Assembly: GCF_012272835.1 (NCBI RefSeq) | Contig: NZ_JAAWWK010000004.1 | Location: 372,001-436,000 of the forward strand | Reading direction: 5' to 3' | Origin: Spongiibacter thalassae | GTDB taxonomy: Bacteria; Pseudomonadota; Gammaproteobacteria; Pseudomonadales; Spongiibacteraceae | DNA length: 64,000 bases | Shown: positions 1 through 64,000 of the stretch, one piece after another | Layout of the letters: every line of letters begins with the position of its first letter | Position numbering within the stretch: the first letter of the stretch is position 1 | Notes under the pieces: model-generated | The model's input: only the letters and a program-made list of their open reading frames with translations | Databases searched by the model: none | Told to the model about the DNA's origin: nothing | Translations under genes and position numbers: made by a program

Positions 1-231
1 TGCGTAGTGATTGAGGTGGTCTATCGCCACCGGGGAGACATCCACCGCGTCTACGGCTAATCCCGATTCAGCGAGAAATACCGCGTTGCCCCCCAGTCCA
101 CAGGCCAGATCCAGAGCATTGCCGCTTGCGGGCAGTAGCGAGCGGTGTTCGGCCAGCAGTTTACAGGGCGGGCGCGGCAGCTCGGCATCTCGATAGCGCA
201 GATCCCATTTGGTCTGTATATCGCTACTCAC
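1..231 (-). CDS. Class I SAM-dependent methyltransferase, partial (N-terminal 77 residues)
   Basis: This is the start of a methyltransferase whose 3' part lies left of the window. The GTG at 231 directly follows the trkH stop codon (234-232). That stop is the preceding in-frame codon, so no earlier start is possible. Residues 41-49 (DLACGLGGN) form the SAM-binding glycine loop (motif I), and AVDVSP (about 62-67) fits the acidic end of strand beta 2. The N-terminal W-x-x-R-Y pattern resembles TehB-like methyltransferases, but the substrate cannot be told from this fragment. The abutting trkH gene suggests translational coupling in the trkA-trkH operon. Confidence 0.8.
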   Translation of the reverse strand, partial: MSSDIQTKWDLRYRDAELPRPPCKLLAEHRSLLPASGNALDLACGLGGNAVFLAESGLAVDAVDVSPVAIDHLNHYA

Positions 232-1680
232 TCAGCGTCTCCAGAATGCCGGGAGCAGTATCACCAGCAGGGTGAAAATTTCCAGTCGTCCCAGCAGCAT
301 GGCGTAGCACAGAATCCATTTTCCGGTGTGACTCACGGTGCTGTAGTTGGCGGCAACCTCCCCCAGCCCCGGGCCCATATTGTTGATCGATGCCGCGGTA
401 GCGGAAAACGCCGAGAGAAAGTCCAGGCCGCAGGCCATCATTGCCAGGGTAATGGCCAGGAAGGAAATCAGGTAGACACCGAAGAAGCTCCACACGGCAC
501 TGACCACCTTGGCCTCAACCCGGTGCGAGCCAATCTTCAGTGGAATAACCGCGCTGGGGTGGATCAGTTGCTTCAGCTCACGAATACCCTGCTTGGCGAC
601 CAGCATTACCCGCACAGCTTTCATGCCGCCACCGGTGGAGCCGGCGCAGCCGCCAATAAACGACAGCAGCAGCAGGCCAACAGGTAAAAAGCTCGGCCAG
701 GCGGCGAAATCGTCGGCGCCAAAACCTGCGGTGGTGGCAATGGAAACTGTGTGGAACAGGCCGTTGATGATGCCGTCCAGCGGGGTTTGTTCGCCGCTGA
801 AAATCAGGTAACCGCACACCGATAGTGTGGCGGTGGCGATGACGCCCAAATAGAACTTGGTTTCAGAGTCCTGCATATACAGGCGTACCCGGCCACTGCG
901 CCAGACATGGTAGTGAATGGCAAAGCTCATTCCGGCGATCAGCATAAACACCGTGCAAATCAGCAGAATTAACGGGCTGTCGAAGTAGCCCATACTGGCG
1001 TCGTGGGTCGAAAAGCCGCCAATAGCAACGGTGGAAAAGCTGTGGCATATCGCGTCAAAAAAGCTCATGCCCGCCGCCCAATAGGCCAGGGTGCAGGCCA
1101 GCGTCATGGCGACGTACATGAAGAACAGTGCCTTCGCCGTGCCGGTAATACGTGGTGTCAGTTTGTTGTCCTTGACCGGCCCCGGGGTTTCCGCCCGATA
1201 GAGCTGCATGCCGCCGATGCCGAGTATGGGCAGTATTGCCACGGCGATAACAATGATACCGATCCCCCCCAGCCATTGCAGGAACTGACGGTAGAACAGA
1301 ATGGAAATGGGCAGATCGTCGATGCCGGTAATGACCGTTGCGCCAGTGGTGGTCAGCCCGGATACCGACTCAAATACCGCGGCACTGACCGACAGGCCGG
1401 GGTTATCAGCGAGGTAAAACGGCAGTGCCCCAAACAAGCCCAGTACCGTCCAGAACAAGGCCACGACCAGGAAGCCATCACGGATGCCCAGGTCGGGTTG
1501 CTTGCCGCGGCTGAGCGCCCAAAGTGACAAGCCGCTGAGAAAGGTTAATCCGAAGGCATAGGAGAACGCACCCAGTGCGCCGTCCTGATAGATTGCCGCA
1601 AGCGCCGCGGGCAGCGCCATGGTCAGACTGAAGATCATCAGTAACATGCCAATAATGCGGCAAATGGTGGTCAGGTGCAT
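232..1680 (-). CDS. trkH: Trk potassium uptake system, membrane subunit TrkH
   Basis: The 482-residue integral membrane protein is the K+-translocating subunit of the Trk system; E. coli TrkH is about the same length. It has many hydrophobic segments and four P-loop-like filter regions. The last is GSTGGGMKA near residue 347, with charged helices after it. TrkH works with the cytoplasmic NAD-binding subunit TrkA, whose gene ends 12 bp upstream at 1693. The two form one leftward operon with the methyltransferase that follows. Potassium uptake is the first response to osmotic upshift, which fits the ectoine locus in the same window. Confidence 0.95.
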   Translation of the reverse strand: MHLTTICRIIGMLLMIFSLTMALPAALAAIYQDGALGAFSYAFGLTFLSGLSLWALSRGKQPDLGIRDGFLVVALFWTVLGLFGALPFYLADNPGLSVSAAVFESVSGLTTTGATVITGIDDLPISILFYRQFLQWLGGIGIIVIAVAILPILGIGGMQLYRAETPGPVKDNKLTPRITGTAKALFFMYVAMTLACTLAYWAAGMSFFDAICHSFSTVAIGGFSTHDASMGYFDSPLILLICTVFMLIAGMSFAIHYHVWRSGRVRLYMQDSETKFYLGVIATATLSVCGYLIFSGEQTPLDGIINGLFHTVSIATTAGFGADDFAAWPSFLPVGLLLLSFIGGCAGSTGGGMKAVRVMLVAKQGIRELKQLIHPSAVIPLKIGSHRVEAKVVSAVWSFFGVYLISFLAITLAMMACGLDFLSAFSATAASINNMGPGLGEVAANYSTVSHTGKWILCYAMLLGRLEIFTLLVILLPAFWRR

Positions 1681-1692
1681 GTTCCGTAAGCC

Positions 1693-3066
1693 TCAGAAGA
1701 AGGTGAAGCCGACGGAGAACAGCTTCTCCACAGATTTGATTTTGCTTTTGTCCACCAGGAAAAGAATCAGGTGATCCTCACTGGCGACGGTCAAGTGGCT
1801 GTGGGCAATCAGTACCTCGTCGCCCCTTACCAGCGCGCCGATGGTTACCCCGTCAGGCAGATCAATCTCGTCGAGGCGCTTGCCGACCACCTTGGAGGAG
1901 CGTTCGTCGCCGTGGGCGATAATTTCCAGTGCTTCGGCGGCGCCCCGACGCAGGGAGTGAACATTGTAGATATCGCCGCGACGCACATGGGTAAGCAGGC
2001 TGCCGATAGTAATTTGCTGGGGGGAAATGGCAATGTCGATTTCGCCGCCCTGCACCAGTTCAACATAGGCGGGATTGGTAATCAGGGTGATGACCTTTTT
2101 GGCGCCCATGCGCTTGGCCAATAGCGACGACATGATATTGGCTTCGTCGTCGTTGGTCAGGGCGAGGAAGACATCAATATCGTCGATATTCTCCTGGGCC
2201 AGCAGTTCATGGTCGGAGGCGCTGCCATGGAGCACAATGGCGTGGCGCAATTGTTCCGATAGCGTCCGACAGCGCTGGTAGTCCCGTTCAATAATCTTGA
2301 CGTTGTAGCGGCTTTCAACCGCCTTGGCCAGGCGTTCACCGATATTACCGCCGCCGGCAATAATGATGCGTTTATAGCGGGTGTCCAGGCGGCGCAGCTC
2401 TCCCATCACCGGCATTACATTCTTGCGCGCGGCGATAAAGAACACCTCGTCGCCGGCCTCTACAACGGTGTTGCCGGTGGGCACAATGGCGTTGCCTCGG
2501 CGGAAAATGGCCGCTACTCGAGTATCGACGGTGGGCATGTGATCGCGGATGGTGGCCAGCTCATTGCCCACCAGCGGGCCGCCGTAATAGGCCTTCACGG
2601 CGACCAGCTGGACCTTGCCGTCGGCGAAGTCCAGTACCTGCAGTGAGCCGGGGTATTGAAGCAAGCGCTTGATATAGCGGCACACCAGCTCTTCGGGGCT
2701 GATAAACACATCGATGGGAATGGCCTCATTACCAAACAGCTTTTCCTGGCTGGTATAGGCGCTGGAGCGAATGCGGGAAATTTTGGTTGGGGTGCGAAAC
2801 AGGCAATAGGCCACCTGGCAGGCCACCATGTTGACCTCGTCGCTGCTGGTCACGGCGATCAGCAGGTCGGCGTCTTCGGCGCCGGCCTGGGCCAGCACAT
2901 CGGGATGGGAGGCGGCACCGCACACCGTACCAATGTCCAAACGATCCTGCAGCTCGCGCAGGCGGTCGACATCCCGATCGACCACCGTAATATCGTTGTG
3001 CTCACTGGCCAGATTTGCTGCCAGTGTGCCGCCAACCTGGCCTGCTCCGAGAATGATAATTTTCAT
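1693..3066 (-). CDS. trkA: Trk potassium transporter peripheral NAD-binding protein TrkA
   Basis: The 457-residue cytosolic regulator of Trk K+ uptake consists of two RCK units. The first Rossmann loop is [10 protein letters not shown] at residues 7-16 and the second is [11 protein letters not shown] near residue 238. Each is followed by a TrkA-C domain, and the length matches E. coli TrkA (458). The ATG at 3066 begins [10 protein letters not shown], the usual TrkA start. It is followed by trkH (12 bp gap) and preceded by rsmB on the same strand, an order also found in Pseudomonas. Confidence 0.96.
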
Positions 3067-3148
3067 AGTTGCCGTTTTTGGTTTATCTGGAACACTGCAC
3101 CGCGCTCACTCTTAAGGTCTTGCAGGATGCCTGAAAGGGCTTGCCATG

Positions 3149-4444
3149 TTACGCCGCATCTTTTGATAGTACAGCATAGAAAAAGCCGTCTGCACCGTCC
3201 GTCTGCGGCAGTATTTGTCTGCCGAACTCGACGTTCAGTCCCCAGGGTGCCTTGATCTCAATGTGTCTGGCGTCGCTGTGCCGAGCTAAGAAGGCGCCTA
3301 CCGAGGAGGTGTTCTCGGCGGGCAACACGGAGCAGGTGGCATAAACCAGTCGGCCGCCGGGGGCGAGGCATTGCCACAGGGCATCGAGCATTTTTCCCTG
3401 TAATGCCGCCAGTTCGGCAATATCCTCGGCGCGGCGATGCAGGCGAATGTCCGGGTTGCGACGCAGCACCCCGGTGGCTGAGCAGGGTGCATCGAGCAAT
3501 ATGCGGTCGAAATGCCGGCCGTCCCACCAGTCGGTGGTCGAGGCGTCAGCCACGGCGCAGCTGGCGCGCAGGCCGAGGCGTTCGAGATTGTCCTCCACCC
3601 TCTCCAGGCGTTGGCCATCTACGTCGAGGGCGACCACTTCATCCAGTGCCGGCTCCGCTTCCAGGATCGCACAGGTTTTGCCGCCGGGGGCGGCACAGGC
3701 GTCGAGTACCCGTTGGCCGGGGGCCAGATCGAGGAGGTCAGTACACAGCTGCGCGGCTTCGTCCTGAACCGACACCGAACCCTCGGCAAAACCGGGCAGT
3801 GAAGACACCGGCACGGCCTGGTCCAGACGCAGTCCCCGCGCACTGAATGCGCAGTGGCTGGCGCCAATACCCTCGGCCCTCAGGGCATCGAGGTAGGCGT
3901 CACGGTCACTGTGTTGCGCATTCACCCGCAGACAAAACGGCGGATGGCTGTTGTTCGCGGTGAATATTTGATCGGCGGCCTCGGGCCAGGCCCGGCTAAT
4001 CGCCTGGTGCAGCCATTGGGGGTGACTGCTGGCCGCCGCCGGGGACAGACCCTCGAACAACTCGTCGCCCTCGCGCTGGCAGCGGCGCAGAATGGCGTTA
4101 ATCATTCCCGCTGCCCATTTTTTGTTGAGTTTGCGCGCTCCTTCAACACAGCTGTTGATTGCTGCGTGGTGGGGAACTCGGGTGTGGAACAGCTGGTAGG
4201 CGCCGACGTAGACCAGCATTTTGATATCCAGGTCGCGCTTTTTCAGGGGGCGGCTAAAGCAGGGCTTGAGGGCCGCATCCAGACGCCAGTACTGCCGCAG
4301 GGTGCCGTAGCACAGTTCGCGATAAAGACTGCGCTGATTCTCAGGCAGCTTGGTTTCATTAATGGTGAGTTGGCGACTCAGTGACTGTCCGTCGCCGACA
4401 ATGGCCGCCAGGCATTGGGCGGCGGCAATGCGTGGGCAGCTCAT
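3149..4444 (-). CDS. rsmB: 16S rRNA (cytosine-967-C5) methyltransferase RsmB
   Basis: The 431-residue enzyme methylates C967 of 16S rRNA with SAM. An N-terminal NusB-like RNA-binding domain (about 1-140) precedes a Rossmann methyltransferase domain with the SAM loop DACAAPGGKT near residue 250. The two cysteines of the m5C family are present: DAPCSATG near 320 and ATCSVLPAEN near 371. The start ATG overlaps the fmt stop codon by four bases (ATGA), so the genes are translationally coupled in the def-fmt-rsmB operon. Confidence 0.95.
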   Translation of the reverse strand: MSCPRIAAAQCLAAIVGDGQSLSRQLTINETKLPENQRSLYRELCYGTLRQYWRLDAALKPCFSRPLKKRDLDIKMLVYVGAYQLFHTRVPHHAAINSCVEGARKLNKKWAAGMINAILRRCQREGDELFEGLSPAAASSHPQWLHQAISRAWPEAADQIFTANNSHPPFCLRVNAQHSDRDAYLDALRAEGIGASHCAFSARGLRLDQAVPVSSLPGFAEGSVSVQDEAAQLCTDLLDLAPGQRVLDACAAPGGKTCAILEAEPALDEVVALDVDGQRLERVEDNLERLGLRASCAVADASTTDWWDGRHFDRILLDAPCSATGVLRRNPDIRLHRRAEDIAELAALQGKMLDALWQCLAPGGRLVYATCSVLPAENTSSVGAFLARHSDARHIEIKAPWGLNVEFGRQILPQTDGADGFFYAVLSKDAA

Positions 4445-5403
4445 TGGCTACCCAGTACAGTGCCGGGGCTAAAGCGTGCAGCGTGGCCATTGAGTATTTC
4501 GGCGACACTGAGTTGCCGGGCGCCAGGTAGCTGCAGTGCCTGCAGTAACAGGGTGCCTTCACCACAGGCCACGGTAATCCCCTGTTTGTCAGTGTGGATA
4601 ATCGTGCCGGGGGTGGCTGCGCCGGGGCTGTTGTCCTGGGGCAGGGCCTGCCACACCCGCAGGCGGTCCTCGCCGAGGGTGGTATAGCAAATCGGAAAGG
4701 GAATAAATGCGCGGATTTCCCGGTCGAGCTGCGTTGCGGGTTTGCGCCAATCCAGTATGGCTTCCTGCTTGTCGATCTTTGCCGCGTAATTACTCAGCGT
4801 GTCGTCCTGGGCCTCGGCAACGGCGGTGCCGTCGGCAAGGCTATTAAGGGTCTCCAGCAGTGCCGGTCCGCCCATGTCCGCCAGCCGGTCGTGGAGGCTG
4901 GCGGCGGTGTCGTTGGAGGTGATAGCACAGCTTACCTTGCGCAACATATCGCCGGTATCGAGCCCCGCTGCCATTTGCATGATGGTGACACCGCTTTCGC
5001 TGTCGCCGGCCTCGATGGCGCGCTGAATGGGCGCGGCACCGCGCCAGCGCGGCAGCAGCGAGGCGTGGACGTTTACACAGCCGAGTCGAGGAATGTCGAG
5101 CACACTTTGCGGCAGAATCAGGCCGTAGGCTACGACGACCATCAGGTCGGCACCCAGCGCTGCCAGCGCTCGGCGGTCTTCCTCAGCCTTGAAATTCAGC
5201 GGTTGGTAGACAGGTAGGCCCTGTTCCAGCGCGATGTTTTTCACGGGGCTGGGGCGTGGCTTTTTGCCCCGCCCGGCGGGCCGGTCGGGTTGGGTATAAA
5301 CGGCGACGATGTCGTGCTGGCCGCTGTCGAGCAGAAACCGCAGGTGCTGGGCGGCGAATTCCGGCGTCCCGGCGAACACCAGTTTGAGTCGGGTTGTGGC
5401 CAC
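4441..5403 (-). CDS. fmt: Methionyl-tRNA formyltransferase
   Basis: The 320-residue enzyme formylates initiator Met-tRNA with 10-formyl-THF. The formyltransferase signature HASLLPRWRGAAP lies near residues 112-124. The N-terminal LVFAGTPEFAA begins a Rossmann-like fold, and a C-terminal OB-like domain follows after about residue 210. The length agrees with E. coli Fmt (315). It is between def, 9 bp upstream, and rsmB, which overlaps it by 4 bp, giving the usual def-fmt-rsmB order. Confidence 0.96.
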   Translation of the reverse strand: MATTRLKLVFAGTPEFAAQHLRFLLDSGQHDIVAVYTQPDRPAGRGKKPRPSPVKNIALEQGLPVYQPLNFKAEEDRRALAALGADLMVVVAYGLILPQSVLDIPRLGCVNVHASLLPRWRGAAPIQRAIEAGDSESGVTIMQMAAGLDTGDMLRKVSCAITSNDTAASLHDRLADMGGPALLETLNSLADGTAVAEAQDDTLSNYAAKIDKQEAILDWRKPATQLDREIRAFIPFPICYTTLGEDRLRVWQALPQDNSPGAATPGTIIHTDKQGITVACGEGTLLLQALQLPGARQLSVAEILNGHAARFSPGTVLGSQ

Positions 5404-5412
5404 TGACGCCTC

Positions 5413-5919
5413 CTATGCCTGACGCTTGTGGCGTTTTTCGAGCTTGCCGCGAATGCGATTGCGCTTGAGGGGCGAGATATAGTCGACGAACAGCTTGCCC
5501 AGAAGGTGGTCTTTTTCGTGTTGAATGCACACCGCCAGCAAGCCCTCCGGCTCCATCTCAAAGGCCTCGCCGTTGCGATCCAGCGCCTTGACGCGAATGT
5601 GACGGGGCCGTTCTACGGTTTCGTAAAAGCCCGGTACTGACAGGCAGCCTTCGTCATACTGAAAGTGTTCTTCATCCAACACGGTGATTTCCGGGTTGAT
5701 GAACACCAGCGGCTCGCTGCGATCCTCGCTGATGTCGATCACCACAATTTGCTCGTGGATATCCACCTGGCTGGCGGCCAGGCCAATGCCAGGCGCCTCG
5801 TACATGGTGTCGAACATGTCGTCGATAATATTGCGTATGCGATCGTCAACCTCTGCTACCGGTTTAGCAACGGTGCGCAGGCGCGGGTCGGGAAATTCAA
5901 GAATCTCAAGCACTGCCAT
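5413..5919 (-). CDS. def: Peptide deformylase
   Basis: The 168-residue metalloenzyme removes the N-formyl group from nascent proteins. All three family motifs are present: GIGLAA (44-49), EGCLS (90-94) with metal ligand Cys92, and QHEKDHL (133-139) with ligands His134 and His138 and catalytic Glu135. The length matches E. coli Def (169). It is the first gene of the leftward operon and faces the LysM gene; the shared promoter region is 5920-6156. Confidence 0.97.
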
Positions 5920-6156
5920 AAGTGAATGTGACCAAGTTGTCGTGTATGTTGCCTAACTATTGCTAATATAAAGAGTATTCGCAAAAGCAGGGCGATGAAT
6001 ACCGGAGTGGAAACCGCTTCTGAAAAAGAAAAGCCGTCTCTGTTCCATTGATAGCAGCTATTATACCGCGAGCGCCACGGAAATGCCTGATTCCCGCGCA
6101 GGCCATGGCATACCAACCAGGGCATCGTGACCAGAGGCGGCGTTAAGGAAAGTGTT
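5920..6156. promoter_or_regulatory. Divergent intergenic region between def and the LysM gene
   Basis: This 237-bp spacer must hold the promoters for def-fmt-rsmB (leftward) and the LysM/tsaP-like gene (rightward). AT-rich segments near 5960-5975 and 6055-6066 could supply -10 elements. No complete -35/-10 pair of good quality and no clear operator was found. Confidence 0.4.
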
Positions 6157-7182
6157 ATGAGAAAAACCGTATTGGGTCTGGTGATGTGCCTGATGATGGG
6201 TCTTGTCCATGCGGGCGATGTGTTGTCCCTTAAAGCCGGACATCCGCAGACCTACGTCGTTAAAAAGGGCGACACCCTCTGGGCGATCTCTGCCATGTTT
6301 CTGGACGACCCCTGGTTGTGGCCCGAGCTGTGGCATTACAATCCCCAGGTGGCCAACCCCCATCTAATCTACCCCGGTGATTTGCTGAAGCTGATGTGGG
6401 TGGACGGACGCCCGGTGCTGGTGCGCAATCCGGCACCGAGTGATGGCATTGTTAAGCTGACGCCACAGATGCGAATTTCCGATATCAGCGATGCCATTCC
6501 CGCGATCCCGCTGGATGTTATCGCCCCCTTCCTGACCCGCAGCCGCATCGTTACCGACGAGGAACTGGAGAGCGCGCCCTATGTGCTGGCGGGCAAGCGC
6601 GGCAACATTGTGGCGGGTGCCGGCGACGAAATCCTCGGCCGGGGTGATTTTTCCGGCGATGAAAACTACGGCATCTACCGTCGCGGCAAGGTCTATGTCG
6701 ACCCTGATACTCGCGAAAAGCTTGGTGTTGAGGCCATTGATATCGGCACTGCCCACCTGCTGAGTAAAGAGGGCGATGTGGCGACGTTGGCGCTGAACCG
6801 CAGCACTCAGGAAATTCGTCGCGCCGACCGCTTTTTACCCCTTGAACGACGGCAGCTGACCGCCCGCTTTGAACCCGCTGCACCGGCAACGGATGTCGAC
6901 GGCCATATTATTGCGGTGGAAGGCGGCCTGACCCAGATCGGCAGCATGGATGTGGTTACCCTGGATCTAGGCACCCGCAACGAGGTGATGCCCGGCGACG
7001 TGATGGCGATTTACACCCGTGGAGTGATGGTGCGCGACCCCGTGACAGGCGAGCGCCTTCGCGCTCCCGACGTGCGCGCGGGCATTTTGATGGTGTTCCG
7101 CACCTTTGAGAAGGTCAGCTATGCCCTGGTCCTGAAGGCTGAGGAAGCGCTGACCGTTGGCGACAAGGTGCGCAACCCTTGA
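6157..7182 (+). CDS. tsaP: LysM peptidoglycan-binding protein, TsaP-like
   Basis: The 341-residue secreted protein has a signal peptide (residues 1-19, cleavage after VHA or HAG) and one LysM domain (about 32-79) that binds peptidoglycan. The remainder fits the family of TsaP, the secretin-associated protein of type IV pili. In Pseudomonas aeruginosa tsaP lies next to dprA, as here. A GTG ten codons upstream (6127) is in frame. The ATG at 6157 is preferred because it has an AAGGAAAG ribosome site and begins the signal peptide. No pilus genes are in the window, so the pilus role is inferred from family and synteny. Confidence 0.82.
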   Translation: MRKTVLGLVMCLMMGLVHAGDVLSLKAGHPQTYVVKKGDTLWAISAMFLDDPWLWPELWHYNPQVANPHLIYPGDLLKLMWVDGRPVLVRNPAPSDGIVKLTPQMRISDISDAIPAIPLDVIAPFLTRSRIVTDEELESAPYVLAGKRGNIVAGAGDEILGRGDFSGDENYGIYRRGKVYVDPDTREKLGVEAIDIGTAHLLSKEGDVATLALNRSTQEIRRADRFLPLERRQLTARFEPAAPATDVDGHIIAVEGGLTQIGSMDVVTLDLGTRNEVMPGDVMAIYTRGVMVRDPVTGERLRAPDVRAGILMVFRTFEKVSYALVLKAEEALTVGDKVRNP

Positions 7183-7235
7183 TTCGACACTGAATACCGC
7201 GCCACCGACTCGAGTGGCGCAATTGTCATGCAAGG

Positions 7236-8330
7236 ATGCAGACGATGGAATCCCATGCCCTGCTCTGGCTGCAGCTGCGCGAACAGTTGCAGTTGCCCTC
7301 CGGAGTGCTGCGTCAATTAATGGCGCTGGCGCCCGACCCCCGCTTACTGGTTAATCGACTAACCGACGACACACAGGCACCGCTGCGTGCGGTGATTCGT
7401 CGTGTGCCCGCTGTATTGCGGCAGGCGGACGCGCGGAACCTGCTGCAACAGCGCCTGGACGCGGCCGCTTGCGAGATCATCTGCCTGGCCGATGCGGACT
7501 ATCCGGGGCTGCTGGCGGAAATTCACGATCCTCCGCCACTACTGTTTTTACGCGGCCGCCGCGAGCTCCTGTCGGTGCCCATGCTGGCGATTGTCGGCAG
7601 TCGTCGTTCCAGTCACAGAGGGCTTGATGACGCCCGCCAATTCGCCGCCGCACTGGCCAGTCTTGGTTTTGGCGTCGTCAGTGGTATGGCGCGGGGGATC
7701 GATGCCAGCGCCCACCGCGGAGCGCTGGATGTCGCCGGCACGACACTGGCCGTACTGGGCTGCGGGGTCGACGTATGCTATCCGCGCAGCAGTCAAAAGC
7801 TGTACCAGGAGATCGCCGAGCAGGGTCTGATTCTGAGTGAGTACAACCTCGGCACGCCGCCACTGCGGCACCAGTTTCCCCAACGCAATCGCATTATCAG
7901 CGGGCTGAGCCTGGGCGTGCTGGTGGTCGAGGCAGCGGTGCAGAGTGGCTCGCTGATTACTGCGCGCCAGGCGCTGGAGCAGAATCGCGATGTCTTTGCC
8001 TTGCCGGGCTCAATTCACAGTCCCTCCAGTCGAGGGTGTAACGCCTTGATAAAACAAGGTGCCAAACTGGTTGAAACCACCGCCGATATCGTCGAGGAAC
8101 TCAGCGGCTGGTCGGCGGGTAGCCCTGTTCTGGCAGAGGAAACCCCGCCGGATGTGTTGGCCCCCGACTCCGCCCTGCTGCCGCTGCTCGACTTTGCCCC
8201 GCAGGCGCTGGACGTCCTGGCAGCCCGTTCGGCACTGCCGATACCTGTACTATTGGCGGAGCTGGGCGAACTCGAGCTGGGCGGCTGGGTCGAACAACAG
8301 CCTGCGGGCTGGCTGCGCCGTCGCGAATGA
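7236..8330 (+). CDS. dprA: DNA-processing protein DprA (Smf)
   Basis: The 364-residue protein loads RecA onto incoming single-stranded DNA during natural transformation. Its extended Rossmann domain has GSRRSS near residue 121 and SGMARGIDASAHRGAL near 147-163. A short winged-helix-like C-terminal domain follows after about residue 300. ATG at 7236 is used; a second ATG at 7245 is in frame and equally possible. It lies downstream of the LysM gene and upstream of tsaC, the Pseudomonas order. Confidence 0.94.
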   Translation: MQTMESHALLWLQLREQLQLPSGVLRQLMALAPDPRLLVNRLTDDTQAPLRAVIRRVPAVLRQADARNLLQQRLDAAACEIICLADADYPGLLAEIHDPPPLLFLRGRRELLSVPMLAIVGSRRSSHRGLDDARQFAAALASLGFGVVSGMARGIDASAHRGALDVAGTTLAVLGCGVDVCYPRSSQKLYQEIAEQGLILSEYNLGTPPLRHQFPQRNRIISGLSLGVLVVEAAVQSGSLITARQALEQNRDVFALPGSIHSPSSRGCNALIKQGAKLVETTADIVEELSGWSAGSPVLAEETPPDVLAPDSALLPLLDFAPQALDVLAARSALPIPVLLAELGELELGGWVEQQPAGWLRRRE

Positions 8331-8463
8331 GTGGCACTAATCGCCCCCATTGATTTGCAATGCCCGACGGCATTGGGTACTTTTGCCGCGTCTGGTGACT
8401 AACGCGGAACGGCCACCGCCGCCTACGCTGCGATGGTCACGCATTGAACAGGTAAACCATGCC

Positions 8464-9928
<1,465 letters not shown>

Positions 9929-9932
9929 TTTT

Positions 9933-10766
9933 ATGGAAAAAATAGATCAGTACGCCGTTTTTGGTAATCCGGTCAAGCACAGTAAATCGCCGCAAATTCA
10001 CGCAGCTTTCGCCGCCCAGAGCGGTCAGCAGTTGCACTATCGCGCGCATAAAGTGGAGCTGGGGCGGTTTGCCGATGCCGCGGGACAGTTTTTTCACAAC
10101 GATGGCAAAGGCTTGAATATCACCGTGCCTTTCAAGCTGGATGCGTATGAATTTGCCGACGAGCTGAGTGGCCGCGCCCGCCGTGCCGGCGCGGTGAATA
10201 CGCTGGCCAAGGGTGAGGACGACCGTATTTACGGCGACAACACCGACGGCGTCGGCATGGTCAGGGATATTCACGACAACCTCGGTTGGGAGATCAGTGG
10301 CCGGCGCGTGTTGATTCTGGGTGCCGGGGGTGCGGTTCGGGGAATACTGGGCCCGCTGTTAAAGCAACGGCCTGAGCATATCGTTATTGCCAACCGCACG
10401 GTGGCGAAGGCAGAGAAATTAGCAGAGATTTTTAATGAACTGGGCGATGTTCGGGGTACTTGCTATGAAGCCCTTGACGGCGGCCAGTACGACTTGATTA
10501 TCAACGGTACCAGCGCCAGCATGAGTGGCGATCTGCCGCCTTTGCCCTCGCAGATCCTCAGCAGTGAAGGGTGTGCCTACGATATGATGTACGGTGCAGA
10601 GCCGACACCGTTTATGCGCTGGGCTGCGGCGGAAACCGCTTGGGCGGTGTCCGACGGCCTCGGCATGCTGGTTGAGCAGGCGGCGGAATCATTTTGCATA
10701 TGGCGGGGTATTCGGCCCGACACCAAACCGGTAATCGAAGCTATTCGCCAGTCTCTGGCGGCCTGA
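9933..10766 (+). CDS. aroE: Shikimate dehydrogenase (NADP+)
   Basis: The 277-residue enzyme reduces 3-dehydroshikimate in the chorismate pathway. The substrate-binding motifs NPVKHSKSP (12-20) and NITVPFK (62-68, catalytic Lys68) are present, with DNTDG near residue 104. The NADP-binding loop LGAGGAVRG lies near 130, followed by ANRT. The length agrees with E. coli AroE (272). It is the last tightly linked gene of the tsaC-hemF-aroE unit. Confidence 0.97.
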   Translation: MEKIDQYAVFGNPVKHSKSPQIHAAFAAQSGQQLHYRAHKVELGRFADAAGQFFHNDGKGLNITVPFKLDAYEFADELSGRARRAGAVNTLAKGEDDRIYGDNTDGVGMVRDIHDNLGWEISGRRVLILGAGGAVRGILGPLLKQRPEHIVIANRTVAKAEKLAEIFNELGDVRGTCYEALDGGQYDLIINGTSASMSGDLPPLPSQILSSEGCAYDMMYGAEPTPFMRWAAAETAWAVSDGLGMLVEQAAESFCIWRGIRPDTKPVIEAIRQSLAA

Positions 10767-10803
10767 TGCCGACCTCACCCCACACAGTTTGTTGGACATA
10801 TCT

Positions 10804-11772
10804 ATGTTGTTAACCGTCGCGGCCCTGATTCTGGGCCTGATTTTATTGGTCTGGAGCGCGGATCGGTTTGTGATCGGCGCCTCGGCGACCGCCGCAATAC
10901 TGGGGGTTTCGCCCCTGGTCGTGGGTATTCTGGTGGTGGGCATTGGCACCTCGGCGCCGGAAATGCTGGTGTCGGGTATTGCCGCCTTCGATGGGCAGCC
11001 AGGCCTGGCGGTGGGTAATGCACTGGGCTCGAATATCACCAATATCGCGCTGATTTTGGGAATCACAGCGCTGTATATTCCGTTGCGGGTACAAAGCAAG
11101 CTGGTGACCCGGGAAATACCGCTGTTGATGCTGGTGATGATTATCGGCTACGTGCTGTTGCGCGACGGCGTGTTGGACTTTATCGACGGCGCGGTGCTGC
11201 TGACCGGCTTTGGATTGGTCATATTGCGCCAGCTGTGGGAGGCCAAACACAGTCGGGGCGATGCGATAGAAGCCGAGTTCGAGGCGGAAATCCCCCGGGA
11301 TATGACACTGCCGGTTGCCCTGGGTTGGTTGCTGCTGGGGCTGATATTGCTAATGGGCTCGGCGCGCATTCTGGTGTGGTCGGCGGTGGAATTGGCCACC
11401 GCCTTCGGCGTGAGCGACCTCGTGATTGGCTTGACCGTTGTCGCTATTGGTACCAGCCTGCCGGAGTTGGCGGCATCAGTCGCTGCGGCACGTAAAAACG
11501 AGCACGATATCGCCATTGGCAATGTGGTTGGCTCTAACCTGTTCAACCTGCTTGGGGTAATGGCACTGCCCGGGGTCATCGCTCCCGGGCCGGTGGATGC
11601 AGCGGTCATTAGCCGGGACTACCCGCTGATGCTGGGGCTCACCGCCCTGTTCTACCTGGTCGCCTTCGGCCCCCGCAAAGAACGGCGCATACGCCGTGCC
11701 GAAGGGGGCATGTTGGTGGTGATCTACTTCGCCTATCTGGGTTATCTACTGGTAGACAGCGGCGCGATCTGA
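10804..11772 (+). CDS. Calcium/sodium antiporter family protein (CaCA, YrbG-like)
   Basis: The 322-residue inner membrane protein has about ten hydrophobic segments and the two alpha repeats of the Ca2+/cation antiporter family. Each repeat carries a GTS-x-PE motif (GTSAPE near 44, GTSLPE near 217) and a GN-x-x-GSN-x-x-N motif. The ATG at 10804 is chosen; a TTG at 10789 is in frame but no better supported by a ribosome site. The cation exchanged cannot be decided from sequence. It converges on the carbonic-anhydrase-like gene across a perfect inverted repeat at 11795-11826. Confidence 0.88.
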   Translation: MLLTVAALILGLILLVWSADRFVIGASATAAILGVSPLVVGILVVGIGTSAPEMLVSGIAAFDGQPGLAVGNALGSNITNIALILGITALYIPLRVQSKLVTREIPLLMLVMIIGYVLLRDGVLDFIDGAVLLTGFGLVILRQLWEAKHSRGDAIEAEFEAEIPRDMTLPVALGWLLLGLILLMGSARILVWSAVELATAFGVSDLVIGLTVVAIGTSLPELAASVAAARKNEHDIAIGNVVGSNLFNLLGVMALPGVIAPGPVDAAVISRDYPLMLGLTALFYLVAFGPRKERRIRRAEGGMLVVIYFAYLGYLLVDSGAI

Positions 11773-11794
11773 TTGCGGGCTGCCCTGCCGGGGT

Positions 11795-11826
11795 AACTGG
11801 CCAGCGCGGTCAGTCGCTGGCCAGTT
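11795..11826. terminator. Perfect 12-bp inverted repeat between convergent genes
   Basis: AACTGGCCAGCG (11795-11806) and CGCTGGCCAGTT (11815-11826) pair perfectly around an 8-nt loop. The element includes the stop codon of the leftward gene and lies 22 bp after the rightward antiporter gene. There is no T-run on either side, so it is at best a non-classical bidirectional terminator or an RNA 3'-end stabiliser. Confidence 0.55.
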
Positions 11827-12370
11827 CGGCGATGTGCTGATCCTTGAGTTTGGCATAGTTCGCCGAGCTGTAGCAGAAGTAGCTGTACTCCTTTTCGCTC
11901 AGGGCGCGCACCGCCTTGGCCGGACTGCCCACATAAAGAAAACCGCTGGAAAGGGTTTTACCCGGCGGGACAAGGCTATTGGCGCCAACCACCACGTCGT
12001 CTTCAATCACCGCACCGTCCATCACAATACTGCCCATGCCGATCAATACCCGGCTGCCGATCGTGCAACCGTGGAGCGTCACACTGTGGGCAACGGTAAC
12101 ATCGTCGCCAATGGTCAGCGGGTAGCCGTCGGGGTTATAAGGCCCAGCGTGGGTGATGTGTAATACGCTATTGTCCTGCACACTGGTGCGCGCGCCGATG
12201 CGGATACGGTGCATATCCCCGCGGACGGCGGTCTGCGGCCAGATGGAAGAATCGTCACCGACTACTACATCGCCGATGACCACAGCACTGGGGTCGATAA
12301 ATACCCGCTCGCCGAGTTGCGGTGTGTGATTGTTGAAAGTGCGGGTGAAACTGCCGGGCTGATAAGTCAT
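11810..12370 (-). CDS. Gamma-carbonic-anhydrase-like hexapeptide-repeat protein (YrdA family)
   Basis: The 186-residue protein is a left-handed beta-helix of hexapeptide repeats, seen as runs such as VVIGDVVVGDDSSIWPQ. The three His metal ligands of the gamma-CA family are in the expected places: a His after the QDNSVLHI stretch, then VAHSVTLHG with two more. Members in proteobacteria often have no proven carbonic anhydrase activity. The frame extends to an ATG at 12397. The start at 12370 gives the usual length (YrdA 184) and is preferred, though not certain. Confidence 0.86.
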   Translation of the reverse strand: MTYQPGSFTRTFNNHTPQLGERVFIDPSAVVIGDVVVGDDSSIWPQTAVRGDMHRIRIGARTSVQDNSVLHITHAGPYNPDGYPLTIGDDVTVAHSVTLHGCTIGSRVLIGMGSIVMDGAVIEDDVVVGANSLVPPGKTLSSGFLYVGSPAKAVRALSEKEYSYFCYSSANYAKLKDQHIAELASD

Positions 12371-12499
12371 GGGATTTCTCGGTTTTCGACGGGCCATGGC
12401 GCATTGTAGTGCAATCTAAACAGTGCTGAAAACCTACAGGCGCAGGGCTATTCTGATAAACTCGGTGCTGAGCCTACTCCCGCAGAGACCACAGCATTT

Positions 12500-14527
12500 A
12501 TGTATCGAGACCAACCACTGCCCGACTTCTCCGCATTGCGCGCCGACGACTTCGCCGAGCAATGTGATGTGCTGTTGAACCGCAGCCGTGAACGTATTCA
12601 AGCGCTGTGCAGCATGGATGCCCCCCCGAACTGGGACAATCTGTTGTCCCCCCTGGAGGACATCGACGACCAAATCAGTCAATTCTGGGCACCGCTCAGC
12701 CACCTGCATTCGGTGTTGTCCGGCGACGACTGGCGGGGGGCCTACAGTGCTTGTTTGCCCAAGCTCACCGCCTATAACAGTGAGTTTGGGCAGAATCGCC
12801 AACTGTATGAACGGCTTAGTCGTTATGCCGAAAGTGAGGAGTTCCAGCAGCTGGATCAGCCGCGCCGTCAGGCGGTGAACAACATGCTGAGAAATTTTCG
12901 TTTGTCGGGGGTGGCTCTGGAGGGCGATGACGCCAAGCGATTCAGCGATATTCAGCAGCGTCTCAGCGAACTTTCCACGACGTTCTCCAACAATGTACTG
13001 GACGCGACGGATGCCTGGGAAAAGATTGTCGAGCAGCGTGAGTCTTTGGCGGGGATTCCCGAGTCTATTCTGGATAACCTCGCCGCGGCGGCGAAAAAGA
13101 AAGGTCTTGAGGGCTATCGCCTGAGTCTGGACATTCCCAGTTATCTGCCGGTGATGCAGTACTGCGAAAGCCGGGAAATCCGTGCCGAGCTCTATGAGGC
13201 TTATGTAAGCCGGGCGTCGTCGGGGAGCCAGTGGGACAACGGCCCGATTATGGTCGAAATTTTGCAGTTGCGTCAGGAACTTGCGGGTCTGCTGGGCTTT
13301 GCCAATTACGCCGAGGATTCACTTGCCAGCAAAATGGCGCCGTCCTGTGAGGTGGTGGTCGGTTTTCTTGAAGAGTTGGCCGCGGCCAGCCGGCCCGTTG
13401 CCGAGGAGGAGTTGGCTGAGCTGCGTCAGTTTGCTGCCGAGCGTGGTCAGCGCCAGCTGGAGGCTTGGGATATTCCCTACTACAGCGAGCAGTTGCGCGA
13501 GGCCCGCTATGCTATTTCCCAGGAAGAGCTGCGCCCGTATTTCCCCGCTGAAACGGTATTGTCGGGGCTGTTCAAGGTGACGTCCCAGCTATTTGATATT
13601 GAGATCAGCGAAACCGAGGCACCGCTCTGGCATGAGGATGCTCGCTGCTACGAGATTCGCCGTCACGGTGAAGTGCTTGCCCAATTCTATCTGGACCTCT
13701 ACGCACGTGCGAACAAACGTGGCGGCGCGTGGATGGCTGATTGTCGTGGCCGCCGGCTGCTCGACGATGGCAGTGTGCAGCGGCCGGTCGCCTTTTTAGT
13801 GTGCAATTTCACCCCACCGGGGGCTGACCGCCCTTCTCTGCTCACCCACAATGAAGTGACCACCCTGTTCCACGAATTCGGTCATGGTCTCCACCATATG
13901 CTCACCCAGGTCGATTGCCTGGCGGTGTCAGGCATTAACGGGGTGGCCTGGGATGCCGTAGAGCTGCCCAGCCAGTTTCTGGAAAACTGGTGCTGGGAAA
14001 AATCGGTAATTCCGCAGATTTCCGCTCACTATCAAACCGGTGAGGCCTTGCCCGAAGACATGCTGGACAAGCTGCTGGCGGCGAAGAACTTCCAGTCGGG
14101 TATGCAGATGCTGCGGCAGATTGAGTTCGCCCTGTTTGATTTCCGCTTGCACATGCAGACCGATATCCGCTCCGAGGCTGACGTGGATGCAGTGATGGAC
14201 GGTGTGCGCAACCAGGTGTCAGTGCTGGTGCCGCCGGCGTTCAATCGCTTCCAGAACAGCTTCTCGCACATTTTTGCCGGTGGCTACGCGGCGGGGTACT
14301 ACAGCTACAAGTGGGCGGAAGTTCTGTCGGCAGACGCGTTCTCACTATTTGAAGAACAAGGAGTGATGAACCCTGACGCCGGGCTGCGCTTCCGTCAGCA
14401 GATTCTCGAACAAGGGGGCAGTCGTGATGCTGCCGAGTTGTTTGAACAGTTCCGCGGGCGGGCACCGGCGAACGAGGCGCTGCTGCGCCACAGCGGTATT
14501 GTGCCCAAGCAGGCGACGGGAGGTTAG
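12500..14527 (+). CDS. prlC: Oligopeptidase A (M3 family metallopeptidase)
   Basis: The 675-residue cytosolic zinc peptidase degrades short peptides, including cleaved signal peptides. The catalytic motif HEFGH lies at about residues 458-462 within TLFHEFGHGLHHML, and the third zinc ligand Glu is in ELPSQFLENW about 30 residues later. The length matches E. coli OpdA/PrlC (680). The next gene, a zinc-ribbon protein, starts 1 bp after its stop, the prlC-yheV arrangement common in gammaproteobacteria. Confidence 0.96.
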   Translation: MYRDQPLPDFSALRADDFAEQCDVLLNRSRERIQALCSMDAPPNWDNLLSPLEDIDDQISQFWAPLSHLHSVLSGDDWRGAYSACLPKLTAYNSEFGQNRQLYERLSRYAESEEFQQLDQPRRQAVNNMLRNFRLSGVALEGDDAKRFSDIQQRLSELSTTFSNNVLDATDAWEKIVEQRESLAGIPESILDNLAAAAKKKGLEGYRLSLDIPSYLPVMQYCESREIRAELYEAYVSRASSGSQWDNGPIMVEILQLRQELAGLLGFANYAEDSLASKMAPSCEVVVGFLEELAAASRPVAEEELAELRQFAAERGQRQLEAWDIPYYSEQLREARYAISQEELRPYFPAETVLSGLFKVTSQLFDIEISETEAPLWHEDARCYEIRRHGEVLAQFYLDLYARANKRGGAWMADCRGRRLLDDGSVQRPVAFLVCNFTPPGADRPSLLTHNEVTTLFHEFGHGLHHMLTQVDCLAVSGINGVAWDAVELPSQFLENWCWEKSVIPQISAHYQTGEALPEDMLDKLLAAKNFQSGMQMLRQIEFALFDFRLHMQTDIRSEADVDAVMDGVRNQVSVLVPPAFNRFQNSFSHIFAGGYAAGYYSYKWAEVLSADAFSLFEEQGVMNPDAGLRFRQQILEQGGSRDAAELFEQFRGRAPANEALLRHSGIVPKQATGG

Positions 14528-14528
14528 T

Positions 14529-14816
14529 ATGGCAACGGAATTTCGACCACGGCGCTTTATTGCGGGGGCGGTGTGCCCCAAATGCGCGGAGATGGACAAA
14601 ACGGTGATGTATCGAGTGTCTGATACTGAGCAGAAACGGGAATGCGTTCGCTGCGGACATACCGAGACGATTCACGATGAAGCGCCTGCGACCGCCGAGC
14701 CGGCGACCCGGGTAAACCAGCCCCGTGTGGGTGAAGAAGCGCTGCCCCACGAGGACGAAGTGAGGGTGGTGTCTATTATCGACCCGCGCGATGGTGCTTC
14801 CCGGCGCGACCATTAG
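14529..14816 (+). CDS. YheV-like putative zinc ribbon protein (DUF2387)
   Basis: The small 95-residue protein has four cysteines arranged as a zinc ribbon: CPKC at 16-19 and CVRC at 39-42. The C-terminal half is acidic and appears unstructured. The ATG at 14529 follows the prlC stop almost directly, with GGAGG in the last prlC codons as ribosome site. Genes of this family commonly follow prlC; the function is unknown, though DNA or RNA binding is plausible for a zinc ribbon. Confidence 0.85.
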   Translation: MATEFRPRRFIAGAVCPKCAEMDKTVMYRVSDTEQKRECVRCGHTETIHDEAPATAEPATRVNQPRVGEEALPHEDEVRVVSIIDPRDGASRRDH

Positions 14817-14895
14817 GGCAATAGTTACACTTTGAAGAACGCAAGTCGTCGCTGCTTATCTATACTTATCACTAATGATACGTGGAGGAAGTACG

Positions 14896-15279
14896 ATGCT
14901 GGAGCTACTGCCGATTCCTATCGGGAATGTGGTCGGCGTAAAAGTGAGCGGAAAGGTCAATCATCAGGACATGGAGCGGGTGCTGGTCGAAGTCAAACGC
15001 AAGCTCAAAGACCATGAAAGCCTTGGTGTTTACATCGAACTCGATCACTTCAAGGGCTTCACCTTGCGGGGTTTACTCAAGGAAATGCGCCTGCTGAGTT
15101 GCTTTCTCGGGCACTTTACCCGCACTGCTCTGGTCAGTGATACCCAATGGTATCGGCGAGCCGCGCAGATCATCACCCACTGGACCCCCAATATAGAAAT
15201 TGAACACTTTACCCCCATTCAGCACGATGAGGCCTTGATCTGGGTAAGCGAGCGGGATGTAGGGGCATTTTCCGGCTAA
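14896..15279 (+). CDS. SpoIIAA-like (STAS-fold) protein
   Basis: The 127-residue soluble protein begins MLELLPIPIGNVVGVKVSGK, typical of the SpoIIAA-like family (formerly DUF3478). It alternates beta strands and helices and has no signal peptide or cysteine motif. A strong ribosome site (GGAGGAAG) fixes the ATG at 14896; the frame extends to 14875. Homologues have a STAS/CRAL-TRIO-like fold, but the ligand is unknown. It is followed at 44 bp by the HAD phosphatase gene. Confidence 0.8.
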   Translation: MLELLPIPIGNVVGVKVSGKVNHQDMERVLVEVKRKLKDHESLGVYIELDHFKGFTLRGLLKEMRLLSCFLGHFTRTALVSDTQWYRRAAQIITHWTPNIEIEHFTPIQHDEALIWVSERDVGAFSG

Positions 15280-15322
15280 CAATCGTTAACAAACCCCAGC
15301 CCGGGATGCAGGGAGGGTGGCG

Positions 15323-16120
15323 ATGTCGAGTAATATCGAAGTTGAAGAGTATGGGGATTCGCCGATATCTGCGTTGCTGCTGGATATCGGCGGGGTACTT
15401 ACCGAAGACGGCCAGGCGCTGCCCGGCGCCGTGTCGGCATTGGCCGAGCTGGCGACGATGTCGCTGCCGGTGCGACTGCTTACCAATACCTCGAAGCGCA
15501 CACGGAGCGAGGTGCTGGCTGAAATGCTCAGCCTGGGGTTTGCCCTCAGGTCGGAGCAACTGATTACGGCGCCCACGGCGGTACGGCACTATCTCCTTAC
15601 TGAGCAGCTGCGCCCTTTCCTGATCTGTACCCCTGCCCTGCAGGCGGAATTCAGTGATATTCCACAAGACAAGCCCAATGCTGTGGTGGTCTTTGACGCC
15701 GCCGAACACTTTCACTACAGGGTACTGGACGACGCATTTCAGCTGTTGCAGTCAGGCGCCCCGTTGATCGCGGTGGGTGATAATCGCTATTACAGCAGCG
15801 GAGGTCGGCGCCACTTGGACGCTGGTCCGTTTATTCGTGCACTGGCATATGCGGCGGATGTTGAGCCCACGATTATCGGTAAACCTGCAGCGCGTTTTTT
15901 TCAGGATGTGGCCGCGTCGCTGGGAGTGGATGACGACGGCGTATTGATGGTGGGCGACGATGTGCTCAGCGATGTGCTGGGGGCACAAAATGCCGGCTTG
16001 CGCGCTTGTCTGGTGCGCAGTGGTAAATACCGTCGGGGCGATGAAGACATGGCACCCTCAGCCTTTTGTATTAATGGCATTGCCGACTTGCCGGCACTTG
16101 TCAGCGGCTTGGCGGGATAG
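15323..16120 (+). CDS. HAD-superfamily (subfamily IIA) phosphatase-like protein
   Basis: This 265-residue protein resembles HDHD2/LHPP-type phosphatases. Motif I is LLLDIGGVLTEDG with the nucleophile at Asp21. The second acidic residue usual in DxD is Gly23; LHPP-like members have Ser there. Motif II (LTNTSKR, near 54), motif III (GKPAARFF, Lys near 186) and motif IV (VGDDVLSDVLGAQNAG, near 206) are intact. GGGAGG at 15311-15316 supports the ATG at 15323 over a GTG at 15317. The substrate is unknown. The 3' end overlaps the convergent CBS gene by 20 bp. Confidence 0.85.
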   Translation: MSSNIEVEEYGDSPISALLLDIGGVLTEDGQALPGAVSALAELATMSLPVRLLTNTSKRTRSEVLAEMLSLGFALRSEQLITAPTAVRHYLLTEQLRPFLICTPALQAEFSDIPQDKPNAVVVFDAAEHFHYRVLDDAFQLLQSGAPLIAVGDNRYYSSGGRRHLDAGPFIRALAYAADVEPTIIGKPAARFFQDVAASLGVDDDGVLMVGDDVLSDVLGAQNAGLRACLVRSGKYRRGDEDMAPSAFCINGIADLPALVSGLAG

Positions 16121-16538
16121 CTGTGGGCGCCTCCTTCAGGCTGCCCAGCCAGCGCATAATATCCCGCCAACTGAGAATGCCCAAGGGGTGATGGTTGCTA
16201 TCGACCACCGGAATACAGGAAATTGGCTGCTGGTTGAAAATGGCGACTGCCTGTTGCATATCGTCGTCGGGCCCGAGAACCACCAGTTTGCGACTCATAA
16301 TCTGATGCACATATTTATTCAGCGTGGCGAGGTCGCGGGCATGTTCAATAGGGGTGCCCAAAGTGGGGCTGATGGCGCGCAGCAAGTCGCGGTCTGATAC
16401 CACCCCGACCAACTGCTTTTCTTCCACCACCAGCAGGTGGTGGAAACCGGTGTGATGAAATATTTCCCTGACGACTAACAGGCGGTCATCGGGGCCAATG
16501 GTCACCGGGGGATGACTCATCAGCTCACCGATGCGCAT
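16101..16538 (-). CDS. CBS-domain-pair protein
   Basis: The 145-residue protein consists of two CBS domains. The first begins MRIGELMSHPPVTIGPDD and ends VGVVSDRDLLR; the second spans VHQIMSRKLVVLGPDDD to LGILSWRDIMRWLG. Such stand-alone pairs bind adenosine nucleotides and act as energy or redox sensors. It starts 3 bp after the saccharopine-dehydrogenase-like gene and is probably co-transcribed with it. A second CBS-pair gene lies on the other side of that gene at 17995-18420. Confidence 0.88.
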   Translation of the reverse strand: MRIGELMSHPPVTIGPDDRLLVVREIFHHTGFHHLLVVEEKQLVGVVSDRDLLRAISPTLGTPIEHARDLATLNKYVHQIMSRKLVVLGPDDDMQQAVAIFNQQPISCIPVVDSNHHPLGILSWRDIMRWLGSLKEAPTAIPPSR

Positions 16539-16541
16539 GGC

Positions 16542-17765
16542 TCAGCCCTCCTCCAGTGTACTGAAGGTCAAGCCCGCGTGGCTTTCCAGTCGCGCCAGCA
16601 ATTTTTCGCCCATGGCGCTGGCTGGAGTCCACAAGCCGCCGGCACAGTGCTCGGGGGCGATGTCCCGTGCCAGACAAATTGCCGCTTGGGAGATCATTTT
16701 CGCCGTGGAGCCATAGCCGGGGTCGCGGTCGCCGGTGACCTTGGTGCGCAGGGTTACCGCATCGTCGGCGCAGGCGAAAAAGCGCAAATCGTAGAAGCCG
16801 CTCTGTTGCTCTTCGGGGCTGGGGCCTTCGCCCGGCGCAGGCAGCAGTTTCTCCAGTACCCAGCGGCCGGGTTTGATGGCAGCCCCCATCATAAACGCGG
16901 CCAAGCCCCCTCCAAAAGCGCTGGCCTTAAGCCGACCTGAGAAGCCGCGCCCCATAATCATCGACTCCTGATAGCGAAAGCCTTCGCCATAAATACCACC
17001 CAGCAGGAAATTGCTGCGCTGGACAACACGGGTATTGATTGCAGCCATGATAAACGGTGAGGTCCAGCTTCCACTGACCTTGTCAAACTCCGCCAGGCCG
17101 GGGTTGTGTTGGCGGGTTTTACTGGCGATGCCCGGGCACAGAGAATAGGGGTCGGCCATCTCCTTGCGCAGTTTGGGGTCGTTGGCGGCCTCTTTCATCA
17201 CATTCATCAGGCTGGCAAAGGTTCCCCCTGACAGCCCGCCTTTGGCAGCTTTTACACGCATGCGAATGTCGGTGCTGGGTTGCTGAAACCGGGCGCGGTG
17301 CTCTCGCTGTGTGTACAACACGCCAATATCCGAAGGAATAGAGTCAAAGCCACAGCAGTTGACAATGCGGGCGCCGCTGGCCTCGGCGGTGGCCTGATAG
17401 CGATCGACCATGCGGCGTATCCATTGCACTTCGCCGGTAAGGTCGCAGTAATCGCAGCCGCTTTCGGCACACACCCGCAGCAGGGTTTCGCCATATAGTG
17501 CGTAGGGCCCCACGGTGCTGGCGATGACCGAGGTCGATTCGCAGAGCTTGCGCAGAGCAGCTTCGTCTTCGGCATCGGCGACCAGAATATCCGGCTGGGT
17601 GCCGGGCAAGGTGTCGCGCAGTGCCTTGAGTTTGGACTCAGAGCGCCCGGCTATCGCCCAGCGGATGGCGGGTTCTTCCCGGTATTCGCTGAGGTACTGG
17701 CAGATAATTTGCCCGACAAAGCTGGTTGCGCCGTAGATGACGATTTCATACTGAGATGGCTTCAC
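16542..17765 (-). CDS. Saccharopine dehydrogenase family NAD(P)-binding protein (trans-acting enoyl reductase-like)
   Basis: The 407-residue protein has an N-terminal Rossmann domain (IVIYGATSFVGQII, residues 8-21) and the layout of saccharopine-dehydrogenase-like oxidoreductases. These include the mycobacterial trans-acting enoyl reductases of lipid synthesis. The conserved CCGFDSIPSD lies near residues 137-146. It has no predicted membrane anchor. The substrate in gammaproteobacteria is not established; lysine metabolism is unlikely given the divergence. Its neighbours are a CBS protein downstream and a small lipoprotein upstream. Confidence 0.82.
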   Translation of the reverse strand: MKPSQYEIVIYGATSFVGQIICQYLSEYREEPAIRWAIAGRSESKLKALRDTLPGTQPDILVADAEDEAALRKLCESTSVIASTVGPYALYGETLLRVCAESGCDYCDLTGEVQWIRRMVDRYQATAEASGARIVNCCGFDSIPSDIGVLYTQREHRARFQQPSTDIRMRVKAAKGGLSGGTFASLMNVMKEAANDPKLRKEMADPYSLCPGIASKTRQHNPGLAEFDKVSGSWTSPFIMAAINTRVVQRSNFLLGGIYGEGFRYQESMIMGRGFSGRLKASAFGGGLAAFMMGAAIKPGRWVLEKLLPAPGEGPSPEEQQSGFYDLRFFACADDAVTLRTKVTGDRDPGYGSTAKMISQAAICLARDIAPEHCAGGLWTPASAMGEKLLARLESHAGLTFSTLEEG

Positions 17766-17801
17766 AGTGACTCCCGGTAAAAGGCCCTTCAGGGCGCGAA
17801 A

Positions 17802-17966
17802 TTATTGTGTGTAGTAGGGGGTGTTGCGGATGCATTTGGCGCGGTCATCGTCGTCGAGAATATTCTCGCACTGACTCAGGCGCCATTCGCGTTCGTCGTC
17901 GTAGGCGCCGCTACTGCAGGCGCTCAGTGTGACGCACAGAAAGACCACTGAAAGCAGAGTTTTCAT
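17802..17966 (-). CDS. Small lipoprotein of unknown function (54 residues)
   Basis: This short frame encodes a lipoprotein precursor: a positively charged start (MKTLLS), a hydrophobic stretch and lipobox LSAC with Cys17. A 37-residue acidic tail with two further cysteines (QCEN and KCIR) follows, and the stop is at 17802-17804. The two tail cysteines may form a disulfide in the periplasm. It lies between the saccharopine-dehydrogenase-like gene and the second CBS gene on the same strand. No function is recognised. Confidence 0.72.
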   Translation of the reverse strand: MKTLLSVVFLCVTLSACSSGAYDDEREWRLSQCENILDDDDRAKCIRNTPYYTQ

Positions 17967-17994
17967 GGCAGCGTGTCCCGTTAGTGTCGTGTGC

Positions 17995-18420
17995 TCAGGC
18001 CTGGCGGGCCGGGGCGTCGCAGGTTGCGCGATTTTCCCACAGGGCGGCGAGAATCGCGCTGCGGGTAATCAAGCCCACCAGCTTGCCGTCGTCGAGTACG
18101 GGGTAGGACTTGGGTTTGTTATGCCCCATTTCCTGGGCCAGATCGACGATATTGCGCTCGGGGTCAACCGCTAAAATTTCATGGCGCATCACGTCGTGGA
18201 CATTCGGTGCGCCCTCACAGTGATAGCTACTCACCAGCATTGCATGAATACAGTCCTGTTCCGACACAAATCCGATGACTGTGCGATTGTCATCGACGAC
18301 CGGCAGGCCCATCAGTTGATGCTTGAGCAGGGTTTCCACCGCTTCGCCCAATGGCGTGGATGCCAGCACAAAGGGTGCTGGGCTGGTCATGATGTCTCGA
18401 ACGCGAATACTGGTACTCAT
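17995..18420 (-). CDS. CBS-domain-pair protein
   Basis: The 141-residue protein has two CBS domains. The first runs from IRVRDIMTSPAPFVLAS to VIGFVSEQDCIHAML and the second from VHDVMRHEILAVDPERN to LVGLITRSAILAAL. AAGGAGTAGCAGCT directly precedes the ATG and supports the start. It differs from the other CBS protein at 16101-16538 and is not a close duplicate. The ligand is probably an adenosine nucleotide, by family. Confidence 0.88.
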   Translation of the reverse strand: MSTSIRVRDIMTSPAPFVLASTPLGEAVETLLKHQLMGLPVVDDNRTVIGFVSEQDCIHAMLVSSYHCEGAPNVHDVMRHEILAVDPERNIVDLAQEMGHNKPKSYPVLDDGKLVGLITRSAILAALWENRATCDAPARQA

Positions 18421-18511
18421 AGCTGCTACTCCTTGTTCGTTCCGCTTTTACTATACTCGGCCCATTGTGAAACTGTGAGTGGCTACAGACTATAATCATA
18501 ATAGACGCTAT

Positions 18512-19399
18512 CTATGGCGAAGGTGGTGCGCAGCCCTCACAAAGGCGTCCGTCGCGGTAGTCCCGCAAGGCCTGTTCGATTTCAGCCGACGTGTTCATTA
18601 CAAAGGGCCCGTATTGCACAACCGGTTCGCCGATGGGCTTGCCTGCCAGTACCAGGAGGCTGGCGCGCTCTTTGGCCTCGAGGTTGAGCAAGTCCCCCGT
18701 GCTGAGAACCCCCAGCTGCCCCGCTGTGATTTGTCTGTCGCCCACGTGCACATCTCCTCCATAGACATAGACAAAGGCATTATGTTCGGGAGGAAGCGCC
18801 AGTTGCAGCGACGCGGCGCGGGAAAAGCGCAGGTCGAGGTAGACCGGATCGGTGGTCAACTGCTGGCCGTCCTGGCCATTGATAAATCCGCTTAGGGGTG
18901 TGCCCTCCTCTACCAGGGTGACTGTCCCGGCAATGTGCCGCAGTTCGATACCGTCGTCGAGCGTGTGGCGCGGAATCTGCGCAGCAGCGATATCGCGGTA
19001 TGCCGCGTCGCGCCCTTTCTCGGCGGCGGGTAAATTGATCCACAGCTGGAAGCCATGCATCAATCCCGCTTCCTGCTGCGGGGTTTCTGAATGAATAATC
19101 CCCCGCCCTGCGGTCATCCACTGTACATCGCCGTCGCGCAGGTGACCTTTGTTGCCCATGTGGTCTTCGTGCAGCATGTGCCCGGCGAGCATATAAGTCA
19201 CTGTTTCAAAGCCCCGATGGGGGTGAGCGGGAAAGCCCGCGATATAATCGTCAGCTTGATCGCTGACAAATTCATCCAGCATCAAAAAAGGGTCCAGCCG
19301 GGTGGCGCTCGACTGCCCCAGGCTGCGTTTAAGGCGAACCCCGGCGCCGTCTGACACCGGGATGGCCGCAATAATCTGTTGGATCGCTCGGTGTGTCAT
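18512..19399 (-). CDS. Pirin family protein (cupin)
   Basis: The 295-residue bicupin contains the pirin metal-site motif PHRGFETVTY near residues 57-66, with His58 as likely ligand. HEDHMG follows near 77, and GRGIIHSETP (about 98-107) supplies another His. Bacterial pirins include quercetinases and regulators of enzyme activity; which applies here is unknown. It lies 23 bp downstream of the azoreductase gene on the same strand, so the two probably form an operon controlled by the divergent LysR-type gene. Confidence 0.9.
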   Translation of the reverse strand: MTHRAIQQIIAAIPVSDGAGVRLKRSLGQSSATRLDPFLMLDEFVSDQADDYIAGFPAHPHRGFETVTYMLAGHMLHEDHMGNKGHLRDGDVQWMTAGRGIIHSETPQQEAGLMHGFQLWINLPAAEKGRDAAYRDIAAAQIPRHTLDDGIELRHIAGTVTLVEEGTPLSGFINGQDGQQLTTDPVYLDLRFSRAASLQLALPPEHNAFVYVYGGDVHVGDRQITAGQLGVLSTGDLLNLEAKERASLLVLAGKPIGEPVVQYGPFVMNTSAEIEQALRDYRDGRLCEGCAPPSP

Positions 19400-19422
19400 C
19401 GGGTGTCTCCCTGGCTCCGGTT

Positions 19423-20010
19423 TCAGCTGGCCATGGCCAGGCGGGCCGACTGTCTGGCATTTTCTGCCTCGCCCATATTCAGTCCTTCGGCATAGATAAA
19501 GTGGAGATTGCTTATGCCAAACAGTCCAAAAATATGGCGGACATAGGGGGTTTGGGTATCCATTTCGGTACCCTGGTACTGTCCTCCACGGGCGGCCAAT
19601 ACGGTCACCGGGCGATCCTCAAGTAACCCCACAGGTCCTTTTTCAGTATAGCGAAAGGTTTCGCCAGCCCGCGCAACGTGGTCGATCCAGGCTTTAAAGG
19701 TTGAGGGTACGCCGAGGTTGTACATCGGCAGGCCGATCACGACCTCATCAGCGCTGCGCAATTCATTAATAAGCGCATCGGATTCGTCAACCACCTGCTG
19801 TTGGGCGCGGCTGCGTTGCTCGGGCTCGGTGGTAAAGGCGGTGAACCGTTCGCCGCTCAGGTGGGGAATGGGGTTGGCGTGAAGGTCCCGGTGAGTGACT
19901 TCCAGTTGGTCGCCGCGAGCGCGCCGGGTTGCCAGATACTCGTTGGCCATCTGGCTGGAATGGCTGGACTCGCCGTTAAGGCTGCTGGTGATTAACAGTA
20001 ATTTAGTCAT
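19423..20010 (-). CDS. azoR: FMN-dependent NADH:quinone/azo reductase
   Basis: The 195-residue flavodoxin-like protein matches AzoR: N-terminal ITSSLNGESSHSS binds FMN phosphate, and GLPMYNLGVPSTFKAWID (about 93-110) is the family signature. It reduces quinones, and azo dyes in vitro, in two-electron steps that limit oxidative stress. CAAGGAGCACAAG upstream is a good ribosome site. A LysR-type regulator is divergent 133 bp away, a common arrangement for azoR. Confidence 0.92.
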   Translation of the reverse strand: MTKLLLITSSLNGESSHSSQMANEYLATRRARGDQLEVTHRDLHANPIPHLSGERFTAFTTEPEQRSRAQQQVVDESDALINELRSADEVVIGLPMYNLGVPSTFKAWIDHVARAGETFRYTEKGPVGLLEDRPVTVLAARGGQYQGTEMDTQTPYVRHIFGLFGISNLHFIYAEGLNMGEAENARQSARLAMAS

Positions 20011-20059
20011 CTTGTGCTCCTTGGTAGTGGGCGGATTTGGGCCCCTGTTGCCGTGGAGT

Positions 20060-20126
20060 TAGTTAACTATTGATTAAGTTGTTTAAAAAGCGCAATTTGT
20101 CGCTTTAAAATATCTAAAAATTAGAT
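20060..20126. promoter_or_regulatory. Operator-like palindromes between azoR and the LysR gene
   Basis: Three inverted repeats lie in the 133-bp divergent spacer. They are TAGTTAACTA (20060-20069), AAAGCG/CGCTTT around 8 nt (20087-20106), and ATCTAA-AAA-TTAGAT (20112-20126). The last contains a T-N11-A LysR box at 20113-20125 and lies just before the ribosome site of the LysR gene. Autoregulation plus activation of azoR-pirin is the likely use. Confidence 0.65.
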
Positions 20127-20143
20127 GTATAGGGAGTTGGGGT

Positions 20144-21055
20144 ATGCGTGGACCTCGCACCAGTCTCGATCAATGGCATTGTTTTCTCGCTGTCGTAGAT
20201 GAAGGAAGTTATGCCAGGGCGGCTGAGGCTTTGCACAAAAGCCAGTCGGCGGTGACCTATGCGATCCAGAAGCTGGAGGAGCAGCTCGGGGTGTCAATTT
20301 TTGAGATTCGCGGGCGCAAGGCAGAGCTGACTGAGGCGGGACAGGTAATGTATCGGCGGGGGCGTACATTGCTCGATGAGGCAATGCGCCTGGAGAGTTC
20401 TGCCCAGTCGATCGCGGCGGGTTGGGAGCCTCAATTGAGGATTGTCAGCGACGCCCTGTTTCCGGCCCATGCCATGCTGGACTGCCTGGAGGTGTTGAGC
20501 CGGGATTGCCCGGACACCCGCATCGAGTGTGTGGAAACCGTGTTAAGTGGCGCCGAAGAGGCCCTGCTGGAGCAGCGCTGTGATATCGCCATCACCGGAG
20601 TTGTTCCACCGGGGTTTTTGGGGCGCCCCTTGTTGAGGGTGAAATTTATTGCTGTTGCTCATTGCCAGCACGCCTTGCACCGGCTCGGTCGAGAGTTGGA
20701 GTTTCAGGATTTGCGCCCCTTTCGCCAGGTGGTCGTGCGCGACTCCGGTCAGCGTAAGCGGCGGGACTCGGGTTGGCTGGAGGCGGCGCAACGATTGACG
20801 GTCAGCCGCATGGATATGTCGGTCCGAGCTGTCGCCCGGGGCCTGGGCTTTGCCTGGCTGCCCGAGGTATTTGTGCGGGAGGAATTGCTGAAAGGTGAAT
20901 TGCTGCCCTTGCCGCTGAAGGTTGGAGGAGAGCGGTATGCCGAATTGTTTTTGATTCTGCCGGATCGGGATTGCGCCGGCCCGGCGGCGCTGCGGGCCGA
21001 AGAGTTGCTTATCGCCGCGGCGGCTTCGCTCAGCGCCAGTGGAGTGGGGGCATAA
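20144..21055 (+). CDS. LysR-family transcriptional regulator
   Basis: The 303-residue protein has an N-terminal winged helix-turn-helix (about 8-66, with GSYARAAEALHKSQSAVTYA in the recognition region). A periplasmic-binding-like effector domain follows from about residue 95. GGGAGTTGGGGT precedes the ATG. Its divergent position next to azoR and a T-N11-A palindrome in the spacer suggest it controls azoR and pirin in response to a quinone or electrophile. The effector is inferred, not seen. Confidence 0.92.
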   Translation: MRGPRTSLDQWHCFLAVVDEGSYARAAEALHKSQSAVTYAIQKLEEQLGVSIFEIRGRKAELTEAGQVMYRRGRTLLDEAMRLESSAQSIAAGWEPQLRIVSDALFPAHAMLDCLEVLSRDCPDTRIECVETVLSGAEEALLEQRCDIAITGVVPPGFLGRPLLRVKFIAVAHCQHALHRLGRELEFQDLRPFRQVVVRDSGQRKRRDSGWLEAAQRLTVSRMDMSVRAVARGLGFAWLPEVFVREELLKGELLPLPLKVGGERYAELFLILPDRDCAGPAALRAEELLIAAAASLSASGVGA

Positions 21056-21068
21056 AAAACTCAGACAT

Positions 21069-21101
21069 AAAAAAGGGCGCAGGACTTTCGTCGCTGCGCC
21101 C
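21069..21101 (-). terminator. Rho-independent terminator of the small secreted protein gene
   Basis: GGGCGCAG (21075-21082) pairs with CTGCGCCC (21094-21101). Read on the minus strand, the stem is followed by six T (21074-21069). It lies 30 bp past the stop of the leftward gene at 21131. An A-run on the other flank would also give a T-run upstream of the stem, so termination of the converging LysR gene is less likely. Confidence 0.75.
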
Positions 21102-21130
21102 AAAAAACCTGGGTGGTTTGTTTAAAAAAT

Positions 21131-21451
21131 CTATCGTGCTGACAGTGTGATCTGCGTGTTGTGAGCCTGTGCCAGGGAGTTGTAGTTGGCGGCAACGCGG
21201 TTCAGGTAATCCACGGCGACGTTGTACAGAAACGGGTCGGAGATGTCTGCACATCTTTCCAGGCGGCTGCTGGCCTTTTCGAGATAACGGTCTACCTGGG
21301 TATGCAGCTCGGCGACCTCTTCGAAGCTGGCTTCACTGGCGGCGGGCATTTTCGGCGCGTTCATAATGGCGGCCATAGAGCATGCGGCGCTGACATTGAA
21401 TGAAAGCAAAAGGCTTGCTGCGGCGAGCAGTAATTTGGCGGCGTGTGGCAT
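21131..21451 (-). CDS. Small secreted protein of unknown function
   Basis: The 106-residue precursor has a clear signal peptide (residues 1-22, cleavage after VSA). The mature helical protein of about 84 residues has two cysteines (one near the mature N-terminus, one in ERCAD) that may pair. The pattern SFEEVAELHTQVDRYLEKA looks amphipathic or coiled coil. No family is recognised. Upstream (21452-21686) is an AT-rich promoter-bearing stretch, and a good terminator follows, so it is probably expressed as its own unit. Confidence 0.7.
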   Translation of the reverse strand: MPHAAKLLLAAASLLLSFNVSAACSMAAIMNAPKMPAASEASFEEVAELHTQVDRYLEKASSRLERCADISDPFLYNVAVDYLNRVAANYNSLAQAHNTQITLSAR

Positions 21452-21686
21452 TTGTCATACTCCATAACTGACAGTTTTGCGCTTTGTGTTGAGGATGATA
21501 CCAAAATACACACCTAATGCTAGAAGTTTTTTGTTGTGATGCAATAAATTTTGTGTTCTCGCGCGGGTTTGGTTGGTGTTTTATATTGGTATTAGTATAT
21601 AAAACAAAGAGTTAGTAAAATTTTGGTGATTTGGGTTTTATACTTTGCACGGTGTCGTCAGAGTGTTACTTAGGTGTGTTTGGGTG

Positions 21687-23018
21687 TTACTTGCAAGCGG
21701 CTTCCCATCGGGCTTCCCGTAACAGTCGACGAAATGCCCAGGCGAGGGTGAGTCCGCGGCAGGTATTGAAGCAGGCGAACGCGAACCATAGGCCGTGGTT
21801 GCCCCAGTTTTGGGTAAGTGCCCACAGGGGCAGGTAAACGCCAAAAACGCAGAGCAGCATGCTCACTTGCATGGCGCGAGTGCGCATGGCTCCAATAAAG
21901 ATGCCGTCCAGGGTATAGCAGCTGGCGCTGAGAACGGGCAAAACCACCAGCCAGGGATAATAGAGGCTCGCCAGGCCGTAGACCTCGGGCAGGCTGGTCA
22001 TGGCGGAAAGGATTAGCGGTTTGGCGAACAACAGTAAGGCGCTTGCGCCGACCGCGCAGTACAGCGACCAGCGCCAGCACAGCTGACTGGCTTGTTTGAA
22101 TTCCCTGAGATCGCGGTTGGCGTGGGCGCGCCCGACCAAAGCCTCTGCGGCATGGGCGAAGCCGTCCATGCCGTAGGCTGAGGCGAGTACCAGTTGCAAT
22201 AGCAGGGCGTTGGCGGCGAGTATGGTTTCGCCAAGGGCGGCACCCTGGGCGGTAAAGAATGAAAAGCTGAACAGCAGTGCCGTGGTGCGTATGAACAGAT
22301 GAAAATTGCTGCCAAGAAACCGGTGCAGTGATATGCCGAGGGTCAGGCAGCGACGGAGCCCCAGCGCCAGACCGACGCGAAGTGAATGGCGAAGAAAGTA
22401 GCCGGCGAGTAGTAGGCCGCCGACTTCACTGACGGCACTGGCGATGGCGGCGCCCCGGCTGTTCATGTTCAGGGCGACGATAAACACCAGGTCCAGAACA
22501 ATATTCAGGCTATTGGTGGTCACGGCGATATACAGCGCGGCGCGGGTATTCTGTTGGCCGGTCAGCCAGCCGACAGCGGCGTAGGTTGCCATTACCGCCG
22601 GGGCCGAGAGCAAACGAACAGACAGGTACTCCGCGGCCAGCCCGTGCAGGTTGGCGGGGGCGTTCATTAAGGTCAGGCCCCAGCTGCGCAGCGCGGGCGC
22701 ACTGCCTGCTACCATCACTCCAATGACAAGGCCCAGGCAAAGCGCCTTCACCAGCAGGGCGCTGGCCTCCTCGCCCTCGCTTTGCGCGCTGGCCCCGGTC
22801 GTTCCCATGCGCAGGAAGCCAAAGGCCCAGTAGGTAAAGGCCAGCAGGCTGCTGCCCAGGGCGACAGCGCTGAGATAGCGACTGTCGGGCAAGTGGCCGA
22901 GAATCGCGGTGTCCACCAGTCCGAGCATCGGGATTGAGAGATTGGCGAGGATCATCGGCCAGGCCAGTCCCCAAAAGCGTTGGGGCAGCGGTGGGGGTGG
23001 ATTCAGATTTCCGGTCAA
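21687..23018 (-). CDS. MATE-family efflux transporter (DinF-like)
   Basis: The 443-residue inner membrane protein has about 12 hydrophobic segments and the two-lobed MATE layout; lobe 1 begins WPMILANLSIPMLGLVDTAILG. The closest family is DinF, because of the LVDTAILGHL pattern and length. MATE proteins export cationic drugs or metabolites using H+ or Na+. The substrate cannot be predicted. It lies alone, leftward, with the cox promoter region behind it. Confidence 0.9.
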   Translation of the reverse strand: MTGNLNPPPPLPQRFWGLAWPMILANLSIPMLGLVDTAILGHLPDSRYLSAVALGSSLLAFTYWAFGFLRMGTTGASAQSEGEEASALLVKALCLGLVIGVMVAGSAPALRSWGLTLMNAPANLHGLAAEYLSVRLLSAPAVMATYAAVGWLTGQQNTRAALYIAVTTNSLNIVLDLVFIVALNMNSRGAAIASAVSEVGGLLLAGYFLRHSLRVGLALGLRRCLTLGISLHRFLGSNFHLFIRTTALLFSFSFFTAQGAALGETILAANALLLQLVLASAYGMDGFAHAAEALVGRAHANRDLREFKQASQLCWRWSLYCAVGASALLLFAKPLILSAMTSLPEVYGLASLYYPWLVVLPVLSASCYTLDGIFIGAMRTRAMQVSMLLCVFGVYLPLWALTQNWGNHGLWFAFACFNTCRGLTLAWAFRRLLREARWEAACK

Positions 23019-23475
23019 CGGACTGTCCCTGTGGTTGGGCGGGGCAAATTCGAGCTGGTTGCACGCAATTGGTGCCGACTACAGTACTTTTTTTTAGTTC
23101 ATTTTCACAAGCACCTTTCTATATCTAGTGGTTGTTGTGAGCTTCAAACCCCTTAGCTTGTGTAGTTTATGTGAATAAACCCGCCTGATGCCCACACTGC
23201 ATGTGTTTGTGGACTGAATGCGTAGTAGCCTTGCTCCAATTATAAGGTTTATAATTGCGGCGTTTTGTCGCACCCAAAGCTCATTCTACGCGTGCGGGCA
23301 CTGCACAATATAAATGGAGAGGCGTTCGGTGAGCTTCGGTTTGAGGCCCCCGGCAGTCCTCCTGTCCAGTTTCAAAGTCCACTTCGCTAACGCGTTTTCC
23401 GACGGGAAACTATTGTGTTTTGCCTCGCCGCTGATAAGCCGAGGGGTTCTTTAAACTTATACGGAGACACGGGAG
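23019..23475. promoter_or_regulatory. 457-bp non-coding region upstream of the cytochrome oxidase operon
   Basis: This gap must carry the promoter for the cox operon and that of the MATE gene. Its most striking element is an AT-rich inverted repeat, AATTATAA-GGT-TTATAATT, at 23238-23256. The right arm contains TATAAT, so a regulator bound there would cover a possible -10 element. The transcript from that point would have a leader of about 210 nt. A short open frame (23314-23454) is present in the leader but has no ribosome site. Confidence 0.5.
23238..23256. promoter_or_regulatory. Perfect 8-bp inverted repeat, candidate cox operator
   Basis: AATTATAA (23238-23245) and TTATAATT (23249-23256) are perfect complements around GGT. 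A 19-bp symmetric AT-rich site in GC-rich sequence suits a dimeric regulator. It does not match the Fnr/Anr (TTGAT-N4-ATCAA) consensus. The factor is unknown. Confidence 0.5.
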
Positions 23476-24639
23476 ATGTATCAACAAGCGAAACGGCTTT
23501 CCAAGCTGGCGCTTTGTCCTGTGCTGATGCTGCTTAGCCTGCTTAGTACTGGCGCTTGGGCGACCGAGGGAGCCCCACAGCGTTGGCAATTAAATATGAC
23601 GCCTGGCGTTACCGAAGTCGGTGCCAAAATCTACGACCTGCACATGTTTGTATTCTGGGTGTGTGTTGTTGTCGGGATTCTCGTCTTTGGTGTGATGTTC
23701 TACTCGGTATTCGCCTACCGCAAAGAGCGTCATCAGGAGCCTGCCACCTTCCACGAAAATACTCGCGTTGAAATCGCGTGGACTATCGTGCCTTTCCTGC
23801 TGCTGCTGGTTATGGCAGTACCTGCTACCAAAACCTTGATCGAAATCTACGACACCGATGATGCCGATCTCGATGTGTTGGTGACCGGTTATCAGTGGAA
23901 GTGGAAATACGAATACATCAACCCGAATGGCGACAACGTCAGCTTTTTCTCCAACCTGCTGACCGATAAAGCGGAAATCGCTAACAGCGAAGCCAAGGGC
24001 TCCAACTACCTGATCGAGGTAGATGAGCCACTGGTACTGCCCGTCGATAAAAAGGTTCGTTTCCTGGTTACCGCTAACGACGTACTGCACGCCTGGTGGG
24101 TTCCCGCCCTGGCGGTCAAGCGCGACGCGGTTCCCGGATTTATCAACGAAGCGTGGACCAAAGCCACTGAAACCGGTGTATACCGCGGTCAATGTGCGGA
24201 ACTGTGTGGTCGCGACCACGGCTTTATGCCCATCGTGGTTAACGTGGTTGAAGAAGCCGAATACCAGGAATGGATGGCTGGCAAGCAAGCGGAAGCCGCT
24301 GAGCTGAAAGCGCTGATGTCAAAAGAATTCACCATGGATGAGCTGGTTGCTCGCGGCAAGACGGTCTACAACCGTTCCTGTGCGGCGTGTCACGGCCCCG
24401 CGGGTGAAGGCGGCGTTGGCCCAGCCATTGCAGGTAGCGCCATTGCCACCGGCCCGACAAAAGGCCATCTTGATGTGGTCGTCAACGGTGTTCCCGGCAG
24501 TGCGATGCAGGCCTTTGGTGGTCAGTTGAACGAAGTCGATCTTGCGGCCGTTGTTACCTACCAGCGCAATGGGTTTGGCAACAACATGGGTGACATGCTG
24601 CAGCCAATCGATATTTACAAATTCAAGAAAGGTCAGTAG
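23476..24639 (+). CDS. coxB: Cytochrome c oxidase subunit II with fused cytochrome c domain
   Basis: The 387-residue membrane protein has a signal peptide (1-29), two TM helices (about 57-80 and 97-117) and a periplasmic cupredoxin domain. The CuA ligands are visible in DVLHAWW and GQCAELCGRDHGFM. A C-terminal class I cytochrome c domain follows, with heme motif CAACH near 302-306 and a likely axial Met in the last 60 residues. The fusion supplies an extra electron entry site, as in caa3-type oxidases and several Pseudomonas aa3 enzymes. It is the first gene of the cox operon. Confidence 0.95.
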   Translation: MYQQAKRLSKLALCPVLMLLSLLSTGAWATEGAPQRWQLNMTPGVTEVGAKIYDLHMFVFWVCVVVGILVFGVMFYSVFAYRKERHQEPATFHENTRVEIAWTIVPFLLLLVMAVPATKTLIEIYDTDDADLDVLVTGYQWKWKYEYINPNGDNVSFFSNLLTDKAEIANSEAKGSNYLIEVDEPLVLPVDKKVRFLVTANDVLHAWWVPALAVKRDAVPGFINEAWTKATETGVYRGQCAELCGRDHGFMPIVVNVVEEAEYQEWMAGKQAEAAELKALMSKEFTMDELVARGKTVYNRSCAACHGPAGEGGVGPAIAGSAIATGPTKGHLDVVVNGVPGSAMQAFGGQLNEVDLAAVVTYQRNGFGNNMGDMLQPIDIYKFKKGQ

Positions 24640-24650
24640 GAGGATTCACC

Positions 24651-26207
24651 ATGGGTGCTCACGGACCTGCTAAAGGTTTGACCCGGTGGCTAACGACCAC
24701 CAACCACAAAGACATCGGTTCGATGTACTTGTGGTTCAGCTTCGCCATGTTCTTGCTTGGCGGTTCTTTCGCGATGATTATTCGTGCGGAGCTGTTCCAG
24801 CCCGGCCTGCAAATTGTGCAGCCCGAGTTTTTCAATCAGATGACCACCATGCACGGTCTGGTCATGGTTTTCGGTGCCATCATGCCGGCCTTTGTTGGCT
24901 TGGCGAACTGGATGATTCCACTGATGATCGGTGCTCCGGATATGGCTCTGCCCCGGATGAACAACTGGTCGTTCTGGATTCTGCCGCCGACTTTCCTGTT
25001 GCTGGCGTCTACCCTGTTCATGGAAGGTGGTGGTCCTAACTTCGGTTGGACGTTCTACGCGCCGCTGTCGACGACCTATGCCCCGCCAAGTGTGACCTTC
25101 TTTATATTTGCGGTTCACGCCATGGGTATCTCGTCCATCATGGGTTCGATCAACATCATCGCTACCATTGTAAACATGCGCGCTCCCGGCATGACTTACA
25201 TGAAGATGCCGATGTTCGTCTGGACCTGGTTGATTACTGCCTTCCTGCTGGTTGCGGTAATGCCAGTACTGGCCGGTGCGGTCACCATGATGTTGATGGA
25301 TATTCACTTCGGCACCAGCTTCTTTAATGCAGCCGGTGGCGGTGATCCCGTTCTGTTCCAGCACGTGTTCTGGTTCTTCGGTCACCCCGAGGTATACATC
25401 ATCATTCTGCCCGCCTTTGGTGTGGTGTCTGAGGTTATTCCGACCTTCTCGCGCAAGCCGCTGTTCGGTTACGACTCAATGGTTTACGCAACGGCTTCTA
25501 TCGCCTTCCTGTCGTTCATCGTATGGGCTCACCATATGTACACGGTAGGTCTGCCGATTGCCGGTGAGCTGTTCTTTATGTACGCCACCATGCTGATTGC
25601 CGTGCCGACAGCTGCCAAGGTGTTTAACTGGATCACGACCATGTTCAAGGGCTCCATTACCCTTGAAACGCCGATGCTGTTTGCCATCGCGAAGGTATTC
25701 CTGTTCACCGTAGGTGGTTTCTCTGGTCTGATGCTGGCGATTGCGCCCGCTGACTTCCAGTACCACGACAGTTACTTCGTTGTTGCCCACTTCCATTACA
25801 CCATGGTTGCCGGTGCGATCTTCGCCCTGTCCTCAGCCGTGTACTACTGGCTGCCCAAGTGGACTGGCAAGATGTACAACGAGACTATGGGTAAAGCGCA
25901 TTTCTGGATTTCGTTCCTCGGCTTCAACCTGACCTTCTTCCCGCAGCACTTTGTGGGTCTGGCGGGTATGCCGCGTCGTATCCCGGATTACAACCTGATG
26001 TTCGCTGACTTCAACATGATGTCGTCCATCGGTGCGTTTATCTACGGTACCAGCCAACTGCTGTTCCTGTTCAACATCGTGCGGACTATCACCCACGGCA
26101 AGCCGGTTAACAGCGACAAGGTTTGGGACGGTGCAACCACTCTTGAGTGGACAGTACCCAGCCCTGCCCCTTATCACACTTTCAGCACTCCGCCGGAAGT
26201 GAAGTAA
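24651..26207 (+). CDS. coxA: Cytochrome c oxidase subunit I
   Basis: The 518-residue catalytic subunit has 12 TM helices and holds heme a and the heme a3-CuB centre. CuB ligands are seen in GHPEVYI (His and the cross-linked Tyr region) and WAHHMYTVG. VVAHFHYTM carries the heme a3 and heme a histidines. The Glu of GHPEV marks the A1-type D-channel subfamily. The ribosome site AGGAGG lies just before the ATG, 11 bp after coxB. Confidence 0.97.
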   Translation: MGAHGPAKGLTRWLTTTNHKDIGSMYLWFSFAMFLLGGSFAMIIRAELFQPGLQIVQPEFFNQMTTMHGLVMVFGAIMPAFVGLANWMIPLMIGAPDMALPRMNNWSFWILPPTFLLLASTLFMEGGGPNFGWTFYAPLSTTYAPPSVTFFIFAVHAMGISSIMGSINIIATIVNMRAPGMTYMKMPMFVWTWLITAFLLVAVMPVLAGAVTMMLMDIHFGTSFFNAAGGGDPVLFQHVFWFFGHPEVYIIILPAFGVVSEVIPTFSRKPLFGYDSMVYATASIAFLSFIVWAHHMYTVGLPIAGELFFMYATMLIAVPTAAKVFNWITTMFKGSITLETPMLFAIAKVFLFTVGGFSGLMLAIAPADFQYHDSYFVVAHFHYTMVAGAIFALSSAVYYWLPKWTGKMYNETMGKAHFWISFLGFNLTFFPQHFVGLAGMPRRIPDYNLMFADFNMMSSIGAFIYGTSQLLFLFNIVRTITHGKPVNSDKVWDGATTLEWTVPSPAPYHTFSTPPEVK

Positions 26208-26222
26208 GAGGAGTAGCAGGCA

Positions 26223-26786
26223 ATGGCAACGGCGAATAAAAACGTAGCAAAAACCACTGGCAAGCTTCTGGTGCTTTCTGTGGCGATGTTCGCCTTTGCC
26301 ATGTGGGTGATGCCGCCCCTGTACAACGCGTTGTGCGAGGTGCTGGGGATTAACGGTAAGACCAGCGGGCGCTACGAAGTGGTTGAAAGTGCGGTGGATA
26401 CCACTCGCACGGTCAAGGTCCAGTTTGTGGCGCAAAACAATGAAATGATGCCCTGGGAATTTGCACCCAATACCAGTCAGGTAGAAGTGCACCCCGGTGA
26501 GCCAGCTCAGGTGACGTTTTACGCAAAAAACACCCAGAGCCGGTTTATGGTGTCGCAGTCGATACCGAGCCTCGTGCCAAGCCGGGCGGCGGAATACTTC
26601 CACAAAACGGAGTGTTTCTGCTTTAACAACCAGCCATTGGAGGCTGGCGCCGAGGCCGATATGCCGCTGCGCTTCATTGTCGACCGGGATTTGCCCAAGG
26701 ACATCCACGTCATCACCCTGTCCTATACTATTTTTGATGTAACTGAGATGGCGGCCAAGCAGGAATCGCTGGCCGCATCGAACTAG
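26223..26786 (+). CDS. ctaG: Cytochrome c oxidase assembly protein CtaG/Cox11
   Basis: The 187-residue copper chaperone inserts CuB into subunit I. It has one N-terminal TM helix (about 14-36) and a periplasmic immunoglobulin-like domain. The copper-binding ECFCF motif near residues 137-141 is intact. It lies between coxA and coxC as in Pseudomonas and alphaproteobacteria. Confidence 0.95.
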   Translation: MATANKNVAKTTGKLLVLSVAMFAFAMWVMPPLYNALCEVLGINGKTSGRYEVVESAVDTTRTVKVQFVAQNNEMMPWEFAPNTSQVEVHPGEPAQVTFYAKNTQSRFMVSQSIPSLVPSRAAEYFHKTECFCFNNQPLEAGAEADMPLRFIVDRDLPKDIHVITLSYTIFDVTEMAAKQESLAASN

Positions 26787-26826
26787 GAAAGAGATTTTTC
26801 TCAAGCGAGAAAACGGAGACTTAAAC

Positions 26827-27807
26827 ATGGCAGGTCAAAGCAGTGCCGGGCACGAAACCTACTACGTGCCAGAGAAGAGTAGCCTTGCTATCAATGCAAC
26901 TATTGGTTTGATTACCATAGTTTACGGTGCGTCCAGTGTCATCAATGATGCCACCTACCGCCCCGGCGAGGAAACCAACTCAAGTTTTATCCTTTTTGCT
27001 GGTCTGGCTTACATGGCTGCGACCCTGTGGGTGTGGTTCGGAACCGCGATCCGCGAAAACCGTCAGGGCATGAACAGCGCTCAGCTCAAGCACTCCTATG
27101 TGATTGGCATGCAGTGGTTCATTTTCTCTGAGGTGATGTTCTTTGCCGCCTTCTTTGGCGCGTTGTTCTATATCCGCAACCTGTCAGGCCCTTGGCTTGC
27201 TGGTGAAGGCGCTGGTGCGATGAACAGCCTGTTGTGGCCTGGCTTTGAATACAGCTGGCCGCTGATGGATACGCCCCAGGACGCCATTGGTGGTGTGCAG
27301 GCGCAGGCAGCAGCGGGTCATTTAGCCAACAACGGTGAATTTACCGGCCCGGGCAAACACCTGTCCTTCCCTGGCTTTGCCAATATGAGCCACTGGTTGC
27401 CCTTGTACAACACAATCATCCTGCTGACCTCGAGCTTCACCTGTCACATTGCTCACATTGGCATCAAGGAAAACAACCGCAAGAAGTTTAACCTGTGGTT
27501 GGCGATCACCGTTGCTCTGGGTGTGATCTTCCTGTACCTGCAGTACATGGAATACCACGAAGCTCTGTTTGAGTACGGCATCAAGCTGAACAGTGGTGTC
27601 TACGGTACCACCTTCTTCATGCTGACCGGCTTCCACGGTTTCCACGTGGCAATGGGTACCTTTATGCTGTTGGTGCAGCTGGTACGCTCCAAAGCGAAGG
27701 GACACTTCAGCGCCAGCGACCAGTTCGGCTTTGAAGCGTCTTCATGGTACTGGCACTTTGTTGACGTGGTATGGGTATTCCTGTTCCTGTTTGTCTACAT
27801 CCTCTAA
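26827..27807 (+). CDS. coxC: Cytochrome c oxidase subunit III
   Basis: The 326-residue membrane protein has seven TM helices. The family patterns FIFSEVMFFAAFFGA and the C-terminal WYWHFVDVVWVFLF are present. It stabilises subunit I and its proton uptake path. About 55 residues between the helices near residues 120-175 (Gly-, Ala- and Pro-rich) make it somewhat long. A CGGAGAC ribosome site precedes the ATG. The convergent DUF2909 gene follows after 103 bp with a hairpin between them. Confidence 0.95.
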   Translation: MAGQSSAGHETYYVPEKSSLAINATIGLITIVYGASSVINDATYRPGEETNSSFILFAGLAYMAATLWVWFGTAIRENRQGMNSAQLKHSYVIGMQWFIFSEVMFFAAFFGALFYIRNLSGPWLAGEGAGAMNSLLWPGFEYSWPLMDTPQDAIGGVQAQAAAGHLANNGEFTGPGKHLSFPGFANMSHWLPLYNTIILLTSSFTCHIAHIGIKENNRKKFNLWLAITVALGVIFLYLQYMEYHEALFEYGIKLNSGVYGTTFFMLTGFHGFHVAMGTFMLLVQLVRSKAKGHFSASDQFGFEASSWYWHFVDVVWVFLFLFVYIL

Positions 27808-27831
27808 GCCCGGCTTAGAGTGTGCCGAAAA

Positions 27832-27874
27832 CGGCCGGCCCGTTGATTTGCTTGCAAATTAGCGGTTCCGGCCG
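27832..27874. terminator. Hairpin between coxC and the convergent DUF2909 gene
   Basis: CGGCCGG (27832-27838) pairs with CCGGCCG (27868-27874), flanked by AAAA on the left and ATTTT on the right. The 29-nt loop holds a second perfect hairpin ATTTGC-TT-GCAAAT (27846-27859). It fits a bidirectional terminator that could still let some transcripts reach SURF1 and ctaA. Confidence 0.5.
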
Positions 27875-27910
27875 ATTTTGTATCTGTCTGTTTGAGGGTT
27901 CAACAAAACG

Positions 27911-28153
27911 TTATTGATCGTTTTGCAGGGCCTCAGCGTGGCGCTGATCCCAGGGGGCATTGGAGCCGAGTTCGCCGGTATAAATGCCGTAAAGCAGGAA
28001 GCCCATCATTGTTGCCGCAATGGCGAGTCGTACCCCGAGGGAATTCACCGTGCGCATGGTTTTGCCCTGATCTTTCACCAAAAAGAACAGGCCGCTGAAC
28101 AGGCTGATGCACAAGGCGATAAACAGCACAACAATGACGACTTTTATCCACAT
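27911..28153 (-). CDS. DUF2909 family twin-transmembrane protein
   Basis: The 80-residue protein has two TM helices (about 3-25 and 40-60) separated by a short basic loop with KDQGKTMR. It belongs to the DUF2909 family, which is regularly found inside cytochrome oxidase loci. It is on the strand opposite to the oxidase genes, between coxC and SURF1. A role in oxidase assembly or stability is plausible from context only. Confidence 0.82.
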   Translation of the reverse strand: MWIKVVIVVLFIALCISLFSGLFFLVKDQGKTMRTVNSLGVRLAIAATMMGFLLYGIYTGELGSNAPWDQRHAEALQNDQ

Positions 28154-28203
28154 AACCTGTCTCCTCGTAAATTTGCCGCAGTATACACAATCGGAACAAA
28201 TAT

Positions 28204-28944
28204 ATGGCTGACTCTGCGCCCCGCCTACGCTGGCAACTGGATTGGAAATCGCTGCTGGCGATTGTTCTTATGCTACCGGTATTGCTCAGTCTCGGCTTTT
28301 GGCAACTGGAGCGGGCGGCGGAAAAGCAGCGCTTGCTGGACGCCGCTGAGCAGCGTCGGGGTCTGTCCCCCGTCGATGTCAGCAGCCTTGAGGAATACCC
28401 GAATTACCGCCCGGTGTTCGCCGAAGGTCGCTTTGACAGTCAGCGCTACTGGTTGTTGGATAATCGAATTCGGCAGGGACGTTTCGGTTATGAGATAATC
28501 GCGCTCCTGAAATTGACCGACGGTCGGCACCTATTGGTCGAGCGTGGTTGGATAGCCGCCGATCCGTCGCGACAAACACTGCCGAAGGTGGATTTTCCCG
28601 AGGGTATTCAGCGTGTAGAGGGCGAGTTATACCGCTCGCTGGAAACGCCTTACAGCCTCGGCGAAGTGGATCAGCAGCACTGGCCGCGCCGTCGTCAGTG
28701 GTTTGATTATGACCGCGCCGCTGAAGACGTGGATTCGCTGCTGCCGACAATTTTGCGCCTGAGCGAGCACAGCCCAGGGGCTCTGCGAACCGATCGTCTG
28801 TTGATTAACGTATCGCCGCAAAAGCATCGGGGCTATGCCGTTCAGTGGTTTGCGATGGCCGCAGTGCTTGGTGTGATCTTTATTATCCGTAACAGTAATA
28901 TTCTCACGCGGCGTAAGCCGAGTGCCGAGGAGAGCAAGCGATGA
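28204..28944 (+). CDS. SURF1 family cytochrome oxidase biogenesis protein
   Basis: The 246-residue protein has the SURF1 layout: an N-terminal TM helix (about 18-36, ending LGFWQLERAAEK), a periplasmic domain with YWLLDNR and LLVERGWI, and a C-terminal TM helix (about 215-233). Proteobacterial SURF1 binds heme A and assists its insertion into CoxA. The gene overlaps the next by 4 bp. Confidence 0.92.
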   Translation: MADSAPRLRWQLDWKSLLAIVLMLPVLLSLGFWQLERAAEKQRLLDAAEQRRGLSPVDVSSLEEYPNYRPVFAEGRFDSQRYWLLDNRIRQGRFGYEIIALLKLTDGRHLLVERGWIAADPSRQTLPKVDFPEGIQRVEGELYRSLETPYSLGEVDQQHWPRRRQWFDYDRAAEDVDSLLPTILRLSEHSPGALRTDRLLINVSPQKHRGYAVQWFAMAAVLGVIFIIRNSNILTRRKPSAEESKR

Positions 28945-29558
28945 CATCTGAAGGGTCTGCTACCGGAAAAAAACAACTTACCGTCATTCTGGCGATACCC
29001 ATTGTGGTTATCGCCTTGTCGAGTTTGTTATTTGTGCTGGCACAGAAAAATATCCTCAACTTCTCGACGGTGAATCGCGGCACCCTTATTGTGCCGCCGG
29101 TGCAGATGGAAGAACTCCATCTTAAGCGCACTGATGGCAGTGAGTTTTTATTCGATCAGGTCGATTCAAAATGGGTATGGGCGGTGGTTGGCGGACAGAC
29201 GTGTACGGGCCCCTGTGAGCGTATGCTTTATCTCACCCGCCAGACCCATGTTGCCCTGGGTAAAAAAACCGGACGAGTCGAGCGTGTTTATATCGCGCTG
29301 GATGGTCGGATTTCAGCGGAGTTGCGGGATTTTCTCGAGGCGGAGCATAGCGATTTAACCGTACTCTATGCCGACGGCCCGGACTACATGCAGGCGCTGT
29401 CTCATATGTCGGCGTCGCCGCGGGATGATCGAAGCTTTTATGTGATTGACCCGCTCGGCTGGATGATGATGGCCTACCGTGCCCAGGACACCGAGCAGGA
29501 TACGCTGACCGCCTTGGGTAAGGATGTATTGAAGGATATGAAGCGCCTGCTTAAGTAG
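28941..29558 (+). CDS. Single-TM protein of the cox operon, function unknown
   Basis: The 205-residue protein has one N-terminal TM helix (about 12-35). Its periplasmic domain holds a paired cysteine motif TCTGPCERM near residues 90-98. The C-X3-C spacing and general layout resemble SCO/thioredoxin-like proteins, so copper binding or thiol chemistry is possible. The equivalent position in Pseudomonas cox operons also carries a conserved protein of unknown role. Start ATGA overlaps SURF1. Confidence 0.78.
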   Translation: MTSEGSATGKKQLTVILAIPIVVIALSSLLFVLAQKNILNFSTVNRGTLIVPPVQMEELHLKRTDGSEFLFDQVDSKWVWAVVGGQTCTGPCERMLYLTRQTHVALGKKTGRVERVYIALDGRISAELRDFLEAEHSDLTVLYADGPDYMQALSHMSASPRDDRSFYVIDPLGWMMMAYRAQDTEQDTLTALGKDVLKDMKRLLK

Positions 29559-29584
29559 TGCGCCGCTGGAAATGGTAAAACATC

Positions 29585-30637
29585 ATGATGCAATTGTTTA
29601 ATCAGCCTGAACTGCGCAAGCCCGGTTTTCGCCTTGCGTTTTGTGCGTGTCTCGTCGCGGTTATCGTACTGGGTATGGGAGTATTCACTCGACTTGCCGA
29701 CGCGGGATTGGGGTGTCCGGACTGGCCGGGCTGCTACGGTCATATCCTCTGGCCGAATGAAGAACACGAAGTTGCCCGGGCGAATGAAGCGTTTCCCCAC
29801 GCGCCTGTTGAGCACGATAAAACCTGGCCGGAGATGATTCATCGTTATCTGGCGACCAGTCTGGGCTTGTTTACCATTGCCCTGCTGGTCCTCGCGGTGC
29901 GCCATCGAGGGCCACAACAGCCGCTCAAACTGCCAATATTTTTGCTCGGCTTTATTATTTTGCAGGGCATGTTTGGCATGTGGACGGTAACGCTCAAGCT
30001 GTGGCCCCAGGTTGTCACCGCCCACCTTCTGGGCGGCTTTACCACACTCAGTTTGCTGTGGTTGCTCACGCTCAGGCTGAATAACCACCGTTGGCAGGTG
30101 CCGGCAATTGGCGAGGCGCGGCTGCGTTCGTTGCGTCGCTTTGCGGTGGTGGCCCTTGTGGTAGTGACCGCGCAAATCGCCCTGGGCGGATGGACAACGT
30201 CGAACTATGCGGCCATCGCCTGCCCGGATTTCCCCCATTGTCAGGGTGCCTGGTTACCGCCGATGGATTTTGCCAGCGGCTTTAATATTGGCCAGCATGT
30301 GGGCCCAAACTACCTTGGCGGCATCATGGATAACGACGCTCGAGTGGCGATTCATGTCAGCCACCGAATTGGCGCCATCTTCACCGCAATAGTGCTGCTG
30401 TTTATGTTTGTGCGCTTGCGCGGACTCGGCCATATGGCGGCGAACCGAATGTCCTGGGTGCTGTTGGTGGTGCTGATCGGACAAATACTGCTGGGTGTCA
30501 GCAATATTGTGTTCAGTTTTCCTATCGCGGTCGCTGTGGCTCACAACCTCGTGGGTGCGCTGTTGCTGTTGGTGGTAGTGAGTGCCAACTATTTTCTGTT
30601 CACCGCCGAGGTGAATCGCGGAGGTGTACGTTTATGA
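29585..30637 (+). CDS. ctaA: Heme A synthase (COX15/CtaA)
   Basis: The 350-residue membrane protein has eight TM helices and oxidises the C8 methyl of heme O to form heme A. Early signatures [21 protein letters not shown] and [11 protein letters not shown] carry a heme-ligand His; a second set, HVSHRIGA and VAHNLVGA, lies in the C-terminal half. Paired cysteines (GCPDWPGC and CPDFPHC) sit in the two periplasmic loops. It overlaps ctaB by 4 bp. Confidence 0.95.
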
Positions 30638-31557
30638 ATCAGGTTGCCAATGAAGAAGGTCGCGTTAGCTGGCGCGACTACTACGAACTGTGCAAGCCCA
30701 ATGTTGTATTGCTTATGTTGCTGACCTCGGTGATTGGCATGTTTATGTCAGTGCCGGGAATGGTGCCGTGGAAGGTGCTGATTCTGGGCAACCTCGGAAT
30801 TGCTCTGTGTGCGGCGTCGGCCGCTGCGGTCAACCATTTGGTAGATCGTCGCATCGACCTGGAAATGGCGCGGACCCATAACCGCCCCATCGCCCAGGGT
30901 CGGCTAAGCACCCTGCAGGCGGCAACCTTTGCTGCGATTCTCGGCGGGCTTGGCATGGCCATTTTGCTGATTGAGATCAACGCCTTGACGGCCTGGCTGA
31001 CCCTGGCTTCCCTGCTGGGCTACGCGGTGGTGTATACCCTCTATCTGAAGCGAGCCACGCCGCAAAATATCGTGATCGGAGGCATTGCCGGGGCCGCCCC
31101 GCCCCTGCTGGGGTGGACGGCGGTGACCAACGAAGTGCACGGTCACGCGCTGCTGCTGGTGCTGATTATTTTTGTGTGGACGCCCCCTCACTTCTGGGCC
31201 CTCGCGATTCACCGTCGCGACGACTATGCCAAGGTGGATATTCCGATGTTGCCGGTCACCCACGGCATTGGCTACACCAAGCTGCATACGCTGCTGTATA
31301 CCATCCTGTTGTTTGTGGTCACCCTGCTCCCCTTCGCTACGGGCCTGAGTGGTTCGCTGTATTTGCTCGGCGCGGTGTGTCTGGGTGCAGGTTTTATCTA
31401 TTGGGCCATTGTGCTGCTGCGGGGAAAAGACCCGAAAGCTCCCATGGCAACATTCAAATATTCGATTATTTATCTTATGGCGTTATTTGTGGTGATGTTG
31501 CTCGACCACTATATGTTACCCGCCACGATAATCTACGAGGTGCCTGGCTATGAGTAA
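30634..31557 (+). CDS. ctaB: Protoheme IX farnesyltransferase (heme O synthase)
   Basis: The 307-residue UbiA-type prenyltransferase has about nine TM helices and attaches farnesyl to protoheme to form heme O. The prenyl-diphosphate-binding motif [19 protein letters not shown] (about 68-86) is intact. A second motif, [15 protein letters not shown], lies near 202. Overlaps with ctaA (4 bp) and SCO (8 bp) show tight coupling of heme A synthesis with oxidase assembly. Confidence 0.96.
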
Positions 31558-32215
31558 TACCGACGGTTCCCATTCGCAGAAGCAAAAGCGCGGCATTCGC
31601 GCCACCGTGATTTGCATTGTGGTTATCTCCTCATTTTTGGTGGGTAGTTTCTTCTACGCCTTTACCAAAGCTCGAGTAATGACCCGCGATGAGCTGCGTG
31701 ACCAAGGGGCCTATCTTTACGAGAACCCTCGGTTGATTCCCGGCTTTAGTCTGCTTGATGAGCGCGGTGCGACTATTACCCCGGAAGACCTGAAGGGTAA
31801 GTGGAATCTGCTGTTTTTTGGCTTTACCTATTGCCCGGATATTTGCCCAACCACCCTGGCGCAAATGAAGCTGTTTTATCAGGAGTTGGAGCCAGAGGTA
31901 CAGGCCAATACCCAGATCTGGTTAGCCAGTGTTGATCCCGCCAGAGACACGCCGGAGCAGTTGAAGAATTACCTGGAATTTTTCCATCCGAGTTTCAAGG
32001 GCATTACCGGGGATTTTCTGGAAATCCATCGTTTTGCTACGGCATTGAATATTCCCTTTGCCAAAGTGCCCGGTGGCGGCGCCGATTATCTGGTTGAGCA
32101 CAGCGCCAATATTGCACTGGTGAATCCCCAGGGGCACTCCCAGGGCTTCTTCAAGGCGCCTCTGAATATCAGTAAGTTAAAGACGACCTACCTGACCATT
32201 CGCGAACACTACTGA
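31550..32215 (+). CDS. SCO1/SenC family copper chaperone
   Basis: The 221-residue protein has one N-terminal TM anchor (about 19-41) and a periplasmic thioredoxin fold. The copper-binding motif CPDIC is near residues 94-98 and the third ligand His is in VEHSANIAL near 184-192. SCO proteins deliver copper to, or reduce, the CuA site of CoxB. It is the last gene of the oxidase operon and its stop overlaps that of the convergent znuB. Confidence 0.94.
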
Positions 32216-33009
32216 TTGCTGACACGCCGCGCCCCCGGGGCGAAGTGGCTGATAATAAAGATCAGGCCGGCGGTGAGGACAATGCTGGGGCCAGCGGGGC
32301 TGTCAAAGTGCCAGGCGGCGCCAAGACCGATCAACACCGCGACCATGCCGACCAGCGCCGCGAGCAGTGCCGACTGCTCGGGGCTGCGGGCGAGCCGCCC
32401 GGCGGCTGAGGCTGGAATAATCAGCATGGCGCTGATCAGCAGGACACCAACGATCTTCATCGCTACCGCCACAGTGGCCGCAATCAGCAACATGAGCAGC
32501 AGTCGCAGCCGCTGTACCTTCACCCCTTCCACTGCGGCGAGTTCTGCGTGGGCAATCATCGACAACAGGTCGCCCCAGAATATCACCAGCAATACCAGTG
32601 CCGCGCCACCGATGGCCGCAAGCAGGTAAAGGTCGTCGCGCATGACCGCCAGCAGGTCGCCAAACAAAAACGCGTTGAGGTCGAACCCCGGGCCGTCGAT
32701 AAATGACAGGCAGACCAGTCCCAGTGCCAGGCTGCTGTGAGACAGAATACCGAGCAGACTGTCGAGGCTGGTGTTCCGCCAGAGTTGCAGGGCGAATAAG
32801 GAGCTGGCGATCAGCAGACAGGCCAGCAACACCGCCAGCTGAATATCGATCTGCAGGCTGAGGCCCAGTGCCACCCCTAGCAGCGCGGAATGGGCCAGAG
32901 TGTCACCGTAGTAGGCCATGCGCTGCCAGGTGACCAATACCCCCAGAGGGCCGCAGATGGCCGCGAGAATCAAGCCGGCAATGCCAGCATATAACAGAAT
33001 ATCAATCAT
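32209..33009 (-). CDS. znuB: Zinc ABC transporter permease ZnuB
   Basis: The 266-residue permease has about eight TM helices and belongs to the ABC-3 family of zinc and manganese importers. The long helix pattern AYYGDTLAHSALLGVALGL near residues 32-50 is typical. It overlaps znuC by 8 bp and is the last gene of the zur-znuC-znuB operon. It works with ZnuC and the divergently encoded ZnuA. Confidence 0.95.
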   Translation of the reverse strand: MIDILLYAGIAGLILAAICGPLGVLVTWQRMAYYGDTLAHSALLGVALGLSLQIDIQLAVLLACLLIASSLFALQLWRNTSLDSLLGILSHSSLALGLVCLSFIDGPGFDLNAFLFGDLLAVMRDDLYLLAAIGGAALVLLVIFWGDLLSMIAHAELAAVEGVKVQRLRLLLMLLIAATVAVAMKIVGVLLISAMLIIPASAAGRLARSPEQSALLAALVGMVAVLIGLGAAWHFDSPAGPSIVLTAGLIFIISHFAPGARRVSNQ

Positions 33010-33778
33010 GGTGGTGGCCGCTATGATCGCAGTGATCCGAAGGCTGGATGACTTCGCCGTGCATATCGTGCTGGTGGTCGTGATCGTGCTGATACAGTGC
33101 GATGGCCTCGGCGTGGCGGCGACCGAACAGAGACAGGTACTCCGGGTCGTTGCTGACAGTTTCCGGGTGCCCGTGGCAGCAAATATGCTGGTTCAGGCAG
33201 ATCACGGTGTCGGTTTGTGCCATCACCCAGTGCAGGTCGTGGGACACCATCAGCACCGCACAGTCGAGATCGTCCCGCAGCTTGCCGATCAACTCGTAAA
33301 GGGCGGTTTGTCCGGTAATATCTACCCCTTGGGCGGGTTCGTCCAACACCAGTAATTCGGGTTGCGCCAGCAACGCCCGGCTCAGCAGCACACGCTGGGT
33401 TTCTCCGCCGGAAATATCGTGTAGCGGACGGTCGGCCAGGTGGGAGATGCCGGCTCGCTGCAGTGCGTCCTTGATAGAGGTGCGACGGTTATTGGCCATG
33501 CGCAGAAAGCGGCTGACGCTGATGGGAATCAGCGGGTTCAGACTGAGTTTTTGCGGCATATAGCCTACGCGCAGATGAGGGCGTCGTTGCACCTCTCCCT
33601 GGTCACAGTTTCGCAGGCCCAGCGCCACCCGCAGCAGTGTGCTCTTGCCGGCGCCATTGGGGCCGATCACCGTCATGATCTGCCCACGGCTCAGGCTCAG
33701 GTTGATGTTGGACAGCAAGGTGTTGCTACCCTGTTGTGCCGACACATTACGCAGCTGCAGCAGGGCCTGTTCAGTCAT
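33002..33778 (-). CDS. znuC: Zinc ABC transporter ATP-binding protein ZnuC
   Basis: The 258-residue ATPase has Walker A GPNGAGKST (about 40-48), the signature LSGG-like DISGGETQRV and Walker B LLVLDEPAQGVD. The last 32 residues hold ten histidines in Asp/His-rich runs (HDHDHQHD and HCDHSGHHH), a likely zinc-binding tail longer than the short His patch of E. coli ZnuC. The ATG at 33778 overlaps the zur 3' end closely; an in-frame GTG at 33790 is less likely. Confidence 0.94.
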   Translation of the reverse strand: MTEQALLQLRNVSAQQGSNTLLSNINLSLSRGQIMTVIGPNGAGKSTLLRVALGLRNCDQGEVQRRPHLRVGYMPQKLSLNPLIPISVSRFLRMANNRRTSIKDALQRAGISHLADRPLHDISGGETQRVLLSRALLAQPELLVLDEPAQGVDITGQTALYELIGKLRDDLDCAVLMVSHDLHWVMAQTDTVICLNQHICCHGHPETVSNDPEYLSLFGRRHAEAIALYQHDHDHQHDMHGEVIQPSDHCDHSGHHHD

Positions 33779-34241
33779 TTTGGCCTGCACAGTGTTTGCA
33801 GCGACCGACGATTTCCACGCTCTGGCTGTCGATAGTGAAGTCTTGCTGGCGGGCGGCGGACTGTATCGCTGTGCCTATCCCATCGGCGAGCAATTCCGTG
33901 GCGTTATTGCAGTCCTTGCAAATCAGAAAGTGCCCGGAGTGGCCGTGGCCGGGGTCGTTGCACCCGACAAAGGCATTCAATGAGGCGATGCGATGAATCA
34001 AGCCTTGCTCGAGTAAAAAATCGAGGGCGCGATAAACCGTGGGTGGGGTGCTGCGCCTCTCGCTACGGGCGCTCAGGGATTCCAGCAAGTCATAGGCACC
34101 CACGGGCTGGTGGCTGGCCCAGATCAGCTTGAGAATGTCTGCGCGTATCGGGGTCAGACGTGCGCCGCGCTCGCTGCAGCGATGCCGGGCCATGGCCATT
34201 GCGTCGTCAATGCAGCGTTGGTGGTTGTGATTCAGGGACAT
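33771..34241 (-). CDS. zur: Zinc uptake regulator Zur (Fur family)
   Basis: The 156-residue repressor has an N-terminal winged helix (TPIRADILKLIW, then TPPTVYRALDFLLEQGLIHR) and a C-terminal dimer domain. Zinc ligands are in HGHSGHFLICKDC and the final CKHC pair. With zinc bound it represses zinc uptake genes. ATG at 34241 begins MSLNHNHQRC; a GTG at 34265 in frame is possible. It leads the znuC-znuB operon and faces znuA across a Zur-box-like palindrome. Confidence 0.93.
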   Translation of the reverse strand: MSLNHNHQRCIDDAMAMARHRCSERGARLTPIRADILKLIWASHQPVGAYDLLESLSARSERRSTPPTVYRALDFLLEQGLIHRIASLNAFVGCNDPGHGHSGHFLICKDCNNATELLADGIGTAIQSAARQQDFTIDSQSVEIVGRCKHCAGQND

Positions 34242-34270
34242 GACTGAGAAGGAGCGCTCTTGCACAAGGT

Positions 34271-34293
34271 TTAATGTTATAATATTGCATTAA
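34271..34293. promoter_or_regulatory. Zur box between zur-znuCB and znuA
   Basis: A 23-bp AT-rich palindrome with outer arms TTAATG (34271-34276) and CATTAA (34288-34293) and core GTTATAATATTGC closely resembles the gammaproteobacterial Zur consensus (GTTATA-W-TATAAC type). It contains TATAAT (34278-34283), so bound Zur would block promoters in both directions. Confidence 0.85.
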
Positions 34294-34334
34294 CCGAATC
34301 CGCACCACCGTTACTGTCTGGAATTTGATGCCTC

Positions 34335-35180
34335 ATGCGCCGTAGTCTGTTTTATGTTCTGGTACTGTCACTGGCCCTGTTTTCAAGCGTCAGTCAGGGG
34401 AAGGCCCTGCGGGTCGTGGCAAGCATACAGCCGCTGGCTCTGTTGGCAGCGGATATAGGTGGTGATGCCATTGAGGTTGAGCTGCTGCAGGCGCCGGGAC
34501 AGTCGCCCCACGACTTTCAGTTGCGACCGTCGGATATGAAGCGTCTGGCGGCGGCGGATCTGGTGCTGTGGTTTGGGCCCGCCTTGGAGCACCATCTTGA
34601 GCGGCCGCTGCGTCGCTTCAGTGATGCCCGGGCATTGTACCCCGATGTTGAGCCCGGTGGTGTCGATCCTCACTTCTGGCTGGATGTCGCCGAGGTTGTG
34701 TCGGTGACTCGGCAGATCACCTTGCTGCTGTCCGATCGCCTGCCTTTGCGTAGTGCTTATTTTCACGCCAACGCGGCGCGTTTCGTCAGTGAGTTGCAGG
34801 CCTACGACCGTGAGTTGGCGGCGTCACTGGCGCGTAGCCAGAGTGTGCGGCATTTGTTTCTGCACGATGGCTTTTCGCGGCTGGAGAAGCGCTACGGCTT
34901 GCCCCGAGGTGAAGTGGTAGTGTCGGCGGAAGATCAAATGCCCGGAGCGCGTCACTTGGTCGAGCTGCGCAAGCGGCTGCAGGCTGGAGAGTTTTCCTGT
35001 GTGTTTCGCGAACCACAGTATTCGCGCTCATTGCTTAATGCGCTGACGCGGGATGTGTCGGTGGTGGTGCTGGAGTTAGACCCATTGGGAAGTGATGTGC
35101 GAAAAGCTGACGGCTTTATGGGCTTATACCGTCAGCTGGGAAGTACTTTACAGCGCTGTTTTACACCCATTGTGGGTTAA
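34335..35180 (+). CDS. znuA: Periplasmic zinc-binding protein ZnuA
   Basis: The 281-residue solute-binding protein has a signal peptide (1-23). Zinc ligand motifs are SPHDFQLRPSD (His near 59), DPHFWLD (His near 115) and FLHDGFSRLEKRYG (His near 177). Cluster A-1 binding proteins often have a His/Glu-rich loop after the first ligand; here the loop is short and lacks it. Two cysteines near the C-terminus (SCVF, RCF) may form the usual disulfide. It delivers zinc to ZnuBC. Confidence 0.92.
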   Translation: MRRSLFYVLVLSLALFSSVSQGKALRVVASIQPLALLAADIGGDAIEVELLQAPGQSPHDFQLRPSDMKRLAAADLVLWFGPALEHHLERPLRRFSDARALYPDVEPGGVDPHFWLDVAEVVSVTRQITLLLSDRLPLRSAYFHANAARFVSELQAYDRELAASLARSQSVRHLFLHDGFSRLEKRYGLPRGEVVVSAEDQMPGARHLVELRKRLQAGEFSCVFREPQYSRSLLNALTRDVSVVVLELDPLGSDVRKADGFMGLYRQLGSTLQRCFTPIVG

Positions 35181-35184
35181 GCGC

Positions 35185-35445
35185 TTACTGGGCGTCGTCG
35201 GCGGGAATGGTGAAGGCCGCGAAATCATCCAGTGATACGCTCAGGCTGGCTGACACGGCGTCCAGAGTTTTTTCCAGAACGCGCTCGGCAGATTCCTTGC
35301 TGGCGTAGTTTACCGTTGGGGTGTAGGTTTCTTCCCCGGATTGATAAGCCAATACCAGCGACTGTTTCGTGCCCACTTCTGGCTCGGCAGCAGTCGCCAT
35401 GGCACTGGCAACCAAAATCAAGATTGCGCTGGTAAGTCTTTTCAT
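35185..35445 (-). CDS. Small secreted protein of unknown function
   Basis: The 86-residue precursor has a signal peptide (1-19, cleavage after ATA) and a mature part of about 67 residues without cysteines. AAAGGAGAAAGAGAG precedes ATG 35445, which is chosen over the longer frame from 35484. No family is recognised. It converges on znuA with only 4 bp between stops, and its upstream region carries the GTTAC repeats at 35504-35674. Confidence 0.7.
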   Translation of the reverse strand: MKRLTSAILILVASAMATAAEPEVGTKQSLVLAYQSGEETYTPTVNYASKESAERVLEKTLDAVSASLSVSLDDFAAFTIPADDAQ

Positions 35446-35503
35446 CTCTCTTTCTCCTTTACGGTGGGTCTGCTTGACCCTCACGGAGTGCGTTTGTCAC
35501 CCC

Positions 35504-35674
35504 GTGTTACATAAGGTAACACAGTGAATTCCCGAATAGCTGCTTAATTTTTGTTAATTTCTACGTAACCCGCGGGATATGTGTGCTGCGTCATGTTACC
35601 GATGTCACGGTTAGGTAACATTTGTGTTTCAGTGTCGGCGCCGGAACGATTTACCGTATCGGTGGTCGTGTTAC
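35504..35674. promoter_or_regulatory. Cluster of GTTAC/GTAAC inverted repeats between the small secreted protein and polA
   Basis: Six related half-sites occur in 171 bp. GTGTTAC-N5-GTAACAC (35504-35522) and ATGTTACC-N13-GGTAACAT (35593-35621) are perfect inverted repeats. Single half-sites are GTAACC (35565-35570) and GTGTTAC (35668-35674). The repetition suggests cooperative binding of one regulator to the divergent promoter region. The factor is unknown. Confidence 0.6.
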
Positions 35675-35711
35675 ACTCCTCCCCTCTTTTCCGGTTAGTG
35701 AACACATTGCA

Positions 35712-38438
35712 ATGACTGATACTTCGCCCCTCGTGCTGGTGGATGGCTCCTCCTATCTCTATCGCGCATTCCACGCCATGTCTCAGGCCGATCTGCGCAA
35801 TTCCAGTGGCCAGCCCACCGGAGCCGTACGCGGAGTAATCAGCATGTTGCGGCGGCTGCAAAAGGACTACCCCGACAGTCCGATTGCGGTGGTGTTTGAC
35901 GCCAAGGGCAAGACCTTTCGCGACGAGATGTTTGCCGAATACAAGGCCCAGCGCCCGCCTATGCCGGATGATCTGCGCAGTCAGATTCAGCCCATTCACG
36001 ACATCATTGATGCCATGGGGCTGCCGAGGCTGGTGGTCGATGGTGTTGAGGCCGATGACGTCATTGGTACGCTGGCAGCCCAGGCCGGGGCCGAACGCCC
36101 GGTCGTGGTATCCACCGGCGACAAGGACATGGCCCAGCTGGTCAATGACCACGTTACCCTCGTGAACACCATGACTGACACGCGGATGGATGTGGCCGGA
36201 GTAAAGGAAAAATTCGGTATTCCGCCGGAGCTTATCATCGACTATCTCGCGCTGATGGGTGACAAGGTCGATAACATACCCGGCGTGGCAGGTGTGGGGG
36301 AAAAAACCGCCCTCGCCCTTCTGCAGGCTCTGGGTGGCCTCAAAGATATTTATCAGCGTCTGGATGAAGTGCCTTCGCTGTCGATTCGCGGAGCCAAGAG
36401 TCTGGCCAAAAAGCTGGAAGATTCGCGGGATGCGGCGATGCTGTCCTATGAGCTGGCGACGATCAAGTGTGACGTCGAGCTGGAGGTCAGTATTGCCGAA
36501 CTCATTCCGAAGGCGCCGGACAACGATGCCCTGCTGGCATTGTTCAGCGAAATGGAGTTTCGCAGCTGGGTGGAAGAGTTGCAGGGCAGTGAGGCCGCCA
36601 CTGATGTCGAAAGCAGCAAGCCCGCCACAGCAACCCGCTACGAAGTGGTGACGGATGCCGAGGTTTTCCACAAGTGGGTAGAGCGGCTGGCCGCAGCGGA
36701 GCTGTTCGCCTTTGATACCGAAACGACCAGCCTTAATTATATGCAGGCGCGGGTGGTGGGGGTGTCCTTCGCGGTGGAAGCGGGGGAAGCGGCCTATGTG
36801 CCCTTTGGACATGACTACATCGATGCCCCGGATCAGCTCAGCGAGGAGGAGGTGCTCGGTGCGCTCAAGCCCCTGCTTGAGGACGCCGATTGTGCCAAGG
36901 TGGGGCAAAACCTCAAATACGACGCCAATGTGCTGGCCAATCATGGCATCGCGCTGCGCGGTATTGCCGACGACACCATGTTGCAGTCCTATGTGCTGAA
37001 TTCCACCGCCAGTCGTCACGACATGGATACCCTGGCGCTGAAATACCTCGGTGAAACCACCGTGCACTACGAGGATATTGCCGGTAAGGGGGCGAAGCAG
37101 CTCAGTTTCAACCAAATTGCACTGGAGCAGGCTGGCCCCTACGCCGCTGAAGACGCCGATATCACCCTGCGACTTCATCAGTGCCTGTCGCCCCAGCTCG
37201 GCGCGGAAAAGGGTTTGAATGAGGTTTATCGCAATATCGAGTTGCCATTGGTGCCGGTGTTGTCGCGTATTGAGCGCAACGGCGCATTAATCAGTCGCGA
37301 GATGCTGGGCAAGCAAAGCCTGGAAATTGCAGAAAAACTGAAGGAGCTGGAGCAGCAGGCCTACGAGATTGCCGGGGGGGAGTTTAACCTCGCCTCACCC
37401 AAGCAGCTGGGGGAAATCCTGTTCGAGCGCCTGGAAATTCCGGTGGTGAAGAAAACTCCGAAGGGGGCGCCGTCTACCGCCGAGGAAGTGCTGGTCGAAC
37501 TCGCCCACGACTATCCCCTGCCCAAGGTGATTCTCGACTACCGAGGGTTGGCCAAGCTCAAGTCCACCTACACCGATAAGTTGCCCCAGTTGATCGATGA
37601 ACGCACGGGGCGGGTGCACACCTCTTACCACCAGGCGGTGGCCGCGACGGGGCGGCTGTCGTCGTCGGACCCGAATTTGCAGAACATTCCCATTCGCAGC
37701 GCCGAGGGGCGCCGGATTCGCAAGGCCTTTATCGCCGCAGAAGGGTACAAGATTCTGGCGGCGGACTACTCCCAGATCGAGCTGCGTATTATGGCTCATT
37801 TGTCCCGGGACGAGGGGCTGATACGCGCATTCAAAAATGGCGAGGATATTCACCGCGCCACCGCGGCCGAGGTCTTCGGTGTGGCGCCGGAAGACGTGAG
37901 TGACGAGCAACGCCGCAATGCCAAGGCGATCAATTTCGGCTTGATTTACGGCATGTCTGCCTTCGGGCTGGCGCGGCAGCTGCATATCGGTCGCAACGAG
38001 GCCCAGCAATACATCGACCTGTATTTCGAGCGCTACCCCGGGGTGCTGCGATATATGGACGACACTCGAGCGCTGGCCGCCGAGAAGGGCTATGTCGAGA
38101 CCCTGTTTGGGCGTCGTCTGCACCTGCCGGAGATCAATGCGCGCAACGGCCAGCGCCGCCAGGCTGCCGAGCGTACGGCGATCAATGCGCCGATGCAGGG
38201 CACTGCAGCTGATATTATCAAAAACGCAATGATCGCCGTGGATCGCTACCTGATCGATGAAAATCCCGATGCAAAAATGATTATGCAAGTGCACGATGAA
38301 CTGGTGCTGGAGGTGGCTGAAGGCCAGCTCGAGCAAGTACAGGCGCGGGTCGTCGAGCTGATGTCAGCGGCTGCCGAGCTGGCCATTCCCCTTGAAGTCG
38401 GGGTAGGCAGCGGCAACAACTGGGACGAGGCGCACTGA
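35712..38438 (+). CDS. polA: DNA polymerase I
   Basis: The 908-residue protein has three domains. The 5'-3' exonuclease is at 1-290 ([14 protein letters not shown], then [10 protein letters not shown]). The 3'-5' proofreading exonuclease is at about 320-500, with an intact FDTETTS metal motif near 334. The polymerase domain is at about 520-908, with DYSQIELR, the [14 protein letters not shown] finger helix and VHDELVLE. It serves Okazaki fragment processing and repair. The ATG at 35712 gives the normal start [14 protein letters not shown]; the frame is open to 35622. Confidence 0.97.
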
Positions 38439-38445
38439 CCCGGCG

Positions 38446-39105
38446 CTAGACCTCGGGGTCGATGTCGGCGTCCAGTTCCTCGTCCTCAAAGCGGGTGGTA
38501 AGCCAGATATCCAGCTGCTCGCGCAGCTCGTCGAGACCGTCTCCCCGGGGGGCCGAAAACAGCTGGGCAGAGACCAGACCGCCGTAGGGTTGCAGGGCTT
38601 TGCGCACTTGCAACAAGGCGGCCTGTGCCGGGCCGCGCTTCAGCTTGTCGGTTTTGGTGAGCAATATTCTCACCGGCATCCCTGCGGCGTGGGCCCAGGT
38701 GAGCATGGTGGTATCGAATTCGGTGAGGGGGTGGCGAATATCCATCAGCAAGACCAGCCCGCGCAGGGATTGACGGTGTTGCAGGTAGTACTCGAGGTTG
38801 CGCTCCCACTCCTGTTTGACCTTGATGGGTACTTTGGCAAAGCCATAGCCGGGCAGATCGACGATGCGCATGGCATCGGCGGCATCAACGGAAAAAAAGT
38901 TGATCAGCTGGGTCCGTCCCGGTGTTTTACTGGTCTTGGCCATTTTACCGTTTTCCGTCAACCGGTTTATGGCACTGGATTTGCCTGCATTTGAGCGACC
39001 GGCAAAGGCCACCTCTGCGCCGCTGTCCTTCGGGCATTGGGCAAGAGTGGGTGCGCTTTTCATGTACTGAGCGCGACGATAGTTAACAGAATGACTGACA
39101 GACAT
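38446..39105 (-). CDS. engB: Ribosome biogenesis GTPase EngB (YihA/YsxC)
   Basis: The 219-residue P-loop GTPase has G1 GRSNAGKSS (about 34-42), G3 DLPGYG and G4 TKTDK. It acts in maturation of the 50S subunit. The frame is open to 39153; ATG 39105 ([14 protein letters not shown]) gives the family length (E. coli 210). It converges on polA with 7 bp between stops; the polA-engB-cytochrome order is the Pseudomonas one. Confidence 0.95.
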
Positions 39106-39138
39106 GTGAAATCCGGGGAAAAACACCAAAAGCAGGGG

Positions 39139-39187
39139 CGAGTCCCGGGCCAAAAAATGGCCCCGACTCGGGCTTGTTGTGTATAAT
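39139..39187. promoter_or_regulatory. Hairpin and -10 element in the engB/cytochrome c spacer
   Basis: CGAGTCCCGGGCCA (39139-39152) and TGGCCCCGACTCG (39158-39170) form a stem of 5 and 6 bp with a small internal loop around five A. A TATAAT (39182-39187) follows and may be the -10 box of the cytochrome c genes; no convincing -35 was found at the right distance. Confidence 0.4.
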
Positions 39188-39267
39188 GCCGCAGTTTTTG
39201 CGGGGGGTCATTACTTAAACCGAATGCACCGCAATATTCAGGCGCAGCTCGGAAGAGAGGGTAAATC

Positions 39268-39567
39268 ATGAAAAAGTACTTATTCGCCGTACTTCTGGCT
39301 GTCGGTAGCCTCGTTGCCAATGCCGCAGAAATGTCCGTGGCCGACCGCTACAAGAAAAGCTGCTACGCCTGTCATGGCTTTGGTGCCAACGGTGCCCCCA
39401 AGACCGGATCAGCCGAAGATTGGGCGCCGCGACTGGAAAAGGGAATGGACACGCTGGTCAAGCACGCCGCCGAAGGTTTTGGCACCATGCCGCCAAAGGG
39501 GCTGTGTTTTGATTGCAGTAATGAGGACTTCAAGGCCCTGATCGAATTTATGGCCGAAGCCAAGTAA
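39268..39567 (+). CDS. Cytochrome c5-like monoheme protein
   Basis: The 99-residue periplasmic cytochrome has a signal peptide (1-20, cleavage after ANA or NAA) and heme motif CYACH near 32-36. The axial Met is in TMPPKG. A CFDC pair near residue 82 is the disulfide typical of cytochrome c5. It precedes cytochrome c4 by 55 bp. Electron transfer toward the aa3 oxidase is the likely job. A close paralogue is encoded at 47092-47457. Confidence 0.9.
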   Translation: MKKYLFAVLLAVGSLVANAAEMSVADRYKKSCYACHGFGANGAPKTGSAEDWAPRLEKGMDTLVKHAAEGFGTMPPKGLCFDCSNEDFKALIEFMAEAK

Positions 39568-39622
39568 GGTTTCGCCACGTTTTAATTATTACAGTTTCTG
39601 TCTTTACATAGAGTAAGTGATT

Positions 39623-40249
39623 ATGAAAAAACCACTGCTAGTTTTCATGGCAACACTGCTGCTCAGCGGCACGGCAATGGCGCTGGAGGGTAATGCCTCT
39701 GCCGGTAAATCGAAGTCTGCGGCCTGTGCGGCTTGCCACGGCAAGGATGGCAACAGCCCCGCTCCGAGCTTCCCCAAACTGGCGGGCCAGGGTGAGCGCT
39801 ACCTGATCAAACAGATCCAGGACATCAAATCCGGTGCACGTCCGGTGCCGATGATGGCTGGCCAGACCGATAATCTGTCTGACCAGGATATTGCCGATAT
39901 TGCCGCCTACTACGCGAGCAAAAAATCCACCACGGGTCAGGCTGATCCCGCACTGGTCAAAAAAGGTGAGGCAATCTATCGTGGCGGTATCGCCGACCGC
40001 GCTATCCCCGCCTGCTCTGCTTGCCATTCACCTACCGGTGCCGGAATGGCCGCCGCTGGCTTCCCGAGGCTTGCTGGCCAGTATGCCGAGTACACCGCGG
40101 CTCAGCTGAAGGCCTTCCGTGCCGCGAAGGACGGTCGCGATGGTCGTGCCAACGACGGCGAAGCCATGGTGATGCGTAGCATCGCCTTCAAGATGAGTGA
40201 CTCGGAAATCGAGGCGGTTTCCAGCTTTATTCAAGGCCTGCACGAATAA
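39623..40249 (+). CDS. Diheme cytochrome c4
   Basis: The 208-residue periplasmic protein has a signal peptide (1-20) and two cytochrome c domains. Heme motifs are CAACH near residues 33-37 and CSACH near 134-138. Each domain has a distal Met, in PVPMMAG and in the VMRSIA region near the C-terminus. Cytochrome c4 is a donor to terminal oxidases. The gene lies between the c5-like gene and dsbA, as in Pseudomonas, and ends in a strong terminator. Confidence 0.93.
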   Translation: MKKPLLVFMATLLLSGTAMALEGNASAGKSKSAACAACHGKDGNSPAPSFPKLAGQGERYLIKQIQDIKSGARPVPMMAGQTDNLSDQDIADIAAYYASKKSTTGQADPALVKKGEAIYRGGIADRAIPACSACHSPTGAGMAAAGFPRLAGQYAEYTAAQLKAFRAAKDGRDGRANDGEAMVMRSIAFKMSDSEIEAVSSFIQGLHE

Positions 40250-40270
40250 GTCGTGGCAGCTTGGTAAAAA

Positions 40271-40292
40271 GGCGGCGTTAGCCGCCTTTTTT
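40271..40292 (+). terminator. Rho-independent terminator after cytochrome c4
   Basis: GGCGGC-GTTA-GCCGCC followed by six T, 21 bp after the cytochrome c4 stop. An A-run before the stem extends the pairing. This is the best classical terminator in the window. Confidence 0.9.
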
Positions 40293-40420
40293 ATGGGCGC
40301 GACTTTGGTATGGTAGGCGGCGGAGTTCAGTTTGCGGAACCCGACCTAATCGCCTGGGTCAGAACTCTTCCGATAACACATCAGTTGTGCTTGTAACGAT
40401 AAATCCTTTTGGGGGAAACA

Positions 40421-41122
40421 ATGATTAAAAGATACCTTTCACTGCTGATATTCAGCGTCTTGGCCATGACCATGTCCGCGTGTAGCGATGGCGCCGAGCC
40501 CACGGCGGCGAAAACTGCTCCCGCCAAGACCCAAAGCGCGGTTAAGACCGAGCGTGTTGAGCAGCGTGAAGGCGAGGGTTTTGTCCGTATCGCCCAGCCG
40601 GTACGCACCTCAGACCCCGATAAAATCGAAGTGACCGAGGTCTTCTGGTACGGCTGTAGCCACTGCTTTGATTTTGAGCCGATGATGCACGCCTGGGAAA
40701 AGCAGCTGCCCGACGACGTCGTGTTGGTGCGCTCTCCGGCGATGTGGAACGAGCTGATGGTATTGCATGCCAAGGCCTTCTATACCGCGAAGACTCTGGG
40801 TGTGCTGGACAAGGTACACCAGCCCCTGTTCGACGAAATCAACCTGAACAAAAATCCCCTGCGGGATCGAAACGCGCTGGAAAAGCTCTTTTTGGCGCAC
40901 ACCGACCTGGACGCAGAAACCTTCCGCAAGACCTTTGACTCTTTTGGCGTCAACAGCCAGGTGAAGCAGGCTGACGCCCGTGCGCGTAGCTATGGCATTG
41001 CCGGCACCCCCGAGCTGATCGTCAATGGCAAATACCGGGTGACCGGTCGCGCTGCGGGTAGCAAGGCGAATATGCTTAAGGTGGCGGAAGAGTTGATTGA
41101 GAAAGAGCGCGCGGCCAAGTAA
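40421..41122 (+). CDS. dsbA: Thiol:disulfide interchange protein DsbA, apparent lipoprotein
   Basis: The 233-residue oxidase has a thioredoxin fold with a helical insert. The active site is CSHC at residues 79-82 (E. coli has CPHC) and the cis-Pro loop is AGTPELIVNGKY. The signal peptide ends in MSAC with Cys21, a lipobox-like site, followed by an Ala/Lys/Thr-rich linker of about 40 residues before the fold begins. That implies lipid anchoring, as for some Neisseria DsbAs; most gammaproteobacterial DsbAs are soluble. The GGGGGAAACA site supports ATG 40421. Confidence 0.88.
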   Translation: MIKRYLSLLIFSVLAMTMSACSDGAEPTAAKTAPAKTQSAVKTERVEQREGEGFVRIAQPVRTSDPDKIEVTEVFWYGCSHCFDFEPMMHAWEKQLPDDVVLVRSPAMWNELMVLHAKAFYTAKTLGVLDKVHQPLFDEINLNKNPLRDRNALEKLFLAHTDLDAETFRKTFDSFGVNSQVKQADARARSYGIAGTPELIVNGKYRVTGRAAGSKANMLKVAEELIEKERAAK

Positions 41123-41161
41123 CTTCCTTATTGCTTTGCCTCTGCTTGCATCGTTGCGGTA

Positions 41162-41262
41162 AGTATTGGTTTCACCCTGCCGGACGAAACCAATACTCTC
41201 CAGAAGGAAAAACGGAAGGGCTGGATCAGGTTTCTTGGCCAGACCTGCTACTGTCAGCCCTT
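41162..41262. terminator. Two strong hairpins between convergent dsbA and the RimK-like gene
   Basis: AGTATTGGTTTC (41162-41173) pairs perfectly with GAAACCAATACT (41186-41197) around 12 nt. A second structure pairs AAGGGCTG (41216-41223) with CAGCCCTT (41255-41262), with an inner CAGGT/ACCTG stem; it overlaps the stop of the leftward gene. Neither has a long T-run. Together they probably separate the two converging transcripts. Confidence 0.6.
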
Positions 41263-42366
41263 ACCATCAGGTGGTGTCTTCACCTGAACTTTTACCCCCG
41301 CATCAACAATCGGCATTTCCGCCTCCCGCTGCTTTCTTTCCTGCTCTTCTAGCAGACGGGCTTCCTCGGCTCGCTGTGCCGCCAGTGCGGCGCACTCGGG
41401 ATTGGCGAACCGGGTCTGACAGAATTTCTGTCGTTTACTTGCCGCGGCACGCTTTATGCCTTTTTGCTCGAGGCGTTCGATCTCCGCTTCTACCTGACGG
41501 CATCTCGCCGCCAGACCGGTGTCGTTGGCGATCTGGATATTCAGCCCCGGGCGCGCATTGAGTTCCAGCATCAGCGGCCCCAGATCCTTGTCGAGCACCA
41601 TGTCTACGCCGATATAACCCAGCCCGGTGAGCTCGTAGCAACGGGTGGCCAGAGACATAAAGCCTTCCCAATAGGGCAGCTGCACGCCGCGCACCGGGTT
41701 GGTGGTGTCGGGGTGGGTCTGTATCTTTTTGTTCAGCCAGGTGCCGTCAAGGGTGATGCCGGTGGCGAGATCGACACCGACACCAATAGCACCCTGATGC
41801 AGGTTCGCCTTTCCGCCGGACTGGCGGGTGGGCAGGCGCAACATGGCCAGCACCGGATAGCCCTTGAGCACGATAATGCGAATGTCGGGAACACCCTCAA
41901 AGCTGATGGCGCTGAAGATGGGGTCGGGGATAACCCGGTACTCAATCAATGCCCGGTCGCGGTGGCCGCCCAGAGAATAGATGCCCGAGAGAACGCCTGA
42001 CAGGTGAAACTCGATATCCTCGGCGCTGATAAGACGGCCGCCGGTGGTGCGGTAATAGCCCTCGAACTGGTCGGCGATCACCATAATGCCATCGCCCCCG
42101 GCCCCCTGGGCGGGTTTGATCACAAAGTCGCGATGATCCTGAATGAGCTGCCGAAAGTTGCCGATCTGTTTTTCCGAGTCAACAATGCCATACATCGGTG
42201 GCACGTGAATGCCGTTGTCGATGGCTTTCTTCTTGGTCAGTATCTTGTCGTCTACCAGGGGGTAGAGATGACGCTGGTTGTAGCGCAACACGAAATCGGC
42301 GTTGCGCTCGTTGATACCCATGATGCCTTTCTGGCGAAGTTCCCGCCAGGTGCTGAACAGTGACAT
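41254..42366 (-). CDS. RimK-like ATP-grasp ligase (alpha-L-glutamate ligase-related)
   Basis: The 370-residue cytoplasmic protein has an ATP-grasp fold: VIKPAQGAGGDGIMVI near residues 101-116, then LMLELNARPGLNIQIAN near 268-284 with the metal-binding Glu and Asn. It matches the RimK-related subfamily that is always next to a 7TM transglutaminase-like protein, rather than ribosomal RimK. A charged, Ala/Glu/Arg-rich C-terminal extension (about 300-350) is probably coiled coil. The likely reaction is ATP-dependent amide bond formation; the acceptor is unknown. It starts 1 bp after the 7TM gene stop. Confidence 0.85.
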   Translation of the reverse strand: MSLFSTWRELRQKGIMGINERNADFVLRYNQRHLYPLVDDKILTKKKAIDNGIHVPPMYGIVDSEKQIGNFRQLIQDHRDFVIKPAQGAGGDGIMVIADQFEGYYRTTGGRLISAEDIEFHLSGVLSGIYSLGGHRDRALIEYRVIPDPIFSAISFEGVPDIRIIVLKGYPVLAMLRLPTRQSGGKANLHQGAIGVGVDLATGITLDGTWLNKKIQTHPDTTNPVRGVQLPYWEGFMSLATRCYELTGLGYIGVDMVLDKDLGPLMLELNARPGLNIQIANDTGLAARCRQVEAEIERLEQKGIKRAAASKRQKFCQTRFANPECAALAAQRAEEARLLEEQERKQREAEMPIVDAGVKVQVKTPPDGKG

Positions 42367-42367
42367 A

Positions 42368-43903
42368 TCAGTTACCGTCCTTAATCAGTGCCTTGAACCG
42401 CAGTAACTCACTGAAGCGATAGCCGCGGTAGTGCCCCAGGGCCAGCATAAAGGCCATAAACACCAGCAAAATTCCGGGGAAGGTGAACACGAAATAAATC
42501 CACGGCGAATAGCTCATCATCAGATGAGACAGGGTTGCCGCAACCAGTGTGCCAAAGCCTACTTTCATGCTGTGCAGGCCGCCCCGCTCTTCCCAGACGA
42601 TGGACAGGCGCTCTATGGACATGGTCAGAATAACCATCGGGAACAGGGCGATAGACAAGCCTCGGTCGAGGCCGAGCTGATGCCCCAGTACGCTGATCAG
42701 CGCCATTACGATTACCACGAAGGTCAGCACGACTGACAGTCGCGACAGCAATTGCAGGTGCAGGTGTTCAAGATAGCTGCGTAGACCGAGGCCCAGCGCC
42801 GAAATACTGGAGAACATAATAATGCCCCACAGCACCTGGGTTTCCCGAAAGGCCAGACCGATCAGTACAGGGGTAAAGGTGCCCAGGGTTTCGATCCCGA
42901 TGATATTGCGCAGCACCAGAATCAGCATGACGCCGATGGGAATCATCAGGATGATTTCAAAGGTCTGCTGGGATTGCAGAGGCAGGCTGTACATCGACAG
43001 CGCCCAGCTGTTGCCGTCGCGGGCCTCCTGAATACTTTGTGCCAGAGTGATGGAGTTTACCGTCTGTTGGGTAGAATTGATTTCCACCTTCAGGTGATGG
43101 CCGCCATCTACCTTGACCATTGGCTCGCTGCCGGTCCACCACACAATGCGGTCCTTGGGCATGCCAAAGGAGCCGGTCTCGGGGTTGAAGTACAGCCAGC
43201 GTTGGCCGTTATAGCTGCGCATCCACAATTCGGGCGACTGACTCACGCCGCTGGCCAGTCTTACCGTGTGTACCTGTTCGACTGGTATATGGGCCGAGGA
43301 CAACAGCAGCTCCAGCACTCGGGATTTGTTGATCTGCGAGTAGTCGTTGCGCAGTAGCAGCCGCGCATTGTCGTTGTCGGTATTGTTGATGAGCTTGATC
43401 GCTTCGCGAATAAAGGTCTCGATATCGGCGGAGTGCTCGCGAATAGGTTTCAACAAAGCCTCGACGGCGACTTTTTCCACCCCTTGAAGGTCAGGGCTTT
43501 CGCGGAACTGGGGGCCTGGCTCCTCATTGGTAAAGCGGGTATTGCTGCGCTGGGTCAGCATCAGGCGGTAGAACAGCTGCTGCTGGCCGTCGGCGCGGCG
43601 GGCAGACCACACCGCGGTGCGGTTGTGTTCCAGGTCGTCGATGTTGACCCCGTAATTGCGGGCGACAAAGCTCTCGTCAAGGGTAATGAACTTGCTCCAG
43701 CTCGGCGGCAGGTACATTTGCACCTTGATCGGGTTTTTGGGGCGGGCGGTAAAACTGATGCGGGTGTCAATCACCCACACCGGTTCCTCGGTATCCGCGC
43801 TCACCGGAATATTCAGTGCAAAAATCTGCCATGCGGTGCTGGCAGCACCGATCAGCATCAGAACAATCGCCAGCACTCTTACATGCAGCTTTACGCCTTT
43901 CAT
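42368..43903 (-). CDS. 7TM protein with inactive transglutaminase-like periplasmic domain
   Basis: The 511-residue membrane protein has one N-terminal TM helix (about 9-29) and a periplasmic region (about 30-310). This region contains a transglutaminase-like fold that appears to lack a catalytic Cys-His-Asp triad; I see no cysteine in it. Seven TM helices follow (about 320-490). This is the inactive-transglutaminase/7TM family encoded with RimK-like ligases and retropepsin-like proteases. Sensing or peptide binding at the membrane is plausible, but the role is unknown. It overlaps the protease gene by 4 bp. Confidence 0.85.
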   Translation of the reverse strand: MKGVKLHVRVLAIVLMLIGAASTAWQIFALNIPVSADTEEPVWVIDTRISFTARPKNPIKVQMYLPPSWSKFITLDESFVARNYGVNIDDLEHNRTAVWSARRADGQQQLFYRLMLTQRSNTRFTNEEPGPQFRESPDLQGVEKVAVEALLKPIREHSADIETFIREAIKLINNTDNDNARLLLRNDYSQINKSRVLELLLSSAHIPVEQVHTVRLASGVSQSPELWMRSYNGQRWLYFNPETGSFGMPKDRIVWWTGSEPMVKVDGGHHLKVEINSTQQTVNSITLAQSIQEARDGNSWALSMYSLPLQSQQTFEIILMIPIGVMLILVLRNIIGIETLGTFTPVLIGLAFRETQVLWGIIMFSSISALGLGLRSYLEHLHLQLLSRLSVVLTFVVIVMALISVLGHQLGLDRGLSIALFPMVILTMSIERLSIVWEERGGLHSMKVGFGTLVAATLSHLMMSYSPWIYFVFTFPGILLVFMAFMLALGHYRGYRFSELLRFKALIKDGN

Positions 43904-44496
43904 CCGGCGCTCTCCTCGTTATTTGCGACGGTGTCGTCGCTGGTAGTTTCTTCCGCCTTCTCGCAGGCGGTCTTATTTTGCAGGAATGACTGTGACGGAT
44001 CGACGATGGCATTAAAGGCAATCAGTGGATCCGAGCCGAACAGCATCGGCTTGGAGAACTGACGGCGGTCGGCCAGGTTGACCTCGACTTTTTCCGAGCG
44101 GCCGCCCACACACAGGGTCAGCTTCAGCACCGGTCGGCGGTGGTAGTATTTGTCATCTTCGTCCATGTCTCCGGCTCGGCGAATGATGCGGATATGCTTT
44201 TCCAGCGGCAGGCTTACCGACTTCAGTTCGCCACTGGGCAGCACCAGATCGAAGTGAACAATATCATCCTCATCGTCGCCCTTCGCCTTCTCGACTTTGG
44301 CATTAATGGCGTTTATCGACGCACTTTCGGCTCCGGTATCAATCTTGGCTTTGTACTTGACACCCAGCTCCTCGATATACACATATTCGGTTAGCCCGAA
44401 GGTGCGTTGCTGCTCTGCTAGGGCGGCGGGAGCGGCGAGCATCAGCAGAATAAAAGCGGTACTCAGGGCCGATAGATAGGGTGAAAGATGTCTCAC
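43900..44496 (-). CDS. Retropepsin-like periplasmic protease (pfam05618, annotated as ATP-dependent zinc protease)
   Basis: The 198-residue protein has a signal peptide (1-27, cleavage after ALA) and the aspartic protease motif KIDTGAESAS with Asp53. This places it with single-domain retropepsin-like peptidases that would act as dimers. The family's older name, zinc protease, is not supported by any zinc motif here. The GTG at 44496 has AGGAGG 5-6 nt upstream and begins the signal peptide; an ATG at 44535 is rejected. It is the first gene of the protease-7TM-RimK-like operon. Confidence 0.83.
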   Translation of the reverse strand: MRHLSPYLSALSTAFILLMLAAPAALAEQQRTFGLTEYVYIEELGVKYKAKIDTGAESASINAINAKVEKAKGDDEDDIVHFDLVLPSGELKSVSLPLEKHIRIIRRAGDMDEDDKYYHRRPVLKLTLCVGGRSEKVEVNLADRRQFSKPMLFGSDPLIAFNAIVDPSQSFLQNKTACEKAEETTSDDTVANNEESAG

Positions 44497-44620
44497 GAAA
44501 CCTCCTGTCGAATACGGCAAATGCTCAATCAGCATAGAACACTTGCGGAAAAATGCGCCAGTAAGCCCACAGCGGGTTGTTGCGCTACCGGCACGATAGA
44601 TAAAAACGATGTACGGAGGC

Positions 44621-45991
44621 TTAGTCCTTTAATTTCTCAAAAAGTGCGAGGGTAAAGGCCCTGCTTTCGGCGTGATCGACGATGGGATTCGGGTAATATT
44701 TTACATTCGGGGGGAGATGCAGTGCATTGCCCTTATGGTCGCTCAACTCCGGTACATAGCGTTTGATAAAGCGCCCGTCGGCGTCGAAGCGCTTGCTTTG
44801 GGTGGTCGGGTTGAAAATGCGGAAATAGGGCACCGCGTCGGTGCCGGTAGATGCCGCCCACTGCCAGCCACCGTTGTTGGACGCAAAATCGGCGTCGATC
44901 AGGTGGGCGAGAAAATGCGCCTCGCCCCAGCGCCAGTCAATATGCAGGTGTTTGCACAGAAACGACGCGGTAATCATCCTCAGGCGATTGTGCATCCAGC
45001 CGGTGGTGAGGAGCTGGCGCATACCGGCGTCCACGATGGGGTAGCCGGTTTCGCCGCGCTGCCAGGCGGCAAATTCCTCGCGGTTGTTACGCCATTGGAG
45101 GTGCTCGGTGTGGGGTTTGAAGGCGCGGCCGCGAACCACCTGCGGAAAGTGATAGCAGACCTGGCGATAGAACTCCCGCCAGAGCAGTTCGTTAAACCAG
45201 ATGCCAGCTCCGGACTGGGTGTCCCACAGGGCGTCGCCGCATTCCAGTTGCAGGCGCGCCAGGCATTGGCGCGGACTCAGCAGGCCCAGGGCCAGCGCCG
45301 CTGACAGGCGCGATGTGCCCTCCTCGGCGGGGAAGTCGCGCTGGCGACCATAGTCCGGGGCGCGTTCCCGACTGAAGGTTTTCAATTGTGCTAAAACATC
45401 ACGTTCGCTGACCGGCCAGTCGGTGGCGTCTTTTTCTTCACCAAACACCGGTGCGCTGGTGGCTTTTATGGGTGCGGCCTGGGGCTTTGGGCGGGGCAGG
45501 CAGCGGGGCCAATATTCCCGAAGCCGGCTGCGGCAGCGGCGGGAAAATGGGGTGAATACCTTGTAGGGCTCGCCGTTGTCCTTGCACACCAGTTTTGGAT
45601 GGAGCAGGCAGTCGTCCAGTAAGTGCAGGGGAACAGGCAGGGTTTCCGCGCACTGACGATCCCGTTCGATTTCGTCCAGCAGTAATTCCTCGTGGGCGAA
45701 AATTTCGCTGATTCGGTGTTGCTGGCAGTAGCGGTTGAGCACCCCGGGAACGTCGCGAAAGTGCCCGGCGTCGATAATGTCGAAGGGGATGCCCAGAGCC
45801 GCCAGCTCAGCGGCCAAAGCATCCAGCGCCAGGCGCAGATACTGGCGGCGAATGGGGGCGATAATATGCTCGTCCAGCTGCTGCGGGCAAAGCAGGTACA
45901 CGGCGCGACAGCTGCCTTGCTCGACCCCGGCACTCAGTGCAGGGTGGTCGAGACAGCGCAGATCGTTGCGAAACCAGACCAGCGCTGTCAC
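44621..45991 (-). CDS. phrB: Deoxyribodipyrimidine photolyase
   Basis: The 456-residue enzyme splits cyclobutane pyrimidine dimers with blue light. An N-terminal antenna-binding domain (LVWFRNDLRCLDHPAL) precedes the FAD domain. Conserved patterns NELLWREFYRQ, WCxxTGYPIVDAGMRQL-like (GETGYPIVDAGMRQL) and NNGGWQWAASTGTDAVPYFR are present. The length agrees with E. coli PhrB (472). It overlaps the DUF523/DUF1722 gene by 4 bp, the ybgA-phr pairing seen in other gammaproteobacteria. Confidence 0.96.
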   Translation of the reverse strand: MTALVWFRNDLRCLDHPALSAGVEQGSCRAVYLLCPQQLDEHIIAPIRRQYLRLALDALAAELAALGIPFDIIDAGHFRDVPGVLNRYCQQHRISEIFAHEELLLDEIERDRQCAETLPVPLHLLDDCLLHPKLVCKDNGEPYKVFTPFSRRCRSRLREYWPRCLPRPKPQAAPIKATSAPVFGEEKDATDWPVSERDVLAQLKTFSRERAPDYGRQRDFPAEEGTSRLSAALALGLLSPRQCLARLQLECGDALWDTQSGAGIWFNELLWREFYRQVCYHFPQVVRGRAFKPHTEHLQWRNNREEFAAWQRGETGYPIVDAGMRQLLTTGWMHNRLRMITASFLCKHLHIDWRWGEAHFLAHLIDADFASNNGGWQWAASTGTDAVPYFRIFNPTTQSKRFDADGRFIKRYVPELSDHKGNALHLPPNVKYYPNPIVDHAESRAFTLALFEKLKD

Positions 45992-46941
45992 AGGCCAATA
46001 CGCAGCTTCAGATCGCGAGGATAGGGTTCAAAGTAGTACTGGTCGAGCAGGTAGTCGATTCCGTACTTTTGCAGGAACATATTGAGCATTTCCAGCGGCA
46101 CCAGCAGTGGTAACTCGCCGGCGGCGTAGTCGCTGATGACCTTGCTCAGCTGGGCGCGTTCGGTGCGATCCAGGTGATCCTTGAAAAAGCCCTGAATATG
46201 CATCAGCGTATTGCGATGATTGCCGGGTCGAGCGGGGGTTTTCAGTGCCTCCATAAACAGGCTGATGTAGGTATCGGCCGCGGCGTTCAGGTCGCGGCTG
46301 CCGTTGGCGACGATTGGGCCGAGTTCGCGGTAGATGCGCTGGTTGTGTGCAAGCAGTAAAAATTTGTGACGGCGGTGAAACTCTTCCAGTCCTGCGGCGG
46401 TGATGCCCCTGGTCTGCAGCGCCTGCCAGCGGGCATAGGCGACGACCCGCATAACAAAGTTTTCGCGCAGGTGGACATCGTTGAGTCGGCCATTCTCCTC
46501 TACGGGCAGTAGTGGCAGGGTCTCCATCAGTTTTTTGGCATAGATGCCGACACCGATCTTGCCGAGCCCCTGGCCTGCGTCGTTGACCACGGGCACCCGC
46601 GCCATGCCACAGCTGGGGGACTTGGCGCAGAGAATGTAGCCGCTAATATGGTTGAGCTGACGGGCGGTATCGCTGGCGAAAACCTGCATTGCCTCGGTCA
46701 CATCAAGGCTGGGGTCGTTACTCCCCTGCAGCCGTGGATGAATGGGGTCGCCCACCAGGCGTATTGTGGGTCTCGGCACGCCCATACCTATAGCTTGCTC
46801 CGGGCAGACCTTGATAAAGCTGAAATGGCGACTGAGTTCGTCGGTGGCGAAGGGAAGGCGTTTATGGCCGCCGTCGTAGCGGACTTCGTCCCCCATAAGA
46901 CAGGCGCTGATACCAATCTGAATTTGCGCGGGTAAATCCAT
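45988..46941 (-). CDS. DUF523 and DUF1722 domain protein (YbgA-like)
   Basis: The 317-residue protein has an N-terminal DUF523 domain (ISACLMGDEVRYDGGHKR, then CAKSPSCGMARVP) with conserved cysteines that may bind a metal or cluster. A C-terminal DUF1722 domain (about 190-310, with HKFLLLAHNQRIYRELG) follows. DUF1722 proteins are often linked to phr, and the operon overlap here supports a role in repair or nucleotide metabolism. The biochemical function is unknown. Confidence 0.88.
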   Translation of the reverse strand: MDLPAQIQIGISACLMGDEVRYDGGHKRLPFATDELSRHFSFIKVCPEQAIGMGVPRPTIRLVGDPIHPRLQGSNDPSLDVTEAMQVFASDTARQLNHISGYILCAKSPSCGMARVPVVNDAGQGLGKIGVGIYAKKLMETLPLLPVEENGRLNDVHLRENFVMRVVAYARWQALQTRGITAAGLEEFHRRHKFLLLAHNQRIYRELGPIVANGSRDLNAAADTYISLFMEALKTPARPGNHRNTLMHIQGFFKDHLDRTERAQLSKVISDYAAGELPLLVPLEMLNMFLQKYGIDYLLDQYYFEPYPRDLKLRIGL

Positions 46942-47091
46942 GTTGCTTTAGCTTCTCCGAGGCTGGGTGAGCGCAGGTGTCGGGGCGTCGATAGCCCGTG
47001 GCATAAGCCTGTATACGAGACCTCGGCGTGAATAGATGCGCTGGGGCGGGGGTGTGTCGACAGGCGACCCCTGTTCAGCTTTAGCGTAGTC

Positions 47092-47457
47092 CTATTTCGA
47101 AGCGTTTGGCAAGTTGCCGGGGTGGGCCATGAAGTTAATGAGCGCGCGGAAATCGTCGTCGCTGCAGTTAATGCACATGCCCCGCGGTGGCATCGCGTTG
47201 TAGCCATTTCGCGTGTGGTTTAGCAGGGTGTCCATTCCGGTGGCCAGACGCGGTGCCCAGTCCTGTTGGTTGCCGGTGCGTGGCGCGCCATTGACCCCGG
47301 TGCCGTGGCAGCTGTAACAGCTTTGAATATAGAGGGACTTCAGCGCTGGTGAATCTGGCATTTGGGTCTTGCTGGAGCTTGCGGGAGCGCTGCTGTCGGG
47401 GACGCAGGCTGCGCAGACCAGGGCGACAAGTGCGGCGAACAGGCTATTTTTGGCCAT
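47092..47457 (-). CDS. Cytochrome c5-like protein in operon with ectR
   Basis: The 121-residue protein has an N-terminal hydrophobic signal that ends in a Cys-rich site (VCAACVP), so it may be a lipoprotein. The heme motif CYSCH is at 47-51, the axial Met in AMPPRG, and a CINC pair follows. It is strongly similar to the cytochrome at 39268-39567 through the whole heme domain (shared WAPRL, GMDTLL/V and MPP). ATG 47457 overlaps the 3' end of the MarR gene by 14 bp, so both are on one transcript. Confidence 0.85.
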   Translation of the reverse strand: MAKNSLFAALVALVCAACVPDSSAPASSSKTQMPDSPALKSLYIQSCYSCHGTGVNGAPRTGNQQDWAPRLATGMDTLLNHTRNGYNAMPPRGMCINCSDDDFRALINFMAHPGNLPNASK

Positions 47458-47968
47458 GACTGTATCCAAACTTGGGCAGTTCGCTCTCACTTTGGCGGTC
47501 GATCGCGCCCACGTCGAGCAAGGGCGCAGCGTCAATGTGCTGTGCGTCCATCATCATCGCCACTCGCTGCAGCGAGCTGATAATTTGCATCTGCTCCCAA
47601 TCCTGCAAGTCTCTGAATTGCCTTTTGAAATATTCCTGCAGCGGTGTCGGGGCGTTGCGTATGGTGTCGGCTCCGGCCTCGGTAAGGCAGGCGTAGACCT
47701 TGCGCTTGTCGCGGCTGCTGCGCTCGCGGACGATCAGCTCGCGCTTTTCAAGGCGGTCGATAATGCTGGTCACGGTGGCCTGGCTCAGACTGACCTGCTT
47801 GGCGATATCAGAAATAATCGCGTCGCCGTTGTCCCGCAGCGTTTGCAGAATAAGAATTTGCGGGGCGGTGAGGCCCGAGGTTTTCATCAGGTGCTTGGAG
47901 TGCAGATCGACGGCGCGGGTCACGCGGCGCAGTGCGATCAGCACTTCTTCAATCAGTTTCTCGTTCAT
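47444..47968 (-). CDS. ectR: MarR-family regulator of the ectoine operon (EctR-like)
   Basis: The 174-residue protein has a MarR winged helix: LTAPQILILQTL, IAKQVSLSQATVTSIIDRLEKRELIVRERSSRDKR split over residues 47-95, with the wing DKRKV. It is divergent from ectA with 231 bp between start codons, the position of EctR1-type repressors that control ectABC-ask in methylotrophs and marine bacteria. Salt-dependent derepression is inferred from that family. It is co-transcribed with the cytochrome c5-like gene. Confidence 0.88.
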   Translation of the reverse strand: MNEKLIEEVLIALRRVTRAVDLHSKHLMKTSGLTAPQILILQTLRDNGDAIISDIAKQVSLSQATVTSIIDRLEKRELIVRERSSRDKRKVYACLTEAGADTIRNAPTPLQEYFKRQFRDLQDWEQMQIISSLQRVAMMMDAQHIDAAPLLDVGAIDRQSESELPKFGYSHGQK

Positions 47969-48052
47969 AATCGTTCTCGGTTTGAGTGCACAATAATAGT
48001 GCCGTTAGGACTAAAATGCACCCAAGTAATACATAGTTCACAAAGTCTTCAT

Positions 48053-48092
48053 TTGAAAAATACCCGTCTACCTGCGTATAATACATCGTGTA
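48053..48092 (+). promoter_or_regulatory. Sigma-70-like promoter upstream of ectA with overlapping palindrome
   Basis: TTGAAA (48053-48058), an 18-bp spacer and TATAAT (48077-48082) make a good sigma-70 promoter. TACA-TCG-TGTA (48082-48092) is an inverted repeat over the start point and could be part of an EctR operator. A second TATAAT at 48179-48184 has no suitable -35. Confidence 0.6.
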
Positions 48093-48199
48093 CTAAGCAA
48101 TTATTAGGGAGGTTGGGTTCATAAGCTGTCTAAATCAGTGGTTTTCTGTACTGAACCACGGGTTTGTGACATTCAGTTTATAATGAACACAAATGAATT

Positions 48200-48736
48200 G
48201 TGTTGAAATCAAATAAAGCGACTGACTCTGACGCTTTCCAGCTCGTATTTCGTCAACCGACTGCCGAAGACGGGTTTCCCCTCAATCAACTCGTTGCGGC
48301 GAGTCCACCCCTGGATCCGAATTCGATTTACTGCAATTTATTGCAGTGCACGCATTTTGCGTCTACATCGGTGGCGGTGGAAGAAGATGGCCGCCTGGTC
48401 GGTTTCATCTCTGCGCATATCCCCCCTGAAAAACCGGACACGATTTTTGTCTGGCAGGTTGTGGTCGATAAAAGTCAGCGCGGGCGAGGTCTGGCAAAGA
48501 AAATGATGCACGAGATAGTGAAACGTCCGGCCTGCGCCGATGTCCATTATCTTGAATCAACGATTACTCCGGATAACGAGGCGTCCTGGGCTTTGTTCCG
48601 CAGCTTTGCGCGGGACGTGGGAGCCGAGTTGAACCACGCTATCTGGTTTGAGAAAGACAAACACTTTAATGGGGTACACGACAGTGAGTCATTGCTGCGT
48701 ATAGGCCCCTTCCCTCGACCCCCTTTAGATAAATAA
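48200..48736 (+). CDS. ectA: L-2,4-diaminobutyrate N-gamma-acetyltransferase EctA
   Basis: The 178-residue GNAT enzyme acetylates diaminobutyrate, the second step of ectoine synthesis. Family signatures FRQPTAEDG, SIYCNLLQCTHFA and the acetyl-CoA loop SQRGRGLAKKMM (near 92-103) are present. No ATG is available: an in-frame TGA at 48194 precedes GTG 48200 and TTG 48203, one of which must start the protein. No Shine-Dalgarno is visible. A 7-codon frame (ATG 48183 to TGA 48206) overlaps this start, suggesting translational coupling. Confidence 0.93.
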   Translation: MLKSNKATDSDAFQLVFRQPTAEDGFPLNQLVAASPPLDPNSIYCNLLQCTHFASTSVAVEEDGRLVGFISAHIPPEKPDTIFVWQVVVDKSQRGRGLAKKMMHEIVKRPACADVHYLESTITPDNEASWALFRSFARDVGAELNHAIWFEKDKHFNGVHDSESLLRIGPFPRPPLDK

Positions 48737-48780
48737 CGGTCGGTTAAACAGAACAGTAAAGGAAGCTAAGAGGATTTATC

Positions 48781-50055
48781 ATGACTATTTTTGACCAGCT
48801 CGAATCAGAAGTTCAATGTTACGCACGTTCATTTCCGGTGACCTTTGACAAGGCCCAGGGCGAGCACCTGTACGGCAAGGACGGCAAAAAGTATCTCGAC
48901 TTTCTCGCCGGCGCCGGCACGCTGAACTACGGCCACAACCACCCGGTGCTGAAACAGGCACTGGTGGACTACATCATGGCCGACGGCATTACCCATGGCC
49001 TGGATATGCACACCAAGGCCAAGGCCGAGTTCCTTGAGACCTTTAACGAATATATTCTCAAGCCCCGCGACCTGGACTACACCTTCCAGTTTACCGGCCC
49101 CACAGGCACCAATGCGGTTGAAGCCGCGCTGAAACTGGCGCGTAAGGTGACAGGACGCAACACTATCGTGTCGTTCACCAACGGCTTCCACGGGGTGACC
49201 CTGGGTAGCGTCGCGGCCACAGGTAACAGCCACCACCGCGGTGGTGCCGGTGTGGCGCTGGGCGATGTATCGCGCATGCCGTTCTGTGGCTATCACGGTC
49301 GCGACATCGACAGCCTGAAAATGATGGATACCCTGCTCAGCGACCCCTCCTCCGGTGTCGATTTGCCGGCGGCAATGATTGTCGAGTGTGTGCAGGGCGA
49401 GGGTGGCCTGAACGTCGCTAACGCTGACTGGCTGCGCGGTCTGGAAAAACTGTGTCGCAAACATGACATTCTGCTGATTATTGACGATATTCAGGCGGGT
49501 TGTGGCCGTACCGGCACCTTCTTCAGCTTTGAGCCCAGCGGTATCAAGCCCGACATCGTGACCATGTCCAAGTCGCTGAGCGGCTATGGCCTGCCCTTTG
49601 CGATCGTCTTGCTGCGCCCTGACCTCGACGTATGGGAGCCGGGCGAGCACAACGGTACATTCCGCGGTAACAACCACGCTTTCGTTACCGCCACAGCGGC
49701 GATCCGCGAGTTCTGGAAAGACGAGACCTTTGCCAACAGTGTCATCGAAAAAGCTGCCATTGTGGCCGACCGCTTCAAGAAGATCTCTGATCGCTATGGT
49801 GTGACCCGGGTCAAGCCCAAGGGTCGCGGCATGATGCAGGGCATTTCTATGGCCGACGGCGACACCGCCGATGCAGTAGCCAAAGCCTGTTTTGAGCGCG
49901 GTCTGGTTATCGAGACCTGTGGTAACCGTGGCCAGATCGTGAAGTGTTTCTGCCCGCTGACCATCGAAAAAGACGAGCTGATTCGCGGCCTGGATATCAT
50001 GGCTGAAGCCGTCGCCGAAGTGGTTGAGAAAGCTTTCGAGCGCAAGGCTTCCTAA
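48781..50055 (+). CDS. ectB: Diaminobutyrate-2-oxoglutarate transaminase EctB
   Basis: The 424-residue PLP enzyme forms L-2,4-diaminobutyrate from aspartate semialdehyde and glutamate, the first step of ectoine synthesis. It is a class III aminotransferase with [14 protein letters not shown] near 235-248 and the PLP lysine in [10 protein letters not shown] near 264. The N-terminus [16 protein letters not shown] is typical of EctB. It lies 44 bp after ectA. Confidence 0.96.
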
Positions 50056-50089
50056 GCAAATACTGTGGCCGAACCTCCCGGGTTTGGCA

Positions 50090-50147
50090 GGCTAAGCCCG
50101 AGTGGGCAAGCCCGAATCGGCAGCCGGTCTGGCTGCCGAGAATTTTT
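50090..50147 (+). terminator. Tandem hairpins between ectB and ectC, the second terminator-like
   Basis: GGCT-AA-GCCC-GAGT-GGGC-A-AGCC (50090-50112) forms the first hairpin. TCGGCAGCC-GGTCT-GGCTGCCGA (50117-50139) is a perfect 9-bp stem followed by GAATTTTTAC. Placed inside the operon, it may attenuate transcription into ectC-ask or protect the ectAB mRNA end. Confidence 0.65.
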
Positions 50148-50175
50148 ACATACTGAATTTACTGGAATACAAAGC

Positions 50176-50559
50176 ATGATTGTAAGAACACTGGAAGATT
50201 GTGAAAACTCGGAACGCAAGGTCAATGGTGGCAATTGGGAAAGCGTAAGAATGTTGTTGAAAGACGACAATATGGGCTTTTCTTTCCACATCACCACCAT
50301 CTTTGCGGGTACCGAAACCCTTATCCACTACCAGAACCATCTGGAGTCGGTGTATTGCATGGCGGGGAATGGCGAAATCGAAACCCTGGCCGATGGCAAG
50401 GTGTATAAAATCGAGCCCGGCACGCTGTATATCCTCGACAAGCACGATAAGCACCTGCTGCGCGGCGGTAGCGAAGACATGAAAATGGCCTGTGTGTTTA
50501 ATCCCCCGCTGAGCGGCAAGGAAGTTCACGACGAGAATGGTGTTTATCCGATTGATTGA
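50176..50559 (+). CDS. ectC: Ectoine synthase EctC
   Basis: The 127-residue cupin closes N-gamma-acetyl-diaminobutyrate to ectoine. It starts [10 protein letters not shown] and contains the conserved [17 protein letters not shown] and the [12 protein letters not shown] metal/substrate region. The frame extends to 50065, but ATG 50176 gives the family length (about 130). It is separated from ectB by 120 bp holding two hairpins, wider than the other gaps of the operon. Confidence 0.96.
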
Positions 50560-50602
50560 TGAGCTGCGCCTAAGCCCTTGGACGCAGTCACTTTAATCAG
50601 CT

Positions 50603-52054
50603 ATGGAGAAAAACATGTCACACAGTGTGGAAAAAATCGGCGGCACGTCAATGAGTGATTACGCCGCGGTACGCGACAATATCATTCTGGCCGGCGCCAG
50701 CGGCGACGACCTCTACGGCCGTATTTTTGTCGTATCGGCCTACGGCGGTATCACCGATCTGCTGTTGGAAAACAAGCGCAACGGCAATCCGGGGGTGTAT
50801 GCCCTGTTTGCTGAAGGCGAAGGTGCCGACGCCCTGTGGCGGGATGCGCTGAGCAAGGTCGGCGAGGCCCTGCATCAAATCAACAGTGAGCTCTACGGCG
50901 ACAGTGATATGTGCGCCGAGGCCAATGCTTTTATTGACGGTCGCTTGAACGAGGCCGAGCGGTGCATGGATAACCTGCACCTGCTGTGCCAGCACGGACA
51001 CTTTGGTTTGGCCGACCACCTGCTGACCGTGCGTGAAATGCTGGCCAGTATCGGCGAGGTACACAGCGCCTGGAATACCGCCAGACTGCTTAAGCGCGAC
51101 GGCGTTAACGCCCGTTTCGTTGACCTGTCCGGCTGGCGTATGGAAAGTGCGATTCCACTGGATGCGCATATTGCCCGGGAACTGGACAAGATCGACTTGA
51201 CCAAGGAAATTCCCATCGTTACTGGCTACGCCTATTGCAGCGAAGGTCTGATGGCGACCTTCGATCGCGGTTACAGCGAGATGACCTTCAGTCGTCTTGC
51301 CGTTATCAGCAAGGCTACCGAGGCGATTATCCATAAAGAATACCACCTGAGCAGCGCCGACCCGCGCCTTGTCGGTGCCGACAAGGTCGTGCCCATTGGC
51401 CGCACCAACTACGATGTGGCAGACCAGTTGGCCAACCTGGGCATGGAGGCGATTCACCCCCGCGCTGCGAAGGGTTTGCGTCAGGACAATATTCCGCTGC
51501 GGGTGAAAAACACCTTCGAGCCCGAGCACAATGGCACGTTGATCGACTGCGACTACCGCAGTGAAAGCCCCTGTGTGGAAATTATCGCTGGTCGCAAGCA
51601 GGTCTATGCCCTGGAGGTGTTCGACCAGGATATGGTGGGCTCACTGTGGAAATACGAGCAGCGTATTCTCAACGCCATTGAGCGGTTCAAGGCGACGGTC
51701 ATCACTAAAGACATCAATGCCAATACCATCACCCACTATCTGGGCACCAGCCTGAAAACGGTGAAGCGTATTGTTAAAGCGGTGAATGAAGAGTTTGAAA
51801 CCGCTGAAGTGAGCACCCGTAAAGTGGCGATTGTTTCAGCCATCGGCAGCGATATGCAAGTGCCAGGCATGTTGGCCAAAACGGTTTCCGCGCTCGCGGC
51901 GTCCGATATCAGTGTGCTGGCCATGCATCAGTCGATGCGTCAGGTCGATATGCAGTTTGTCATCAATGAAGATGACTACGAGGCGGCAGTAGCCAGCCTG
52001 CACCGCTGCCTGGTGGAAGTGCACGACCATGGCGACGCTATATGCGCGGCATAG
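50603..52054 (+). CDS. ask: Ectoine-specific aspartokinase (Ask_Ect)
   Basis: The 483-residue kinase phosphorylates aspartate to feed the ectoine pathway. It is a member of the aspartokinase subgroup found only in ect operons, recognisable by the start VEKIGGTSMSDY, the middle insertions and the paired C-terminal ACT domains (about 330-480). This subgroup escapes normal feedback by lysine and threonine. ATG 50603 or 50615 may start it (MEKNMSHSVEK). Confidence 0.93.
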   Translation: MEKNMSHSVEKIGGTSMSDYAAVRDNIILAGASGDDLYGRIFVVSAYGGITDLLLENKRNGNPGVYALFAEGEGADALWRDALSKVGEALHQINSELYGDSDMCAEANAFIDGRLNEAERCMDNLHLLCQHGHFGLADHLLTVREMLASIGEVHSAWNTARLLKRDGVNARFVDLSGWRMESAIPLDAHIARELDKIDLTKEIPIVTGYAYCSEGLMATFDRGYSEMTFSRLAVISKATEAIIHKEYHLSSADPRLVGADKVVPIGRTNYDVADQLANLGMEAIHPRAAKGLRQDNIPLRVKNTFEPEHNGTLIDCDYRSESPCVEIIAGRKQVYALEVFDQDMVGSLWKYEQRILNAIERFKATVITKDINANTITHYLGTSLKTVKRIVKAVNEEFETAEVSTRKVAIVSAIGSDMQVPGMLAKTVSALAASDISVLAMHQSMRQVDMQFVINEDDYEAAVASLHRCLVEVHDHGDAICAA

Positions 52055-52941
52055 CGGTCGCGTGGATCTGTGCTTTGGCGCTGTGGCCACTGTTGGCAGT
52101 GGCCCAGCTCCCCGCCTCTGAGAAGGAGCGCGATCAGGCGATAGACGAACACGTCGAATCGCTGAAAGAGCCCCTCTACTCCCCCTTTATAGAGCGTTAT
52201 ATTCTCGATGAGGTGCGCTCCCTGCGCATCGACATGGAGCGCAAGCACCGGGAGCTTACCCAGGAGGTGGTTGATCGGGAGTTGGGTGCGGCTGACAAGG
52301 CCGTGTCCTATGCGACCAATACTGTGACCTACTTCTTCTACCTGATTGCCGGGGTCAGTTCGGCGTTGGTTGTTATCGGTTGGAACTCCCTGCGGGAGAT
52401 CAAGGAGAAGGTTCACAGCGCCGCCAGTGAGCAGGTGGCGGAACTCGTTATGGAATACGAGAAGCGACTGCGTATTATCGAGAAGCAGTTGAAGCAGGAA
52501 ACGGCACATATCGAATCCAACCGCGAGGAAATCACTCGCACCCAGGAGATTCATTCGCTGTGGTTACGCGCCAGTCAGGAAACCAATCCCGCCGGTAAAA
52601 TTGCGATTTACGACCAGATACTGGCTACCCGTCCCAACGATATAGAAGCTATTACCTATAAGGCCGACGCGGCCCTCGACCAGGGCGAACCCCAGTGGGC
52701 GGTCAATTTGTGCCGCCACGCCCTGCAATTGGATGACTCCAACGCCCATGCGTTTTACCAGCTGGCCTGCGCCTATGCCTCGATGGACCACCTGGACGAA
52801 GGAGCTCGCTACTTCGCCAAAGCTGTGGGTCAATCCGAAATCTACCGGGAAGAGCTGGATCGCGATCCGGCGCTGGCACCGTTGCGGGATCACCCCCTGG
52901 TGCACGAGCTGCTGGAATCGGTGCCGATAGGTAAGGCCTGA
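52042..52941 (+). CDS. Membrane-anchored TPR protein of the ectoine operon
   Basis: The 299-residue protein has a signal peptide or anchor (1-21), a charged periplasmic stretch and a TM helix near 98-116. A coiled-coil region (about 120-165, Glu/Lys-rich) and at least two TPR units (about 175-265: PAGKIAIYDQILATRPND, AVNLCRHALQLDDSNAHAFY) follow. The ATG overlaps the ask stop by 13 bp, so it is translated with the ectoine genes. No known ectoine function fits. A scaffold or osmosensing role is possible. Confidence 0.75.
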   Translation: MRGIAVAWICALALWPLLAVAQLPASEKERDQAIDEHVESLKEPLYSPFIERYILDEVRSLRIDMERKHRELTQEVVDRELGAADKAVSYATNTVTYFFYLIAGVSSALVVIGWNSLREIKEKVHSAASEQVAELVMEYEKRLRIIEKQLKQETAHIESNREEITRTQEIHSLWLRASQETNPAGKIAIYDQILATRPNDIEAITYKADAALDQGEPQWAVNLCRHALQLDDSNAHAFYQLACAYASMDHLDEGARYFAKAVGQSEIYREELDRDPALAPLRDHPLVHELLESVPIGKA

Positions 52942-52977
52942 TAACCGGGCGGACACACAATAACAATGGAGTGCTGA

Positions 52978-54402
52978 ATGATAACCGCCTGGAGTTTTAT
53001 TGCGTTCCTGTCAGTGTTTGTGCTGATCGGGCTGTCGTCACTGTTCAAAAACCAGCATCACAGCCAGGACTACTATCTCGCCAGCAGCAGCGTAAAGCCC
53101 TGGTTGGTGGGGCTGTCAGCGGTGGCCACCAATAACAGCGGTTATATGTTTATCGGCGTGATTGGCTACACCTATACGGTGGGTTTGTCGGCGTTCTGGG
53201 TGATGTTCGGCTGGATCAGCGGCGACTTTATCGCCTCTCATTTTGTTCATCGCAAACTGCGCAATATGACTGAAAAGCGCGACGAGGTGAGCTACCTCGG
53301 GGTGCTTGCCAATTGGGGTGGCAAACCCATGGTGCGCTACCAGCGACTGGCGGCATTGATCTGCCTCACCCTGCTTATGGCCTATGCCGCGGCGCAGTTG
53401 TTGGCCGGGAGCAAGGCTCTGCATGTGTTGTTCGACTGGCCGCTGTGGGCGGGTGCAGTGACCGGTGCGATCCTGGTGGCGCTGTATTGCCTGGCCGGCG
53501 GAATCCGCGCATCGATCTGGACCGATGCCGCACAGTCCATTGTGATGATTACCGCGATGGGGGTGTTGCTCTGGGTAGCGGTCGATGGCCTCGGTGGTGC
53601 ATCTGCGACGCTGCAACAGCTCCACGACGTCCCCCGTTTTATGAACTGGTTTCCCGATGATCTCGCCTTTCCCGGCGTTGCCGGCGCCCTGCTCTTTGCT
53701 CTCGGTTGGCTGTTTGCCGGTATGTCGGTGGTGGGGCAGCCCCATGTGATGGTGCGGTTTATGACGCTCTCCGATGGCGGCGATATGAATCGAGCGCGCA
53801 CCTGGTACTACCTATGGTTTACCGCGTTTTATCTTATGGCCACGGCGGTGGGTCTACTGTCGCGGCTGTATATTCCGGAAGCCGGTAGCTTTGACGCCGA
53901 ATTGGCGTTGCCGACCATGGCCCAACAGCTACTGCCACCGGTATTGGTAGGCCTCGTACTGGCCGGGATCTTTGCGGCAACCCTGTCCACGGCGGACTCG
54001 TTGATTCTGAGCTCCTCCGCAGCGTTTACCCACGACCTGTTGCCCCACAACATTGAAAAACCTCTGCTTATTAAAGCCTCGACGCTGGTTGTTACCCTGC
54101 TGTCATTGGCCTGGGCCCTGTTCAGCGCCCAGAGTGTGTTCGCCATGGTAGTTATGGCCTGGTCGGGATTAGCCAGTGCCTTTGTGCCCATGCTACTGGT
54201 GCTGATTTTTGGCGGGCGGCCCTCTCAGACAACCGCCATTGCAATGAGCTGTGCGGGAATACTGACTGCCCTGTTGTGGCGGTACTTCGACCTGCACAAT
54301 ATGGTCTATGAAGGGCTGCCGGGTATTGTTGTCGGGGTACTGGTTTATCTTGTGGCGAATAGTGTGAGTGGTAAGCGGCAGAGCAAGGCTGGAGTAGCCT
54401 AA
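52978..54402 (+). CDS. Sodium/solute symporter (SSS family), possible ectoine or proline importer
   Basis: The 474-residue membrane protein has about 13 TM helices and the SSS signature: DYYLASSSVKPWLVGLSAVATNNSG split over residues 31-55, with GGIRASIWTDAAQ near 175 as the Na+-site region. It resembles PutP-type transporters. It starts 36 bp after the TPR gene in the ect cluster. SSS genes linked to ect operons have been proposed to recover leaked ectoine, so osmolyte import is the likely role. The substrate is not proven by sequence. Confidence 0.85.
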   Translation: MITAWSFIAFLSVFVLIGLSSLFKNQHHSQDYYLASSSVKPWLVGLSAVATNNSGYMFIGVIGYTYTVGLSAFWVMFGWISGDFIASHFVHRKLRNMTEKRDEVSYLGVLANWGGKPMVRYQRLAALICLTLLMAYAAAQLLAGSKALHVLFDWPLWAGAVTGAILVALYCLAGGIRASIWTDAAQSIVMITAMGVLLWVAVDGLGGASATLQQLHDVPRFMNWFPDDLAFPGVAGALLFALGWLFAGMSVVGQPHVMVRFMTLSDGGDMNRARTWYYLWFTAFYLMATAVGLLSRLYIPEAGSFDAELALPTMAQQLLPPVLVGLVLAGIFAATLSTADSLILSSSAAFTHDLLPHNIEKPLLIKASTLVVTLLSLAWALFSAQSVFAMVVMAWSGLASAFVPMLLVLIFGGRPSQTTAIAMSCAGILTALLWRYFDLHNMVYEGLPGIVVGVLVYLVANSVSGKRQSKAGVA

Positions 54403-54466
54403 GGCAGGTTTCTGCCGCGTAAATCTCCACCCCCTATAGCAGGGTCGGTGGCTCGCTGGGCGATTT

Positions 54467-54652
54467 TCGCGGGCGGGGCCCGCTCCCACAAATGCCGTCG
54501 CTACTCCTACAGTTGATCCACCCCTCTGCAAGCGCGGGCCCTGCCCGCGAATAGCGCTGGAATATCAGTTCACTGCCGGCGCCTGGGGATCATACGACTA
54601 GCTCTGCTCCTGTGGGAGCGGGCCTTGCCCGCGAATAGCACTGAAATATCAG
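54467..54652. repeat. REP-like palindromic elements (three copies)
   Basis: One inverted copy (54467-54490, ending CCGCTCCCACA) and two direct copies (54531-54568 and 54611-54652) share GCGGGCC-TGCCCGCGAATAGC. The two direct copies also share a GAAATATCAG-type tail. Each can fold into a GC-rich hairpin. They lie between the convergent symporter and permease genes, the usual place for REP/BIME elements. Confidence 0.8.
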
Positions 54653-55422
54653 CTAATCGCCCCAATCAGTCCAATCACACTTATCACCAGTAACACCGAG
54701 CCCATTACTCGAAAGAACACCGGGGTTTCCGCCTTCAGCATATGCTCGTGTACCCGCAAGCCAATGACATGTCCGACAGCGGCACAGGGTAGCAACCACA
54801 GATGGTGCTCCAGTTGGAGATCGACACCAACCCAGATAAAGGCGGCCATTTTGATAGTGACCAGAATAAACCACAGGGCAAACAGGGTGTCGCGCAGCTG
54901 TTCCCGAGCCACATGCTGGGCGACCACGGCAATAATCAAGGGCGCACCGATCAACGAGGTGCCGCTGATATACCCGCCCAGCATCAGGAACAGGGTATCT
55001 ACCAGGCGGCTGTTGCTGCGAAAGGGGCGGTTGAAGATATAGGTCAGGGCGTAAACCGATACGATGGTGAAAATAATCCCGCTGAGCACCCCGCTGGGCA
55101 GGGTAATAAGCCCAAATACGCCCAGTAGCTTGGGCACGATCATTATCCCCAGTATCCGCCACAGATAGGGCCAGTCGACGGTGCCCTGGCCGCTTTCACC
55201 ATTGCGCAATTGTTCGCGGTTGTTCATTGCGATGGTCAGTGAAGAGAAAAACAGCAAATGAACGGAGATCAGTGGCAGAAATACCAGCGGTTCATTGTGG
55301 ATCAGCAGCAGAAAGGGAAGCGACAGCACCGAGCCGCCAAAACCGAGTCCGGAGCGTACAAACCCGCTCCATACAAAGCACAGGCCGATCAGAATATATT
55401 GGTACAGATGCAGGTCAGTCAT
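54649..55422 (-). CDS. TauE/SafE family permease
   Basis: The 257-residue protein has about eight TM helices and the TauE/SafE pattern FVRSGLGFGGSVLSLP near the N-terminus. The family exports sulfite, sulfoacetate or related organic anions; the substrate here is unknown. ATG 55422 (MTDLHLYQYILIG) is chosen because upstream residues from 55518 are not membrane-like. Its stop region touches the last REP-like copy. Confidence 0.86.
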   Translation of the reverse strand: MTDLHLYQYILIGLCFVWSGFVRSGLGFGGSVLSLPFLLLIHNEPLVFLPLISVHLLFFSSLTIAMNNREQLRNGESGQGTVDWPYLWRILGIMIVPKLLGVFGLITLPSGVLSGIIFTIVSVYALTYIFNRPFRSNSRLVDTLFLMLGGYISGTSLIGAPLIIAVVAQHVAREQLRDTLFALWFILVTIKMAAFIWVGVDLQLEHHLWLLPCAAVGHVIGLRVHEHMLKAETPVFFRVMGSVLLVISVIGLIGAIS

Positions 55423-55549
55423 GGGGCCGAAGGGGTCGCGACAAAGGCCGCATTCTACGCGGGCACTTGGCGGAATAACAGTTGATGGGCCAATGAAAGG
55501 CGCTGCGCCTGCGGTCATTTACTGCTAGGCTGGAAGGGTCTGCCGATCA

Positions 55550-55595
55550 GGTTCTTGAGAACCCATCTATATGTCGATAGGGGTGAAGCTCACCC
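55550..55595 (+). promoter_or_regulatory. Palindrome and leader hairpin upstream of DUF2164
   Basis: GGTTCTTGAGAACC (55550-55563) is a perfect 14-bp palindrome in the divergent spacer between the permease and DUF2164. GGGTGA-AGC-TCACCC (55581-55595) is a short hairpin directly before the AAGGAG ribosome site and could affect translation. Confidence 0.5.
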
Positions 55596-55609
55596 AAAGG
55601 AGAGATCCC

Positions 55610-55861
55610 ATGACTGTTATGCAATTTTCCCGGCAAGAACGCGACACCATGGCGGCGACACTCCAGCGCTATTTCTCAGAAGAACTCGATCAGGATCTCG
55701 GGCAATTCGAGGCTGAATTTTTACTGGATTTTATTTCGACAGAAATTGGCGCTTATTTTTACAATCGCGGCCTCTACGATGCCCAGGCCATTCTCCAGCG
55801 CCGCCTCGATGAACTCGGTGACGCAATTCTCGAACTGGAGCAGTCACCGGGAGCCGGTTAG
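55610..55861 (+). CDS. DUF2164 family protein
   Basis: The 83-residue soluble helical protein matches the DUF2164 pattern: a start rich in SRQERD, then YFSEELDQDLGQFEAEFLLDF and FYNRGLYDAQ. AAGGAGAG upstream supports ATG 55610. The stop codon overlaps that of the convergent GGDEF/EAL gene by four bases. Function unknown. Confidence 0.85.
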   Translation: MTVMQFSRQERDTMAATLQRYFSEELDQDLGQFEAEFLLDFISTEIGAYFYNRGLYDAQAILQRRLDELGDAILELEQSPGAG

Positions 55862-57693
55862 CGTGCTGCCCCGGCGGTTTTAGGGTAGCCGGAATACTGG
55901 CAGTAAAAAGCCATGGCGGGTATGGGTTTCGCAATGTAGTAGCCCTGGGCGCTATCGCAGTGCCAGCCGTTCAGCTTATCCAGTTGATTAACCGTCTCAA
56001 TGCCTTCGGCTACCACTGTAAGCCCCATCCCCTGAGCCATGTCTATCATGGTTTTAACCAGTCTTGCGGCCTTCTCGTCGCTCAAAATATTGTTGATAAA
56101 ACTGCGGTCGATTTTCAGAGTGTCGATATCAAGCTCGGCGAGATAGCTGAGCGAGGAGTAGCCGGTGCCGAAATCGTCAAGGGCGATTTGGATACCCATC
56201 TCCGAGAGCTCTGCGAGCTTCTTGCGTACTACTGTAGTGTCGAGCATCACCACGCTTTCGGTGATTTCCAGCTCAAGGTGGCGCCCCGGCGGCAGTGTTG
56301 GCATTCGCTTGCGGAATTCATCGACGAAATTTTCCTCTGCAAACTGCACCACCGACACATTGATCGCCAGCGAAAAATAGTCGGAGCCGGGCAAATGCAT
56401 CAGGAAATCGGCGGCCTGTTCGATGACCCAGTTACCAATTTCAATAATCAAGCCGGTTTTTTCCGCAAGGGGAATGAATTCAACCGGGCTGACCTCTCCA
56501 AAAACAGGGCTATGCCAGCGCAACAAGCCTTCGGCGCCGTTCACCTTGCCGGTCTTTATATCGACCTTGGCCTGGAGGTGGAGGGCCAGCTCGCCGTTTT
56601 GCCGGGCCTGGGCCAGGCCCGCGCGCAGGCGAATTTCCCGCTCGGCCTGCTGCATTAATACCGGGTGGTAGCTCACCAGGCTGCCGTGGGCATCGCTGCT
56701 GGCGGCCGCCAATTGGGCGCGGCGCACTGTGGCCTTGCCGTCGCTGTATTTGCCGTCATCGCTCGCGGTGCCAAGGCTTATGTCGAGGAGAATATCGTGG
56801 CCGTTCCATTGCAGGTTGCGGCTGCTATGGCTGAGCAGCCGGGAGGCGATGCGCTCCGGAGCAAACCGCGCCAACATGCCAAACTCAGCATCGGACAGCC
56901 TGCCGATAATGGCATTACCAGGCAGGGCGTCCTGCAGAAGTTCGCTCAGGTGTTTGAGCACGGCGTCGCCGGCGGAGTCGCCGAGGGTATTGCAGATAGC
57001 GGTGTAATTTCTGACTTGGCAGACCAACACGCTGTCGCCGGGTACCAGAGAGCGCTGTAGCTCGCGAAAAAATGTGCGACGCGTCATCAATGAAGTCACA
57101 GGGTCGCGATTTAGCTGGGCAAGAAAGTCCTCGGCGTCGCGTTTGGCCAGATAGAGAATATACAGCGCGCCCGAGCCCAGAATAACGCCGCTCACCAGAG
57201 ACTGCCATTCAATGTGCTCAGTGTAGAGCAGGCCGATAAGAGATGGCAGAGCAAGGGCTACGACATTTGCGCTGAACAGTGAATATATACGACTGAGCAA
57301 ATGCCGTGAGCCCAGAATAACGACAAACAGCAGTTGTTGTATGAAAAGCTGCTGCCACACCCCCAGATAATCCTCGAACATCAGCGTGAGCGAGCCCCAC
57401 GTCAGGTGGGTGCTGATACTCAACACGCTGTAAATTCGTAACCAGAAGCGCAGGTGGGCGATTTTACCGTAGCGAATATAAAGGCGTGCGCAGAGGGTGA
57501 GCAGGCACTGAAACAAGGTCATCGTGGCTAGCCAGCTTAGCAGCCATTGGCCGGGCACCTCGCCCCAAAGTAGCAGTGTGAGCACTGCAGCACCCAGGCA
57601 ACTGAAGAGGTGGATATTACGGGCATCACTAAACAGGCGAACGCCCGCCTCGGTAGAATGATACTCCTTAATAAAGGCTCGCAATGACGCCAT
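55858..57693 (-). CDS. Membrane GGDEF-EAL protein, likely c-di-GMP phosphodiesterase
   Basis: The 611-residue protein has five or six TM helices in the first 185 residues, a GGDEF domain (about 195-330) and an EAL domain (about 350-600). The GGDEF active-site position reads SDAEF, so cyclase activity is unlikely. The EAL domain keeps EGLLRW, LEITESV, DDFGTGYSSL, LKIDRSF and EGIET, so it can probably hydrolyse c-di-GMP. No periplasmic or PAS sensor domain is seen; the membrane helices resemble a MASE-type input region. Confidence 0.9.
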   Translation of the reverse strand: MASLRAFIKEYHSTEAGVRLFSDARNIHLFSCLGAAVLTLLLWGEVPGQWLLSWLATMTLFQCLLTLCARLYIRYGKIAHLRFWLRIYSVLSISTHLTWGSLTLMFEDYLGVWQQLFIQQLLFVVILGSRHLLSRIYSLFSANVVALALPSLIGLLYTEHIEWQSLVSGVILGSGALYILYLAKRDAEDFLAQLNRDPVTSLMTRRTFFRELQRSLVPGDSVLVCQVRNYTAICNTLGDSAGDAVLKHLSELLQDALPGNAIIGRLSDAEFGMLARFAPERIASRLLSHSSRNLQWNGHDILLDISLGTASDDGKYSDGKATVRRAQLAAASSDAHGSLVSYHPVLMQQAEREIRLRAGLAQARQNGELALHLQAKVDIKTGKVNGAEGLLRWHSPVFGEVSPVEFIPLAEKTGLIIEIGNWVIEQAADFLMHLPGSDYFSLAINVSVVQFAEENFVDEFRKRMPTLPPGRHLELEITESVVMLDTTVVRKKLAELSEMGIQIALDDFGTGYSSLSYLAELDIDTLKIDRSFINNILSDEKAARLVKTMIDMAQGMGLTVVAEGIETVNQLDKLNGWHCDSAQGYYIAKPIPAMAFYCQYSGYPKTAGAAR

Positions 57694-57940
57694 TACATTG
57701 TGTTCCTTTCGCGGTGCTGGCTGAAGCGACCGGGTTTGTTGGGATGACGGTTCACGGCCCTGCCAATGGGCGGTTTCCTTGCACCTGGAAATTCGACAGA
57801 TCAGCCGCCAATGGTATGTTATCTTGCTTAATCCCGAGCGATGTTAATATACGCAATTATACGCCGGGGAGCATATGTGTACCTGAGGTGCGAAGTTGGT
57901 GCACATTGCCATCTATTTACTACTGTTCAAGGTTTTACTT

Positions 57941-58606
57941 ATGCACGTTACCCAAGCGATCAAAAATCGTCGCTCGATTCGGGGCTTCAAGCCCGATGCG
58001 ATACCGGAAGCCACCCTGCGGGAAATTCTCGACACGGCCCGGCATGCTCCCTCCAACTGCAACACTCAGCCATGGCACTTTACTGTGGTGTCGGGTGAGG
58101 CCCGCGCTCGTTTGCAGGAAGCGATTATGGCCGAAATACTCTCCGGCAAGGCGCCGTCGCCGGCATTTCCCCCCGGTGATGTGGGACTTACCGGTGTCTA
58201 CAAAGAGCGTCAGTACGACTGCGCCATGACCTATTATGGCACCATGGGTATCGAGCGCCATGAAAAGGACAAGCGTCAGGCGCTGATGCTGAAAAACTGG
58301 GAGTTTTTCGGTGCCCCCCACGTGGGCTTTCTGTCGATGCCGGTGAGCATGGGGCCGGTAAATGGGGTGGATATCGGTATCTATCTGCAGACCTTGATGC
58401 TGCTATTGGTTGAGCACGGCATGGCGAGCATTCCCCAGGGAGCGCTGGCGTTCTATCCGGACGAAGTGTTGAAAATCGCCAACCTCCCTGAGGGTCACGG
58501 CATTATTTGCGGCCTGTCCTTTGGCTATGAGCAGGAAGGTGAGCAAATTAATAAAGTGGTTATGGACCGCGCGCCACTGGAAGATACCGTCACGCTGATT
58601 TCCTGA
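57941..58606 (+). CDS. Nitroreductase family FMN-dependent oxidoreductase
   Basis: The 221-residue flavoprotein has the nitroreductase signatures KNRRSIRGFKPD (8-19) and ARHAPSNCNTQPWHFTVV (about 34-51), and GLSFGYEQEGEQIN near the C-terminus. It reduces nitroaromatics, quinones or similar compounds with NAD(P)H; the physiological substrate is unknown. ATG 57941 begins the conserved domain; the frame opens at 57896. A possible promoter lies in the AT-rich stretch around 57825-57870. Confidence 0.9.
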   Translation: MHVTQAIKNRRSIRGFKPDAIPEATLREILDTARHAPSNCNTQPWHFTVVSGEARARLQEAIMAEILSGKAPSPAFPPGDVGLTGVYKERQYDCAMTYYGTMGIERHEKDKRQALMLKNWEFFGAPHVGFLSMPVSMGPVNGVDIGIYLQTLMLLLVEHGMASIPQGALAFYPDEVLKIANLPEGHGIICGLSFGYEQEGEQINKVVMDRAPLEDTVTLIS

Positions 58607-58662
58607 GGCTCGATCTCCCGATAGTTGCTTGCCGGTCACGTGATCCGCTGACAAGCCAGCTA

Positions 58663-59067
58663 CTATCCGGCGCTGGTGTCAGCCCCTTTGGGGTTGGCAC
58701 CATAGGCATTCTCGCCGGGCTGGCTGTCAAACAGCGTCATGACCAGCAGTATGAATGGCCCGATAGGGGCAATCACTAACAGCAATAACCACCAGGGCGA
58801 ACGCCCGGTATCCTGCAATCGCCGCGCAGCCATGACCAGCGCCGGTAGCAGGCTGGCAACAAAATACATGCTGCCCAACAAGCCTATTCCCCGTTGAAAA
58901 TTCATTGTGCCGAACACTGTGTCAATCAGGTTGGCGGCCATGCTGACAAGTATATGAAACAGAATGAAGTACCAGTATTCCCGGCGTGGTGCGCGGCCGC
59001 AGAAATTGCCGTAGCGCTGCCAGGCAGCGAGGTAGTAGTTGAGGGGATGTTCGTCTGTTGCCATCAC
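58663..59067 (-). CDS. DUF805 family membrane protein
   Basis: The 134-residue inner membrane protein has about four TM helices and the DUF805 pattern: WQRYGNFCGRAPRREYWYF, then RLQDTGRSPWWLLLLVIAPIG. The function is unknown. The 322 bp upstream is mostly the 97-bp tandem repeat, so its promoter must lie in the first 50 bp or be supplied by the repeat. Confidence 0.88.
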   Translation of the reverse strand: MMATDEHPLNYYLAAWQRYGNFCGRAPRREYWYFILFHILVSMAANLIDTVFGTMNFQRGIGLLGSMYFVASLLPALVMAARRLQDTGRSPWWLLLLVIAPIGPFILLVMTLFDSQPGENAYGANPKGADTSAG

Positions 59068-59118
59068 TTTTCCTATGCAGTTTTCGGCTAATTCTGGTCC
59101 ATTAATTATGATTACGGA

Positions 59119-59389
59119 AGGCTTCGCGTGCAGGGCACGCTCCCACAGGGGGGTGGTTCAGGCCTGAAGGAGGGAGACCACTTCGCGAAATGCTGCATGG
59201 TGGGAAAGATGCGGAGGGCTCCGCGTGCGGGGCACACTCCCACAGGGGGGTGGTTCAGGCCTGCAGGAGCGAGGCCACTTCGCGAAATGCTGCATGGTGG
59301 GAAAGATGCGGAGGGCTCCGCGTGCGGGGCACACTCCCACAGGAGGTGGTGCGGATCTGTGGGAGCGAGGCTACCTCGCGAACAGAGGG
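59119..59389. repeat. 97-bp tandem repeat with REP-like cores (2.8 copies)
   Basis: Units at 59119-59215 and 59216-59312 are nearly identical; a diverged partial copy runs from 59313 to about 59386. CGCGTG anchors at 59125, 59222 and 59319 fix the period at exactly 97. Each unit pairs an inverted CACTCCCACAG core with a direct AGGAGCGAGGC-CACTTCGCGAA core, similar to the REP-like elements at 54467-54652. This fills the gap between DUF805 and parE; no gene is seen here. Confidence 0.88.
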
Positions 59390-61279
59390 TTACATCAATA
59401 CGTCGGCTTCATCACCATTGCGCTCCAGCCATTCCTTGCGGTCGGCGGCGCGTTTTTTTCCGAGCAGCATATCCATCAGTTCGTCGGTGTTGTCCTGATC
59501 TTCAATGCTCAGGCGCACTAATCGACGGGTGTCGGGGTCCATAACGGTTTCACGCAGTTGCAGGGGGTTCATTTCACCGAGGCCCTTGAAGCGGGTCACG
59601 GACACTTTACCCTTGATTTTCTCGGCTTCAATGCGGTCGATAATGCCCTGCTTCTCGCCGTTGTCGAGGGCGTAGTACACCTCTTTTCCGATATCGATAC
59701 GATACAGCGGCGGCATGGCGATAAATACGTGGCCCTGCTCGACCATTGCGCGGAAGTGGCGCAAAAACAGCGCGCACAGCAAGGTGGCGATATGGGCACC
59801 GTCGGAGTCGGCGTCGGCGAGGATGCATATCTTGCCGTAGCGCAGCCCGCTCAGGTCGCTGGAGTCGGGGTCGACCCCAAGGGCAACGGAGATGTCGTGG
59901 ACCTCCTGGGAGCCGAGGATTTGCTGTGAGTCCACCTCCCAGGTATTCAGGATTTTCCCCCGTAGCGGCAGAATGGCCTGAAACTGGCGGTCCCGTGCCT
60001 GTTTGGCTGAGCCGCCCGCCGAGTCGCCCTCTACCAGAAACAGCTCTGAGCGCTCGCTTTCAACTCCGGAGCAGTCTGCCAGTTTGCCAGGCAGTGCCGG
60101 GCCGGCGCTGACTTTCTTGCGCACCACCTTTTTGGCCTTGCGCAATCGGCTCTGGGCGTTGTTGATACACAGCTCAGCGAGCTTCTCGGCTTCTTCGGTG
60201 TGCTGGTTCAGCCACAGGCTGAAGGCGTCCTTGGCGACGCCGGAGACAAACACCGAGGCTTCCCGCGAACTGAGCCGTTCCTTGGTTTGGCCGGAAAACT
60301 GGGGGTCGGCGAGTTTCGACGACAACACGTAGCTGCACTTGTCCCAGATGTCGTCGGGGGTGAGCTTTACGCCGCGGGGAATCAGGTTGCGAAATTCGCA
60401 AAATTCACGCATGGCGTCGAGCAGGCCGCTGCGCAGCCCGTTGACGTGGGTGCCGCCCTGGGCGGTAGGAATCAGGTTGACGTAGGATTCGGTAATCAGC
60501 TCGCCGCCCTCGGGCAGCCATTGCACAGCCCAATCCACGCCTTCATTATTGCCGGAAAAGTGGCCGATAAAGGGCTGCGGAGGCAGGGTTTCGTAGTCGC
60601 GGGTATTGCTGGACAGGTAGTCTGACAGACCGTCTTCGTAATACCACTCCTCACTTTCTTCGCCGGTTTCGTCGAGAAAGATGACCTTGAGCCCGGGACA
60701 CAGTACGGCCTTGGCGCGCAGCACGTGCTTGAGGCGCCGCACCGAGAAGCGGGGGCTGTCGAAGTATTTGGCGTCGGGCCAGAAGCGCAGGTGGGTGCCG
60801 GTATTGCGCTTGCCGCAGGTGTCGATCACTTCCAGATCAGATGCCTTGTCACCGTTGGCAAAGCGCATTTGATGCACTTGGCCGTCGCGCTTGATGGTGA
60901 CCTCAAGCAGGGTGGACAGAGCGTTGACGACCGATACCCCGACCCCGTGCAGACCGCCGGAAAACTGGTAGTTGTCGTTGGAGAATTTACCCCCGGCGTG
61001 CAGGGTCGAAAGGATCACCTCGACCCCGGGCAGGCCCATTTCCGGGTGAATATCCACCGGCATGCCGCGGCCGTTGTCCGCGCAGCTCAGTGAGTTGTCG
61101 TTGTGCAGGGTGACGGTGATTTCGCTGGCGTGCCCTGCCAGTGCTTCGTCAACACTGTTGTCGATAATTTCCTGGGCGAGATGGTTAGGCCGAGTGGTGT
61201 CGGTGTACATGCCGGGGCGTTTGCGCACCGGCTCCAGGCCCGTGAGAACTTCAATAGACTGTGAGGTGTAGTTAGACAT
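59390..61279 (-). CDS. parE: DNA topoisomerase IV subunit B
   Basis: The 629-residue ATPase subunit of topoisomerase IV decatenates daughter chromosomes with ParC. GHKL ATPase motifs IIDNSVDEALAGHA, DNGRGMPVDIH and GLHGVGVSVVNAL are present. The TOPRIM motifs are EGDSAGGSAKQARDR and DADSDGAHI. The length matches E. coli ParE (630). ATG 61279 (MSNYTSQSIEVL) is the family start. It closes the DUF1249-cpdA-yqiA-parE run. Confidence 0.97.
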   Translation of the reverse strand: MSNYTSQSIEVLTGLEPVRKRPGMYTDTTRPNHLAQEIIDNSVDEALAGHASEITVTLHNDNSLSCADNGRGMPVDIHPEMGLPGVEVILSTLHAGGKFSNDNYQFSGGLHGVGVSVVNALSTLLEVTIKRDGQVHQMRFANGDKASDLEVIDTCGKRNTGTHLRFWPDAKYFDSPRFSVRRLKHVLRAKAVLCPGLKVIFLDETGEESEEWYYEDGLSDYLSSNTRDYETLPPQPFIGHFSGNNEGVDWAVQWLPEGGELITESYVNLIPTAQGGTHVNGLRSGLLDAMREFCEFRNLIPRGVKLTPDDIWDKCSYVLSSKLADPQFSGQTKERLSSREASVFVSGVAKDAFSLWLNQHTEEAEKLAELCINNAQSRLRKAKKVVRKKVSAGPALPGKLADCSGVESERSELFLVEGDSAGGSAKQARDRQFQAILPLRGKILNTWEVDSQQILGSQEVHDISVALGVDPDSSDLSGLRYGKICILADADSDGAHIATLLCALFLRHFRAMVEQGHVFIAMPPLYRIDIGKEVYYALDNGEKQGIIDRIEAEKIKGKVSVTRFKGLGEMNPLQLRETVMDPDTRRLVRLSIEDQDNTDELMDMLLGKKRAADRKEWLERNGDEADVLM

Positions 61280-61409
61280 GCTTTCCCATTTTTGTTGACT
61301 GGCCCTTGTCGGCACGCGCTCAGGCGAATCGTATTGTTGGCCGATGCGGGGTGCGACTATGGAGAGGGCGGGCTACCCGCGCCATCCTAGTTGAATTCAG
61401 GCCGTATTG

Positions 61410-61997
61410 TTAACTGTTCAGGCGCAGAAATGCCACTACTTCGGGCAGATGTCGCTCGAATCCCTGAAAACTGTGGTCGCCGCCAGGCTCACAGAGAATC
61501 CTGCACTCCCGGTAATAATCCATGGCGTGGCGATAGTCGAGGGTCTCGTCGCCCTCCTGCACCATTACCCAGTAGCGCGAGGGGGTAATGGTCTCGGGGT
61601 GTAAGTCGCGCAGACAGTCGAGGTCATCGGGGGTGACGGTAAAGTCTACTCCGGTATAGGGGTTGCGATGTTCGCCGACGAAGGCATCGCCAAAGGTGTG
61701 GGGGCGAACCGCGGGATTGATCAATACCGCGGGAAGGTTGTAGCGCTCGCCGAAAACGGTGCAAAAAAACCCTCCCAGGGAGCTGCCAATAAGGGCGAGC
61801 TGGTTGTCTTTTTTGTTCAGCTCGGCACTGATGATTTCGTCGAGGCGCTGGTGGGCGGCCGCGGGGGTGTTGGGCATATCCGGTATCAGTACATTCAGCC
61901 CGGGTAGGTGGCGCTCAGCGTAGAGTCTGGTTTGTTGCGCTTTGTGTGATGCAGGAGATGAAAGGAAGCCATGAATATAAATTAGCGTGTTGCTCAT
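61410..61997 (-). CDS. yqiA: YqiA-family esterase
   Basis: The 195-residue alpha/beta hydrolase has the nucleophile motif GSSLGG near residue 71 and an early oxyanion region YIHGFLSSPASHKA. A catalytic His is in EPGGDHSFQGF near the end. The family shows esterase activity on short acyl substrates. It overlaps cpdA by four bases and precedes parE, as in E. coli. Confidence 0.92.
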   Translation of the reverse strand: MSNTLIYIHGFLSSPASHKAQQTRLYAERHLPGLNVLIPDMPNTPAAAHQRLDEIISAELNKKDNQLALIGSSLGGFFCTVFGERYNLPAVLINPAVRPHTFGDAFVGEHRNPYTGVDFTVTPDDLDCLRDLHPETITPSRYWVMVQEGDETLDYRHAMDYYRECRILCEPGGDHSFQGFERHLPEVVAFLRLNS

Positions 61998-62797
61998 TCG
62001 TAACCGTCTGCTGTTCTGTCGATGGTGAATCTCACGCCGCTTACCCGCTCTACGCCGGTATCTACCCGACCGTCGGCAAATAGGGTGAACCAGCGGTACC
62101 CGGGGTTCAGCTCGTCTACGGCGAAGGAATTACTGTTTGGTGCGAATTGAATGCAGGTCGATGGGCTGGTCAGCAAGCGATGGGAGCGATGCCGGGTGTC
62201 TGACTGCTGGTGGACATGGCCGGAAACGATGGCGGCGATGTTGTCGCGGCTATCGATAATGTCGAACAGCTCATCAGCATTGTCGATGCGTTGCTCGTCC
62301 AGCCAGTCTGATCCCAAGGCGCGTAAATGATGGTGAACGAAAATCAGGCTGGGATTGTCGTCGGGTAAGTCGCGAACCAGTTGCAGCTGTGAGGGGGCCA
62401 GATGTCCGCCGACTTGTTCCGGCACCGCAGAGTTGAGAAATACCAGCTGCCAGGGATCCAGCTCCAGGGTGCTGCACAGCAGCTCCGGGGCCGCGACTTG
62501 CTGCATCACGCCCAGATCGTCATGGTTGCCGGGCAGCCACACAAGGCGATCGGCGAGTGCATTGAGCTTGGGCAGCAGACGCTGGTAGGCGGATTTGGCG
62601 GCGTTGCCCGACAGGTCGCCCGATGCGACAAGGACATCGATATGGGGGTGATTGTCGCGAATTAATTTAAGTACTTCGTCGAGGCTGTGATCGGTGTCCA
62701 TGCCCAGCAGGCAATCGCCAAGACTTGTACCCAGGTGGCAGTCACTGATCTGTACCACGCAGAGTTCCGATGGGGCCGCAGCCCTTGCAGTAGTCAC
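61994..62797 (-). CDS. cpdA: 3',5'-cyclic-AMP phosphodiesterase CpdA
   Basis: The 267-residue calcineurin-like metallophosphoesterase has all metal motifs: QISDCHLG (16-23), ASGDLSG, LPGNHDD, FVHHHL and SGHVHQ. It hydrolyses cAMP and so tunes Crp-type regulation. The length matches E. coli CpdA (275). It is in the conserved DUF1249-cpdA-yqiA-parE order, with 159 bp to the DUF1249 gene. Confidence 0.94.
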   Translation of the reverse strand: MTTARAAAPSELCVVQISDCHLGTSLGDCLLGMDTDHSLDEVLKLIRDNHPHIDVLVASGDLSGNAAKSAYQRLLPKLNALADRLVWLPGNHDDLGVMQQVAAPELLCSTLELDPWQLVFLNSAVPEQVGGHLAPSQLQLVRDLPDDNPSLIFVHHHLRALGSDWLDEQRIDNADELFDIIDSRDNIAAIVSGHVHQQSDTRHRSHRLLTSPSTCIQFAPNSNSFAVDELNPGYRWFTLFADGRVDTGVERVSGVRFTIDRTADGYE

Positions 62798-62956
62798 AAA
62801 GTATCTCGTGGGTTCCTTGAAAATGCGTTGCTACCCTGGGTAGGAAAACCAGCGAGCCTCCTACATCGTTACCTGATTATAGTCAGCATGACACGGATGC
62901 GTGGGAGGGGGGTATAGGTCCGGGACTGGTTAGTGTGATGGACTTCAAATTCCCCG

Positions 62957-63457
62957 TTAATCATTGCTCTGCTGGCTAACAAGTTCTGTTAGAGAGTGTG
63001 CACTAATTTCACCGCAACGCAAACACTGGCTGAGCCACTCGCCGAGAAAGCGGTTCAGCTGGGCTTTTTCATCCTGCTGAAACATGGCGTCGTTGGGGTA
63101 GGTGTAGCGCGGGCGAATGGGTCTTACGCCCTGGGACTCGACCACTTCGGCCAGCTCGGCGTCGTGATACATGCGCACCTGCAGACGGGTTTCCATCCAG
63201 CCCTGCGTCCTGGCGTGGTTAAGGCTCAGGTCGATCATCGTGGTGTACGGCGCGCGCTCCATAATATGCAGTTGCAGCGTCTCGGTGCCAACGCCAATGG
63301 ACAGACTGCTGCCTTCGGCCAACTCGTCGGGTATCAGTTTGCTCAGGCGCAGGTAATTCATCTCGCAGTCGGCGAGAAGCGTGCTGAGATCGACTTTATA
63401 GGCGGTATCTTTCACATTGCTCCCACTTGTAATACGGCTCAGGGCGAGCGGCTTCAT
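62957..63457 (-). CDS. DUF1249 family protein (YqiB-like)
   Basis: The 166-residue soluble protein matches the YqiB/DUF1249 family: an early DCEMNYLRLSKLIP, then MYHDAELAEV and PRYTYPNDAMFQQDEKAQLNRFLGEWL. Function unknown. It is divergent from tolC with 104 bp between. In enterobacteria nudF sits between these genes; it is absent here. Confidence 0.88.
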   Translation of the reverse strand: MKPLALSRITSGSNVKDTAYKVDLSTLLADCEMNYLRLSKLIPDELAEGSSLSIGVGTETLQLHIMERAPYTTMIDLSLNHARTQGWMETRLQVRMYHDAELAEVVESQGVRPIRPRYTYPNDAMFQQDEKAQLNRFLGEWLSQCLRCGEISAHSLTELVSQQSND

Positions 63458-63561
63458 AATCCATACAATTAGTTAATAATCATTTTCAATAAGGGTGAGT
63501 CTGATAAACTGCGATGCTCACGCAGCCCACCGTTTCCCCGTTAGCAACACAGGTTAACTCT

Positions 63562-64000
63562 ATGATTGCCCATCGTCACTTGCTTCGTGTCGCCTTTGCG
63601 GTTGCCCTTGGTGCACCGGCGGCCCACGCTGAAACCCTGCTGGATGTCTACGAACTGGCGGTACAGAACGACCCGCAACTGAAGGCCGCTGAGGCGACCT
63701 ATCGCGCTGACCGTGAAACCGAGGTATTGGCGCGGTCCGCGTTGCTGCCACGGTTGACCGGGCAAGCATACTATCAGGAGTCAGAGACAGATGCGGCGTC
63801 GAAGAGCACGACCTTTTCCGGCACCTCGGCAACGGTTATCGATCAGCATACCTCAACCGATTCAGAATCCGAAAATTATTCACTGTCGCTGACTCAGCCA
63901 CTGTTCGACTTGCCCGCCTGGTTCAGCTATCGCGCGGGCAAGCGGGTGAGTGAGCGCGCACAGGCCCAGCTTGCCTACGATCAGCAGCAGCTGATTGTTC
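63562..64000 (+). CDS. tolC: TolC-family outer membrane channel protein, partial (N-terminal 146 residues)
   Basis: The first 146 codons of a TolC-like outer membrane efflux protein run off the right edge. It has a signal peptide (1-22, cleavage after AHA) and the family start ETLLDVYELAVQNDPQLKAAEATYRADRE (residues 23-51). A Ser/Thr-rich stretch at about 82-103 is probably a surface loop, followed by SLSLTQPLFD. It would serve type I secretion and tripartite efflux pumps. Synteny with DUF1249, cpdA and parE supports true tolC. Confidence 0.9.
   Translation, partial: MIAHRHLLRVAFAVALGAPAAHAETLLDVYELAVQNDPQLKAAEATYRADRETEVLARSALLPRLTGQAYYQESETDAASKSTTFSGTSATVIDQHTSTDSESENYSLSLTQPLFDLPAWFSYRAGKRVSERAQAQLAYDQQQLIV

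Follow-up and report, generated by a model that had tools for sequence, protein, structure and literature searches.

What do three tightly packed genes, for a predicted secreted protease, a membrane protein and an ATP-grasp ligase, accomplish together? The question is raised by a locus of Spongiibacter thalassae, lying within the 64,000-nucleotide stretch of DNA analysed here (the window). An operon rloA-rloB-rloC became known in 2025 from Pseudomonas aeruginosa (PMC12239564), and that work left the roles of RloB and RloC open. Comparison with distant relatives of these two core proteins points to a role that can be tested across the family, that of a coupled ligase and exporter.

The rlo genes of the window

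The window genes are rloA, rloB and rloC, an ordinary copy of this recently described bacterial stress operon (Table 1). They lie in the order A-B-C on one strand, with a 4-base overlap between rloA and rloB and a 1-base gap between rloB and rloC; the first-pass annotation had rightly called them overlapping or abutting.

Table 1. Positions and products of the rlo genes in the window.
Gene	Coordinates	Strand	Product	Pfam match (E-value)
rloA	43900..44496	-	Predicted secreted retropepsin-like aspartic protease	PF05618 (2e-24)
rloB	42368..43903	-	Periplasmic transglutaminase-like domain without catalytic Cys/His, plus PF14402 membrane domain	PF14400 (5e-44), PF14402 (1.2e-90)
rloC	41254..42366	-	ATP-grasp ligase of RimK-related type, variable C-terminal tail	PF14397 (1.6e-92)

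The DTGA motif and hydrophobic N-terminus in the RloA translation, the latter a probable export signal, bear out the earlier call of a secreted DTG-type aspartic protease. The gene starts with a GTG directly preceded by a Shine-Dalgarno-like AGGAGG, the first ATG of the frame being at 44535; among eight genus relatives the frame starts at the same position in five, has V-R-F inside a longer frame in two, and starts with ATG in one. RloA matches the solved chains 9g58 (2.4e-28) and 9g59 (1.5e-18). Its polyglutamate contacts are kept (K64, R134 and R157, with K113 replacing the published R92). R134 is present in 91 and R157 in 90 of 92 RloA proteins neighboring RloB, and a signal peptide was scored in 63 of 72 (the other 20 were excluded, no DTG string having been found in them).

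RloB had been described as a membrane protein that seems to lack a catalytic cysteine; this loss is certain, because its 511 residues include no cysteine at all. The positions of the transglutaminase site are Gln190, Glu225 and Asn240, rather than the Cys-His(-Asp) of an active enzyme. Across 177 RloB proteins of both types discussed below, 29 positions are at least 90% conserved, and the membrane domain holds 24 of them, several charged. An RloB profile yielded 12 matches to solved structures up to E 10. The top match, across the transglutaminase part, was a putative cysteine protease (3isr, E 0.0005); we take the match to an aminotransferase (1vjo, E 0.0026) as due to chance, and the remaining ten were at E 0.63 or worse.

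RloC scores 502.6 bits against TIGR02291 (cut-off 314.2). Across 175 relatives Lys84 is invariant, and Glu268 and Asn270 are each present in 174. Searching with the single RloC sequence (phmmer) found no solved relative; the nearest solved chains to a 17-sequence profile were RimK (8.7e-12) and other alpha-L-glutamate ligases (2.6e-11), followed by cyanophycin synthase (6.8e-8) and tubulin polyglutamylases (1.8e-4 and weaker). Our literature search found no report of the RloC product. The ligase does have a tail beyond about residue 320, as annotated, but we dropped this "coiled-coil tail" as a functional part because its length and sequence vary among eight genus relatives.

The window RloA and RloB fall below the cut-offs of the NCBI models for the named RloA1 and RloB proteins (132.9 bits against 280 for NF052262, and 748.6 against 900 for NF052267). 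Both models are of the "exception" kind, which we read as narrow and aimed at close orthologues, and we file the window under the rlo operon by its families, gene order and residues despite these scores.

Gene coupling and a sister operon

In a survey of 229 gammaproteobacterial genomes, all 37 with RloC above the cut-off also carried an rloABC-type RloB, and all 38 with that RloB also carried RloC (in G033 as a contig-end fragment below the cut-off). The first-pass proposal that the three genes form one system is supported for RloB and RloC. The RloA family, PF05618, is more widespread (104 of the 229 genomes) and includes RimB-like proteins without a signal peptide, though a PF05618 gene adjoins 90 of the 93 rloABC-type RloB genes in our set of 109 unselected loci. 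RloA is not always needed, since two genomes (G120 and G167) have rloBC with only RimB-like proteases. All 93 of these RloB proteins lack the transglutaminase Cys and His. Among 18 candidate stretches of viral contigs, no rlo relatives were confirmed.

A second type of RloB retains the Cys and His (10/10 unselected loci and 80/80 selected loci), and usually the Asp. At all ten unselected loci it has an RloC-like ligase and a TPR protein nearby, and at none of them is RloA its neighbor; this mutual exclusion is statistically weak because it occupies a single deep branch of the tree, with no repeated events. In the selected set, the TPR protein was found at 72 of 80 loci and a predicted outer-membrane barrel at 46. 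Where at least 4.5 kb of downstream sequence was available, 41 of 62 loci had the barrel and 21 gave no barrel match. RloB and RloC are fused into a single protein at 24 of the 80 loci, and also at L035; Kangiella spongicola (L124) carries one such fusion. The Cys-His operon occurs in Proteobacteria, Nitrospirota, Campylobacterota, Myxococcota, Spirochaetota and Bacteroidota, with Kangiella and Aliikangiella among its culturable hosts. Its gene sets look like machines that make a peptide polymer and move it across the envelope. Our paper searches found neither a description nor a name for this operon, or for the split of RloB into two types. Four loci of a third type have RloB without an adjoining RloC, and two others (L185 and L186) have the membrane domain and RloC without a transglutaminase domain.

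Proposed synthesis, export and trimming of an acidic peptide

The P. aeruginosa work (PMC12239564) has partly overtaken the first-pass statement that substrate and purpose are not established. As reported there, RloA in vitro cuts reporters with 8 or 10 glutamates, within or at the ends of proteins, but does not cut runs that are shorter or broken by arginine; the RloA dimer and the redundancy among its paralogues were also established in that study. Cells that lack all three of the secreted RloA enzymes no longer grow at low salt, and deletion of rloB or rloC rescues them. Further mutant phenotypes concern cell shape and cell-wall drugs (PMC12239564), and there are also biofilm phenotypes.

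We give about an even chance to the reading that an acidic peptide, most likely poly-alpha-glutamate, is synthesized without ribosomes, exported and then trimmed by the products of the operon. In the cytoplasm, RloC would use ATP to join glutamates into the chain, and the PF14402 domain of RloB would carry it through the inner membrane, the dead transglutaminase domain perhaps holding or guiding it as it emerges. A periplasmic RloA dimer would then cut chains at least some 8 glutamates long. Either the chain itself or envelope molecules bearing it would burden the periplasm with osmotically active negative charge; in cells lacking RloA it would accumulate, with death at low salt presumably osmotic, and without RloB or RloC it would be unmade or unexported and cells would survive.

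To this reading our analysis directly contributes the gene coupling, the intact ligase residues, the dead transglutaminase site and the membrane-domain/ligase fusions. We count in its favor the rescue genetics, the RloA contacts, the glutamate-ligase kin of RloC, the polymer made by RimK and RimB, the fusions, the TPR and barrel partners, and the conserved charged membrane positions. Against it we count the literature search that showed no RloC product, the phmmer null, the unconfirmed kinship of RloB with PgsC, the two genomes with only RimB-like proteases, the one-branch exclusion, the four third-type loci and the barrel-less sister loci.

One rival, which we consider possible though unlikely, is that the work of RloC and RloB results in glutamate tails on a particular envelope component, such as a cell-wall enzyme, and that RloA sets its activity by removing them; this would parallel, in the periplasm, what RimK and RimB do to a ribosomal protein. 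The cleavage within or at protein ends and the cell-shape and cell-wall-drug phenotypes fit this, and the authors of the P. aeruginosa study favor polyglutamylated proteins or free polyglutamate (PMC12239564). Yet the ligase is predicted to be cytoplasmic and the protease secreted, so that the tag or the tagged molecule must still cross the membrane; moreover, no tagged protein is known, and the sister operon with its predicted barrel looks built for export.

It is improbable, in our estimate, that RloB is instead a receptor, one that would detect peptides or wall fragments through its dead transglutaminase domain and thereby control RloC in the cytoplasm, with RloA setting the signal level. 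Inactive enzyme domains often act as binding modules, and a membrane domain-ligase fusion would suit a receptor too, but sensing by this domain is not the common function of the family, because the Cys-His type keeps its catalytic residues and L185 and L186 do without the domain. Nothing in the analysis specifically favored the first-pass suggestion that a signal runs from the periplasm to the cytoplasmic ligase. Flow the other way accords better with the rescue genetics, with the RloB-RloC fusions and with the outer-membrane partners predicted for the sister operon. Attachment of amino acids to a surface polysaccharide, suggested by the PF14397 name ("sugar-transfer associated ATP-grasp"), the biofilm phenotypes and the vesicle overproduction reported after disruption of an inactive-transglutaminase gene in another bacterium (PMC12096838), is very unlikely given the in vitro preference of RloA for long uninterrupted polyglutamate (PMC12239564).

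Going further with synthesis and export, and at clearly less than even chances, we tentatively see in RloB-RloC the center of a new class of machines that synthesize peptide polymers without ribosomes and export them, combining an ATP-grasp ligase with a membrane channel. One branch would span the whole envelope for export, using a TPR scaffold, an outer-membrane barrel and an active transglutaminase or cysteine protease of its own; in the rloABC branch, with its dead site, a separate retropepsin would handle the polymer in the periplasm. If the coupled ligase and exporter proves right, bacteria have another route, beyond the poly-gamma-glutamate pathway, for placing a peptide polymer outside the cytoplasm, which would matter for biofilm, osmotic tolerance and sensitivity to cell-wall drugs. 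The unnamed multi-phylum operon is a simpler place for tests, including strains with ligase and membrane protein in one polypeptide.

Comparison with known systems

The Cys-His operon shares with rlo the PF14402 membrane domain and the RloC-type ligase, adjacent or fused; it differs in its retained site, its TPR protein, its often predicted downstream barrel and its lack of an RloA neighbor.

In the PgsB-PgsC pair, a glutamate polymer is handled by a cytoplasmic ligase together with a small polytopic membrane protein, a concept that RloC-RloB resembles; a pair like PgsB-PgsC was seen at L207. PgsB is of the Mur-ligase-like class, whereas RloC matches ATP-grasp families only and so is not a ligase of the PgsB kind. 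A Pfam search of the window RloB up to E 10 did not match the PgsC family, PF14102. Among 80 RloB-bearing genomes, 5 of 67 weak PF14102 matches fell on RloB, three of the five from one family (3/14 in the first 20 genomes and 2/53 in 60 more). In profile-profile comparison of RloB with PgsC, the best probability was 17.6% (P 0.0014 over 40 columns); its own reversed control gave P 0.22, and another reversed control reached P 0.0036. This comparison did not confirm the promising count from the first 20 genomes.

RimK and RimB, which together make free poly-alpha-glutamate in vitro (PMC11957791), share with rlo an ATP-grasp glutamate ligase kin and a homologous retropepsin. They differ in that the RimB-like proteins of our survey lack a signal peptide by eye, and the pair as described in PMC12239564 includes no RloB-like membrane protein.

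P. aeruginosa has two further secreted RloA paralogues (PMC12239564), whereas in the window genome the only other PF05618 gene is RimB-like; the window RloA and RloB stay under the NCBI cut-offs for the named proteins. What the P. aeruginosa operon and the window have in common are the three families, the gene order, the DTG site, the polyglutamate contacts and the dead transglutaminase.

The operon in the window

The first-pass annotation had described three overlapping or abutting genes, and this is confirmed: rloA, rloB and rloC lie on the minus strand, rloA and rloB sharing four bases and rloB and rloC being separated by one (table). All three products have strong Pfam and NCBIfam matches, with RloA and RloB scoring below the thresholds that NCBI sets for the named proteins of P. 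aeruginosa type.

Features in and around the operon (window positions)
Feature	Position	Strand	Remarks
RloA	43900-44496	minus	GTG start with AGGAGG upstream; first ATG of the frame at 44535
RloB	42368-43903	minus	Pfam and NCBIfam matches
RloC	41254-42366	minus	Pfam and NCBIfam matches
MarR-type regulator	47444-47968	minus
ectA	48200-48736		TIGR02406 over cut-off
ectB	48781-50055		TIGR02407 over cut-off
Short c-type cytochrome	39268-39567	plus
Short c-type cytochrome	47092-47535	minus

The solved chains nearest to window RloA are 9g58 and 9g59, which, going by names and matches, we infer to be the structures of RloA and RloA2 reported in PMC12239564. By alignment mapping, the published polyglutamate contacts K46, D48, R114, R137 and R92 correspond to K64, D66, R134, R157 and K113 of window RloA. 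The suspicion that RloB lacks a catalytic cysteine was borne out, as the protein contains no cysteine at all; RloC retains its ATP-grasp residues. RloB is present in 11 of 11 genomes of the genus, and all three frames are open in each of the eight of these with fetched loci. In one such relative (L229) RloB shares 81% identity with the window protein and RloA just 51%; the signal of this RloA looks lipoprotein-like by eye, and the gene may be a replacement. The sole other gene of the RloA family (PF05618) found in the window genome (L201, C13:35605-36012) is RimB-like, with no signal peptide by eye.

Ectoine synthesis is also an osmotic-stress pathway, and the stretch with ectA, ectB and the MarR-type gene (47444-50055) lies about 3 kb from rloA. 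The two flanking cytochromes share near-identical motifs by eye (CYACHG/CYSCHG, NGAP, MPP and an LxxCxNCS-like motif) and look like a paralogous pair; NCBIfam named neither over cut-off.

Co-occurrence and types of RloB

Conserved co-occurrence of all three genes had been proposed as support for a single system. Among 229 gammaproteobacterial genomes, the RloB membrane domain (PF14402) was matched in 47, the RloC model (TIGR02291) over cut-off in 37, and PF05618 in 104; combining the match tables, rloABC-type RloB occurs in 38. The proposal is supported for the RloB-RloC pair, since all 37 genomes with RloC over cut-off also hold an rloABC-type RloB; the RloA family is distributed more widely. 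The 38th genome (G033) has an RloC fragment at a contig end. In a second sample, 65 of 398 genomes of the phylum had PF14402. Across the two samples we inspected each locus with a PF14402 match, dropping G077 (a weak match below the family cut-off, where the models saw no RloB in stretch L039) and counting once the three genomes occurring in both (G000, G162 and G072), for a total of 109 loci.

These comprise 93 rloABC loci, 10 in which RloB keeps the transglutaminase Cys and His (Cys-His type), four of a third type and two without the transglutaminase part. In the rloABC type, Cys and His were each found in 0 of 93; RloC adjoins RloB in 92, the remaining one being at a contig end, and a PF05618 gene does so in 90 (exceptions L015, L042 and L156). 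The ten Cys-His loci, which are unselected, have RloC adjoining or fused in 10, a TPR protein encoded immediately downstream in 10, and RloA adjoining in none. Across all 109 loci, RloA adjoins 0 of 10 Cys-His versus 92 of 99 other loci (Fisher P 4.6e-10), a value that does not reflect many independent events: in a membrane-domain tree of 73 hand-picked rows, the Cys-His rows all fall on one side of a single well-supported branch, indicating one split.

The third type (L036, L037, L038 and L189) lacks the Cys, has the His in two cases and has no adjoining RloC; a PF05618 gene adjoins RloB in L037 and L189 and lies about 4.8 kb off in L038. The two remaining loci, L185 (G349) and L186 (G307), pair a PF14402 membrane protein lacking the transglutaminase domain with an adjoining RloC-like ligase, and may represent a third, minimal form; the L186 set is led by a predicted barrel-like gene, and in L185 one lies about 1 kb or more upstream.

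At the genome level, no PF05618 gene was found in six of the ten Cys-His genomes (G071, G197, G390, G492, G281 and G354), several of which are incomplete. Three others (G101, G181 and G315) have only RimB-like PF05618 genes, with no signal peptide by eye, and G033 (6% contamination) also carries an rloABC-type set on another contig. Three genomes count against a neat opposition of RloA and the Cys-His type: in G120 and G167 rloBC lacks the Cys and the only proteases are RimB-like, and in G411 a secreted RloA-like gene sits elsewhere in the genome.

The Cys-His sister operon

Scanning 84,980 species genomes for Cys-His relatives confirmed 91, of which the best 80 were kept. The scan patterns contain the His and Asp, which were thus selected for, while the Cys was not; among these best 80 of 91, Cys and His occur in all 80, and Cys, His and Asp together in 68. 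RloC adjoins or is fused in 78 and a TPR protein lies downstream in 72, the misses being confined to eight loci that all end within 900 bases of RloB. RloA was found in 0 of the 80, over 3.1 to 21.6 kb each. By record titles and tree labels, with many genomes metagenome-assembled and taxonomy taken as labelled, the operon occurs in Gamma-, Alpha- and Zetaproteobacteria, Nitrosomonadales, Nitrospirota, Campylobacterota, Myxococcota, Spirochaetota and Bacteroidota. In the open-licence literature we did not find this set described.

RloB and RloC form a single open frame, usually of about 800 residues, in 24 of these best 80 and in the unselected L035. The nine fused rows on the tree form one group, so the fusion may have arisen once. 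Two Pfam-scanned fusions (L035 and L124) have the order Transglut_core, membrane domain, ATP-grasp, which places the membrane-domain end next to the ligase.

In L031, L033 and L034 the TPR protein encoded downstream shows 10 to 12 repeat matches, and of 25 such proteins that passed the filter, 22 carry a hydrophobic segment close to the N-terminus. Of 29 loci whose upstream ORF met the filter, 15 have an upstream TPR gene and 11 a lipobox-like motif. A gene for a predicted outer-membrane barrel was seen in 46 of the best 80 (41 of the 62 with at least 4.5 kb of downstream DNA). Its assignment is weaker than that of the TPR protein: five scanned candidates (L031, L033, L034, L060 and L091) gave one barrel match below cut-off (E 5.9e-5), one weak Omp85 match (E 0.014) and three without a match. 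Complete barrel-like ORFs have a hydrophobic N-terminus in 49 of 49 and end in Phe, Tyr or Trp in 26 of 49. NCBIfam gave no name over cut-off to the Cys-His RloB or the barrel (locus L033 and the L107 fusion).

Separately, tandem PgsC-like (PF14102) domains are N-terminal in frames of about 500 to 1,090 residues at L208 and L212-L216, that is, in one Pseudomonadales genome and 5 of 78 genomes from the class to which G281 belongs; the L208 frame has 693 residues and, by eye, an adjoining CapA-like gene.

A possible order of action, and the known rlo genes

The types with RloC share the ATP-grasp ligase and the membrane domain PF14402 and differ in their periplasmic part. Among 177 RloB proteins of both main types, 24 of 29 positions conserved at 90% or more fall in the membrane domain, including R332, E431, R432, E439, R496, E499 and R502, a pattern more suggestive of a working transporter than of an anchor. 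In P. aeruginosa, according to the parts of PMC12239564 consulted, growth at low salt is fully restored, and the other defects are partly relieved, when rloB or rloC is deleted. From this suppression genetics and the transporter-like conservation, the simplest order would be that RloC makes a product, RloB exports it and RloA cuts it, to which we give roughly even chances. In the sister operon the intact Cys-His site might cut, cross-link or attach the chain. The low-salt defect may be osmotic, as an anionic polymer in the periplasm would be a fixed-charge load mattering most at low salt. Glutamylation of a particular envelope component instead seems to us less likely. The consulted parts of PMC12239564 discuss both glutamylated proteins and free poly-alpha-glutamate and contain no proposal that RloB exports a product. 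Free poly-alpha-glutamate is made in vitro by RimK with RimB, as seen in part of PMC11957791.

The window operon is of the rlo kind already described, rloA, rloB and rloC having been named in P. aeruginosa by Lormand et al. 2025 (PMC12239564). In the consulted parts of that article, RloA proteases, which are secreted, form retropepsin-like dimers that cut reporters with 8 or 10 glutamates and not those with 6 or fewer; at low salt they are required, with redundancy among them. In another bacterium, according to part of PMC12096838, vesicle output rose when a gene with the annotation inactive transglutaminase was disrupted. The interest of the window operon is in its relatives and their bearing on the unexplained RloB-RloC pair.
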